A stretch of 40,481 nt of DNA from Thomasclavelia cocleata (GTDB lineage: Bacteria > Bacillota_I > Bacilli_A > Erysipelotrichales > Coprobacillaceae): positions 1 through 40,481 of the forward strand of contig NZ_FOIN01000023.1 of NCBI RefSeq assembly GCF_900102365.1, given 5' to 3'. Of this stretch, positions 1 to 40,481 are shown one piece after another (positions within the stretch are counted from its first letter, which is position 1; every line of letters starts with the position of its first letter). A program made the position numbers and the translations under genes. The notes below the pieces were generated by a model. That model was given only the letters and a program-made list of their open reading frames with translations. It was not told the origin of the DNA and searched no databases.

Positions 1-1
1 A

Positions 2-82
2 GGACAAAATATCAGGAAATATCACCGCAGGAAAATAGAAAACAGGAAAAAGGCAGAAAAGTTATTGTCAGTATTAAATTAA
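2..82 (+). CDS. Possible C-terminal end of an upstream gene (partial)
   Basis: One plus-strand frame is open from the window edge to a TAA at 80-82, which sits at the start of a terminator-like hairpin (81-118). The peptide is short and rich in Lys and Arg. Several genes here end with the stop codon inside or beside a terminator stem, so this frame is a plausible gene tail. A second frame stays open to a TGA at 97-99, inside the hairpin, and cannot be excluded. No family is recognisable. Confidence 0.25.
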   Translation, partial: GQNIRKYHRRKIENRKKAEKLLSVLN

Positions 83-118
83 AGAGCCAATTTTTTTGAA
101 AAAGAGCAGGTTCTTTTT
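81..118 (+). terminator. Rho-independent terminator-like hairpin
   Basis: The arms AAAGAGCC (81-88) and GGTTCTTT (109-116) pair with one G-U, and T residues follow. It would end a plus-strand transcript entering from the left edge. Confidence 0.45.
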
Positions 119-127
119 AAGTGCGTC

Positions 128-177
128 AAAAATCCATAAAAGTTATTCACAATGAAACAACACTTATGGATTTTTTT
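128..177. terminator. Strong inverted repeat, probable terminator
   Basis: A perfect 12-bp inverted repeat pairs AAAAATCCATAA (128-139) with TTATGGATTTTT (164-175) across a 24-nt loop. A T run on the plus side and the A/T-rich arm ends would let it work in either direction, separating the left-edge gene from the minus-strand DUF1846 gene. Confidence 0.55.
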
Positions 178-195
178 ATATGAAAGGGATTAACA

Positions 196-218
196 AAAGA
201 AAAAGAGCTGAACGCTCT
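196..218 (-). terminator. Terminator of the DUF1846 gene
   Basis: On the minus strand AGAGC, a 5-nt loop and GCTCT (204-218) are followed by a T-rich tail, about 45 nt after the DUF1846 stop codon. Confidence 0.7.
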
Positions 219-264
219 AAATAATTAATAAAAATTACTTAGTCGTTACAGCCCCTTTTAATTA

Positions 265-1725
265 TTAAATTTTTTTAGCGTCGTATGTTACTTGAATCCC
301 TAAGTTACTAAAAACTTTTGCATCCATTGGACCAATTGAAGAAGTAACATGAGCTTGAGTCCCTTTTAGTTTTGGTAATTGTCGTAATGCTAGTTTAGCA
401 CTCTCATTATTGACAGCACTTAAAGATAAAGCAATTAAAATTTCATCACTATGTAAACGAGGATTTATACTACCAAGATACTCAGTTTTCAAATTCTGAA
501 TAGGACCAAAAGCACTTGGAGAAATTAAATGAACATCATTTGGAATATTAGCTAAATATTTAATTGCGTTAATTACAAGTGCTGAGCATGATCCCATAAA
601 ATCTGAAGTTTTACCTGTAATAATCGTTCCATCATCCAATTCAATAGCTCCAGCATAACATTTTGCCTCTAATGCCTTTTTATTTGCAGCAGCAACACAT
701 TTACGATCTTCGGCTACAACTTTAGCTTGATTCATAACCAGTTCCTGCTTATTAAATTCATCTAAAGAACATTGTTCTTTAACATAACGATTTCTAGTAT
801 GATAGTAGCGACGAATAATTTCCTGACAACTTGCCTCTTTACATACTTCATCATCACTGATACAAAAACCTGCCATATTTACCCCCATATCTGTTGGTGA
901 ATTATATGGGCTGGTACCATAAATTTCCTCAAACATATTTTTTAAAACAGGAAAAATTTCAATATCTCGATTATAATTTACAGTAACCTTATTATAGCTT
1001 TCTAAATGAAATGGATCGATCATATTAACATCATTCAAATCCGCTGTAGCAGCTTCATACGCTAAATTAACAGGATGATTTAAAGGAATACTCCAAATAG
1101 GAAAAGTTTCAAATTTAGCATATCCTGCTTTTACCCCTCTAATATGTTCATGATATAATTGTGAAAGACATGTTGCCATTTTACCACTCCCAGGTCCAGG
1201 AGCTGTTACAACAACTAATGGTTTTGTTGTTTCAATATAATCATTTTTTCCAAATCCTTCAGCACTAATTATCTTTTTGGTATTAGTTGGATAACCATCT
1301 ATCAAATAATGTAAATAAACATTAATATTTCGTTTTTCCAAACGACTTTTAAAAATATCGGCTGCTTTTTGACCATCATATTGAGTAATAACTACACTTC
1401 CAACATATAAGCCTTTACTACGATATATCTCAATTAAACGTAAAACATCATTATCATAAGTAATTCCTAAATCACCACGAACCTTATTACGTTCAATATC
1501 ACTTGCTGAAATAGCAATTACAACTTCTGCCTGATCCTTTAGCTGCAATAACATTTGCAATTTACTATCTGGTGCAAAACCTGGTAAAACTCTTGAAGCA
1601 TGATAATCATCAAATAATTTTCCTCCAAATTCTAGATATAATTTGTCACCAAACTGGGCAATTCGTTCTTTAATATGGGTAGATTGCATTGTTAAATATT
1701 TATCATTATCAAATCCAATTTTCAT
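265..1725 (-). CDS. DUF1846 family protein
   Basis: This 486-residue protein matches the DUF1846 family over its full usual length, starting with the family's MKIGFDNDKYL-like N terminus. The family is common in Firmicutes and has solved structures, but to my knowledge no established function. A glycine-rich segment near residues 174-182 (APGPGSGK) resembles a nucleotide-binding P-loop, which is a suggestion only. Several cysteines cluster around residues 290-350. The ATG at 1723-1725 has only a weak ribosome site directly before it. Instead it overlaps by ATGA the stop codon of a 16-codon leader ORF that does have a good Shine-Dalgarno, so translation is probably coupled. A candidate promoter lies at 1919-1947 and a terminator at 196-218, so the gene looks monocistronic apart from the leader. 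Confidence 0.88.
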   Translation of the reverse strand: MKIGFDNDKYLTMQSTHIKERIAQFGDKLYLEFGGKLFDDYHASRVLPGFAPDSKLQMLLQLKDQAEVVIAISASDIERNKVRGDLGITYDNDVLRLIEIYRSKGLYVGSVVITQYDGQKAADIFKSRLEKRNINVYLHYLIDGYPTNTKKIISAEGFGKNDYIETTKPLVVVTAPGPGSGKMATCLSQLYHEHIRGVKAGYAKFETFPIWSIPLNHPVNLAYEAATADLNDVNMIDPFHLESYNKVTVNYNRDIEIFPVLKNMFEEIYGTSPYNSPTDMGVNMAGFCISDDEVCKEASCQEIIRRYYHTRNRYVKEQCSLDEFNKQELVMNQAKVVAEDRKCVAAANKKALEAKCYAGAIELDDGTIITGKTSDFMGSCSALVINAIKYLANIPNDVHLISPSAFGPIQNLKTEYLGSINPRLHSDEILIALSLSAVNNESAKLALRQLPKLKGTQAHVTSSIGPMDAKVFSNLGIQVTYDAKKI

Positions 1726-1772
1726 TTCAACTTTGTATGAATAAACTCATATTTAAAAAGATACAAGCTCAT
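1722..1772 (-). CDS. Leader ORF (16 aa) coupled to DUF1846
   Basis: A 16-codon ORF (MSLYLFKYEFIHTKLK) starts at 1772 behind AAAGGAG with normal spacing. Its TGA (1722-1724) overlaps the ATG of the DUF1846 gene (1723-1725) as ATGA. The downstream start has no comparable ribosome site, so this ORF probably delivers ribosomes to it. The peptide is hydrophobic, aromatic and basic. It has no run of identical codons that would suggest classical attenuation by one amino acid. Whether the peptide itself has a role is unknown. Confidence 0.5.
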   Translation of the reverse strand: MSLYLFKYEFIHTKLK

Positions 1773-2224
1773 ACTTCTCCTTTCTTAAAATCTATAAAAA
1801 ATACTACTTTTATCTTTTGTATTCTACTTTATTTATACTATTATTGCACGACTTTGCATTAAATTTTACGTAAAAATAAAAAATTATTATACAAAAACAA
1901 TAACTAATAAATGATTTCATTATAAATATACATTAAACAAATTACAACTTATTTAATCATCTTTTTTCAAAAAATTTTTCTATAATAATATTTATAGAAG
2001 TATAATTACAAAATAAAGATCATCTTTAAAAATCCCCAACAAAATGTAAAATAATATTAAATAAAAACAAATTTGCTTGTACAAGTTAAAACACTAGTAA
2101 TACTATCAATAAACTCTTTTAACATATTAAAAATTGTAGAATAATAATATAATTGTTTTAACAAACAAAGGATAATCAGAATCATGGAAAAACAATGTGA
2201 AACCAAAAAATAATGTTATCAACA
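1773..2224. other. AT-rich intergenic region
   Basis: About 450 bases without a convincing gene. It holds the candidate DUF1846 promoter and an 8-bp inverted repeat, TTCTATAA (1978-1985) with TTATAGAA (1992-1999), just upstream of that promoter. A nine-codon ORF at 2183 on the plus strand is too short to support. I see nothing else. Confidence 0.5.
1919..1947 (-). promoter_or_regulatory. Candidate sigma-A promoter for the DUF1846 unit
   Basis: On the minus strand TTGTAA (1942-1947) and TATAAT (1919-1924) are separated by 17 bp. This would give a leader of about 140 nt before the 16-codon ORF. Confidence 0.5.
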
Positions 2225-2245
2225 CAAAAAGGGCTAATGCCCTTT
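2225..2245 (-). terminator. Terminator of the MutS-like gene
   Basis: On the minus strand AAAGGGC, a 4-nt loop and GCCCTTT (2228-2245) run into a short T tract, 18 nt after the stop codon. Confidence 0.75.
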
Positions 2246-2262
2246 CAATAGTTAAAATATTG

Positions 2263-4047
2263 TTAGTCATTATAGTCCTTTACTATTCCTACCATTTTTA
2301 ATAAATATTTTGCATTAGTTGTTTTACAACGACCTTGCTTAATTAAATAATCAAATTTAATTTTATTATTTTCATAATATTCACTAAAATGATAATTTGT
2401 ACATGGTACTTGATGTTCTAATTCACATAACTCAAAATCATGAGTTGTAATAAAAGTGAAAATATTAGGTGTTGCTAATTGCTTAACAGTTTCAGTAGCC
2501 CCATAGATACGATCCTTAGAGTTAGTTCCCTTAAAAATTTCATCTATTAACGCAATCATTCTTTCACCTCGATGGTTTGCTTCAACAATTTCTTTTATTC
2601 TTAATAACTCAGCATAAAATGTAGATATCCCACTAATATCATCCTCCAAACGCATTGAAGTATATATTTTCATTAGTGAACATTTAAATGAATTAGCCAA
2701 AACAGGACCACCTGCATAAGCTAAAACTAAATTTATACCAATTGTTCTTAAAAAAGTTGTTTTTCCTGACATATTTGATCCAGTAATAACACAAACCTGC
2801 TTATCCATTGCAAATGAGTTAGAAACAACTTGTTTATCATTAATTAAAGGATGATACGCCTGACTAAATTCTAAACATAAATCATTTGTATATGTAGCAA
2901 ATGTTATAGAAGATTTAGTTTGTATTAGTACTTGTAAACTGATCAGACTTTCCAATTCAGCAATACTATCTAACCAGCTATTCATTTTCTTTCCATATTT
3001 ATCAATCCATATATCAAAACGTTCACGGCAATTGATATCCCACAACAAAATCCCATTTAATAACAATGCCGCTAATAAATTATTACGCTGTTTAACAGAA
3101 GAACTAATTGCTTTCAATTCACTAAAAGCCCGACTAGATTCAGATAAGCTACTTTTTAGATTATTCATATGTGTTGATGTAAAAGTTGTTTTTTCTATTA
3201 ATTCACAAATATTTTGGTAACTCGTTAAACATTTCGATAATTGAGCAATTTGTTTAAACAAATCACTATTCTTACTTAAATTTATAACTGCGACAATCCA
3301 TTGTCCAAATACTAATACTGGAAGAAGAATTACAGCTAATTTAAATACATAATCAAACAAAAACATTATTAGAGCTATAATAGTTAAAAAAGGAATAATA
3401 TATCTAACCATTCTCCATCTTTTCCATTTTTGTTTAGAACTTATATTAATAATAAATTCCTCAATGACCTTCTCAATCATTTTTGGTTTTATTAACATTT
3501 TCCCATATGTTTCAATATCAATAACAAAATTATCTTTATCACCTAATTCTTTTATTGCTTCCTGCTCTTGAATAAGTAAATTCTGATCAAATTCACTTCT
3601 TGTTAGCTTAGTTAATAATCTTTTCTTTCCTCTTAAAGTAATAGCTGTATTTAAATATTGAAATAATGAATTATTACCAACTATATCAAGATCCTTCATT
3701 ACTCCTGTTATTTGATCAATATAATCAAGTCCAGTTTCTTCAAATTCTTTCCATTTATTATCAAAACGAGCCAAATAATTTTCAATTACTATTAATTTTG
3801 CTTTTAAATAAGTAAGATTATCACTTATCTTTATATGCTTAAAAACTAATAAAATAAAAGCCATTATTGTTATAATCATAAAAATATATAAATATTCTAA
3901 TTTCAAAAAATAACCACTCAATAAAAATATTAATATCAAAATTCCAGCAATAAATCTAAAAATTGATATTTTTAATGATCTACTCTCTAATTCCTTAATC
4001 TCTTTTAATATTTTATTTTGAAACAATAAATAATCATTACGATTCAT
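2263..4047 (-). CDS. Membrane-anchored MutS-family ATPase
   Basis: This 594-residue protein ends in a MutS-type ABC ATPase domain. Its Walker A is at residues 423-430 (GSNMSGKT), followed by a Walker B (IALIDEIFKG) and a switch His in the STHD-like TTHDF. It lacks the N-terminal mismatch-recognition domain of MutS1. Instead it has two predicted membrane hairpins, at about residues 30-70 and 213-258, separated by a soluble stretch, and a helical core/clamp region at about 260-400. Such short MutS homologues with membrane segments are known in Firmicutes and Bacteroidetes, but I know of no firm function; mismatch repair should not be assumed. The start at 4047 has the ribosome site AAAGGAGAG. 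The gene stands alone with its own terminator. Confidence 0.8.
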   Translation of the reverse strand: MNRNDYLLFQNKILKEIKELESRSLKISIFRFIAGILILIFLLSGYFLKLEYLYIFMIITIMAFILLVFKHIKISDNLTYLKAKLIVIENYLARFDNKWKEFEETGLDYIDQITGVMKDLDIVGNNSLFQYLNTAITLRGKKRLLTKLTRSEFDQNLLIQEQEAIKELGDKDNFVIDIETYGKMLIKPKMIEKVIEEFIINISSKQKWKRWRMVRYIIPFLTIIALIMFLFDYVFKLAVILLPVLVFGQWIVAVINLSKNSDLFKQIAQLSKCLTSYQNICELIEKTTFTSTHMNNLKSSLSESSRAFSELKAISSSVKQRNNLLAALLLNGILLWDINCRERFDIWIDKYGKKMNSWLDSIAELESLISLQVLIQTKSSITFATYTNDLCLEFSQAYHPLINDKQVVSNSFAMDKQVCVITGSNMSGKTTFLRTIGINLVLAYAGGPVLANSFKCSLMKIYTSMRLEDDISGISTFYAELLRIKEIVEANHRGERMIALIDEIFKGTNSKDRIYGATETVKQLATPNIFTFITTHDFELCELEHQVPCTNYHFSEYYENNKIKFDYLIKQGRCKTTNAKYLLKMVGIVKDYND

Positions 4048-4283
4048 ACTCTCTCCTTTAAAAATTATAATTATGCTCTTATAACAAATTCAACAAACCT
4101 AAATTTATTTTGGTAATGTTTTATGAAACAAAGAAGTATCTTCCAAATATATATAATTTATTTACAAATTAGCAAATTATAATATCTAATAATTTTATCT
4201 TCACCTTTACCTTTTACAGTAAAACTATTTTTTAATCCAATTTCTATATTTAAGCTAAAATCATTACACAATAAATTATAACA

Positions 4284-4308
4284 AAAAACTAAGCTATGCT
4301 TAGTTTTT
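4284..4308 (-). terminator. Terminator overlapping the bactofilin stop codon
   Basis: A perfect 11-bp stem, AAAAACTAAGC (4284-4294) with GCTTAGTTTTT (4298-4308), has a 3-nt loop. The TAA stop (4300-4302) lies inside one arm. Confidence 0.75.
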
Positions 4309-4950
4309 AGGCTTTTTATTTGAAACAGTTTGAATACTACCAATAATTGTTGAACCTTCTTCAACCATGATTTTAGCAGAAGTTGTATTTCCATCTAAAA
4401 TAGATGTTCCTTTTAACGATACTCTATTTTCAGCAATAATATTACCTTTAATTTCACCCTCTAAAACTACATCACTACTATTAACATCACCTTGTAAATT
4501 TGTTTTACCTAAAATATTAACAATTCCATTACAATTTACATTTCCAACTATTGTAGCATCAATTGTAGTTAATGCATCAGCTTTAATATTTCCCTTAACT
4601 TTACCTTTAATAGTTACAGCCTTATCACAATTAATATTACCTTCAATTATACCTTCAACTTGTAAATCAGCCTTACAAACAATATCACCAGTAATTTTTG
4701 TTCCATAAGAAATAACTGAAGCAGCATATTCAGGTTCTACCTTTTGAGGTTTAGAATAAACAGGTTCCACTTTTGGAGCTTTATAGTTTTTATTTTCTAC
4801 TACTTTTTCAGGTCTTGACTCAACTTTTTTTTGTTCGGTTTTCTTTTCAGGTGATTTTTTATCCTTTTTTTCAACTACTTCTTCTTCGACCTCTTCTTCT
4901 ACAAAGATTGTTTTATTGATTATATCCATTATATTTCTCTTTTTATTCAT
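4300..4950 (-). CDS. Bactofilin (polymer-forming cytoskeletal protein)
   Basis: This 216-residue protein has a charged, disordered N-terminal part (residues 15-75, Glu/Lys-rich, with a repeated KVEP-Y unit at 60-75). A bactofilin beta-helix follows at about 78-205, shown by short repeated G-hydrophobic-I strands such as ITGDIVCKADLQVEG. Bactofilins polymerise without nucleotide and scaffold envelope-synthesis enzymes and cell shape. I chose the ATG at 4950 because GGAGGA lies 8 nt upstream and a consensus-like promoter lies between it and the longer in-frame start at 5073. The neighbour on the left-pointing strand is an L,D-transpeptidase, which fits a role in wall remodelling, though each gene seems to have its own promoter. 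Confidence 0.87.
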   Translation of the reverse strand: MNKKRNIMDIINKTIFVEEEVEEEVVEKKDKKSPEKKTEQKKVESRPEKVVENKNYKAPKVEPVYSKPQKVEPEYAASVISYGTKITGDIVCKADLQVEGIIEGNINCDKAVTIKGKVKGNIKADALTTIDATIVGNVNCNGIVNILGKTNLQGDVNSSDVVLEGEIKGNIIAENRVSLKGTSILDGNTTSAKIMVEEGSTIIGSIQTVSNKKPKN

Positions 4951-5038
4951 CACACAATCCTCCTCCATAATCAACTTATTTACAGCACAATTAGTTATAC
5001 AATAATCCACAAAAACAGACATCCAACAATACACGCAA

Positions 5039-5067
5039 ATACTAACAAAATACCATAACAATGTCAA
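5039..5067 (-). promoter_or_regulatory. Promoter of the bactofilin gene
   Basis: TTGACA (5062-5067) and TAGTAT (5039-5044) on the minus strand are 17 bp apart, about 85 nt upstream of the ATG at 4950. This rules out the longer reading frame. Confidence 0.55.
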
Positions 5068-5168
5068 TGTCACTTTATAATTATACCATACAATTCCCGA
5101 CTATTCACTAAAAGATTGACAAAAATATTTTATTATAATCGAAAATAGGACATTACATTCATATAAAA

Positions 5169-6644
5169 TTAATAATAACAAACTACTGGACAATTAATTT
5201 CAATATTATTATATAATTGAGCCGCGATATTAGTAGGTAGATTAATACATCCATGAGAACCATTATTCATATAAATCGTTCCTCCCCACTTACTACGCCA
5301 AGAAGATGAATCATGTAATCCAATTCCTTTATTAAAAGGTAACCAATATGATACAGGTGTTTCATAAGGCCAGGTACCATCTGGTAATTTTGTTCCCCTT
5401 AAAACACGATTACGCTCTTTATTATAAAGATAATAAGCTCCAGCTGGAGTTCTTCTTTCAGGATCATTATATGTCCCAGAAACAAAATCAGATTCTAAAA
5501 CAATTTGACCATCTTTATGATACCACATATGCTGACCTTTTAAATCAACTTCAACAAATGTATTACCAAGTCCACCATTATCAGTAGAAGCTTCTTTTCC
5601 TGTAGTTACAGGTGTTCGTACACCTACTTTATTTGCATATATATCTTCTAATAAACCATTTACTTCTTTTGAATTTTGTAAACGTATACCATAATTACCA
5701 CCGCTTACAGTAATAGTTCGATTATTAGCTCCAACAAAAGTTCTTGTTCCACCTATACTGTTTATCTTTTTAGCCAATGAACTAACAAATTCTGTAGCTT
5801 TTTCTTTGAAAACATCATCATCACGATAATATTTACCACTTTCATCAACAGAAAGCCAGCTTAATAACGTATTTCCATCCAAAATTACATCCCCTGATTT
5901 TGTTTTATATGTTATAACAGCAGAAGCATACTGTTTAGCTGCTTCGTATAATTGTTGAACTTTAGTATCATTAGCTTTCAAAGATGGCTCTAAATAACAT
6001 TTCTGAGCTTGTAAATCAACACTTGTTTTCCCCTCACTAAAAGCTAATTTAATCGCCTCTAGCATCTTATCTTGATCTATAGTTGAACCTGCAACTTCAT
6101 TTTGAATAATAAATTCATTATTAATGTATTCTACTTTAGCATCTTCTGGAGGTATTTGAACTTCTTCTTGAAGATGATTTAATGATAATACTTTATTTTT
6201 TAAAGTTGTTTCATCAAGTAATGCTAAGTTATTAATTGTATTATCATTTTTGATAAAAAATGCTTGTATCCAGGCAAAAGAATTTTGTTTTTTTAAAACC
6301 TGAGCAATATCATTATCTGTATTATATTTAATACCTAGATCTTTACCTGATACAAATTCTGATGTTCCATCATTAAACTTTAATTCTAACATATGATCAT
6401 CAACTGTTTTAGAAAGCATTTCATTTGCCTCATTTAAAGTCAAACCACCTACATTTACATCATTAATATAAGTACTATTTAAAAATTTTTTATTAAAATA
6501 AAAGCTGCCTACCAAATATATCGCAACAATTCCAATTAGTAAGACGATAATAATAATAAACTCTTTACGAATTTTTCGCTTTTTCTTTAATTTTTTGTTT
6601 TTATCACAGTCCAGCACTGCCTCTCCATTACTCATATTGTCCAT
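5169..6644 (-). CDS. L,D-transpeptidase with VanW/PG_binding_4-like region
   Basis: This is a 491-residue membrane-anchored cell-wall enzyme. A Lys/Arg-rich cytoplasmic tail (residues 15-28) precedes one membrane segment (about 29-50). Residues 60-340 hold peptidoglycan-binding-like repeats of the PG_binding_4 type (VGGLTLNEA motif near 65-75). The C-terminal YkuD domain carries the catalytic motif SHGCINLP with Cys466 and an upstream GLHDSS histidine. YkuD enzymes make 3-3 cross-links or attach proteins to tetrapeptide stems outside the membrane. The domain order matches the Enterococcus Ldtfm type. The start at 6644 follows AGAGGGA. No neighbouring gene appears to be cotranscribed. Confidence 0.92.
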   Translation of the reverse strand: MDNMSNGEAVLDCDKNKKLKKKRKIRKEFIIIIVLLIGIVAIYLVGSFYFNKKFLNSTYINDVNVGGLTLNEANEMLSKTVDDHMLELKFNDGTSEFVSGKDLGIKYNTDNDIAQVLKKQNSFAWIQAFFIKNDNTINNLALLDETTLKNKVLSLNHLQEEVQIPPEDAKVEYINNEFIIQNEVAGSTIDQDKMLEAIKLAFSEGKTSVDLQAQKCYLEPSLKANDTKVQQLYEAAKQYASAVITYKTKSGDVILDGNTLLSWLSVDESGKYYRDDDVFKEKATEFVSSLAKKINSIGGTRTFVGANNRTITVSGGNYGIRLQNSKEVNGLLEDIYANKVGVRTPVTTGKEASTDNGGLGNTFVEVDLKGQHMWYHKDGQIVLESDFVSGTYNDPERRTPAGAYYLYNKERNRVLRGTKLPDGTWPYETPVSYWLPFNKGIGLHDSSSWRSKWGGTIYMNNGSHGCINLPTNIAAQLYNNIEINCPVVCYY

Positions 6645-6779
6645 AATTCCCTCTTATCTTTTTTAATTTTTCCCAATTCTCCATAATTACTTACAATATG
6701 CATTCTAGCATTTTACCTTTAATTGTCAACCTAAACAACTATAAGTACAGTATTTTTAAGAATTATTAATAATTTATCA

Positions 6780-7379
6780 TTATAAACTTTTTTTAAGAAA
6801 AGATTTTAAATGATTAATATCTCCATCATATAAATATCCTTTCATCCCAACCTTATTAGCACCTTCTACATTAACTAAAATATCATCAATAAAGATACAC
6901 TCTTTTGCCTTTAAATTAAATTTTGTTAGAAAATGTTTATAAATCTGTAAATCTGGTTTTAATAAATGATTGTATGCAGAAACATAAAAATCATCAAAAT
7001 ATTTAAAAGCTGTTACTTTATGAAAATAATCTTTGATTTGTAACCCACAATTTGATAATAAATATATCTTATAACCTTGTTGCTTTAATTCTTTAACCAA
7101 AGGAACCATATCATCAAATACTTCTAAATAATCATACCAATGATATAATGAATATTTCAACAAATCATGATATTGTCCATCTGTTATTAAATATATTTGC
7201 TGTAAAGCTTCATCAAGACTTATTGTTCCCTGGTCTAACATCTGCCATTGTTCACTATTAAAAAGTTCTTTAATAATTATTTTCTGTTCATCCAAATTAT
7301 TACTCAACCTGCTAGCAATATATTCAGGATCCCACCTTAAAATTACATTCCCCATATCAAAAACAATATTTTTAATCAT
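6780..7379 (-). CDS. HAD-superfamily hydrolase, YihX-like
   Basis: This 199-residue cytoplasmic HAD phosphatase has motif I FDMGNV (nucleophile Asp8), motif II LLSN (Ser109), motif III Lys141 in LLKPD, and motif IV IDD (Asp165/166). Motif I has Gly at the usual second Asp position (DMGN), exactly as in the YihX group of sugar-phosphate phosphatases (DLGN), so this is a subgroup trait and not decay. The substrate cannot be read from the sequence; a phosphosugar is likely. Its ATG overlaps the last 8 nt of the upstream aminotransferase gene (ATGATTAA), so the two are translationally coupled. Confidence 0.87.
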   Translation of the reverse strand: MIKNIVFDMGNVILRWDPEYIASRLSNNLDEQKIIIKELFNSEQWQMLDQGTISLDEALQQIYLITDGQYHDLLKYSLYHWYDYLEVFDDMVPLVKELKQQGYKIYLLSNCGLQIKDYFHKVTAFKYFDDFYVSAYNHLLKPDLQIYKHFLTKFNLKAKECIFIDDILVNVEGANKVGMKGYLYDGDINHLKSFLKKSL

Positions 7380-8553
7380 TAATCAACGCCCCTAAAATAG
7401 CTACACCTTTAATAATTTGTTCATCAGATGGCATAGAAAAATTCATTCTAAATGATTGACAATGTTTATTATCATCATCATAAAAAGCATTTCCTGGTAC
7501 AACTGCAACCTTATGTTCAATTGCCTTTTTAACAAAACTTGGCATATTAAGTCTTTCAGGTAAAGTTACCCAAATAAACATCCCTCCATCAGGAATAGTC
7601 CACTTACAATCTTTACTAAAATGTCTATCCATTTCTTTTAACATCAAATTACATTTTCTACTATATACTGCTTGTAATTTATTTAAATGCTCATCCATAT
7701 CAACCTCATTTAAAAAACGTGCCATAACCCTTTGAGCCCAAGCATTAGTATGAACATCATTCGTTTGTTTAGCAACAGTACATTTAGCTAATAAATCACG
7801 ATGTCCAATCATAATTGCCACCCTCATACCTGGTGCAATAATTTTAGATAAACTAGCAGCATATACTACTAACCCTTCATCATCTAATGATTTAATTGAA
7901 GGAATTGGATCATTTCTAAATCTTAAATCACCATAAGGATTATCTTCAAGAATCATTACTTGATATTTTTTTGCTAAAGCATAAATTGCTTGACGCTTTT
8001 TCAAAGATGTAGTAATTCCTGTAGGATTTTGAAAATTAGGAATTAGATAAATAAATTTAGGTTTCTGGGGCATCTGCAAAGCCTCTTCAAGTTTGACTAA
8101 ATTAATCCCATCATCCTCCATATCAATTCCAACCAGTTTAGCTCCATTACTTTTAAAAGCATTTAAAGCTCCTAAAAAACTTGGATTTTCACATATTACA
8201 ATATCCCCTTCATCACATAAACATTTACTCATAAAATCCATGATTTGTTGGGAACCAGAAGTTACCATCACTTCATCATAATCTTTTAAAACAGTTTCAT
8301 GGCGTGATAAAAATTTAAGTGCCGCCTTTTTTAAATCAATATCGCCTTCAGTAATGCCATATTCTAAAATTGTATTAGCTTGATTATTAAAAATATCATC
8401 ACTGATCTCTTTTAATTTTGTTATTGGAAATGTCTCACTAGCTGGATTTCCCCCACCAAAGCTAATAATTTCTGGATCATTCATCATTTTTAAAATCTCT
8501 CTAATTGCAGATGCTTTAACACCACTGATTCGTTTTGAAAATTTAAAGTTCAT
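7372..8553 (-). CDS. PLP-dependent aminotransferase, class I/II (2-aminoadipate/MocR-type)
   Basis: This 393-residue fold-type I aminotransferase has the PLP lysine at Lys237 in SLSKIIAPGMR, a PNFQNPTG segment at 172-179 and the ED-NPYGD cofactor aspartate near 203-208. It resembles the LysN/2-aminoadipate transaminase group, which lacks the winged-helix domain of full MocR regulators. Exact substrates cannot be inferred; an aromatic or alpha-amino acid is usual. I chose the ATG at 8553, with AAAGGGGG 7 nt upstream, over the in-frame start at 8592. It is the first gene of a two-gene operon with the HAD phosphatase and diverges from the PII-like gene at 8651. Confidence 0.87.
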   Translation of the reverse strand: MNFKFSKRISGVKASAIREILKMMNDPEIISFGGGNPASETFPITKLKEISDDIFNNQANTILEYGITEGDIDLKKAALKFLSRHETVLKDYDEVMVTSGSQQIMDFMSKCLCDEGDIVICENPSFLGALNAFKSNGAKLVGIDMEDDGINLVKLEEALQMPQKPKFIYLIPNFQNPTGITTSLKKRQAIYALAKKYQVMILEDNPYGDLRFRNDPIPSIKSLDDEGLVVYAASLSKIIAPGMRVAIMIGHRDLLAKCTVAKQTNDVHTNAWAQRVMARFLNEVDMDEHLNKLQAVYSRKCNLMLKEMDRHFSKDCKWTIPDGGMFIWVTLPERLNMPSFVKKAIEHKVAVVPGNAFYDDDNKHCQSFRMNFSMPSDEQIIKGVAILGALIND

Positions 8554-8650
8554 TCTCTTACCCCCTTTAATTATAGGTTTATTATAAACCAAACCTTTCC
8601 TAATGCAAAGAATTATAATTTAGTTTATAATAAATAAAAGGAGGAATTTT

Positions 8651-8983
8651 ATGCAGGCACTATTTTTAGTTTTACACAAGATTGAAAAACTAGATGATTT
8701 ATTAATAGCTTTGCAAAATAATGGTATTACTGGAGGAACAATTATTGATAGTAAGGGAATGATCAATACTTTGAGAAATAACGATAACTTTATTATTGAA
8801 TCTTTACGAATCTTTCTAGAAGACCCTCGTGAAGCAAGTAAAACACTATTTTTTATTCTAAAAAAAGATGATGTATTAAATGCTAGAAAAATTATTGATG
8901 AAACATTAGGGGGTATTAATAATCCTAATACTGGAATTTTATTCGGTATTGATCTAGCCTTTGTTGATGGTTTAAAAATATAA
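8651..8983 (+). CDS. Small PII-like protein, unknown function
   Basis: This 110-residue protein opens with MQALFLVLHKIEKLDDLLIAL. Its beta-alpha-beta pattern, with a GITGGTIIDSKG turn at residues 25-36, resembles the PII/CutA-like ferredoxin fold. It lacks the PII T-loop tyrosine signature, so a true GlnB role in nitrogen control is unlikely. Orthologues in related gut Firmicutes are mostly left hypothetical, as I recall. The gene is preceded by AAAGGAGG, sits alone on the plus strand, and ends at a strong terminator that also serves the convergent gene at 9017. The divergent partner is the aminotransferase gene. Confidence 0.7.
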   Translation: MQALFLVLHKIEKLDDLLIALQNNGITGGTIIDSKGMINTLRNNDNFIIESLRIFLEDPREASKTLFFILKKDDVLNARKIIDETLGGINNPNTGILFGIDLAFVDGLKI

Positions 8984-8989
8984 TGAATA

Positions 8990-9011
8990 GACCCTAGCAT
9001 TTGCTAGGGTC
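8990..9011. terminator. Bidirectional terminator
   Basis: A perfect 9-bp stem, GACCCTAGC (8990-8998) with GCTAGGGTC (9003-9011), and a 4-nt loop sit between the convergent genes ending at 8983 and 9017. Confidence 0.75.
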
Positions 9012-9016
9012 TTGTA

Positions 9017-9631
9017 CTACCACTGTAACATTAACATATATTCATCTGGATTAGATAACACTTGTTTATATTCTTCTATTTTAACCATTTTTTCTTTTTT
9101 ACCATCAATCGAAGCGATATAAACACTATCATAATCATTTTCTAATAATAATGACTGTTTATAATAATTTAGTCGAGCATTAATAATTCGATAAACATCT
9201 TCTCCTTGAGAGTTCTTGTATTGTGCTATATCACCAATTAAAACTAATATATATGCTTCATGCGTTGGCATTTCACTACTATTATTTAATAATGGTGATT
9301 GTTTACCAGGAGGTAATAACTGCATCACTTTATTAAATTCCTGATCACCAGCAATCTTATACCCTCGTATTTCCTCTTTTTCTTTAATATACATTGAAAC
9401 TTCCTGATATTTTTCGTCATAGTTTTTTGATGAAATAAAATCTAATAATTCAACCTTTAAAACCTGATTTTCAAGAACTAATGAACTTAAAGTTTCTTTA
9501 TTTACATCTTCAGGTTCTTTTTTAATATCTCCTGTTCCAAATTTCAAAACAATAAAAACTATTAAAATTAAGATGATCACACCAATAAGCATTAATGCAT
9601 TCTTAGTTAATTTAAGGGGTTTTTTAATCAT
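9017..9631 (-). CDS. Single-pass membrane protein of unknown function
   Basis: I do not recognise this 204-residue protein. It has a short basic N terminus, one membrane segment at about residues 12-31 and a long soluble domain that should lie outside the membrane. The domain is charged and mixed alpha/beta, with a LLPPGKQSPLLNN loop near 104-116 and few cysteines. There is no lipobox. The start follows AAAGGAGG. It lies 79 nt downstream of thioredoxin, but a terminator at 9690-9712 separates them, so it is probably its own unit. Confidence 0.7.
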   Translation of the reverse strand: MIKKPLKLTKNALMLIGVIILILIVFIVLKFGTGDIKKEPEDVNKETLSSLVLENQVLKVELLDFISSKNYDEKYQEVSMYIKEKEEIRGYKIAGDQEFNKVMQLLPPGKQSPLLNNSSEMPTHEAYILVLIGDIAQYKNSQGEDVYRIINARLNYYKQSLLLENDYDSVYIASIDGKKEKMVKIEEYKQVLSNPDEYMLMLQW

Positions 9632-9689
9632 ATGACACCTCCTTTTAACTCCATTATATCATATAAATCGACATATAAACAATTAAATA

Positions 9690-9712
9690 AAACCATGGAA
9701 AATCCATGGTTT
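9690..9712 (-). terminator. Terminator overlapping the thioredoxin stop codon
   Basis: AAACCATGGA (9690-9699) pairs perfectly with TCCATGGTTT (9703-9712) across 3 nt. The stop codon begins at 9713 and lies partly in the stem. Confidence 0.65.
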
Positions 9713-10016
9713 AAAGTAAGCTTTCTAATCTATTTACAATTTCATTTTCTGGTACAAAACCTGTAATTTGATCAACCGCTTTTCCATCTTTAAAAATAAT
9801 TAAATTAGGAATTGCCTGCACTCCATAACGACTGGCAATATCTGATGAAGTATCAACATTTATTTTATAAAATTCTACCTGTGTCATTTTTTCAGATATT
9901 CCCTCTAAAACTGGAGCCAACATTTTACATGGCCCACACCAATCCGCATAAAAATCAACTAATACGATTCCATTTGCAATAACATCATCAAATTCATTAC
10001 TATTTAATATTTTCAT
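9711..10016 (-). CDS. trxA: Thioredoxin
   Basis: This 101-residue protein is full-length thioredoxin with the active site WCGPC at residues 26-30, the cis-proline segment AIPNLI and the usual beta-alpha pattern. It reduces protein disulfides in the cytoplasm with electrons from thioredoxin reductase, which is not in this window. I start it at the ATG at 10016, behind GAGGTGAG, and not at the in-frame start at 10037. It follows the ABC permease gene by about 47 nt with no clear terminator, so read-through from the YtrA-type operon is possible. Confidence 0.93.
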   Translation of the reverse strand: MKILNSNEFDDVIANGIVLVDFYADWCGPCKMLAPVLEGISEKMTQVEFYKINVDTSSDIASRYGVQAIPNLIIFKDGKAVDQITGFVPENEIVNRLESLL

Positions 10017-10063
10017 TATTCTCACCTCATCTAACATTATGCCTGATATTAAAATAATTACAA

Positions 10064-11584
10064 CTAATTTGCATTTATTTTATAAAAATCTTCTATTGCA
10101 AGGGCTAAAGGGTCATTTAAATTACAATTAAACTGGTTACTAAAATGTTTATAATGAATATTGCAACTCCAACTATCTTGATAATCAATATTTTGGAGTA
10201 AACTAGGATTATTTTCAAAATCTTTTAATTTACGTTGTAAAACATCCTTAAAAAACTGTACATCTTCTTTTCCTTCTAATTCAATATAATTTCCTTCATC
10301 AAACAAAAATTCAACATTTTCAGCTTTATCAAGTTGTTTCAACAACTCATAATATTCACCATGCCAGCTTTTAACCAAATTACTATCAATTTTTTCAACT
10401 ACTTTTCTGAATTCATCATCATTAACATAATATCCTCGCTTTACCTTACTTCCATTAGTACGATAATAAGTAATATCAATTCTTTTAGCACTCCCTGACT
10501 GGTTTGAATTGATTAATTGTTTATGGATAGAAACTATTTTATCAATAGCATCACCATCATTAATCTTTATATTTGATTCAACATCATTAATCCAATTTTC
10601 AATTGATGCATAAGCTATTTGACTAGGAATGTAATTTTCTAAATAACCTTTGGAAAAGATAAATATAACTACTGTCCCAATAATAATTAATGTTGACTGA
10701 ACAAGACATAATAAATATCTAATTCTTTTATACTGAATAAATTGTATGATAAAAGTTACAATAACAGTTGCAATAATATTTATAATGATAAATGTTCTAA
10801 TTAATTCTGTTGTCACCCCTAAAACAGATGTAAGCATCCATGAACCACTAATAATAATGATAATACTAATAATCTGCGACATGCTTTTATTAGTAAAACC
10901 ATGATAATTATTACTGCAGTTACGAGTTTTACATACATATAAACTTAAAACCAAACTTACAATTATATAACCTATATAAATCAAACAAAAATTCCACTCT
11001 AAACCAACATTACTAGCAATCATCAATCTTATTACCGGTACCAAATAACTAACTATTTCTAAAGAAAGTCCATTAGAAATAATCCCTTTAATAAATGTTG
11101 AATATACTGCAAATAAGCTATAATAAAGCATTAATGGAGCTAAGATAATAACAATTTGTAAAACAATATTCATAAAAAATGAAGTTGTTAAATAAGCAGT
11201 CAGATTTGCTAGTGTATAATACATAAATATCATTAAAATAAGAGCATAACTATTTTTTAAGACTATTCCTTGACTTAAAAGACAATATAATAGTGCTGGT
11301 ATAATTAGACAAATTATCCCGCTTAGATAATGAACTATAAAACTTTGAATATGCGAAAATGGCAAAGAGTTAAAATGGGTCTGTCTAGTAGCATTAAATA
11401 AATATTTTAAATTAATAAGTGGTAATATCAAACTAAATATAAATGCAATAAAATAAAATGTAAGTATTGGCAATTCATCACTATAAGATAAAACATTAAT
11501 AATAAAATTTAAAATTAAACAGCCTGTGTAAATAACAACATAATTCTTTAATTGTTTCAAATCATTTTTAAATAAACTTAACAT
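10064..11584 (-). CDS. ABC-2 type permease with extracytoplasmic domain (second permease)
   Basis: This 506-residue protein has about eight hydrophobic segments in residues 15-310, followed by a soluble domain of roughly 190 residues that should lie outside the membrane. It is the last of four genes (GntR regulator, ATPase, permease, permease) in a YtrA-type operon, starting 2 nt after the stop of the preceding permease with AGGTGA as ribosome site. The pair probably forms a heterodimeric exporter with the ATPase at 13433. The C-terminal part resembles domains of unknown function attached to Firmicute YtrA-linked permeases, and the cargo is unknown. A cell-wall antibiotic or peptide stress role is inferred from ytr systems only. 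Confidence 0.75.
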   Translation of the reverse strand: MLSLFKNDLKQLKNYVVIYTGCLILNFIINVLSYSDELPILTFYFIAFIFSLILPLINLKYLFNATRQTHFNSLPFSHIQSFIVHYLSGIICLIIPALLYCLLSQGIVLKNSYALILMIFMYYTLANLTAYLTTSFFMNIVLQIVIILAPLMLYYSLFAVYSTFIKGIISNGLSLEIVSYLVPVIRLMIASNVGLEWNFCLIYIGYIIVSLVLSLYVCKTRNCSNNYHGFTNKSMSQIISIIIIISGSWMLTSVLGVTTELIRTFIIINIIATVIVTFIIQFIQYKRIRYLLCLVQSTLIIIGTVVIFIFSKGYLENYIPSQIAYASIENWINDVESNIKINDGDAIDKIVSIHKQLINSNQSGSAKRIDITYYRTNGSKVKRGYYVNDDEFRKVVEKIDSNLVKSWHGEYYELLKQLDKAENVEFLFDEGNYIELEGKEDVQFFKDVLQRKLKDFENNPSLLQNIDYQDSWSCNIHYKHFSNQFNCNLNDPLALAIEDFYKINAN

Positions 11585-11586
11585 TG

Positions 11587-13461
11587 TTATTCACCTGCCT
11601 TTCGATTAATTGAACTAATTATAATTTTTTCATTTTCATTTTCTAGTTTAATCATCAAACTTATATCATAATTTTGAATTTCACCTACTGCTGTTATATT
11701 CATTGAAAAAGTAGCATAAATATCATCAAATTCAATTAATTCAATTTCATTGTTATATAAAGTAAATGTTTCAATATTTAATTGTTCTTTTATAAATTCA
11801 AATATTTTACTATTTTCATCAGTTAATAATGTATCATCATAAATAAATTTTTTACACTGTTCAAGAAACTTAGTATGTCCAATTATCTTTTCATCCTTTA
11901 AAAATTCATAAATTCTCTCATTTCCCTTTAAATTATATTTTTTACCACTACTTCCAGATAACTCCAACATATCCCCATTAAAAAAGTCTTCAGCAACAAT
12001 ATTTTGATCCTTACTCATTTGATAAAGCTGTTTAGTTTCATTTGAATTCAAACAAATTTCAATTCCATCATAATAACCCGTTAAATAACTTTCATTTTCA
12101 AAATTATCACTATTTAAATAAGATTTTTCCTGATTTTTAAAATAATCAATAAAAAGCTGTTTATCAAACCGATACTGTAAAAGTGTATCATTATAATTAC
12201 CACGATTATCTATATTATATAAATTAAAATATACATTAGCGTTATTATTCATAATTTGTTGATAGTGAATTTTATCACGATTTTTATTTAAATATTCAAT
12301 CAAATTTAACAATTGATCATGTTCAATATTTATTGATAATGAACCATCGTTTTCAAAATTAGAAATATTAAGTTCACCAGCAACACTTGGCTTTCTAATA
12401 ACCTCATCTAATGTTTTATAATATTGACTATTCGCAATAAAATAGTTAATTCCAAAGAATATTAATAATATTGGTATATATATTAAAAGCTTTCGATATA
12501 TATATTGACTCTTAAAAATCATTTCAACAAAAATTGCAATAATAATACCAATTATCAAATATACCATTAACAATATTAACATTCCCTTTATACCAAATGT
12601 AATATCAATATAACTAAACAATAAAACCAAATAAAATATTGTAATCGTTACAATCAATACTATTCCTGATTTTAATACAATTCCAATTTTATTAAATACA
12701 AGTGGTTCATCTATATGCTCATCATCACGATTTTTATATACATAATAACTTAATTCCAATAATACTAAAGCAATAAAACAATGAATTATAACTACCAGAT
12801 TACCTGTACTAATAAATTCTAATCCTGCTGCAAGTGGAAATACTACATATATATAATAAGTTTCAAATTGATTAATTGTTCCTGGTACTAAATAATTACT
12901 AAATATGAAAAGACTCCCTAATAAAACAACTGGTAAAGTATAAACTACAATACTAAAAACAATTTGTCCTAAACGATTTCCTGCCATACTTGAAACTAAA
13001 AAAGTAATTGTATAGTAAATAAATAACAACATAAATATCATTAAAATAAAACGAAATAATATATTCCCAGAAAATACTAGGTTATACGATCTTGCAATAT
13101 CAATAAAAATAATCCCAATCCCTTCAATCAACAAAGTTATTAAAACAATTAAATAACCAGCTAGATAATTCGTAAACCAAACACATCTGCTTTGTAAAGG
13201 AATTGTTTTCATCATTGATGATTTAGTTTTATTAATTAAATAACTTTGAATAAGACATGGATAAACAGTTGTTAAAACTACAGCACTAATACCAAAAAGT
13301 CCAATACATAACTGTCCTATTCCTGTTCCATCAGCCGATATTAAAGCTAAAGCGACGAAACCAAAAAAAACAATTAAAGAAATTTTAGCTGGAAAAAGAT
13401 TATTCTTAATAACATTTCTTAATAACGGTTTATTAACCCATGACTTCCTTGAGTTCATCAT
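11587..13461 (-). CDS. ABC-2 type permease with extracytoplasmic domain (first permease)
   Basis: This 624-residue protein has two hydrophobic segments near residues 18-60, four more to about 210, and further ones to about 345. A C-terminal soluble domain of about 270 residues, rich in Asn and acidic residues, follows. The start ATGATG at 13461 has GGGGGG 5 nt upstream and overlaps the 3' end of the ATPase gene by 29 nt, which implies coupled translation. With the permease at 10064 it should form the membrane part of an exporter. The large outer domain may bind ligand or a partner at the wall, which is inference. Confidence 0.75.
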   Translation of the reverse strand: MMNSRKSWVNKPLLRNVIKNNLFPAKISLIVFFGFVALALISADGTGIGQLCIGLFGISAVVLTTVYPCLIQSYLINKTKSSMMKTIPLQSRCVWFTNYLAGYLIVLITLLIEGIGIIFIDIARSYNLVFSGNILFRFILMIFMLLFIYYTITFLVSSMAGNRLGQIVFSIVVYTLPVVLLGSLFIFSNYLVPGTINQFETYYIYVVFPLAAGLEFISTGNLVVIIHCFIALVLLELSYYVYKNRDDEHIDEPLVFNKIGIVLKSGIVLIVTITIFYLVLLFSYIDITFGIKGMLILLMVYLIIGIIIAIFVEMIFKSQYIYRKLLIYIPILLIFFGINYFIANSQYYKTLDEVIRKPSVAGELNISNFENDGSLSINIEHDQLLNLIEYLNKNRDKIHYQQIMNNNANVYFNLYNIDNRGNYNDTLLQYRFDKQLFIDYFKNQEKSYLNSDNFENESYLTGYYDGIEICLNSNETKQLYQMSKDQNIVAEDFFNGDMLELSGSSGKKYNLKGNERIYEFLKDEKIIGHTKFLEQCKKFIYDDTLLTDENSKIFEFIKEQLNIETFTLYNNEIELIEFDDIYATFSMNITAVGEIQNYDISLMIKLENENEKIIISSINRKAGE

Positions 13462-14335
13462 ACTTTCCCCCCAATGTAAATAAGAATATTTCTTCTAATG
13501 ATAATGACAATGTCTCATTAATAATTGGGCTGTATTTTAACACTGTAGCATCTATTTCTTCAATATTTCCTTTAACAACTAAAGTATGAACTCGCCCCAT
13601 CATTTGATGAGCTAAAACATTTAATTCTTTTTCCAATGCATACATTTCATCACCTGATTCTAAAACAATCTGTAATTTATGATATCCCTCTTTTAAATGA
13701 TCTAATGACTCTTCAAAAACAATTTTCCCATTATTAATTAATGCAATATGATCACACATACTATCTAACTCGTTTAAATGATGACTTGAAATAAAAATTG
13801 TCATCTGACGTTCACTTACATCCTGAATTAAAATATCCCAAATAATTTTTCGAATATGTGGATCTAAACCATCAAAAGGTTCATCCATTATTAGATACTC
13901 AGGCATAATTGAAAGTGCCAAAATAAACATTACTTGTTTTTTCATTCCCTTAGAAAATTTATTAAACTTTTCTATACTATTATAATTAAATAATTTCATT
14001 AACTTTATATACCGTTCTTCATCAAAAGTTGGATAAATACCTTGATATAACTCTTTAATATCTTTAATATTTTGACCAAATGTATCAAAAAATTCATCAG
14101 GAATATAAACTAATTTTGCTTTAGCTTCAGGATTTTCATAAACTCTCATACCTTCTAATTCTACAAATCCCTGATCTCCCTGATATGCTCCTACTAAATG
14201 ACGAATCAAAGTCGTTTTACCTGCTCCATTTTCACCAATTATTCCATAAATTGATCCTTTAGGTATATTTAAATTAATGTTGTCTAAAATTTGATTGTTA
14301 TCAATTTTTTTTGAAAGTTCTTTTACTTTTAACAT
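13433..14335 (-). CDS. ABC transporter ATP-binding protein (YtrB-like)
   Basis: This 300-residue ATPase has Walker A GENGAGKTT with Lys40, a variant signature FSKGMKKQ at 127-134 in place of LSGGQ, Walker B LIMDEPFDGLDP with Asp151/Glu152, and the H-loop SSHH at 184-186. This signature variant is usual for the YtrB branch of ABC-2 exporters. A C-terminal domain from about residue 215 follows the nucleotide-binding domain. Its ATG shares one base with the regulator's stop codon (TAATG at 14333-14337), and its 3' end overlaps the permease gene, so the four genes are tightly coupled. Confidence 0.93.
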   Translation of the reverse strand: MLKVKELSKKIDNNQILDNINLNIPKGSIYGIIGENGAGKTTLIRHLVGAYQGDQGFVELEGMRVYENPEAKAKLVYIPDEFFDTFGQNIKDIKELYQGIYPTFDEERYIKLMKLFNYNSIEKFNKFSKGMKKQVMFILALSIMPEYLIMDEPFDGLDPHIRKIIWDILIQDVSERQMTIFISSHHLNELDSMCDHIALINNGKIVFEESLDHLKEGYHKLQIVLESGDEMYALEKELNVLAHQMMGRVHTLVVKGNIEEIDATVLKYSPIINETLSLSLEEIFLFTLGGKYDELKEVMG

Positions 14336-14700
14336 TATTTATCCTCCCATGTTTGCTTTAATAACTGGCATAATTCCTCAAAATTCATACCAATATATTT
14401 ACTTTTATTTACTATTTCCAAACTCAGTTCATTAATTTGCTGCAGAAATAATTTTGTTTGAACATTTTGTTTTGAACTAACAAAACTTCCTTTCCCTGGT
14501 AAAGAATATATAAAACCTTGTTCTTCTAAAAGCCGATAAGCTTTTACTACAGTATTAGGATTAATATGAATTGATGAAGATAATTCCCTAACTGAAGGTA
14601 ATTTATCATTAGCCTGCATTAATCCTGTAGTTATATATTCCAATAGCTGTTTATAAATTTGCTCATAAATTGGTGTGGAATTGTTAATATCTATTTTCAT
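14335..14700 (-). CDS. GntR-family regulator, YtrA subfamily
   Basis: This 121-residue protein has an N-terminal winged helix (residues 1-70: PIYEQIYKQLLEYI, then LPSVRELSSSIHINPNTVVKAY) and only a short helical C-terminal tail. That is the hallmark of the YtrA subfamily, which dimerises through the tail and has no large ligand domain. It leads the operon with the ATPase and two permeases and very likely represses it. Promoter elements and an inverted repeat overlapping the -10 lie just upstream at 14735-14764. Inducers of YtrA proteins are typically cell-wall antibiotics, but this is not shown by the sequence. Confidence 0.92.
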   Translation of the reverse strand: MKIDINNSTPIYEQIYKQLLEYITTGLMQANDKLPSVRELSSSIHINPNTVVKAYRLLEEQGFIYSLPGKGSFVSSKQNVQTKLFLQQINELSLEIVNKSKYIGMNFEELCQLLKQTWEDK

Positions 14701-14734
14701 ACTGTCTCCTTTCTAAAATCATCTCTACACTTAG

Positions 14735-14764
14735 TAGTATACCAAATACTAAACTGTATTACAA
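14735..14764 (-). promoter_or_regulatory. Promoter of the YtrA-type operon with overlapping operator
   Basis: On the minus strand TTGTAA (14759-14764) and TATACT (14736-14741) are 17 bp apart. An inverted repeat TAGTAT-N5-ATACTA (14735-14751) covers the -10 element, as expected for a repressor site of the GntR protein encoded directly downstream. Confidence 0.6.
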
Positions 14765-14831
14765 GATATAACACAGTTGATTGTTTGATTATATGTATAT
14801 GTAAATATTTCACTAATAATACTTAAATAGT

Positions 14832-14859
14832 TTGCAATTTTTATTATTTTAAGTAAAAT
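14832..14859 (+). promoter_or_regulatory. Promoter of the DegV gene
   Basis: TTGCAA (14832-14837) and TAAAAT (14854-14859) are 16 bp apart, 27 nt before the ATG at 14886, with GGAGG in between. Confidence 0.5.
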
Positions 14860-14885
14860 ATGTTTTAGAGATAGGAGGTTTTTTT

Positions 14886-15752
14886 ATGAGTAAAGTAGCG
14901 GTTGTCACTGATAGTAATTCTGGAATTAGACAAGATGAGGGTAAAAAATTAGGTATTTATGTACTGCCAATGCCTTTTACTATTGATGGTCAGACCTTCT
15001 ATGAAGATATCAATTTAACACAAAGTGATTTTTTTGATAAACTGATGAGTGGTGCTGAAGTATTCACAAGCCAACCAGTAGTTGGTGATGTTAGTAAACT
15101 GTGGGATGAAGTATTGAAAGACTATGATGAAATTGTTCATATTCCTATGTCTAGTGGTTTGAGCGGTTCTTGTCAAACTGCATTAATGTTAGCTAGTGAA
15201 TATAATGGAAGAGTACAAGTTGTTGATTCACAAAGAGTATCTGTCACTCAAAAGTGTGATGTTTATGATGCTATTGAATTTATTAAAGAAGGAAAATCAG
15301 CTAAAGAAATCAAAGAGATTCTTGAAGCAAATAAATTAAATGCCTCTATCTATATTACGGTTAATACGTTAGAATATCTTCGTAAAGGTGGAAGAATTAC
15401 TCCTGCTGTAGCAATATTAGGTGGAATGATGAAAATTAAACCGATTTTACAGATTCAAGGTGAAAAGCTTGATACTTTTAGTAAATCAAGAACAATGTCA
15501 AAAGCAACAAAAATTATGATCGAAGCAATAAAAAAAGATATTGATGAACGTCTTGATCCTGAAGAAAAAGGAAAAAATGTTCGTATCTGTATTGCTTATA
15601 CATATGATGAACAACCAGCATTAGAATTAAAAAAAGAATTAGAGATGATGTATCCAGATTTAACAATTATCTGTGATCCATTATCGTTAAGTGTTTCATG
15701 TCATATTGGACCACATGCCCTTGCAATTGCAGCATGTAAAAAAATTATCTAG
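14886..15752 (+). CDS. DegV family fatty-acid-binding protein (FakB-like)
   Basis: This 288-residue protein has the DegV fold with the opening motif VTDSNSGI (residues 7-14). It also has the fatty-acid carboxylate-binding motif SSGLSGS near residues 90-96 and the conserved TLEYLRKGGRI segment near 160-170. FakB proteins present fatty acids to the kinase FakA for phosphorylation and entry into phospholipid synthesis. No fakA is in the window, and genomes of this group usually carry several DegV paralogues with different chain preferences. It has its own promoter and a strong terminator. Confidence 0.92.
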   Translation: MSKVAVVTDSNSGIRQDEGKKLGIYVLPMPFTIDGQTFYEDINLTQSDFFDKLMSGAEVFTSQPVVGDVSKLWDEVLKDYDEIVHIPMSSGLSGSCQTALMLASEYNGRVQVVDSQRVSVTQKCDVYDAIEFIKEGKSAKEIKEILEANKLNASIYITVNTLEYLRKGGRITPAVAILGGMMKIKPILQIQGEKLDTFSKSRTMSKATKIMIEAIKKDIDERLDPEEKGKNVRICIAYTYDEQPALELKKELEMMYPDLTIICDPLSLSVSCHIGPHALAIAACKKII

Positions 15753-15779
15753 GCAAGAAACTTCGTTTCTTGCCTTTTT
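15752..15779 (+). terminator. Terminator of the DegV gene
   Basis: A perfect 10-bp stem, GGCAAGAAAC (15752-15761) with GTTTCTTGCC (15765-15774), runs into T5. It begins on the last base of the stop codon. Confidence 0.85.
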
Positions 15780-15782
15780 ATG

Positions 15783-15791
15783 TGTTATAAT
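15783..15791 (+). promoter_or_regulatory. Extended -10 promoter of the RNase J gene
   Basis: TGT directly before TATAAT (15786-15791) forms an extended -10 element just after the DegV terminator and 36 nt before the ATG. No good -35 is seen. Confidence 0.45.
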
Positions 15792-15827
15792 ACTTAAAAA
15801 GAGACAAACTAAAATAAGGAGGAAATT

Positions 15828-17594
15828 ATGCAAGAAAAGCCAAATACAAATAATAGAAAAACTGGCAGAACTAATCAAAGAAATTATAATAAATCTAAAA
15901 ATTCTATAACTAAAAAAACAATAAATCGTAATAATATCGATACAAAAGTTTTTGCCTTAGGAGGACTTAATGAAGTTGGAAAAAATATGTATTGTATCGA
16001 ACATGATAATGAATTATTTATTATTGATGCTGGAGTTAAATTTGCCGAAGAAGGTCTTCCAGGAATTGATTATGTAATACCAGATTATTCTTATTTAAAA
16101 AGAAATGAAAAGAAAATTCGTGGATTAATGATTACTCATGGTCATGAAGATCATATTGGTGGAATCCCATTTTTATTACAAATCGTTAAAATACCATTTA
16201 TCTATGCAACCCCACTTGCTAGTGCAATGATTAAAAGAAAACTTGATGAAAAAAGATTAACTAATGTTACTAAGATAATTCAAATAAATGATGAATATCA
16301 AATTAAAACGAAATATTTTAATATTGGTTTTTTCAAAACAAATCACTCTATTCCAGAATCAATGGGGATAATTATCAATAGCCCTAATGGTAGAATCGTA
16401 GAAACTGGTGATTTTAAATTCGATTTATCACCTGTAGGTGATGCCGCTGATTACCAAAAAATGTCATTTTTAGGAGAAACTGGTGTAACTTTATTAATGA
16501 GTGATTCTACTAACTCTGAAGTCCCAACTTTTTCAATTAGTGAAAAGAAAGTAGCTAATAGTGTACAAGAAGAATTTAGAAAAACTGAAGGACGTTTAAT
16601 TGTAGCAACGTTCGCTTCTAACGTCCATCGAGTACAACAAATTGTTGAAGCAGCTGTTAAATTTAATCGTAAGATTTTAGTATATGGTCGTTCAATGGAA
16701 AATAATATCCAAGTATCTAGAGCAATGGGATATATCAAGTGTCCTGATAAGTTTTTTATTAAAAATGATCAAGCAAAAAAATTGCCAGATAACGAAATTT
16801 TAATTTTATGTACAGGATCTCAAGGTGAGGCATTAGCGGCATTAAGCCGAATTGCTAATGGAACTCATAAATATGTGAAAATAAAACCTGGTGACACAGT
16901 AGTCTTTTCATCAAACCCAATCCCAGGTAATGCTTATAGTGTCAATGTAGTAGTAAATAAATTATTTAGAGCAGGAGCTAAAGTCCTTACAAATACTGCT
17001 TTTAACAATCTACACACTTCTGGTCACGCTTCACAAGAAGAACAAAAACTAATGATGCTACTTACAAAACCTAAATATTTCTTTCCTGTTCATGGTGAAT
17101 ATCGGATGTTAAAAATTCATGCTGCTCTTTCACAGGAAGTAGGGGTACCAGCAGAAAATTCATTTGTTCTTTCAAATGGAGATACGATTCTTTTAAATAA
17201 TGGCACAGCTCGTTTAGGACCAAGAATCCATGTTGAAGATATTTATGTAGATGGTAATGATATTAGCGGTTTATCAACTGCTGTACTTCGTGACCGCCAA
17301 ATTTTATCAGAAGATGGAATGGTATCAATCTTAATTAGTATGGATTCAAGAGCTGGAAAACTATTAACTCATCCAGTCATAATTTCTCGTGGATTTGTTT
17401 ATATGAAAGACAGCTTTCATATGATTCGTGAAGCTGAAAGGTTAGTAGAAAATTCTTTATCAAAATTATTACAAGGTAAAACTACATTTGGAGAAATAAA
17501 AAATACGACCCGTGATATTTTATCTTCATATTTTTATCGCAAAACTAAAAGAAATCCAATGATTATTCCAGTTATTATGAACAAGAAACTATGA
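15828..17594 (+). CDS. rnjA: Ribonuclease J
   Basis: This 588-residue metallo-beta-lactamase/beta-CASP nuclease carries all expected motifs: HGHEDH at residues 104-109, a GDFKFD aspartate, and the beta-CASP histidines of HTSGHAS and PVHGEY in the second half. RNase J degrades and matures mRNA and rRNA as a 5'-3' exonuclease and endonuclease. An Asn/Lys/Arg-rich extension of about 35 residues precedes the catalytic core. Similar basic, low-complexity tails occur in some RNases J and may bind RNA. Only one rnj gene is visible, so rnjA versus rnjB is by analogy. Its TGA overlaps the ATG of the next gene (ATGA, 17591-17594), coupling it to the phosphoesterase-like protein. Confidence 0.93.
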   Translation: MQEKPNTNNRKTGRTNQRNYNKSKNSITKKTINRNNIDTKVFALGGLNEVGKNMYCIEHDNELFIIDAGVKFAEEGLPGIDYVIPDYSYLKRNEKKIRGLMITHGHEDHIGGIPFLLQIVKIPFIYATPLASAMIKRKLDEKRLTNVTKIIQINDEYQIKTKYFNIGFFKTNHSIPESMGIIINSPNGRIVETGDFKFDLSPVGDAADYQKMSFLGETGVTLLMSDSTNSEVPTFSISEKKVANSVQEEFRKTEGRLIVATFASNVHRVQQIVEAAVKFNRKILVYGRSMENNIQVSRAMGYIKCPDKFFIKNDQAKKLPDNEILILCTGSQGEALAALSRIANGTHKYVKIKPGDTVVFSSNPIPGNAYSVNVVVNKLFRAGAKVLTNTAFNNLHTSGHASQEEQKLMMLLTKPKYFFPVHGEYRMLKIHAALSQEVGVPAENSFVLSNGDTILLNNGTARLGPRIHVEDIYVDGNDISGLSTAVLRDRQILSEDGMVSILISMDSRAGKLLTHPVIISRGFVYMKDSFHMIREAERLVENSLSKLLQGKTTFGEIKNTTRDILSSYFYRKTKRNPMIIPVIMNKKL

Positions 17595-18421
17595 GAAAAA
17601 AATTAAGAACTATTAAAATTCTTTTATTAGTAATTATAATTATTGGGGGTGGATTTGGCTATTATTATAGTCATTATATTGCTCCCAATAATTATACTGT
17701 AAAAAAAACCACTATTAACAATAGTAGCCTTCCTAAAGAATTTGAAAACTTTGAAATAGGATTCATTAGTGATATTAATCTTAAAAATAGTAGTGATATT
17801 ACAAGACTAGAAAAAATTATTACATCATTAAATAAACAACATGTAGATATGGTTATCTTTGGTGGTGATTTATATTCAAATACCCCTTTTGATAATGAAA
17901 AGGTAATTAAAATATTATCAAATATAAAATCAAGTTATGGAAAATTTGCTGTTTTAGGTGAAAAAGATCTAGCTTCATTAAATGATGTCACTAATATTTT
18001 AAACGAGGGTGGATTTGAAGTACTTCATAATGAATATCGACCTATTTATTTTAACAATGCAGCTATTGCCCTATTTGGTTTAGAAGGAACTGGAGATATT
18101 TCTGGTTTAATTAATGAAAATAATCAAGATTTTTATAAACTAGCGGTTATTCATGAACCAGATTATTTTACTAATACTTCTAAAAGTAATATTGCTTTAC
18201 AATTATCTGGGCATACAATGGGAGGATATATATACTTACCTGGAATTGGAGGATTATTGAAAAAAAATAACGGTAGTAAATATGTTCATGGCTATCATAG
18301 CAAAAATAAAAGCCAGTTAGTTATATCTAATGGTTTATCAACAGAAGAAGGATTTGAGTATAAGCTATTTTGCCCTAATCAAATTAATATAATTACTCTA
18401 AAAAAGGGAAATTTAAAATAG
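17591..18421 (+). CDS. Membrane-anchored YkuE-like metallophosphoesterase, probably inactive
   Basis: This 276-residue protein has one N-terminal membrane segment (about residues 8-28) and a calcineurin-like domain that follows YkuE along its whole length (SGHT-GG-I-LP near 207-216, IHEPD at 187-191). The metal-binding motifs are broken. D-x-H is D61-I-N63, the GNHD motif is G123-E-K-D126, and GHTHGG is GHTMGG (Met210). Asp61, Asp93, Asp126, His188 and His208 remain. Four metal or catalytic ligands are therefore replaced, which suggests a pseudoenzyme that has kept its fold and membrane location. There is no frameshift and codon use is normal. The ATG overlaps the RNase J stop codon, so the two proteins are made together. 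Confidence 0.82.
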   Translation: MRKKLRTIKILLLVIIIIGGGFGYYYSHYIAPNNYTVKKTTINNSSLPKEFENFEIGFISDINLKNSSDITRLEKIITSLNKQHVDMVIFGGDLYSNTPFDNEKVIKILSNIKSSYGKFAVLGEKDLASLNDVTNILNEGGFEVLHNEYRPIYFNNAAIALFGLEGTGDISGLINENNQDFYKLAVIHEPDYFTNTSKSNIALQLSGHTMGGYIYLPGIGGLLKKNNGSKYVHGYHSKNKSQLVISNGLSTEEGFEYKLFCPNQINIITLKKGNLK

Positions 18422-18495
18422 ATTACGATTGAAATTACATTTAAACAATAAAATTATACATGATTTAGCTAATATACATATTTCATACTATATTT

Positions 18496-18535
18496 AAAAT
18501 GACTAGCAATTTTTAGATTACTAGTCATTTTCTTT
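18496..18535 (+). terminator. Terminator of the RNase J operon
   Basis: AAAATGACTAG (18496-18506) pairs perfectly with CTAGTCATTTT (18521-18531) and a T-rich tail follows. Confidence 0.75.
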
Positions 18536-18666
18536 TAAATACACTTAATATATAACATCCTATCAACATCTAATCACTTCATATCCTTGTGTAGATAAAA
18601 ATGTTTTTATCATTATTTAAAGTATTTCATTTAATCCAAGCAAAAATTTTTCTAATCTCTAAAATA

Positions 18667-19839
18667 CTATAAACACATCTTATAAACAGCTTCTATATCA
18701 GAAGAAGTAAGATTTTCAGGTCCTGTTATTATGCTTCCAAAACAAGCATGTTCAGCCATCTCCTTAAAATACTTGTCATCAATCCCTAAATCAGAAAGAT
18801 TAGATTTTAATCCAAGTGTATTGAAACAAAAATCTGAAATTGCTTTAATTGTTTTCTTCGCTCCAAGTATTTCATCGAGGCTTTCTTCTATACCAAACAC
18901 CATTACACCAAGACGGTAAATAGCAGGAGCTGTTCTTTCATTTAAAATATATTCAAGCCAGCGAGGAGTTATAATTGCTAACCCATGACCATGAGTAATG
19001 TCATAATAAGCAGAAAGTTCATGTTCCATTGCATGACAGGCACAATCATGAACAGTTCCTGCATCAAGAACTGTATTTAATGCCATAGAAGAAGCCCACA
19101 TAAGATTTGCTCTTGCTTCATAATTATCTGGCTCTTTCATTGCGATAGGTGCCCACTTTACAACAGCTCGCATAACTGCCTCTTGAAATTCTAAAATCAT
19201 ATCAAAGGTTGCCTCACCTGCAAAGTAATAGTTATCTAAAACGTGATTGAAAATATCAAATGCACCACAGGCAGTTTGATATGCAGAAAGTGAAAAACTA
19301 AGTTCTGGATTTTCAAAGGCAACTTTAGGAATAAGTGCATTACCACCAAGACCTATTTTTTCGTTGGTATTCATATTAGAAATTACAGCCCAAGCATCCA
19401 TTTCAGAGCCTGTTGCAGCATTTGTAAGAACTACAGCAACTGGTAAAGCTTTTGTCACCCATACATTATTTGATACTAATTCCCAAACATCTCCACTTTC
19501 AATTAATGTTGTTGCCGCAATAGCCTTTGAGCAATCAATCGTAGAACCTCCACCTACTGCTAAAACAATATCAATGTTTTCTTTTTTGCAGATTTCTGCT
19601 CCTTTGTTTACAGTTGAATGACGAGGATTTGGCTCAACTCCAGCAAGCTCAAATACCTCTAACCCATTTGTTTTAAGTAATTCATTTATAGTGTCATAAA
19701 GTCCACTTTTTTTAATTGAACCCCCACCATAAACAAATAAGACTCTTTTACCAAGTTTTAAAAGTTCTTCAGGTAAATATTTAATCTGATTTTTCCCAAA
19801 ATATACTTTGTCAGGATTATGAAAAATAAAATCTTTCAT
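18667..19839 (-). CDS. Iron-containing alcohol dehydrogenase (YqhD/BdhA-like)
   Basis: This 390-residue type III alcohol dehydrogenase has the NAD(P)-binding segment VGGGSTIDCSKA near residues 94-105 and the metal-binding His cluster in HAMEHELSAYYDITHGHG. It is close to butanol dehydrogenase/YqhD enzymes, which use NADPH to reduce toxic aldehydes to alcohols in the cytoplasm. I start it at the ATG at 19839, behind GGAGGT, and not at the in-frame 19854. It is the last gene behind the AdhR-like regulator, though a 198-nt gap to the flavodoxin gene leaves room for its own promoter. Confidence 0.9.
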   Translation of the reverse strand: MKDFIFHNPDKVYFGKNQIKYLPEELLKLGKRVLFVYGGGSIKKSGLYDTINELLKTNGLEVFELAGVEPNPRHSTVNKGAEICKKENIDIVLAVGGGSTIDCSKAIAATTLIESGDVWELVSNNVWVTKALPVAVVLTNAATGSEMDAWAVISNMNTNEKIGLGGNALIPKVAFENPELSFSLSAYQTACGAFDIFNHVLDNYYFAGEATFDMILEFQEAVMRAVVKWAPIAMKEPDNYEARANLMWASSMALNTVLDAGTVHDCACHAMEHELSAYYDITHGHGLAIITPRWLEYILNERTAPAIYRLGVMVFGIEESLDEILGAKKTIKAISDFCFNTLGLKSNLSDLGIDDKYFKEMAEHACFGSIITGPENLTSSDIEAVYKMCL

Positions 19840-20037
19840 TATTTGTACCTCCATAACTTATAATTATTTTCTTATCTCTTATACACTACAAAACTTATCA
19901 TTTATGTATCGTAACTAAATCTATATTCAATAATTTAATCACCACACATTTCCAATAAGTAAGTTTTCTAATAAAAATTCATTCTATATTTTCTCTATAT
20001 TATGTCATACACTGAATAAATTCTTACTCATATTCTT

Positions 20038-20514
20038 TTATTCAACTGTTTTTGCCCAAGATATTAATTCATCTTGTGTTGCACTTGCCAAAAATCTTTT
20101 ACCATCTTTCAAAATAGCACCTACACAAGATGGTGCAAGTTCAACGTTTGTGTTCCCCATACCACTACCACCTGATGTAGCAAATGGAATAACAATCTTA
20201 CCTGACAAATCATAGCTTTCTAAAAATGTATTGATTATTGTTGGAGCAACATACCACCAAATAGGAAAGCCCACATAAATAACATCATACTGCTCCATAT
20301 TTTCAACTTTATTCACAATAGCAGGTCTAAAATTTTTATTACTCATCTCAATGTTAGAACGACTTTTCTTATTTGTCCAATCAAGATCTGCTGATGTATA
20401 TAGCTGAGTTGGTATAATTTCATGCAAATCACCACTAACTGCCAAAGCCAATGTTTTTGCAAGTCTAGCTGTCACACCACTTGCACTAAAATATGCTACT
20501 AATTTCTTACTCAT
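20038..20514 (-). CDS. Flavodoxin
   Basis: This 158-residue flavodoxin-like protein has the FMN phosphate loop YFSASGVTARLA (residues 8-19) and the aromatic loop FPIWWYVAP near 85-93. The SATQDELISW ending is typical of the short stress-associated flavodoxins found beside MerR regulators and dehydrogenases. It probably carries electrons or acts as an NAD(P)H-linked reductase partner in the aldehyde-response operon. It starts 15 nt after the CMD-cupin gene. Confidence 0.88.
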   Translation of the reverse strand: MSKKLVAYFSASGVTARLAKTLALAVSGDLHEIIPTQLYTSADLDWTNKKSRSNIEMSNKNFRPAIVNKVENMEQYDVIYVGFPIWWYVAPTIINTFLESYDLSGKIVIPFATSGGSGMGNTNVELAPSCVGAILKDGKRFLASATQDELISWAKTVE

Positions 20515-20529
20515 AGTATTAACACTCCT

Positions 20530-21285
20530 TCATCTAAGTTTATTATATTCTTCATCACTTACTTCTTCCAACCACTCATTTGAACAGTTTTTACCTGGCA
20601 CTTCAACTGCAATATGTGAAAACCAGCTATCTGATACAGCACCATGCCAATGTTTAACACCAGCTGGAATATTAATAACATCTCCTTCTGTTAATAAAAC
20701 AGCTTTCTTCCCCCACTCTTGATAGTAACCTTGACCTGATACACAAATCAAGATCTGTCCACCACCTTTAGTAGCATGATGAATATGCCAATTGTTACGA
20801 CATTTAGGTTCAAAAGTCACATTATAAATACCAACTTGTGATGTTGAAAGAGGAGCAAGATAACTTTGACCTTTAAAATATTTCGCAAAGTCATTATTAG
20901 GTTCTCCAATTGGAAATATCATACTATGTTCATGTTCTGTCTTTGCATTCATATCTGTTAAATCTTCTACCCAAACTTCCTTTGCCATTTTAAAAGCCGC
21001 CCATGCTTTTGGCCATCCAGCATAAAATGCAGCATGTGTTAAAATTTCTGCAATTTCTGTTTTCGTAATACCATTTTCCTTTGCAGACATTAAATGATAT
21101 TGGAAAGAAGAATCTGTAAGTCCCATAGACATTAAAACAACAATGGTTACCAATGAACGATCACGAAGAGAAAGCTTATCATCTCTTGACCATACTTCTT
21201 TGAACAATACATCATCATTTAATTCAGCAAATTTTGGCGCAAATTCACCTAAAATATCCCTGCCTGCTGTTTGTTTTATTGCCAT
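20530..21285 (-). CDS. Carboxymuconolactone decarboxylase-cupin fusion protein
   Basis: This 251-residue protein fuses an N-terminal CMD/AhpD-like helical domain (about residues 1-105) to a C-terminal cupin (about 140-225). The cupin has the metal-binding motif NNWHIHH and a second-motif His in GVKHWHG. The CMD part lacks the CxxC of AhpD peroxidases, so an antioxidant thiol role is not supported. Fusions like this sit in MerR-controlled electrophile-stress operons; Bacillus subtilis AdhR controls a CMD protein (YraC). I chose the ATG at 21285, behind GGAGG, over the in-frame 21300. The exact reaction is unknown. Confidence 0.85.
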   Translation of the reverse strand: MAIKQTAGRDILGEFAPKFAELNDDVLFKEVWSRDDKLSLRDRSLVTIVVLMSMGLTDSSFQYHLMSAKENGITKTEIAEILTHAAFYAGWPKAWAAFKMAKEVWVEDLTDMNAKTEHEHSMIFPIGEPNNDFAKYFKGQSYLAPLSTSQVGIYNVTFEPKCRNNWHIHHATKGGGQILICVSGQGYYQEWGKKAVLLTEGDVINIPAGVKHWHGAVSDSWFSHIAVEVPGKNCSNEWLEEVSDEEYNKLR

Positions 21286-21304
21286 ATATTTAACCTCCAT
21301 TTTA

Positions 21305-21685
21305 TTAATCCCAAGTTAACTTCCCAGTTTTTACTGCAGATTCATATTTTGAAATCTTATAGTCCAATCTATCAAGAGTCTCTACTAATTGTTTTTGCTG
21401 AGCTAATAATATAGCTCTCTGTTCATTTAATAAATCAAGTCGTGCTTGAAAAGTAGAGTTACCCTCACTATATAATTTTAAGTATTCAATTAAAGCCTCT
21501 ATCGAAAGTCCAGCTGCTCTAAAACATTTCGCATTTTCTACCCAAGCAAGATCCTCTTCTTGATAATTTCTAATCCCACTTGCTGTTCTAGTCACTGGAG
21601 GAATGACACCAACTCTTTCATAATACCTTAATGTTTCAGATGGAATATTGAATTTTTCACTTACTTCTTTAATTGTTAAACCCAT
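21305..21685 (-). CDS. MerR-family regulator, AdhR/NmlR type
   Basis: This 126-residue MerR protein has a winged helix at residues 1-70 (LRYYERVGVIPP) and a dimerisation coiled coil at about 78-118. Cys54, in AKCFRAAGLSIEALIEY, aligns with the single redox-sensing cysteine of AdhR (Cys52 in B. subtilis) and NmlR, which respond to aldehydes and other electrophiles by thiol modification. It is the first gene of the operon with the CMD-cupin, flavodoxin and dehydrogenase, and it probably activates its own promoter, which has the classic 19-bp spacer. The start follows AAAGGAGG. Confidence 0.92.
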   Translation of the reverse strand: MGLTIKEVSEKFNIPSETLRYYERVGVIPPVTRTASGIRNYQEEDLAWVENAKCFRAAGLSIEALIEYLKLYSEGNSTFQARLDLLNEQRAILLAQQKQLVETLDRLDYKISKYESAVKTGKLTWD

Positions 21686-21716
21686 GATTTTCCTACCTCC
21701 TTTCTTATCTGATATG

Positions 21717-21747
21717 ATTATATAACTTTGAGTTAACTCAAAGTCAA
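21717..21747 (-). promoter_or_regulatory. MerR-type promoter with 19-bp spacer and operator
   Basis: On the minus strand TTGACT (21742-21747) and TATAAT (21717-21722) are 19 bp apart. A perfect 20-bp palindrome (21725-21744, half-site ACTTTGAGTT) fills the spacer. This overlong spacer is the signature of promoters twisted into shape by MerR activators. Confidence 0.88.
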
Positions 21748-21830
21748 TATGTTTTTAGAAAATATTTAAGACTTTTCAAAGGCATCTTAGTATAGTATCA
21801 AAGATTAATTGATTGTTAATACTTCCATAA

Positions 21831-21887
21831 AAAGAGTGAATAATTAGATATTACAAATATTTAACTAATTAGCACTTATTCACTTTT
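21831..21887. terminator. Long hairpin between argB and the merR promoter
   Basis: GTGAATAA (21836-21843) pairs with TTATTCAC (21876-21883), extended by A/T pairs, across a 32-nt interior that itself contains ATTAG and CTAAT. A T run follows on the plus strand. It may insulate the two units; support is moderate. The rest of 21748-22000 holds nothing else I can identify. Confidence 0.35.
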
Positions 21888-21999
21888 CACAGTCTTTAAT
21901 AATTACTTCTTTATTGCTTGTAACCAACTTCTCCTCTTTAACATATCACAATGTAAAGTCCACAAATTACTATATTATATATCAATATTACATTCATAA

Positions 22000-22026
22000 A
22001 AAAAAAGTAATCTATACAGATTACTT
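22000..22026 (-). terminator. Terminator of the argCJB operon
   Basis: AAGTAATCT (22005-22013) pairs with AGATTACTT (22018-22026) across 4 nt and runs into T8 on the minus strand. The argB stop (22021-22023) lies inside the stem. Confidence 0.8.
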
Positions 22027-22884
22027 CTTAATTTCTGTTCCTACTCCACTAGTAGTAAATATTTCAATTAATAAACTATGTTCCATTCGTCCATCTAAAA
22101 TATGAACTTTTTTTACATCATCTTGTACAGCATCAATACAATTTTTTAATTTAGGAATCATTCCTCCTTGAATTACTCCAGATTCAAATAATTGTTTAGC
22201 TGAATTTGTATTAATTTTAGAAATTAAAGTATTAGGATCACTAGGATCTTCCAAAACCCCTTCAATATCAGTTAAAAATACTAATTTACTTGCCTTTAAT
22301 GCCCGAGCAATAGCTGTTGCTACATCATCTGCATTTATATTATAAGCATGATACTTCTCATCTAAGCCGATTGTTGAAATAATTGGAGTATACCCATTTA
22401 ATAACAATGTCTCAATCAACTCAGTATCAACATGGGTAATTTTACCAACATAACCAATATCTTCCCCTTTAGACAAACATTTTTCAACTGTAAGCATATT
22501 TCCATCCTTACCAGATAGTCCAACTGCATGAGTGCCAATTCTCTCCATATGCTGTACAAGCCCTTTATTTAGTTTACCTGATAATACCATCTCAGCTACT
22601 TCTAACGTTTCTTTAGTCGTAACTCTCAATCCATTTTTAAATTCACTTTTAATTTCTACTTTATTTAACCAGCTATTAATATCCTTTCCCCCACCATGAA
22701 CAATTACTGGCTTAATTCCAACTGACTTTAAAACAGCAATATCCTTTAATACTGACTGTTTTATAACTTCATTTGTCATGGCACTACCACCATATTTAAT
22801 AACAACCATATCTCCAGCAAATTTTTGAATATAACTTAAAGCATCCACCAAGACTTGCGCTTTATTTTGTTCTGTTGTATGCAT
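22021..22884 (-). CDS. argB: Acetylglutamate kinase
   Basis: This 287-residue amino-acid kinase phosphorylates N-acetylglutamate in the second step of arginine synthesis. Motifs are VIKYGGSAM (residues 27-35, phosphate-binding Lys), HGGGKDIN (near 63-70) and the ADDVATAIARAL segment near 190-201. An N-terminal extension of about 20 residues precedes the core, of the type associated with hexamer formation and arginine feedback inhibition, which is inference only. It is the last gene of argC-argJ-argB, starting 11 nt after argJ behind AAGGGGG. Confidence 0.95.
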   Translation of the reverse strand: MHTTEQNKAQVLVDALSYIQKFAGDMVVIKYGGSAMTNEVIKQSVLKDIAVLKSVGIKPVIVHGGGKDINSWLNKVEIKSEFKNGLRVTTKETLEVAEMVLSGKLNKGLVQHMERIGTHAVGLSGKDGNMLTVEKCLSKGEDIGYVGKITHVDTELIETLLLNGYTPIISTIGLDEKYHAYNINADDVATAIARALKASKLVFLTDIEGVLEDPSDPNTLISKINTNSAKQLFESGVIQGGMIPKLKNCIDAVQDDVKKVHILDGRMEHSLLIEIFTTSGVGTEIKK

Positions 22885-22895
22885 ATTATTCCCCC

Positions 22896-24119
22896 TTATG
22901 AACGATAATCAGCATTGATTTTAATATAATCATATGTTAGATCGCATCCCCATGCTGTAGCTTTACACTCACCATTATGAAGATTAATTATCGCTTTTAC
23001 TTCACTACTTGATAAAATTTTTGTTGCTATTTGTTCATCATAATCAGTAGCCATCCCCTTAGTTACTAATTGTAAACAGCCAAATTCACTTTCAATGCTT
23101 AAATCAACATCATAAGGATTAAACTCTTCCCCTGAATAACCCATCGCACATAATAACCTTCCCCAATTAGCATCATTACCATAAACTGCTGTTTTTACTA
23201 AGGGTGAAGTACAAACACTCTTTGCAATCACCTTAGCCTGTTTAATACTATTAGCTCCTAAAACTTGTATCTCTAGTAATTTTGTTGCCCCTTCACCATC
23301 ACCAGCAATTGCTTTAGCTAAATATTCATTGACATAATATAAAGCTTCTTTAAAAGTATTATAATCTTCATTTTCATCAACAATTTCCTTGTTATCAGCT
23401 AATCCATTAGCTAATAATAAAACTGTATCATTAGTTGAAGTATCACGGTCAACAGATACCATATTAAAAGTATCTTGTATAACTTCTTTTAGAGCTTTAT
23501 TTAACAATGCTTTAGAAATATTACAATCTGTTGTGATAAATCCTAACATCGTAGCCATATTTGGATGAATCATTCCAGAACCTTTACAACAAGCCCCAAG
23601 TGTAACGATTTTATTATCAATTTCTATTTCTACTGCTAAATGCTTAGGCATAGTATCAGTAGTCATAATTGACTGAGCTACTATTACTCCAGCTTCTTGA
23701 TTATCACTTAATAATTGTTTTACTTTAGGTATTCCTGTAATAATTTTATCCATTGGTAACTGTTTACCAATTACCCCAGTTGAACAAATCAAAACCTCTT
23801 CCTTTTCAACATTAAAACAATCAGCTACACTTTTAGCAAACTGTTCATTACAAATTAATCCCTCATCACCAGTACAAGCATTGGCTACACCACTATTAAT
23901 CGCCACAACTCTAGCATGATCATAATTTTCAACAATCATTTTATCCCATAATACTGGTGCAGCTTTAACAATATTTTGAGTAAATGTCCCTACTGCTTTA
24001 GCATCTACTTGACTATAAATCAATGCTAAATCCTTTTTTTCTTTTTTTATTCCTACATGTGCTCCCGCTCCAAAAAAACCAATTGGCGAAGTCACTGTTC
24101 CATTTTCAATTATTTTCAT
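22896..24119 (-). CDS. argJ: Bifunctional glutamate N-acetyltransferase/ornithine acetyltransferase
   Basis: This 407-residue ArgJ has the autocleavage site in GMIHPNMATML, where Thr190 becomes the catalytic N terminus of the beta chain. It recycles the acetyl group from N-acetylornithine to glutamate. Whether it can also use acetyl-CoA cannot be read here, but no argA or argE is in the window. I chose the ATG at 24119, which has AGGGGAC just upstream, over a TTG codon two codons earlier. The argC stop codon overlaps this ribosome site. Confidence 0.94.
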   Translation of the reverse strand: MKIIENGTVTSPIGFFGAGAHVGIKKEKKDLALIYSQVDAKAVGTFTQNIVKAAPVLWDKMIVENYDHARVVAINSGVANACTGDEGLICNEQFAKSVADCFNVEKEEVLICSTGVIGKQLPMDKIITGIPKVKQLLSDNQEAGVIVAQSIMTTDTMPKHLAVEIEIDNKIVTLGACCKGSGMIHPNMATMLGFITTDCNISKALLNKALKEVIQDTFNMVSVDRDTSTNDTVLLLANGLADNKEIVDENEDYNTFKEALYYVNEYLAKAIAGDGEGATKLLEIQVLGANSIKQAKVIAKSVCTSPLVKTAVYGNDANWGRLLCAMGYSGEEFNPYDVDLSIESEFGCLQLVTKGMATDYDEQIATKILSSSEVKAIINLHNGECKATAWGCDLTYDYIKINADYRS

Positions 24120-24130
24120 TATCAAGTCCC

Positions 24131-25168
24131 CTATAATACTGCTGGTGCTAACAGTAAACCTTCCTTTTCATCAAGACCAAACATAATATTCATATTTTGA
24201 ATAGCTTGTCCAGCTGCACCTTTTACTAAATTATCCATTGCCCCCATCATTACAACTCGTTTAGTACGAGGATCAATCTTATAATTAATATCAACAAAAT
24301 TACTAGCCTTTACATTACGAACCTCTGGTATCTTTTCAGAATCTAAGACTCTTACAAAATATTCATCATCATAACATTGATAAGCTGCCTCTATTTCTTC
24401 TTTAGTAACCCCTTCTTTTAACTTAGCATAAGCAGTTACTAAGATTCCACGATTCATTGGTATTAAATGTGGCGTGAAATTTAATAAAACTTCCTGTTTA
24501 CTAGCATATCCCAGCTGCTCTTCTATTTCTGGAGTATGACGATGAGTCGTTACCCCATATGCTTTAATGCTTTCATTAACTTCACAATACAAATTAGCTA
24601 CTTTAGCTCCTCGACCAGCACCACTAACCCCACTCTTAGCATCAATGATCAAAGTATCCATATCAATCAATCCCGCTTTAGCTAATGGATAAATAGATAA
24701 AATCGAACAGGTTGGATAACATCCTGGATTAGCAATTAATCGTGCTTGTTTTATCTTATTACGATTAATCTCACACAATCCATATACAGCTTCTTTGATG
24801 AATTCAGGAGAAGCATGTTCCATACCATACCATCGTTCATATGTAGCAACATCTTTAATTCGATAATCAGCACTTAAATCAATCACCTTAACTTTATTCA
24901 AAACATTTTGATTAATCATCTTCGCACATACACCTTGTGGTGTAGCAAAAAAGACAACATCTACATCATCTAAATAATTTTCAAGATTTTCATCCACACA
25001 TTTTTGATCCAATAATTTAAAATAACTAGCATAAACTGAACTATATTCTTGATCAGTGTATGTCCTTGATGAAACCCACTTAATCTCAACTTCCTTATGA
25101 GTCAATAAAAATCGTACTAGCTCACATCCCCCATAACCAGTTGATCCCACAATTCCTACTCTAATCAT
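24131..25168 (-). CDS. argC: N-acetyl-gamma-glutamyl-phosphate reductase
   Basis: This 345-residue enzyme has the NADP-binding motif GSTGYGGCELVR (residues 8-19) and the catalytic Cys150 in ANPGCYPT. It reduces acetylglutamyl phosphate to the semialdehyde, the third arginine step. It is the first gene of the operon, starting behind GGAGG about 30 nt after the T-box terminator, so its expression should depend on tRNA charging. Confidence 0.95.
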   Translation of the reverse strand: MIRVGIVGSTGYGGCELVRFLLTHKEVEIKWVSSRTYTDQEYSSVYASYFKLLDQKCVDENLENYLDDVDVVFFATPQGVCAKMINQNVLNKVKVIDLSADYRIKDVATYERWYGMEHASPEFIKEAVYGLCEINRNKIKQARLIANPGCYPTCSILSIYPLAKAGLIDMDTLIIDAKSGVSGAGRGAKVANLYCEVNESIKAYGVTTHRHTPEIEEQLGYASKQEVLLNFTPHLIPMNRGILVTAYAKLKEGVTKEEIEAAYQCYDDEYFVRVLDSEKIPEVRNVKASNFVDINYKIDPRTKRVVMMGAMDNLVKGAAGQAIQNMNIMFGLDEKEGLLLAPAVL

Positions 25169-25193
25169 TTTTAGTCCTCCTTTTTTATTAAAA

Positions 25194-25420
25194 TAAAAAA
25201 CGTCTCTAAAACAAGAGACGAATTAACCGCGTTACCACTCTATTTATCATAAGTTGACCTTATGATCTCTTTCATCAATAAGGGTGATTACCCGAAAGTG
25301 ATACTGTCAATTTCCCACTTTCCTCTCGTAAATGCGCTTCATCCTGATTTGATTGCTAACCTTTCACCCACATTAGCTCGCTAAAAATCATCATCAGCAC
25401 TACTCTTTTAGTCATCGAGT
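25194..25420 (-). promoter_or_regulatory. T-box leader of argCJB, probably reading tRNA-Arg
   Basis: On the minus strand the T-box sequence (GTGGTAACGCGGTT, 25223-25238) precedes a strong terminator, CGTCTCT/AGAGACG at 25201-25220 followed by T6. Upstream lies Stem I. CTCG (25416-25419) pairs with CGAG near 25324-25327, AGTA (25401-25404) faces GAA (25338-25340), and GCTAA pairs with TTAGC around the apical loop. In the specifier position, after GAA, stands G-CGC-A, so I read CGC (25334-25336), an arginine codon. Shifting by one would give GCG (Ala), but the downstream genes favour arginine. Uncharged tRNA-Arg would favour antitermination. Confidence 0.85.
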
Positions 25421-25429
25421 TTGATTATT

Positions 25430-25457
25430 ATTATATTACTAAAAAATATTTTGTCAA
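25430..25457 (-). promoter_or_regulatory. Promoter of the argCJB operon
   Basis: Perfect TTGACA (25452-25457) and TATAAT (25430-25435) on the minus strand are 16 bp apart, about 10 nt before the T-box Stem I. Confidence 0.75.
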
Positions 25458-25604
25458 ATAAAAATTAAATTATCCTACATTTTGCATATATTTATCAACA
25501 ATTTATTGTAAAATATATAACATTTTTCATCAGTTCATATGTTATTACTCACTCTCTTTTAGTTCTCATTTTATAAAAATTATCTTTTAATACTTTTTAC
25601 TATA
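25458..25604. other. AT-rich gap with no identified feature
   Basis: Between the arg promoter and the ABC permease terminator I see only a weak AACAT/ATGTT inverted repeat (about 25520-25542) and no ORF with a ribosome site. Confidence 0.4.
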
Positions 25605-25628
25605 AAAGCCAGGAATAAAATCCTGACT
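25605..25628 (-). terminator. Terminator of the ABC exporter operon
   Basis: GCCAGGA (25608-25614) pairs with TCCTGAC (25621-25627), with one mismatch near the base, followed by a TTTTAT tail on the minus strand. Confidence 0.55.
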
Positions 25629-27238
25629 TATAATTCTTCAAATCTTCTAACTCCCCAGGTTTTTAATAGATAATAAAAGCCCAGGTCAACAAGTATAAAG
25701 ACTCCTAAACAAGTATATACATATGTTTTAACATTCATAAATTCACTTAAAAAACTAAAATAACAAATACCTATCATAATTACAAGAGCCATAGTTGAAA
25801 ATAAAGTAATCATGACAGAAGCACTTTGCTTTACAACTACTGTTTCATTAACCCAATCAAACTTTGGTTTCCATAAATTAACAATCAAACCAAACAAGGC
25901 TTCAAAAACAGTAAAAGCAACAGGTACCAATACAACAATAATACTATCAACTATATTCAAAGAAAAAACAATTGATCCAATAATAGAAAATATTAATCCT
26001 GGAGGAATGCATAAAGCTAAATGTAAGAATAATTTACTATGCAAAATATCAATTGTTTTAATTGGTAAAGATTTAATAATCCATAATCTATTACCTTCTA
26101 AAGAAATCAATCCTGCACTAATAATATTCAACGAACTAGTTCCAATTACTGCAATACAAAGTAAAGCTACTATATATTCATCAATCATATTCTTATATTG
26201 CAAAGGAATAACAGCTAGTAAGTCCACTACTTCTACACCTTTAACCAATAACATTCCAGCAATCAATACTGTAAACGCAACACCTAAAGCCGCATTCAAC
26301 ATTATCATTGGATTTGAAGTAAAATGTTTTAATTCACGTTTAAATAAAGCCATTTTTTGACTAGAATATTTTATATCTGAATCTTTTAGTTTTACTTTTT
26401 TAGATGGAGATTTACTAGTTACAATACTAATAAAATTCTTTGAAAGTAAATATATCACTATTGCAAAAGGTATTAAAACACTAAGTAAATATATTAATAA
26501 ACTAATTAAATTTTTTTCACTAATCGCAATTGCTAAATGATAAATTGGAAATAAAGTATTTTTAATCGCATCACCTATTGATTGACCATTAGCTACTAAT
26601 GTCACTAAATAATCGGGCAACTTATTAATAATATAAAAATATGCTCCCAAAAAACCTAAAGAAATTATCATTGTAATAATCGTTTTATTTTTAATTCTTT
26701 TCATAATCATTGCCATGATCCATCCAAAAGTACAAGATAGAGCTAATGCTAAAAGAGGCAAAGTAATAATTACAATAATAAAGAAAAGAAACTTTATAAA
26801 ATCAAAAGGTACTTGTGTAAAATAAGTAACCATACATGGTAAAGCTACTAAAGCTTCATATAGATAATTAAGAATTAATATAACAAATATTCTACTAAGT
26901 AAAATATCCTTCGTTTTAATCGGCATTGATAATAATAATTCATTATCCTTGGCTCCATATATCTCCTGCTGAGTTGTAAAAACACTGCCAATAAAACATA
27001 ATACAACAACTAAAATTGCCATAATCCCAAAATACAGCCACTCATAACCAATCATTGTAAATGGTTTTAAAATTTCATTAAACATATATCCAAACATCAT
27101 CCCAAATACAACAGCAATATATGCAAATATAGCTAGCATAAAAAATATTTTTCCAGCTGTTATCTTTTGCTTTTTACTCCCTCTCATTGTACGCATAAAG
27201 ATTCCCTGCAAACGAATCTTAATTAATGATTTAAGCAT
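25628..27238 (-). CDS. ABC-2 type exporter permease
   Basis: This 536-residue polytopic protein has about twelve predicted membrane segments, grouped in two sets separated by a basic cytoplasmic stretch near residues 270-300 (KSPSKKVKLKDSD). It resembles the two-lobed Firmicute ABC-2 permeases encoded beside a single ATPase. The substrate is unknown; bacteriocin, peptide or lipid export are all possible. Its start overlaps the last 8 nt of the ATPase gene, so the pair is coupled. Confidence 0.8.
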   Translation of the reverse strand: MLKSLIKIRLQGIFMRTMRGSKKQKITAGKIFFMLAIFAYIAVVFGMMFGYMFNEILKPFTMIGYEWLYFGIMAILVVVLCFIGSVFTTQQEIYGAKDNELLLSMPIKTKDILLSRIFVILILNYLYEALVALPCMVTYFTQVPFDFIKFLFFIIVIITLPLLALALSCTFGWIMAMIMKRIKNKTIITMIISLGFLGAYFYIINKLPDYLVTLVANGQSIGDAIKNTLFPIYHLAIAISEKNLISLLIYLLSVLIPFAIVIYLLSKNFISIVTSKSPSKKVKLKDSDIKYSSQKMALFKRELKHFTSNPMIMLNAALGVAFTVLIAGMLLVKGVEVVDLLAVIPLQYKNMIDEYIVALLCIAVIGTSSLNIISAGLISLEGNRLWIIKSLPIKTIDILHSKLFLHLALCIPPGLIFSIIGSIVFSLNIVDSIIVVLVPVAFTVFEALFGLIVNLWKPKFDWVNETVVVKQSASVMITLFSTMALVIMIGICYFSFLSEFMNVKTYVYTCLGVFILVDLGFYYLLKTWGVRRFEEL

Positions 27239-27944
27239 TGTTATCCTCCAACTCTAAGAACACTTCTTCTAAAGAATCATCCCCAATAACTTCTTGAGTA
27301 TTCCCAGATACGACAAGTTTACCTGCTTTAATAATTGCAATTTTATCACAAAGTTTTTCTGCTACTTCAAGTACATGTGTTGAAAAAAAGATAGCTCCTC
27401 CTCGATCACATAAATCTCTCATTAATCCCTTTAATAAATGTGATGCTTTAGGATCCAATCCCACAAACGGTTCATCCATGATAATTAATTTAGGTTCATG
27501 AATCAAAGCTGAAATCACAGCCAATTTTTGTTTCATCCCATGTGAATAAGCACTAATTGGTTCCCCTAATGACTCTGTAAGCTCAAACATATCTCCATAT
27601 TTCTTAATTCTTGATTCTCGTTCACTTTGGCTAACCCCATAAATATCACCAATAAAATTCAAATACTTAACCCCAGTTAAATATTCATATAAATCTGGAT
27701 TATCAGGAATATATGCCATAACTGATTTACATGCAAGAGAATCATCTTTAATTGATTTACCATCGATATAGATATTTCCTTCATCAAATTCCATAATCCC
27801 TGCTATCGATTTTAAAGTTGTTGTTTTTCCTGCCCCGTTATGACCAATAAAACCATAGATATGTCCACTTTCAATATGCAGTGATAAATTATCAACAGCT
27901 TTTTTACTACCATAACTTTTAGTTAGATTTTCAATTTTTAACAT
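27231..27944 (-). CDS. ABC transporter ATP-binding protein
   Basis: This 237-residue ATPase has Walker A GHNGAGKTT (Lys40), signature YSHGMKQK at 133-140, Walker B LIIMDEPFVGLDP (Asp157/Glu158) and the H-loop STHV. The SHGMKQK signature variant marks the ABC-2 exporter branch. The start follows GAGGAGA. It forms a two-gene operon with the permease at 25628. No regulator gene is adjacent, and no clear operator is seen in the 170-nt gap upstream. Confidence 0.93.
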   Translation of the reverse strand: MLKIENLTKSYGSKKAVDNLSLHIESGHIYGFIGHNGAGKTTTLKSIAGIMEFDEGNIYIDGKSIKDDSLACKSVMAYIPDNPDLYEYLTGVKYLNFIGDIYGVSQSERESRIKKYGDMFELTESLGEPISAYSHGMKQKLAVISALIHEPKLIIMDEPFVGLDPKASHLLKGLMRDLCDRGGAIFFSTHVLEVAEKLCDKIAIIKAGKLVVSGNTQEVIGDDSLEEVFLELEDNNA

Positions 27945-28063
27945 ATACGTCTCCTCATTTCATAAATAAATTATTTTTATTATTTATATTATATATAATA
28001 TCGCTATATTCATGTGATTGCAAGATTTTTATAAATATTTAAATAGTTTAAAGCAAAATCAAT

Positions 28064-28094
28064 AAAAAAACATCCTGCAACAATATTACAGGAT
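28064..28094 (-). terminator. Terminator of the AI-2E family gene
   Basis: ATCCTG (28072-28077) pairs with CAGGAT (28089-28094), followed by T7 on the minus strand, 22 nt after the stop. Confidence 0.7.
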
Positions 28095-28115
28095 ATGTAA
28101 AAATCATTAAATCAT

Positions 28116-29234
28116 TCAATTCTTACTAACATTATTTATATGTGCTTTTACCAATGCATAAACAACCGATAATACTGGTACACTAAACAACATCCCAGCA
28201 ATTCCCCATAATCCACCACCAACAGTAACTGCAAATAATACCCAAATTGATGGTAATCCAACTGAAGAACCTACAACTCGTGGATAAATCAAATCTCCCT
28301 CTAACTGTTGCAAAACAATTAAATAAATAATAAAGAATACTGCCTGCATTGGATCAACAGTCATAATCATAAATGCACCAATCCCCCCACCAATAAAAGC
28401 ACCAACAATTGGTACAAATGCGGTTATTCCTACTAATGTTCCAACCATTGGAGCATATGGAAAACCTAATATCTGCATTCCAATAGCACATAACCCTCCT
28501 AAAATAATTGCCTCAATCGTTTGACCAATAATAAAATTAGTAAAGATCGTCCTTGATAAAGCTGCTATTTCAACTAATTTTGTAGATACATTCTCTGGTA
28601 AATATGCTCTAATCAACTTATGAGTCTGACGTTTTAAAGTTTCTTTACTTACTAAAATATAAAACCCAAATACAAATCCTACAATTAAATTAAAAATACC
28701 TCCCACAACCATTGAAAGTATATCTACAGTTGAACCTAAAACTCCAGTAAAACCAATTTTTACAATATTGCTAAATTCAGTAGTTACTGAATTCAAATCA
28801 ATATTACTCAATAAGCTTTCTAAACGTGGTGAAATATCACCATTATTTTTACTCCATGTCTGAATATCTTCAAATACTTCTGGTAAACTATCAACAATTA
28901 ATTTTATCGCATTTGATATTTCTGGAATAATTAAATTAATTACTAATGCTAAAATTCCAATTAATATCAAAATTGATAAACTAATGCTTATAATTCTTTT
29001 ACAGTAATTAAATATCTTACCATTAAAAAACCTCATTAATAACTTTTCAACTCTAATCATTAATACATTTAACACAAAAGCAATTATGAAACCTATCAAA
29101 AAAGGCATAATAACCGATAATATATTATTAAAAGAATTAAAAATCAACTTATAATTATTAAGTCCCCAATAACAAACAATTGCAATTAATACAATTTCTA
29201 GTATTTTACGATAATCAAGTTTAATTTCTTTCAT
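28116..29234 (-). CDS. AI-2E/PerM family membrane protein
   Basis: This 372-residue protein has the AI-2E (TqsA/PerM/YtvI) layout. Paired hydrophobic segments lie near residues 9-55, another near 80-110, then a soluble stretch (about 115-165) and four or more C-terminal segments with the conserved PRVVGSSVGLPSIWVL motif near 320-335. Family members have been linked to autoinducer-2 export and to Na+/H+ antiport, so the name should not be taken as proof of quorum signalling. The gene is divergent from argG and shares a 157-nt control region with it, including a strong inverted repeat (29302-29327). Confidence 0.85.
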   Translation of the reverse strand: MKEIKLDYRKILEIVLIAIVCYWGLNNYKLIFNSFNNILSVIMPFLIGFIIAFVLNVLMIRVEKLLMRFFNGKIFNYCKRIISISLSILILIGILALVINLIIPEISNAIKLIVDSLPEVFEDIQTWSKNNGDISPRLESLLSNIDLNSVTTEFSNIVKIGFTGVLGSTVDILSMVVGGIFNLIVGFVFGFYILVSKETLKRQTHKLIRAYLPENVSTKLVEIAALSRTIFTNFIIGQTIEAIILGGLCAIGMQILGFPYAPMVGTLVGITAFVPIVGAFIGGGIGAFMIMTVDPMQAVFFIIYLIVLQQLEGDLIYPRVVGSSVGLPSIWVLFAVTVGGGLWGIAGMLFSVPVLSVVYALVKAHINNVSKN

Positions 29235-29301
29235 AAGTTCCTCCCTATCAATATATTTATATTTTAATTTATCACCATTGCTCTAATATGAACAAATAAC
29301 A

Positions 29302-29327
29302 AATTTATCGCATAATTGCGATAAATT
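29302..29327. promoter_or_regulatory. Inverted repeat, candidate operator between the AI-2E gene and argG
   Basis: Perfect 11-bp arms, AATTTATCGCA (29302-29312) and TGCGATAAATT (29317-29327), are spaced by 4 bp. It ends 1 bp before the argG -35 box and could serve either divergent gene. It does not resemble the usual ArgR box (TGAAT-type half-sites). Confidence 0.55.
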
Positions 29328-29328
29328 A

Positions 29329-29357
29329 TTGCAATTATTATTCCTATAGTTTATGAT
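29329..29357 (+). promoter_or_regulatory. Promoter of argGH
   Basis: TTGCAA (29329-29334) and TATGAT (29352-29357) are 17 bp apart, about 35 nt before the argG start. The -35 abuts the inverted repeat at 29302-29327. Confidence 0.6.
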
Positions 29358-29391
29358 AATGATAATTTAAAGTTATTCTAAGGGGGATTTA

Positions 29392-30606
29392 ATGATGAAA
29401 GAAAAAGTTATTCTTGCTTATTCCGGGGGACTTGATACAACTGCTATTATTCCTTGGTTAAAAGAAAATTATGATTATGAAGTTGTTTGCTGTTGTATTG
29501 ATGTTGGACAAGCAGATGAATTAGATGGATTAGAAGAACGTGCTAAAGCTTGTGGTGCAACAAAACTTTATATCAAAAATGTCGTTGATGAATATGTAAA
29601 GGATTATATCATTCCAACTGTTCAAGCTGATGCTGTATTTGAATATAAATATTTATTAGGTACTGCTACTGCAAGACCTTTAATTGCAAAAGTACTAGTT
29701 GATCTTGCCCGTCAGGAAGGAGCAACTGCAATTTGTCATGGTGCAACAGGTAAAGGAAATGACCAAATTCGTTTTGAACTTGGAATCAAAGCTTTAGCAC
29801 CTGATTTAAAAATTATCGCTGCTTGGCGTGATCCTAAATGGAATATGGATTCTCGTGAATCAGAAATTGAATATTGTAAAGCACATGGAATCAATTTACC
29901 TTTTTCTGCAGATTCAAGTTATTCTCGTGATCGTAATATTTGGCATATTTCACATGAAGGTTTAGAACTTGAAAATCCAGAAAACACTCCAAATTATGAT
30001 CATTTATTAGTTTTATCGACTGCACCTGAAAATGCTCCTGATAAAGCTGAACATGTTGAAATTGAATGGGTAAAAGGAGTCCCTGTTAAATTAAATGGAA
30101 AAGAAATGTCTTTAACAGCCATTCTTGAAGAGTTAAATGAACTTGGTGGAAAACATGGCGTTGGAATAGTTGATATCGTTGAAAACCGTGTTGTAGGAAT
30201 GAAATCTCGTGGAGTATATGAAACACCAGGAGGAACAATTTTAATGGAGGCCCATCGTCAATTAGAAGAGCTAGTTTTAGATCGTGAAACATTAAAATAT
30301 AAACGTTTAGTTTCAGTAGAATTTGCAGAATTAGTATATGCTGCTAAATGGTTTTCACCTCTACGTGAAGCATTAACTGCTTTTGTTGATAAAACTCAAG
30401 AAGTAGTTAGTGGAACTACAAAGTTTAGATTATATAAAGGTAATATTATTAAAGAAGGTACAACTTCACCATATTCATTATATGACGAAGATATTGCTAG
30501 TTTTGCAACTGGTGAATTATATGATCATCATGATGCTGAAGGATTTATCACTTTATATGGTCTTTCAACTAAAGTTAGAGCAATGAAATTAAATAACAAA
30601 AAATAA
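29392..30606 (+). CDS. argG: Argininosuccinate synthase
   Basis: This 404-residue enzyme condenses citrulline and aspartate with ATP. The N-terminal PP-loop is AYSGGLDTT (residues 9-17), and CHGATGKGNDQIRFELG near 117-133 contains the conserved citrulline/aspartate site. The start is ATGATG at 29392 behind AAGGGGG; the second ATG (29395) is equally possible. It is the first gene of argG-argH. The T-box seen before argC is absent here, so the two arginine units are controlled differently. Confidence 0.96.
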   Translation: MMKEKVILAYSGGLDTTAIIPWLKENYDYEVVCCCIDVGQADELDGLEERAKACGATKLYIKNVVDEYVKDYIIPTVQADAVFEYKYLLGTATARPLIAKVLVDLARQEGATAICHGATGKGNDQIRFELGIKALAPDLKIIAAWRDPKWNMDSRESEIEYCKAHGINLPFSADSSYSRDRNIWHISHEGLELENPENTPNYDHLLVLSTAPENAPDKAEHVEIEWVKGVPVKLNGKEMSLTAILEELNELGGKHGVGIVDIVENRVVGMKSRGVYETPGGTILMEAHRQLEELVLDRETLKYKRLVSVEFAELVYAAKWFSPLREALTAFVDKTQEVVSGTTKFRLYKGNIIKEGTTSPYSLYDEDIASFATGELYDHHDAEGFITLYGLSTKVRAMKLNNKK

Positions 30607-30625
30607 AAAGGGCTATAGCCCTTTT
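30606..30625 (+). terminator. Intercistronic palindrome between argG and argH
   Basis: A perfect 20-bp palindrome (AAAAGGGC-TATA-GCCCTTTT) directly follows the argG stop codon, with T4 in its 3' arm. It can act as a partial terminator or a 3'-end stabiliser between the two genes. Confidence 0.6.
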
Positions 30626-30646
30626 ATTATAACAGGAGGAAATAAA

Positions 30647-32035
30647 ATGAATTTATGGGGTGGCAGATTTACTAAGCCAACAAATCAATTAGTATATGAT
30701 TTTAATGCATCAATTGATTTCGATCAAACTTTCTATCAACAAGATATCCAGGGGAGCATTGCCCATGTTAAAATGCTAACAAAACAAAATATCTTAACTT
30801 TAGAAGAAGGACAACTGATTGAAACTGCATTAAACCAAATTTTAACAGATATCAATAATGGAGAACTTAAAATTGATAACTCCCAAGAAGATATCCATAG
30901 TTTTGTAGAATCAACTTTAATTCAAAGAATTGGAGATACTGGTAAAAAACTACATACTGGAAGAAGTAGAAACGATCAAGTAGCTCTAGATATGCGTCTA
31001 TATACTCGTGATCAGGTAATTATGTTAAATACGTTAATTCATAATCTTTTAACAACAATAAATGAAATCATGAAAGAACACTTAGATACAATCATGCCAG
31101 GGTTCACACATTTACAAAAAGCTCAGCCCATCACTCTAGCTCATCATTTGGGTGCATACTTTGAAATGTTTAAACGTGACAGCAGCCGTTTAGAAGATAT
31201 CTATACTCGTATGAATATATGTCCTTTAGGATCAGGTGCTTTAGCTGGTACTACCTATCCTTTAGACCGTGAATATACTGCTCAGCTTTTAGGTTTTGAT
31301 GGTCCTTGTTTAAACAGTATTGATGGTGTCAGTGATCGTGATTATTTAATTGAATTATTAAGTGCTATGGCTACAATGATGATGCATATGTCAAGAATTA
31401 GTGAAGAAATAATAATTTGGAATACAAACGAATACCAGTTTGTAGAACTAGATGATACTTTTTCAACCGGTTCTTCAATTATGCCACAAAAGAAAAATCC
31501 TGATATTGCAGAATTAATCAGAGGTAAGACTGGTCGTGTATATGGTGCCCTTACTAGTTTACTTACAACTATGAAAGGTTTACCATTAGCATATAATAAA
31601 GATATGCAGGAAGATAAAGAATTAGTTTTCGATGCTTTAACAACAACTAAAGGATGTTTACAACTATTAAATGATATGTTAAAATCAACAACCTTTAATA
31701 AACAAAAAATGCGTAAATCTGCCACTGGTGGTTTTACTAATGCTACTGATGCAGCTGATTATCTAGTAAATAAAGGAGTTCCATTTAGAGATGCTCATGG
31801 AATCATAGGACGTTTAGTTTTATATGCAATTGAACAAAATAAAGATTTAGATGATTTAAGTATTGATGAATTTAAAAATATTTGTGATGTATTCGATGAA
31901 GATATTTATGAAATTATAAATGTTGAAACATGTGTTAATAAACGTAATACTATTGGTGCTCCAGGTATTGAAGCCATGAAACAAGTCATTGCTTTAAATG
32001 ATATTTATATAAATGAAAATAAAGGTTTGAAATAA
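30647..32035 (+). CDS. argH: Argininosuccinate lyase
   Basis: This 462-residue enzyme of the fumarase/aspartase superfamily splits argininosuccinate into arginine and fumarate. It starts with the family's MNLWGGRFTKP and carries TGRSRNDQVALD near 106-117 and the signature GSSIMPQKKNPD (catalytic Ser loop) near 280-291. The length is normal. It starts behind AGGAGG 41 nt after argG, past a hairpin that may reduce its expression relative to argG. Confidence 0.96.
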   Translation: MNLWGGRFTKPTNQLVYDFNASIDFDQTFYQQDIQGSIAHVKMLTKQNILTLEEGQLIETALNQILTDINNGELKIDNSQEDIHSFVESTLIQRIGDTGKKLHTGRSRNDQVALDMRLYTRDQVIMLNTLIHNLLTTINEIMKEHLDTIMPGFTHLQKAQPITLAHHLGAYFEMFKRDSSRLEDIYTRMNICPLGSGALAGTTYPLDREYTAQLLGFDGPCLNSIDGVSDRDYLIELLSAMATMMMHMSRISEEIIIWNTNEYQFVELDDTFSTGSSIMPQKKNPDIAELIRGKTGRVYGALTSLLTTMKGLPLAYNKDMQEDKELVFDALTTTKGCLQLLNDMLKSTTFNKQKMRKSATGGFTNATDAADYLVNKGVPFRDAHGIIGRLVLYAIEQNKDLDDLSIDEFKNICDVFDEDIYEIINVETCVNKRNTIGAPGIEAMKQVIALNDIYINENKGLK

Positions 32036-32046
32036 ACAAACCTTTT
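32021..32046 (+). terminator. Terminator of argGH overlapping the argH stop
   Basis: AAAGGTTTG (32021-32029) pairs perfectly with CAAACCTTT (32037-32045) and runs into T residues. The argH stop codon lies in the loop. Confidence 0.75.
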
Positions 32047-32057
32047 TTCATCTAATA

Positions 32058-32079
32058 AATTCTTACAATTTTCTTAAAT
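32058..32079 (-). promoter_or_regulatory. Tandem 11-bp repeat upstream of vanR-like gene (candidate VanR box)
   Basis: Read on the minus strand, two 11-bp units lie in tandem, ATTTAAGAAAA then TTGTAAGAATT. The second unit is identical to one upstream of the vanZ-like gene (34201-34211). It ends 13 bp before the -35 box at 32093. Tandem repeats one helical turn apart are typical for OmpR-type response regulators. Confidence 0.55.
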
Positions 32080-32092
32080 ATCATCATTAGAT

Positions 32093-32121
32093 TTGTTTTT
32101 TTATTCAAAATAAGCTAAGAT
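32093..32121 (+). promoter_or_regulatory. Promoter of the vanRS-like operon
   Basis: TTGTTT (32093-32098) and TAAGAT (32116-32121) are 17 bp apart, 18 nt before the ATG at 32140. The -35 is weak, as expected for an activated promoter. Confidence 0.4.
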
Positions 32122-32139
32122 GAAAAATGAGGTGATACT

Positions 32140-32832
32140 ATGGCATATAATATTTTAGTAGTTGATGATGAACAATCAATTGCTGATTTAGTTGAATTAT
32201 ATTTACAAAATGAAAGTTATCATGTTTTTAAATATTATCATGGTCAAGACGCATTAAACAGTCTACAAAAAAATCATTACGATCTAGCGATTTTGGATGT
32301 TATGATGCCAGATCTTGATGGCTTTAGCTTATTAAAAGAAATTCGTAAAGATTATTTCTTTCCTGTAATCATGTTAACTGCTAAAAATAATGATTTAGAT
32401 AAAATAAATGGTCTAACATTAGGAGCTGATGATTATCTAACCAAACCTTTTAATCCCTTGGAGTTAGCAGCTCGAGTAAAGACTCAATTAAGACGTTATC
32501 TTCGCTATAATACTAATGAAACAATTACGAACCAGCAAATATATGATTTTAATGGTTTAATGATTAATAATGATAATCATAAGTGTACACTTTATGATCA
32601 ACCTCTAAATCTTACCCCATTAGAATTTTCAATTTTATGGTATTTATGCAGCAAAAAAGGTAGCGTTGTAACATCCGAAGAACTCTTTGAAGCTGTTTGG
32701 CAAGAAAAATATTTAGACAACAACAATACTGTTATGGCTCATGTAGCAAGATTACGTGAAAAAATGAATGAAAATGCACGTAAACCTAAATTCATTAAAA
32801 CAGTTTGGGGAGTTGGATATACAATTGAATAA
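32140..32832 (+). CDS. VanR-like response regulator (OmpR family)
   Basis: This 230-residue protein has a receiver domain with acidic pocket Asp9/Asp10, phosphoacceptor Asp53, Thr80 and Lys102. A winged-helix DNA-binding domain (about residues 135-228) ends in KTVWGVGYTIE. The segment IADLVELYLQNE-Y-VFKYY closely follows enterococcal VanR proteins. It probably activates its own operon and the vanZ-like cluster downstream through the shared tandem repeats. No vanH, vanA-type ligase or vanX is in the window, so this is not evidence of vancomycin resistance. Confidence 0.92.
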   Translation: MAYNILVVDDEQSIADLVELYLQNESYHVFKYYHGQDALNSLQKNHYDLAILDVMMPDLDGFSLLKEIRKDYFFPVIMLTAKNNDLDKINGLTLGADDYLTKPFNPLELAARVKTQLRRYLRYNTNETITNQQIYDFNGLMINNDNHKCTLYDQPLNLTPLEFSILWYLCSKKGSVVTSEELFEAVWQEKYLDNNNTVMAHVARLREKMNENARKPKFIKTVWGVGYTIE

Positions 32833-33913
32833 TTCACATTTTAAAAAAAGCCTAACTGCTAACTTATTAAAAAAAATAGCTGTCACTATTGGTGTTTCAA
32901 TAATTTTATTTATAATTTTGTTTGTCTATTCTTATGAAGTTTATCACCAATATGTTTGGCAAGAATATGATTTAGTTTATCAGCTAGCTCAACTTATCAA
33001 AGAAAATTTACTCGCAATATCAATAAGTCTTGTTGCTTTAGATACAATTATCATTTTTTGGCTTCGATATCGAGAATCATTACAATATATAGAAAAGATG
33101 TTAGAAGCAGGAAAAACTTTAGTTGAGGATAATGATAGAATGATCAGCCTTCCATTTGAATTAAAAGAAATTGAAGATCAAATGAATCAAATAAAAAAAG
33201 ATTCTTTAGATAATAAAGCAGCTATAAAACAATCTGAAAGGCAAAGAAATGATTTATTGTTATATTTAGCACATGACTTAAAAACACCTTTAACCTCAAT
33301 TGTTGGATATTTAGATCTTTTAAACACTCAGCCTAATTTATCATCAAAGGAAATGAAAAATTATATTAAAATAGCTTATGATAAATCAATTCGTTTAGAA
33401 GAACTAATAGAAGAATTTTTCTCTATTGCTAAATATAATTTAAGTGATATAACTTTAGAAAAACAATTTATTAATATATCAATCATGTTAGCACAAATAA
33501 CATATGAATTTATGCCTTTATATCGTGAAAAAAATCTTGAGTGTATTACTGAAATTGAAGATAATCTTACTCTATCTATTGATATAAACCAATTTGAACG
33601 AGTTTTTGATAATCTCATCCGTAATGCTATTAACTATAGCAATAAAGATTCAAAAATTACAATTATCGCTAAAAAAGAAAAGGATTTTATTATAATCAAA
33701 TTATCAAATCCTATTGATAATATTGATAAAAATAAACTAAAACATATTTTTGAACCCTTCGTTCGTCTTGACGAATCACGAAACAGTAAAACAGGTGGTT
33801 CTGGTTTAGGTCTTGCAATTACAAAAAAAATAATCGAGTTACATAATGGTACGATTCATGTCAATTTAGATAACAATTTAATTATATTTACTGTTAAATT
33901 ACCATTACAATGA
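32825..33913 (+). CDS. VanS-like sensor histidine kinase
   Basis: This 362-residue kinase has two membrane segments (about residues 17-38 and 62-80) around a very short outer loop of some 22 residues. A linker, the phosphoacceptor His150 in LAHDLKTPLTSIVGYLDLL, and an ATPase domain with N (NLIRNAINYS), F and GGSGLGLAI boxes follow. The organisation matches VanS-type kinases. I start it at the TTG at 32825, which overlaps the regulator's stop by 8 nt and has GGAG upstream. The nearest in-frame ATG upstream (32768) lies deep inside the regulator gene. The tiny loop suggests sensing within the membrane or through a partner protein. Confidence 0.88.
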   Translation: MNNSHFKKSLTANLLKKIAVTIGVSIILFIILFVYSYEVYHQYVWQEYDLVYQLAQLIKENLLAISISLVALDTIIIFWLRYRESLQYIEKMLEAGKTLVEDNDRMISLPFELKEIEDQMNQIKKDSLDNKAAIKQSERQRNDLLLYLAHDLKTPLTSIVGYLDLLNTQPNLSSKEMKNYIKIAYDKSIRLEELIEEFFSIAKYNLSDITLEKQFINISIMLAQITYEFMPLYREKNLECITEIEDNLTLSIDINQFERVFDNLIRNAINYSNKDSKITIIAKKEKDFIIIKLSNPIDNIDKNKLKHIFEPFVRLDESRNSKTGGSGLGLAITKKIIELHNGTIHVNLDNNLIIFTVKLPLQ

Positions 33914-33983
33914 TTCATTAAAAACTAGTAATCCAAAATCATCAATCTTGGTTTTGAAATTTGTAAAACTTAGATTGGTATTA

Positions 33984-34018
33984 TTAAGAAGTGTGGAATT
34001 CCACACTTCTTAATTTTT
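33984..34018 (+). terminator. Terminator of the vanRS-like operon
   Basis: A perfect 30-nt palindrome (33984-34013, half TTAAGAAGTGTGGAA) is followed by T6. The remaining gap up to 34189 contains no ORF that I can support. Confidence 0.8.
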
Positions 34019-34189
34019 TACAGTTTAATAATTACTTAATCACTTAAACAGTAAAATTTTAAATCTTGTTTGGTATCTATATCTATTACTAATGATTTAT
34101 AATTTTATTTTAGGGAATCTATTATGGGTATAGTGTTAATAATATACGATATTTAGCATTACTTCTTTATATTATTTCAATCAATTCAA

Positions 34190-34211
34190 TTGTAAGAAAT
34201 TTGTAAGAATT
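34190..34211 (+). promoter_or_regulatory. Tandem 11-bp repeat upstream of vanZ-like gene (candidate VanR box)
   Basis: TTGTAAGAAAT (34190-34200) is directly followed by TTGTAAGAATT (34201-34211). The first unit matches, apart from one base, the 12-bp VanR motif TCGTANGAAANT that I recall for enterococcal van promoters. A -10 element TATGAT (34251-34256) follows without a good -35, which fits activator dependence. Confidence 0.6.
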
Positions 34212-34250
34212 TCTTTAGTATATGCAAATACTTATTTTCTTTTATTTTGG

Positions 34251-34256
34251 TATGAT
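34251..34256 (+). promoter_or_regulatory. -10 element of the vanZ-like operon
   Basis: TATGAT stands 38 nt before the start codon. The position 17 bp upstream reads ATACTT, a poor -35. Confidence 0.35.
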
Positions 34257-34293
34257 AACAATGTAGAAAATATATAGATTGGAGGTAATATTT

Positions 34294-34818
34294 ATGGTAC
34301 TAAAAAAACTGCATTTATCAAATATCATTCTAACAATTTGTTCATTGGTTTACTTTTGGATTTTGATTAAAATCATTTTATTAAAAAATGGCTTTATCAA
34401 TTATGGATATAATGCTAATTTTATCTTATTTGATTTTGTAAATCAGTATCATAATCAAGGATTAAGCCAAACTTTATTGATTAATATTTTAGGAAATCTT
34501 GCATTATTTATTCCTTTAAGTATTATTCTAATTAATTATTTTAAATCTCTTACTTGTAGCAATATCATATTTGCTAATTTTATCACAAGTTTATCATTTG
34601 AATTAATTCAACTATCAACAGGTTGGGGTATATTTGATGTTGATGATATCTTTTTAAATACTCTAGGTGGGATTATTGGTATAATAATTTATCATCTCAT
34701 TACTAAAAATAAACACAGTAAAATACCTTCAACTATTTTTCTTATTAATTTTGGAATTATTGGATATATATCTTTATATAAGTTCTATCCAATATTATTA
34801 CCATCATTCATAATATAA
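34294..34818 (+). CDS. VanZ family membrane protein
   Basis: This 174-residue protein has about five membrane segments and the VanZ-domain motif ELIQLSTGWGIFDVDDIFLNTLGG near residues 110-134. Family members give low-level teicoplanin or lipoglycopeptide tolerance in some hosts, with an unknown mechanism at the membrane. I chose the ATG at 34294, with GGAGGT 8 nt upstream, over the in-frame 34279. It leads a cluster with the 33-codon ORF and the C39-like peptidase, behind repeats shared with the vanRS-like operon. Confidence 0.88.
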   Translation: MVLKKLHLSNIILTICSLVYFWILIKIILLKNGFINYGYNANFILFDFVNQYHNQGLSQTLLINILGNLALFIPLSIILINYFKSLTCSNIIFANFITSLSFELIQLSTGWGIFDVDDIFLNTLGGIIGIIIYHLITKNKHSKIPSTIFLINFGIIGYISLYKFYPILLPSFII

Positions 34819-34831
34819 AAGGAGTTTAAAC

Positions 34832-34933
34832 ATGGAAAAATTATCTAATAAAGAAAAAGCTATTATTATTATCATTTTAGGGGCAATTACTATCTTTTCA
34901 ATTATTATGAAGCATTACTCAATGATGTTATGA
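34832..34933 (+). CDS. 33-residue membrane protein, unknown
   Basis: A small ORF sits between the vanZ-like and peptidase genes. It has a strong ribosome site (AAAGGAG, 8 nt upstream) and an ATGA overlap (34930-34933) with the peptidase start. The peptide has a charged N-terminal part (MEKLSNKEKA) followed by one membrane segment (residues 11-27) and a short KHYSMML tail. The good start signal and the coupled spacing on both sides support a real gene. It could be a sensor, a subunit for VanZ or the peptidase, or only a coupling device. Confidence 0.65.
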   Translation: MEKLSNKEKAIIIIILGAITIFSIIMKHYSMML

Positions 34934-35619
34934 AATTAAAAAAAATTTCTCTTTTTATCATTATTTTAATATTAGGTTATCTAAGTATTCAAATAACTCC
35001 TAATATATCAAATGATGATACTGATTGCCCTGAATACATCAATGAATTTGTGAAGAAAAATCCCCAAGCAAAAGAATTAAAAATTAACTATCAAAATAAT
35101 GAAAATAACGATCCCATATCATTAGAAATAGATGATGAACTTCCATTATTTATTCAGTGGGATAAACGTTGGGCATATACCCATTATGGTGATGAAATAG
35201 TTGGTACCGCAGGGTGTGGTCCAACAAGTCTAGCAATGGTAGCTATTGGACTTACTAATAACACTAAATATAATCCACGATACGTTGCCAAATATGCTAT
35301 TGAAAACGGTTATTTAGATGGAAGTAAAACAACTTGGTCTTTTATGGAAAAAGGATGTGAAGCATTTGGTTTAAAAGCCACATCAGTTCCTTTAGATAAA
35401 GCTACAATGACAAATCGGTTAAAGCAAGGTAAACCGATTATTTGTAGTGTAAGACCTGGTGACTTTACAACAACTGGACATTTTATTGTAATAACTAAGG
35501 TAGTTGATAATAAGTTTTGTATAAATGATCCAAACAATGAAGAAAACAGTCAACAAAAATGGACATATGAAAGACTTGCACCCCAAATAAAAGCTATGTG
35601 GTCATACACTTTAAATTAA
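34930..35619 (+). CDS. Membrane-anchored C39-like cysteine peptidase
   Basis: This 229-residue protein has an uncleaved anchor or signal segment (residues 5-23) and an outer C39_2-like papain-fold domain. The catalytic Cys96 is in GTAGCGPTSLAM, His184 in TGHFIVI, and Asp/Asn199-200 in INDPN; an upstream IQWDKRW glutamine (Gln76) fits the oxyanion position. All catalytic residues are present. Its substrate is unknown; peptides or wall-linked proteins outside the membrane are likely. It has no ribosome site of its own apart from sequence inside the 33-codon ORF, so translation is probably coupled. Confidence 0.85.
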   Translation: MKLKKISLFIIILILGYLSIQITPNISNDDTDCPEYINEFVKKNPQAKELKINYQNNENNDPISLEIDDELPLFIQWDKRWAYTHYGDEIVGTAGCGPTSLAMVAIGLTNNTKYNPRYVAKYAIENGYLDGSKTTWSFMEKGCEAFGLKATSVPLDKATMTNRLKQGKPIICSVRPGDFTTTGHFIVITKVVDNKFCINDPNNEENSQQKWTYERLAPQIKAMWSYTLN

Positions 35620-35675
35620 AATAATTAAAAAATTATAATATCTATCTTATATTGATTTTAATAAAAAATTGTTAT

Positions 35676-35712
35676 AACTATCCTGGTAATTAATTACTTG
35701 GATAGTTTTTGT
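35676..35712 (+). terminator. Terminator of the vanZ-like operon
   Basis: AACTATCC (35676-35683) pairs with GGATAGTT (35700-35707), an inner GTAATTAATTAC palindrome extends the stem, and a T run follows. Confidence 0.75.
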
Positions 35713-35831
35713 TTTGAATAAAAAAAATTAAAATTATTTTATATAATTTCTTCTCATCTTCCCTCATAACAGATAATTTTTTATTTCGTACATTTCATGT
35801 ATTCAACCGTTCAAAGTCAAAAACATTAAAA

Positions 35832-35861
35832 TAAAAGTCAAACCATTAAATAGTTTGACTT
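35832..35861 (-). terminator. Terminator of the DUF218 gene
   Basis: AAGTCAAAC (35835-35843) pairs with GTTTGACTT (35853-35861) across 9 nt, followed by TTTATTTT on the minus strand, 9 nt after the stop. Confidence 0.75.
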
Positions 35862-35869
35862 CTTTACAA

Positions 35870-37090
35870 TTAATTTTCTTTTCTTCTAGTAATTACCATT
35901 CCAGCTACAGCTAATCCAGCCACCATTGTCATGATTCCTAATGAACTATTATCACCTGTCTTAACCGAATTTACTGGTTTATCTGGTGTTGGTTGAGGAT
36001 CAACAGGAACTGTAACAGGAGCAGTTTTAACTTCAACCTCAAATTCAGCAGTCATTGTCACATCTTCAGAACTACTAGTAGAATGATGTAATGTTTCAGT
36101 ATATACAACTACAACATTTTGTTTACCTACTCTATTTGCATCATAACCAATAATTTTAGCCATATCAGTAACATCTCGAGTATATCCTGTATCATAACTT
36201 GATGTAACTTTAATATTTAACTCATCTCCTACTGTATAAATATCTTTTCCACCGATTCCAATTCCTGTTAATTTAGACTTAGGTAACTTATCACCATATG
36301 GAATACTTACTCCAGCAATTTGTGATAAACTGCTAGCCTTTTGAGTTAATGTTTCACTTGTTTTATCTTCACGATACCAACCAGCATTACCATTTAATTT
36401 AATTGGTGTCTTTCCTAATTCATGTGCACGAATTAATGATTCTGCATAATATAAAATTGTTCCACGTTTTAAATGATATTGACTAGTAATCATTGAAATA
36501 CTTTTAATAGTTGGATGATTATATAAAATATCAAAACTAAATTCTGCATTTTGTGCTGTATTAGCAGATTGATTTTCAACTAAAATTCGACTTTCAGCAA
36601 CACCATGTTCTACTAACCAGTCATGCATACGATCACCTTCAGTCCATCCATTTTTCTTAACCCCACCAGTTACCAAAATATATGAATTTGGATATTTTTG
36701 AGCACTAGCTAAGGCTGTTTCTAACCGCCCTACTAACTCTGGTTGCATTGTTCCATCACTCTTTAATGCAAAACCTAAAACAACGAAAGCATGTGTATTA
36801 TCATTTGGTAAACCATCTGGTGCCACTCCAATACTTTCTACCATATCATTTTCAATCCAATCCCAATAATTAATTATAGATTGCCATTGATCATAATCGT
36901 CTTTAGAAACTTCTTTTAAAGTATCTAAAGTTCGTAAAACATCTGTTCTTGCACCATCTCGATAATAGCCAATTAAGCTACCAATCAATGTGTCTACTGT
37001 TTCTCCTTGGCCATGAACTGGAACAAACACACTAAAACACATCGAAAGTGTTAAAGCTAACCCAAGTATCGCTTTCCCTAATTTTTTCAT
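35870..37090 (-). CDS. Secreted, sortase-anchored DUF218 (YdcF-like) protein with Ig-like domain
   Basis: This 406-residue protein has a signal peptide (about residues 1-27), a DUF218/YdcF domain at about 95-250 (AFVVLGFALKSDG, LVTGG, ENQSANTAQNA, SQYHLKRG), a bacterial Ig-like domain at about 280-360 (GKDIYTVGDEL) and a proline-rich linker. The C-terminal sorting signal is SVKTGD, a membrane helix and RRKEN. The sorting motif departs from LPXTG but matches variants common in low-GC gut Firmicutes. YdcF proteins are often membrane-bound and linked to vancomycin tolerance or envelope work (SanA, ElyC), and a cell-wall-sorted secreted form is unusual. The start follows AAAGGAGGT. Confidence 0.87.
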   Translation of the reverse strand: MKKLGKAILGLALTLSMCFSVFVPVHGQGETVDTLIGSLIGYYRDGARTDVLRTLDTLKEVSKDDYDQWQSIINYWDWIENDMVESIGVAPDGLPNDNTHAFVVLGFALKSDGTMQPELVGRLETALASAQKYPNSYILVTGGVKKNGWTEGDRMHDWLVEHGVAESRILVENQSANTAQNAEFSFDILYNHPTIKSISMITSQYHLKRGTILYYAESLIRAHELGKTPIKLNGNAGWYREDKTSETLTQKASSLSQIAGVSIPYGDKLPKSKLTGIGIGGKDIYTVGDELNIKVTSSYDTGYTRDVTDMAKIIGYDANRVGKQNVVVVYTETLHHSTSSSEDVTMTAEFEVEVKTAPVTVPVDPQPTPDKPVNSVKTGDNSSLGIMTMVAGLAVAGMVITRRKEN

Positions 37091-37273
37091 AACTTACTTT
37101 AACCTCCTTTAGTCATGATCTCTATAACTTATATTATAATACTTTCACTTATAGAAAAGAGTTTTTTGCATAAATTGAAAATATCAAAAATCTAATGTTT
37201 TTTCACTTTTAAATATGTTAAAATATAAGCTTAATATTAATAACAAAAATTTCACTTATTATATTTCTATATA

Positions 37274-37316
37274 AAAAACAGATCATCCTCTATTTCTAGA
37301 TTTCTATCTGTTTTTA
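37274..37316 (-). terminator. Terminator of the PPP phosphatase-rpiR operon
   Basis: AAAAACAGAT (37274-37283) pairs with ATCTGTTTTT (37306-37315) and ends in TTTTTT on the minus strand. A second small hairpin at 37328-37342 has its T run on the plus strand only. Confidence 0.6.
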
Positions 37317-37371
37317 TAGATAACATCAGCTCACAATGAGCTCTTTTTTTATTAAGATCCAATATAATTAT

Positions 37372-38202
37372 TTACTCTTTATGATTATTAATATTTTTAG
37401 TTCCATATTTTAGATAATACATTGCTTCTAATACTTCAAATATATATGTAATAGAAAATTTTCCTATCAATGAATGATGATCTGTTCCTACCTGCAAAAT
37501 CATATCCACCATATCACTATATACAAACTTATCTAATTGAGTAATGACAATTTTATATGCTTGAGATTTAGAAATGGCTCTTATTACATCAGGATGGCTA
37601 ATCATAAAACCACCAGCAATACTTGAAACAATTATTAAATCATTTTTAGTTAATTGTTCAATTACTAAAAGCTGTTGTTGCAATGGATACATAGCACTAC
37701 ATTCCTTACCTAAATATGAGAGCTCGATTTGTAATTGCATTGAAACTGATTGAGTAAAAAAATTTCCTGCAAAACAAACTCTATTAGATTCATAAATTTT
37801 ATCAACAATAAATTCCAGATCTTCATAATCAATGCTATCATATGTAGAACGTAAATTATTTATAATATTTTCAAAATGATCTTTAAATACCTCTTTACCC
37901 TGATGTAAATATTCTCGCTGTGGCAATTGATGATCAAATTGAAGTCTTAATGCATCACGATTAAAATAATTAAGATTCATCGTGACATCCATCTTAAAAT
38001 CTGCAAAAGATTCATAATTGAGTTTCCTACATAGCCTTGAAATTGTTGCAGTTGAAACAAAACAATAATCAGCAATATCAGTAATTGTACTATCAGGTAT
38101 TAAATAAATATTTTTTAATATTATTTTTGCTGCATTTGCATATACATCATCTATACTATTTGTATTTATGAAATTTATCAAATTATAAAATGCCCCTCTC
38201 AT
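37372..38202 (-). CDS. MurR/RpiR family transcriptional regulator
   Basis: This 276-residue protein has an N-terminal HTH_6 domain (about residues 1-75: STITDIADYCFVSTATISRLCRKL) and a C-terminal SIS sugar-phosphate-binding domain (about 110-255). RpiR proteins sense phosphosugars and often control amino-sugar uptake and use. No sugar operon is adjacent. Its start lies 3 nt after the phosphatase stop, with AAGGAG inside the phosphatase coding region, so the two are coupled. The target genes cannot be deduced from the window. Confidence 0.9.
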   Translation of the reverse strand: MRGAFYNLINFINTNSIDDVYANAAKIILKNIYLIPDSTITDIADYCFVSTATISRLCRKLNYESFADFKMDVTMNLNYFNRDALRLQFDHQLPQREYLHQGKEVFKDHFENIINNLRSTYDSIDYEDLEFIVDKIYESNRVCFAGNFFTQSVSMQLQIELSYLGKECSAMYPLQQQLLVIEQLTKNDLIIVSSIAGGFMISHPDVIRAISKSQAYKIVITQLDKFVYSDMVDMILQVGTDHHSLIGKFSITYIFEVLEAMYYLKYGTKNINNHKE

Positions 38203-38205
38203 TCA

Positions 38206-38952
38206 CTAACTCTCCTTATGAATAATTGTAATCTGTTCATCATTTAAACATAAACAATTTAATTGTCCCGCCTTTCCACAAGCCAATCCTCCATCTATAC
38301 CAATCTTATTATGATGAGTCTCATCAAGCCAAATATTAAAACTATGATCACTATTTAATAAAGCAGTAGGCGTATGACCAAAAATATAGATTTTAGTTAA
38401 ATCTCCTCGCTGTAAATAAAAATCTTCTCTAATCCAAAGTAAAGTATTTACATCTTGTTTTTCTAAAGAAATATTAACATCTACCCCTGCATGAACTAAA
38501 ATATAAGTTTGATGATTTACCTCTATTTGGAGATATTCAGGTAAATTATTTAAATACTCATATAAATTTTTTAAAAATGCACTCCTAACAACTCGATAAT
38601 CTTCATATTTTATTTTATCTTTTTGAAGATAATGACGAATATTTTCCATTGTTGTAGCACCACCATTAGCTAACCATAATTTAAATGCTTTTGATGGATA
38701 ATCGAAATCATCATAATATATGCCATAATATAAAGCCTCTTGCATCATATATTCATGATTACCTTTAAGTAAAATAATATTATCATGATTTCGAATATAG
38801 AATAATATTTTTAAACTATCTGGTCCACGATCACAAATATCCCCCAATATATATAATAAATCATATTCATTAAAAGATATCTTATCTAATAATTTTATAA
38901 ATAAATCATAATAACCATGAAGGTCACTTATGACATAAACACGTCGCATCAT
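38206..38952 (-). CDS. PPP-family metallophosphatase (PrpE/ApaH-like)
   Basis: This 248-residue soluble enzyme has a complete metal centre: SDLHG (residues 9-13), GDICDRGPDS (37-46), GNHE (64-67), VHAGVD and FGHTPT. It belongs to the PPP branch, which includes protein Ser/Thr phosphatases and symmetrical Ap4A hydrolases. The sequence alone does not decide between protein and dinucleotide substrates. It starts at ATGATG behind AGGTGA and is the first gene of a two-gene operon with the RpiR regulator. Confidence 0.87.
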   Translation of the reverse strand: MMRRVYVISDLHGYYDLFIKLLDKISFNEYDLLYILGDICDRGPDSLKILFYIRNHDNIILLKGNHEYMMQEALYYGIYYDDFDYPSKAFKLWLANGGATTMENIRHYLQKDKIKYEDYRVVRSAFLKNLYEYLNNLPEYLQIEVNHQTYILVHAGVDVNISLEKQDVNTLLWIREDFYLQRGDLTKIYIFGHTPTALLNSDHSFNIWLDETHHNKIGIDGGLACGKAGQLNCLCLNDEQITIIHKES

Positions 38953-39089
38953 TTCATCACCTACAAATATAATAACATAATTTCTTTATTTATAAACTAA
39001 ACATTTATAAAATAACATAAACAACAAGAATCAATTTAATATGAGTCATTAATTATTTTAGATGCCATTGTTTATAAAAACTAAAAGAA

Positions 39090-39117
39090 TAAAAAAAGTT
39101 GAAACAAATTCAACTTT
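39090..39117 (-). terminator. Terminator of the ornithine carbamoyltransferase gene
   Basis: AAAGTTGAA (39095-39103) pairs with TTCAACTTT (39109-39117) and continues into T7 on the minus strand. Confidence 0.75.
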
Positions 39118-39147
39118 CTTTAAAAAGTTATTTCGTTACAGTCCCAA

Positions 39148-40137
39148 TTATTTTTTTCCTAATGTTGCTACCATAACAGCTTTAATTGTATGCATTCTAT
39201 TTTCTGCTTCATCAAAAACAACAGAATTTGGACTTCTAAACACTTCATCTTCAACTTCACGAACATCTATACCTTGCTCATATTTTTCTCTAGCAAGTGT
39301 TGTTTCAAAATCATGAAAAGATGGTAAACAATGCATAAACAGAGTTTTATTATTACCAGTTTTTGCCATCATTTCTTGAGTTACCTTGTAAGGTGATAAT
39401 AATTTAACCCGTTTAGGATATAATTCTTCAGCTTCACCCATTGAAACCCAAATATCAGTATAAATAACATCAGCATCTTTAACAGCTTCTTCAACATTAT
39501 CAGTAATTGTCAAACTTCCACCTGATTTAGTCGCTTCCTTTTGACAATAAGCTACTACTTCAGGATCCATTTCCAAATCACTTGGTCCTAAAGCCACAAA
39601 ATGCATTCCCATTTTTGCAGCTCCATACATTAAACCATAACAAACATTATTACGAATATCACCTGTAAATACGAATTTGACTTCATTTAAAGGCTTATCT
39701 AAATGCTCTTCGATTGTTAAAAAATCTGCTAATGTTTGCGTAGGATGATCAACATCAGTTAAACCATTCCATACAGGTACACCTGAATAATCACGCAATG
39801 CTTCTACTGTACTTTGATCAAAACCTCTAAATTCAATTCCATCATACATTCTGCCTAGTACTTTTGCAGTATCTTCAATTGACTCCTTTTTACCCATCTG
39901 TGAATTAGATAAGAAAGTTACATGCCCACCTTCATCTAATACTGCAACTTCAAAAGCACATCTTGTTCTTGTTGAAGTTTTTTCAAATAATAGAACAATA
40001 TTTTTACCAGCTAAACTATTGCCTAATCTTCCGCTTTTTTTATCTGCTTTCAATTTATGAGCTAAATCTAATAAATATCTAATTTCCTCTTTTGAATAAT
40101 CCTTAAGTGTTAAAAAACTTCTTCCATGTAAATCCAT
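39148..40137 (-). CDS. argF: Ornithine carbamoyltransferase
   Basis: This 329-residue enzyme makes citrulline from ornithine and carbamoyl phosphate. It has the carbamoyl-phosphate loop STRTR (residues 55-59), the HPTQTLADF segment and the HCLPS motif; Ser follows in place of the more usual Ala. It is of the longer type shared by anabolic ArgF/ArgI and catabolic ArcB. With argCJB and argGH close by and no arcA or arcC in the window, an anabolic role is favoured but not proven. It stands alone, behind AAGGGGG. Confidence 0.92.
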
Positions 40138-40298
40138 TATTATTCCCCCTTTATTTCATTGGTAGTGTCAAAAAACAGTTAGTTTTTTATATGTCTTTTT
40201 CACTGTAAAACCTCATTCTACCTTGGTTTTTTATATATCCTGATCAATTTCCCCTGAAATTAATCTATAAACTTAACCCTTTTTCTCTATACAAAAAA
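40138..40298. other. Leader region of the argF gene
   Basis: About 160 bases without a gene. On the minus strand there are weak A/T hairpins, including AAACC/GGTTT (about 40213-40235) and an ACAGT/ACTGT pair followed by T6 (about 40172-40206). These could attenuate argF but are too weak to call. I do not see a T-box sequence. Confidence 0.3.
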
Positions 40299-40354
40299 GG
40301 TAACTACATCCTATAATGAAGTCACCACAACAATCACAAAGGAGTGTAATTACC
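40299..40354. repeat. Inverted repeat at the right edge, terminator or toxin-type leader
   Basis: GGTAACTACA (40299-40308) and TGTAATTACC (40345-40354) pair over 10 bp, with a further 3 bp inside. On the minus strand the only imperfect pair is a G-U wobble and six T residues follow; on the plus strand it would be a C-A mismatch. A minus-strand terminator is therefore slightly favoured. On the plus strand the repeat ends directly at an ATG behind AAAGGAG. Confidence 0.45.
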
Positions 40355-40481
40355 ATGGTTATGATTATATCATTTATTGTTTCTTTATTAAATATCTTTA
40401 GAAAACTTTTATATAAATTTGAATGCTTTCTTCTTAGTTTCCTTCCTAACGACCCTATTTCCAATCCAGTTAGCGATGCCT
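40355..40481 (+). CDS. Short hydrophobic ORF, partial at window end
   Basis: A plus-strand ORF begins with ATG behind AAAGGAG (11 nt upstream) and is open to the window edge (42 codons visible). Its N terminus is hydrophobic (MVMIISFIVSLLNIF), followed by a Lys/Arg-flanked aromatic stretch and a FLLSFLPND segment. This resembles small membrane peptides of type I toxin systems in general character, but I do not recognise a family. The opposite strand also carries an open frame, starting with TTG, which has a poorer start. Confidence 0.35.
   Translation, partial: MVMIISFIVSLLNIFRKLLYKFECFLLSFLPNDPISNPVSDA

Follow-up and report, generated by a model that had tools for sequence, protein, structure and literature searches.

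A conserved gene for a 33-residue membrane protein, probably coupled in translation to a C39-like peptidase gene, in a VanR-type locus of Thomasclavelia

Between genes for a VanZ-like membrane protein and a C39-like cysteine peptidase, Thomasclavelia cocleata carries a small open reading frame (sORF) of 33 codons that is almost certainly a real, translated gene. The overall reading that we favor, at roughly even chances, is that the sORF encodes a small partner protein in the membrane and at the same time gates peptidase translation within a VanR-type stress unit. The stretch of DNA analysed here (the window) comprises 40,481 nucleotides, contig NZ_FOIN01000023.1 of assembly GCF_900102365.1, from a genome totaling 2.96 Mb. 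A first-pass annotation of the window had proposed that the sORF is translated into a membrane protein with a single helix and is coupled to the peptidase, a description upheld by the conservation, codon selection, pattern of Shine-Dalgarno (SD) sequences and one-helix model reported below.

The sORF occupies positions 34832-34933 of the forward strand, from an ATG at 34832 to a TGA at 34931-34933, and encodes the peptide MEKLSNKEKAIIIIILGAITIFSIIMKHYSMML. Its SD sequence, AAAGGAG at 34818-34824, overlaps the VanZ stop codon and stands 7 nt from the ATG. With an energy of -8.4 kcal/mol, and kept in all nine Thomasclavelia genomes, it bears out the strong ribosome site noted at first pass. AlphaFold2 modelled the peptide as one helix covering residues 6-32 (pLDDT 91), with only a few residues of tail beyond it. 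Searches with Pfam and NCBIfam models matched the peptide to no family. Conservation by helix face was not significant (moment p = 0.31), leaving a packing surface unsupported. The length of the sORF carries no weight by itself: about 10 kb around the locus hold 44 ORFs of at least 30 aa, mostly spurious, and conservation is what beats chance.

That conservation is consistent throughout the genus. The C39 peptidase is present in all nine Thomasclavelia genomes examined, as are the gene order regulator-kinase-VanZ-sORF-C39 and the start, SD and frame of the sORF. The in-frame sORF upstream of the peptidase has 32 codons in one genome, 33 in five and 34 in three, invariably with an ATG behind AAGGAG and with SD energies of -7.4 to -8.4 kcal/mol. 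Peptides of the close relatives G003 and G004 are identical, and the set thus holds eight distinct sequences. Their alignment has ten invariant positions, among them G17, I19, I21, S23, I24, K27 and S30, while silent sites drift. Pairwise NG86 dN/dS fell between 0.14 and 0.75 in 27 of 28 pairs, the exception being G005 with G008 (1.13). When the same base changes were placed at random and amino-acid changes or stops were counted, amino-acid changes were observed to be fewer than under random scatter in eight of nine pairs (p 0.0005-0.0225; p 0.083 in the ninth). Codon changes in the sORF therefore indicate selection at the protein level. The checks suggested at first pass, a search of relatives for short ORFs between VanZ and C39 genes and an examination of synonymous-site bias, both came out in favor of the gene, with short ORFs found in nine of nine genomes and the dN/dS range given above. 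Loss of start, ribosome site or frame in relatives, which was to count against it, was seen in none of the nine. Short ORFs are abundant in A+T-rich DNA and no convincing sORF match was found outside Thomasclavelia, as would be expected of a chance ORF without function. Against this stand a ribosome site, a frame and codon-level selection that are conserved in every genome of the set, and we consider a chance origin extremely unlikely. We take the gene as real because its start, SD, frame and neighbors are conserved and its codons appear to be under selection, not because of ORF length.

The junction with the peptidase gene points to coupled translation. The sORF stop and the peptidase ATG at 34930 share a 4-nt ATGA, as the first-pass annotation stated, and the same overlap is present in eight of the nine genomes. 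The ninth (G007) has a TAA stop followed by a 3-nt gap to the peptidase start, without overlap. Spacing typical of termination-reinitiation (an overlap or a very short gap) is thus found in all nine. SD energy before the peptidase start was -0.6 in the window and ranged from +1.4 to -2.5 across the nine genomes, equivalent to no SD. As a control, the best start within 150 nt was scored at 90 further C39 loci, of which 16 belong to the family and 74 are named; 86 of them had an SD of -5 or stronger, with a median of -9.3. The same generous scoring of six named Thomasclavelia loci gave only -0.5 to -4.0. Since the peptidase has no SD in nine of nine genomes though 86 of 90 relatives have one, the peptidase gene most likely receives its ribosomes from the sORF, a dependence that we infer from the missing SD only. 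Translational coupling from sORF to peptidase is, by the sequence evidence, very likely.

Gene pairs overlapping by 4 nt are described as tightly coupled in translation in excerpts of PMC10666635, where close pairs of E. coli (-8 to +10 nt) encode subunits of heteromeric complexes in 30.4% of cases versus 6.8% for distant pairs. The sORF-C39 pair is like other overlapping termination-reinitiation pairs in its ATGA overlap and in a downstream gene that appears poorly able to initiate for itself. It is unlike them in that the C39 gene is entirely without an SD; in Firmicutes, an SD for reinitiation is usually retained at the downstream gene, according to excerpts of PMC6728339. These excerpts also report that SD removal cut re-initiation in four of five E. 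coli pairs and that one pair whose SD was very weak initiated independently; SD-less coupling may thus be inefficient and the dependence not absolute. The SD-less peptidase start of all nine genomes and the ATGA overlap of eight would equally suit a pure translational coupler or leader, where the act of translating the sORF counts and its product does not. Such an element would hardly account for sORF residues that are invariant across eight aligned sequences while silent sites drift. Moreover, no RNA hairpin hiding the peptidase start was found at the junction, where predicted folding did not exceed that of mononucleotide shuffles in any of the nine genomes. We therefore regard a coupler devoid of a functional product as improbable, and favor a coupled gene whose product matters.

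The coupled gene (34930-35619, forward strand) encodes a 229-aa C39-like cysteine peptidase (PF13529, 54.8 bits, cut-off 24) with an N-terminal membrane helix at residues 4-22 of the model. Mean pLDDT of the model was 74.6, with residues 22-30 and 77-94 under 50. The presumptive Cys-His-Asp triad (C96, H184 and D200) is invariant in all eight aligned sequences. Among solved structures, the pseudomurein endoisopeptidase PeiR comes nearest both in sequence (E 7.6e-4) and in fold; the model superimposes on it with Z 16.3-16.4 and rmsd 2.2-2.3 A over 141-143 residues at 20-21% identity, aligning C96 with PeiR Cys90. The two proteins are thus alike in fold and in the aligned catalytic-site Cys; unlike PeiR, the peptidase described here is a membrane-anchored bacterial protein without an ABC transporter domain. 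Because the N-terminal helix is single and Pfam detected no ABC exporter domain, the peptidase domain is predicted to lie outside the membrane. An extracytoplasmic enzyme acting on wall peptides would fit the VanR context, though likeness of fold gives no substrate. One candidate role for the sORF, that of a split-off peptidase anchor, was ruled out, as the peptidase retains its own helix at residues 4-22.

The sORF adjoins a peptidase whose fold also matches double-glycine proteases, and the first-pass annotation offered it as a precursor or ligand for the peptidase. A substrate or propeptide of this kind is poorly matched by the sequences. The double-glycine motif was sought in the nine sORFs and is absent from all of them, and GA pairs, which occur in seven of the nine genomes and so are not universal, all lie inside the membrane helix. 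Few sORF residues follow that helix, and the putative substrate and peptidase both depart from double-glycine C39 exporter systems, the one having no GG and the other no exporter fusion, with a peptidase domain predicted on the far side of the membrane. The suggestion thus finds no support, and we judge a substrate role very unlikely.

Upstream, the VanZ-like membrane protein (174 aa; 34294-34818, forward strand) matches PF04892 with 69.4 bits (cut-off 30.1) and the vanZ-A model NF033125 with 30.4 bits, below the cut-off of 250. The sORF begins 13 nt after the VanZ stop and, among the loci examined, occurs only where VanZ sits between kinase and peptidase; genera that have a two-component system (TCS)-C39 arrangement with no VanZ there are also without the sORF. 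This co-occurrence fits a subunit of VanZ, as proposed at first pass, or a subunit of the peptidase, and both readings survive it. It is also what would be expected if the sORF merely added a helix to VanZ and its coupling to the peptidase reflected gene order alone. Judged by its hydrophobic segments, however, VanZ here is already complete, on a par with known five-helix VanZ proteins. Elsewhere, outside this locus type, 41 VanZ ORFs at 39 loci were checked for a small ORF in the next 150 nt that combines an SD with a hydrophobic stretch, and none had one; one locus (L107) has a hydrophobic 54-codon frame after VanZ, without an SD. A search for VanZ relatives on plasmids gave one weak match only. 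In G004 / VE202-01 (L147 / L062:5354-5680), a frame change interrupts VanZ, with sORF and peptidase intact. The break may reflect decay or an error in sequencing; unless it is the latter, it does not favor a strict VanZ-subunit role. A helix donated to VanZ with incidental coupling is in our estimation rather unlikely, although less so than the other alternatives weighed here.

The genes that precede VanZ belong to a VanRS-type two-component system. A VanR-family response regulator (32140-32832, forward strand; NF033117, 394.3 bits, cut-off 350) is followed by a histidine kinase (32825-33913, forward strand) that is named VanS-like only, because its score with NF033091 (336.7 bits) is below the NCBIfam VanS cut-off of 400. 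The kinase gene starts at a TTG that overlaps the stop codon of the regulator gene, and its longest frame would begin with an ATG at 32768. By hydropathy, the kinase has two membrane segments and an outer loop of about 23 residues, close to the short loop read at first pass. A terminator-like hairpin with a 14-bp stem and a T run follows the kinase gene (33983-34014, forward strand). Beyond it, upstream of VanZ, lies a VanR-type double box, TTGTAAGAAATTTGTAAGAATTT, with an 11-bp period (34190-34212, forward strand), aligned in nine of nine genomes. The pattern GTAAGANNNTTGTAAGAA occurs exactly once per genome in eight of nine and always upstream of VanZ, G002 differing at the end; the reversed pattern gave one match each in two of nine genomes, and the evidence is accordingly the fixed position and not rarity alone. 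Box 1, TTGTAAGAAATT, fits 11 of 12 positions of the footprinted VanRG consensus (T/C)CGTANGAAA(T/A)T given in an excerpt of PMC4405338. A second double box lies upstream of the response regulator on the reverse strand (32057-32079; TTCTTACRATTTTCTTAA, aligned in nine of nine), with a core, TTAAGAAAATTGTAAGAA, at 32060-32077. This core has no second match in the T. cocleata genome with up to 1 mismatch allowed, although a reversed control also gave 1 match. Control of the VanZ-sORF-C39 unit by the VanR-family regulator is, from the VanR score and the VanZ-upstream box, a highly probable arrangement. In the Clostridium ramosum-like G002, kinase and VanZ are separated by an unrelated gene of opposite orientation that looks by eye like a GH25-type lysozyme (L066:2938-3951), yet the VanZ-upstream box is kept.

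The locus resembles the van accessory genes under VanRS control (vanZ, vanY, vanW) in its regulator above the VanR cut-off, VanS-like kinase, VanR-type 12-bp direct repeats and VanZ-family output gene. It differs in that its operon has no van ligase, in its C39 peptidase and coupled 33-aa protein, and in a VanZ that scores 30.4 against the vanZ-A cut-off of 250. Small single-helix modulators of kinases exist, MgrB being an example. Co-location with a VanS-like kinase would allow the sORF product to bind this short-looped kinase as a feedback partner or ligand sensor, and a sensor partner offsetting the short loop was among the first-pass proposals. That proposal is weakened, as kinases with similarly short loops (five examined) stand directly upstream of the C39 peptidase gene in genera lacking the sORF. 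Within the window, furthermore, the sORF belongs to the output unit, set apart from the kinase by the terminator-like hairpin and its own promoter box. A kinase modulator is thus a doubtful explanation that we would give a small chance, and the sORF is better viewed as a partner of the output proteins.

Distribution of the sORF is narrow. A single-sequence search of 294 genomes of the order recovered six Thomasclavelia genomes at E 5.3e-8 or better and three more divergent ones at 0.0016-0.07, with a best non-genus E of 0.027. A profile search of 395 genomes of the class, two of them of the genus, gave a best non-genus E of 4.5e-4. The non-genus matches lie mostly inside long frames, consistent with chance hydrophobic matches; the one exception (G021, L041) is a small gene that stands among other neighbors (see the last paragraph). 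Across 80 named C39 loci, an SD-bearing small hydrophobic ORF touching the peptidase start was found at six of six Thomasclavelia loci, which come from the same genomes as the nine-genome set and are not independent of it, and at none of the 74 others, where L155 has a weak candidate 89 nt from the peptidase. Novel small proteins of C. ramosum detected by mass spectrometry have 20, 31, 44 and 58 aa in an excerpt of PMC7903761; by length, the 34-aa sORF ortholog is not among these. The peptidase itself is present in 26 of 43 genomes of the family, 17 of them outside the genus. Several of the 17 have the kinase and then the peptidase directly, without VanZ or sORF (e.g. L012-L015 and L018-L022). 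Therefore VanZ and sORF were probably gained together, by insertion into an older TCS-C39 pair.

Pairing of VanR-type regulators with C39 peptidases extends well beyond the family. A regulator-type gene lies near C39 at 25 of 74 non-genus named loci, and 20 of the 25 were examined. At least 15 (L151, L164, L170, L175, L179, L188, L191, L197, L201-L203, L206, L214, L218 and L224) have a regulator 54-65% identical to that of the window beside a kinase and C39, in either gene order; L170 ends before the kinase. Their hosts are Lachnospiraceae and other Bacillota, and eight of ten regulators tested pass the VanR cut-off. These loci were chosen for likeness to the window's peptidase and are not a census. 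The visible flanks of the 15 cassettes were free of ligase, racemase and VanXY relatives. Of 16 loci in other genera examined for a VanR box ahead of C39, only L151 and L224 had a strong one (20 and 21 of 22); L164 reached 18, and the remaining 13 scored 15-17, which is background level. A VanR-VanS-C39 peptidase cassette may be widespread and is apparently undescribed. If this reading is right, the cassettes with no van ligase nearby suggest a role for VanRS-type sensing besides changing the peptidoglycan terminus. No paper listed in the literature searches treated VanZ, C39 and a small membrane protein together.

The T. cocleata genome does contain van genes elsewhere. On an unlinked contig (C64; L234:4229-7617), one gene encodes a ligase scoring 506 against the VanG cut-off of 495 and another a VanT-G racemase scoring 510.7 against a cut-off of 460; a third product, VanXY-like, falls short of its cut-off. 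A VanR-type double box upstream of these genes scores 13/15; the VanR-like regulator of the window may have them as a second target. Such a ligase is present in five of the nine Thomasclavelia genomes. Its upstream box can be recognized clearly in G000 and G002 and weakly in G004 and G006, and could not be assessed in G003. The four genomes without the ligase still keep the VanZ-sORF-C39 unit, which therefore is independent of it.

Collectively, the data suggest how the unit might work. Ribosomes would load at the sORF SD, terminate and re-initiate at the peptidase start, such that the peptidase would be made only when, and about as often as, the small protein. The latter would probably be a stoichiometric membrane partner, either a subunit or an assembly or retention factor, of the membrane-anchored C39 peptidase or the adjoining VanZ. 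A physical partnership with one or the other, the two being about equal, has in our view slightly less than an even chance. As a response to cell-wall or glycopeptide stress, the VanR-family regulator probably switches on the VanZ-sORF-C39 unit, whose peptidase would act outside the membrane. A bolder and more tentative proposal, unlikely to hold in every part, is that Thomasclavelia extended a VanR-VanS-C39 cassette with VanZ and a dedicated 33-aa protein into one membrane complex of fixed stoichiometry, with a peptidase translated only through the small protein, that edits the cell surface under glycopeptide-like stress. If right, an obligatorily coupled small membrane protein and cysteine peptidase join the VanR-type output genes in common gut bacteria. 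The locus would also be a clean, testable case of a peptidase dependent on a gene of 33 codons, which automated annotation may overlook.

Two further observations concern other genes. A different small single-helix membrane protein of 35-47 codons was found in five of six genomes of another genus, g9 (L248:1501-1614 and L249-L252), where its neighbors, named by eye, are an XRE-type regulator and a pyruvate-kinase-like gene; it has a weak relative in the T. cocleata genome (C79:27760-27858, L253). Downstream of the peptidase in the window, the reverse strand encodes at 35870-37090 a DUF218 protein (PF02698, 76.4 bits) with, by eye, an apparent signal peptide and a C-terminal anchor tail.
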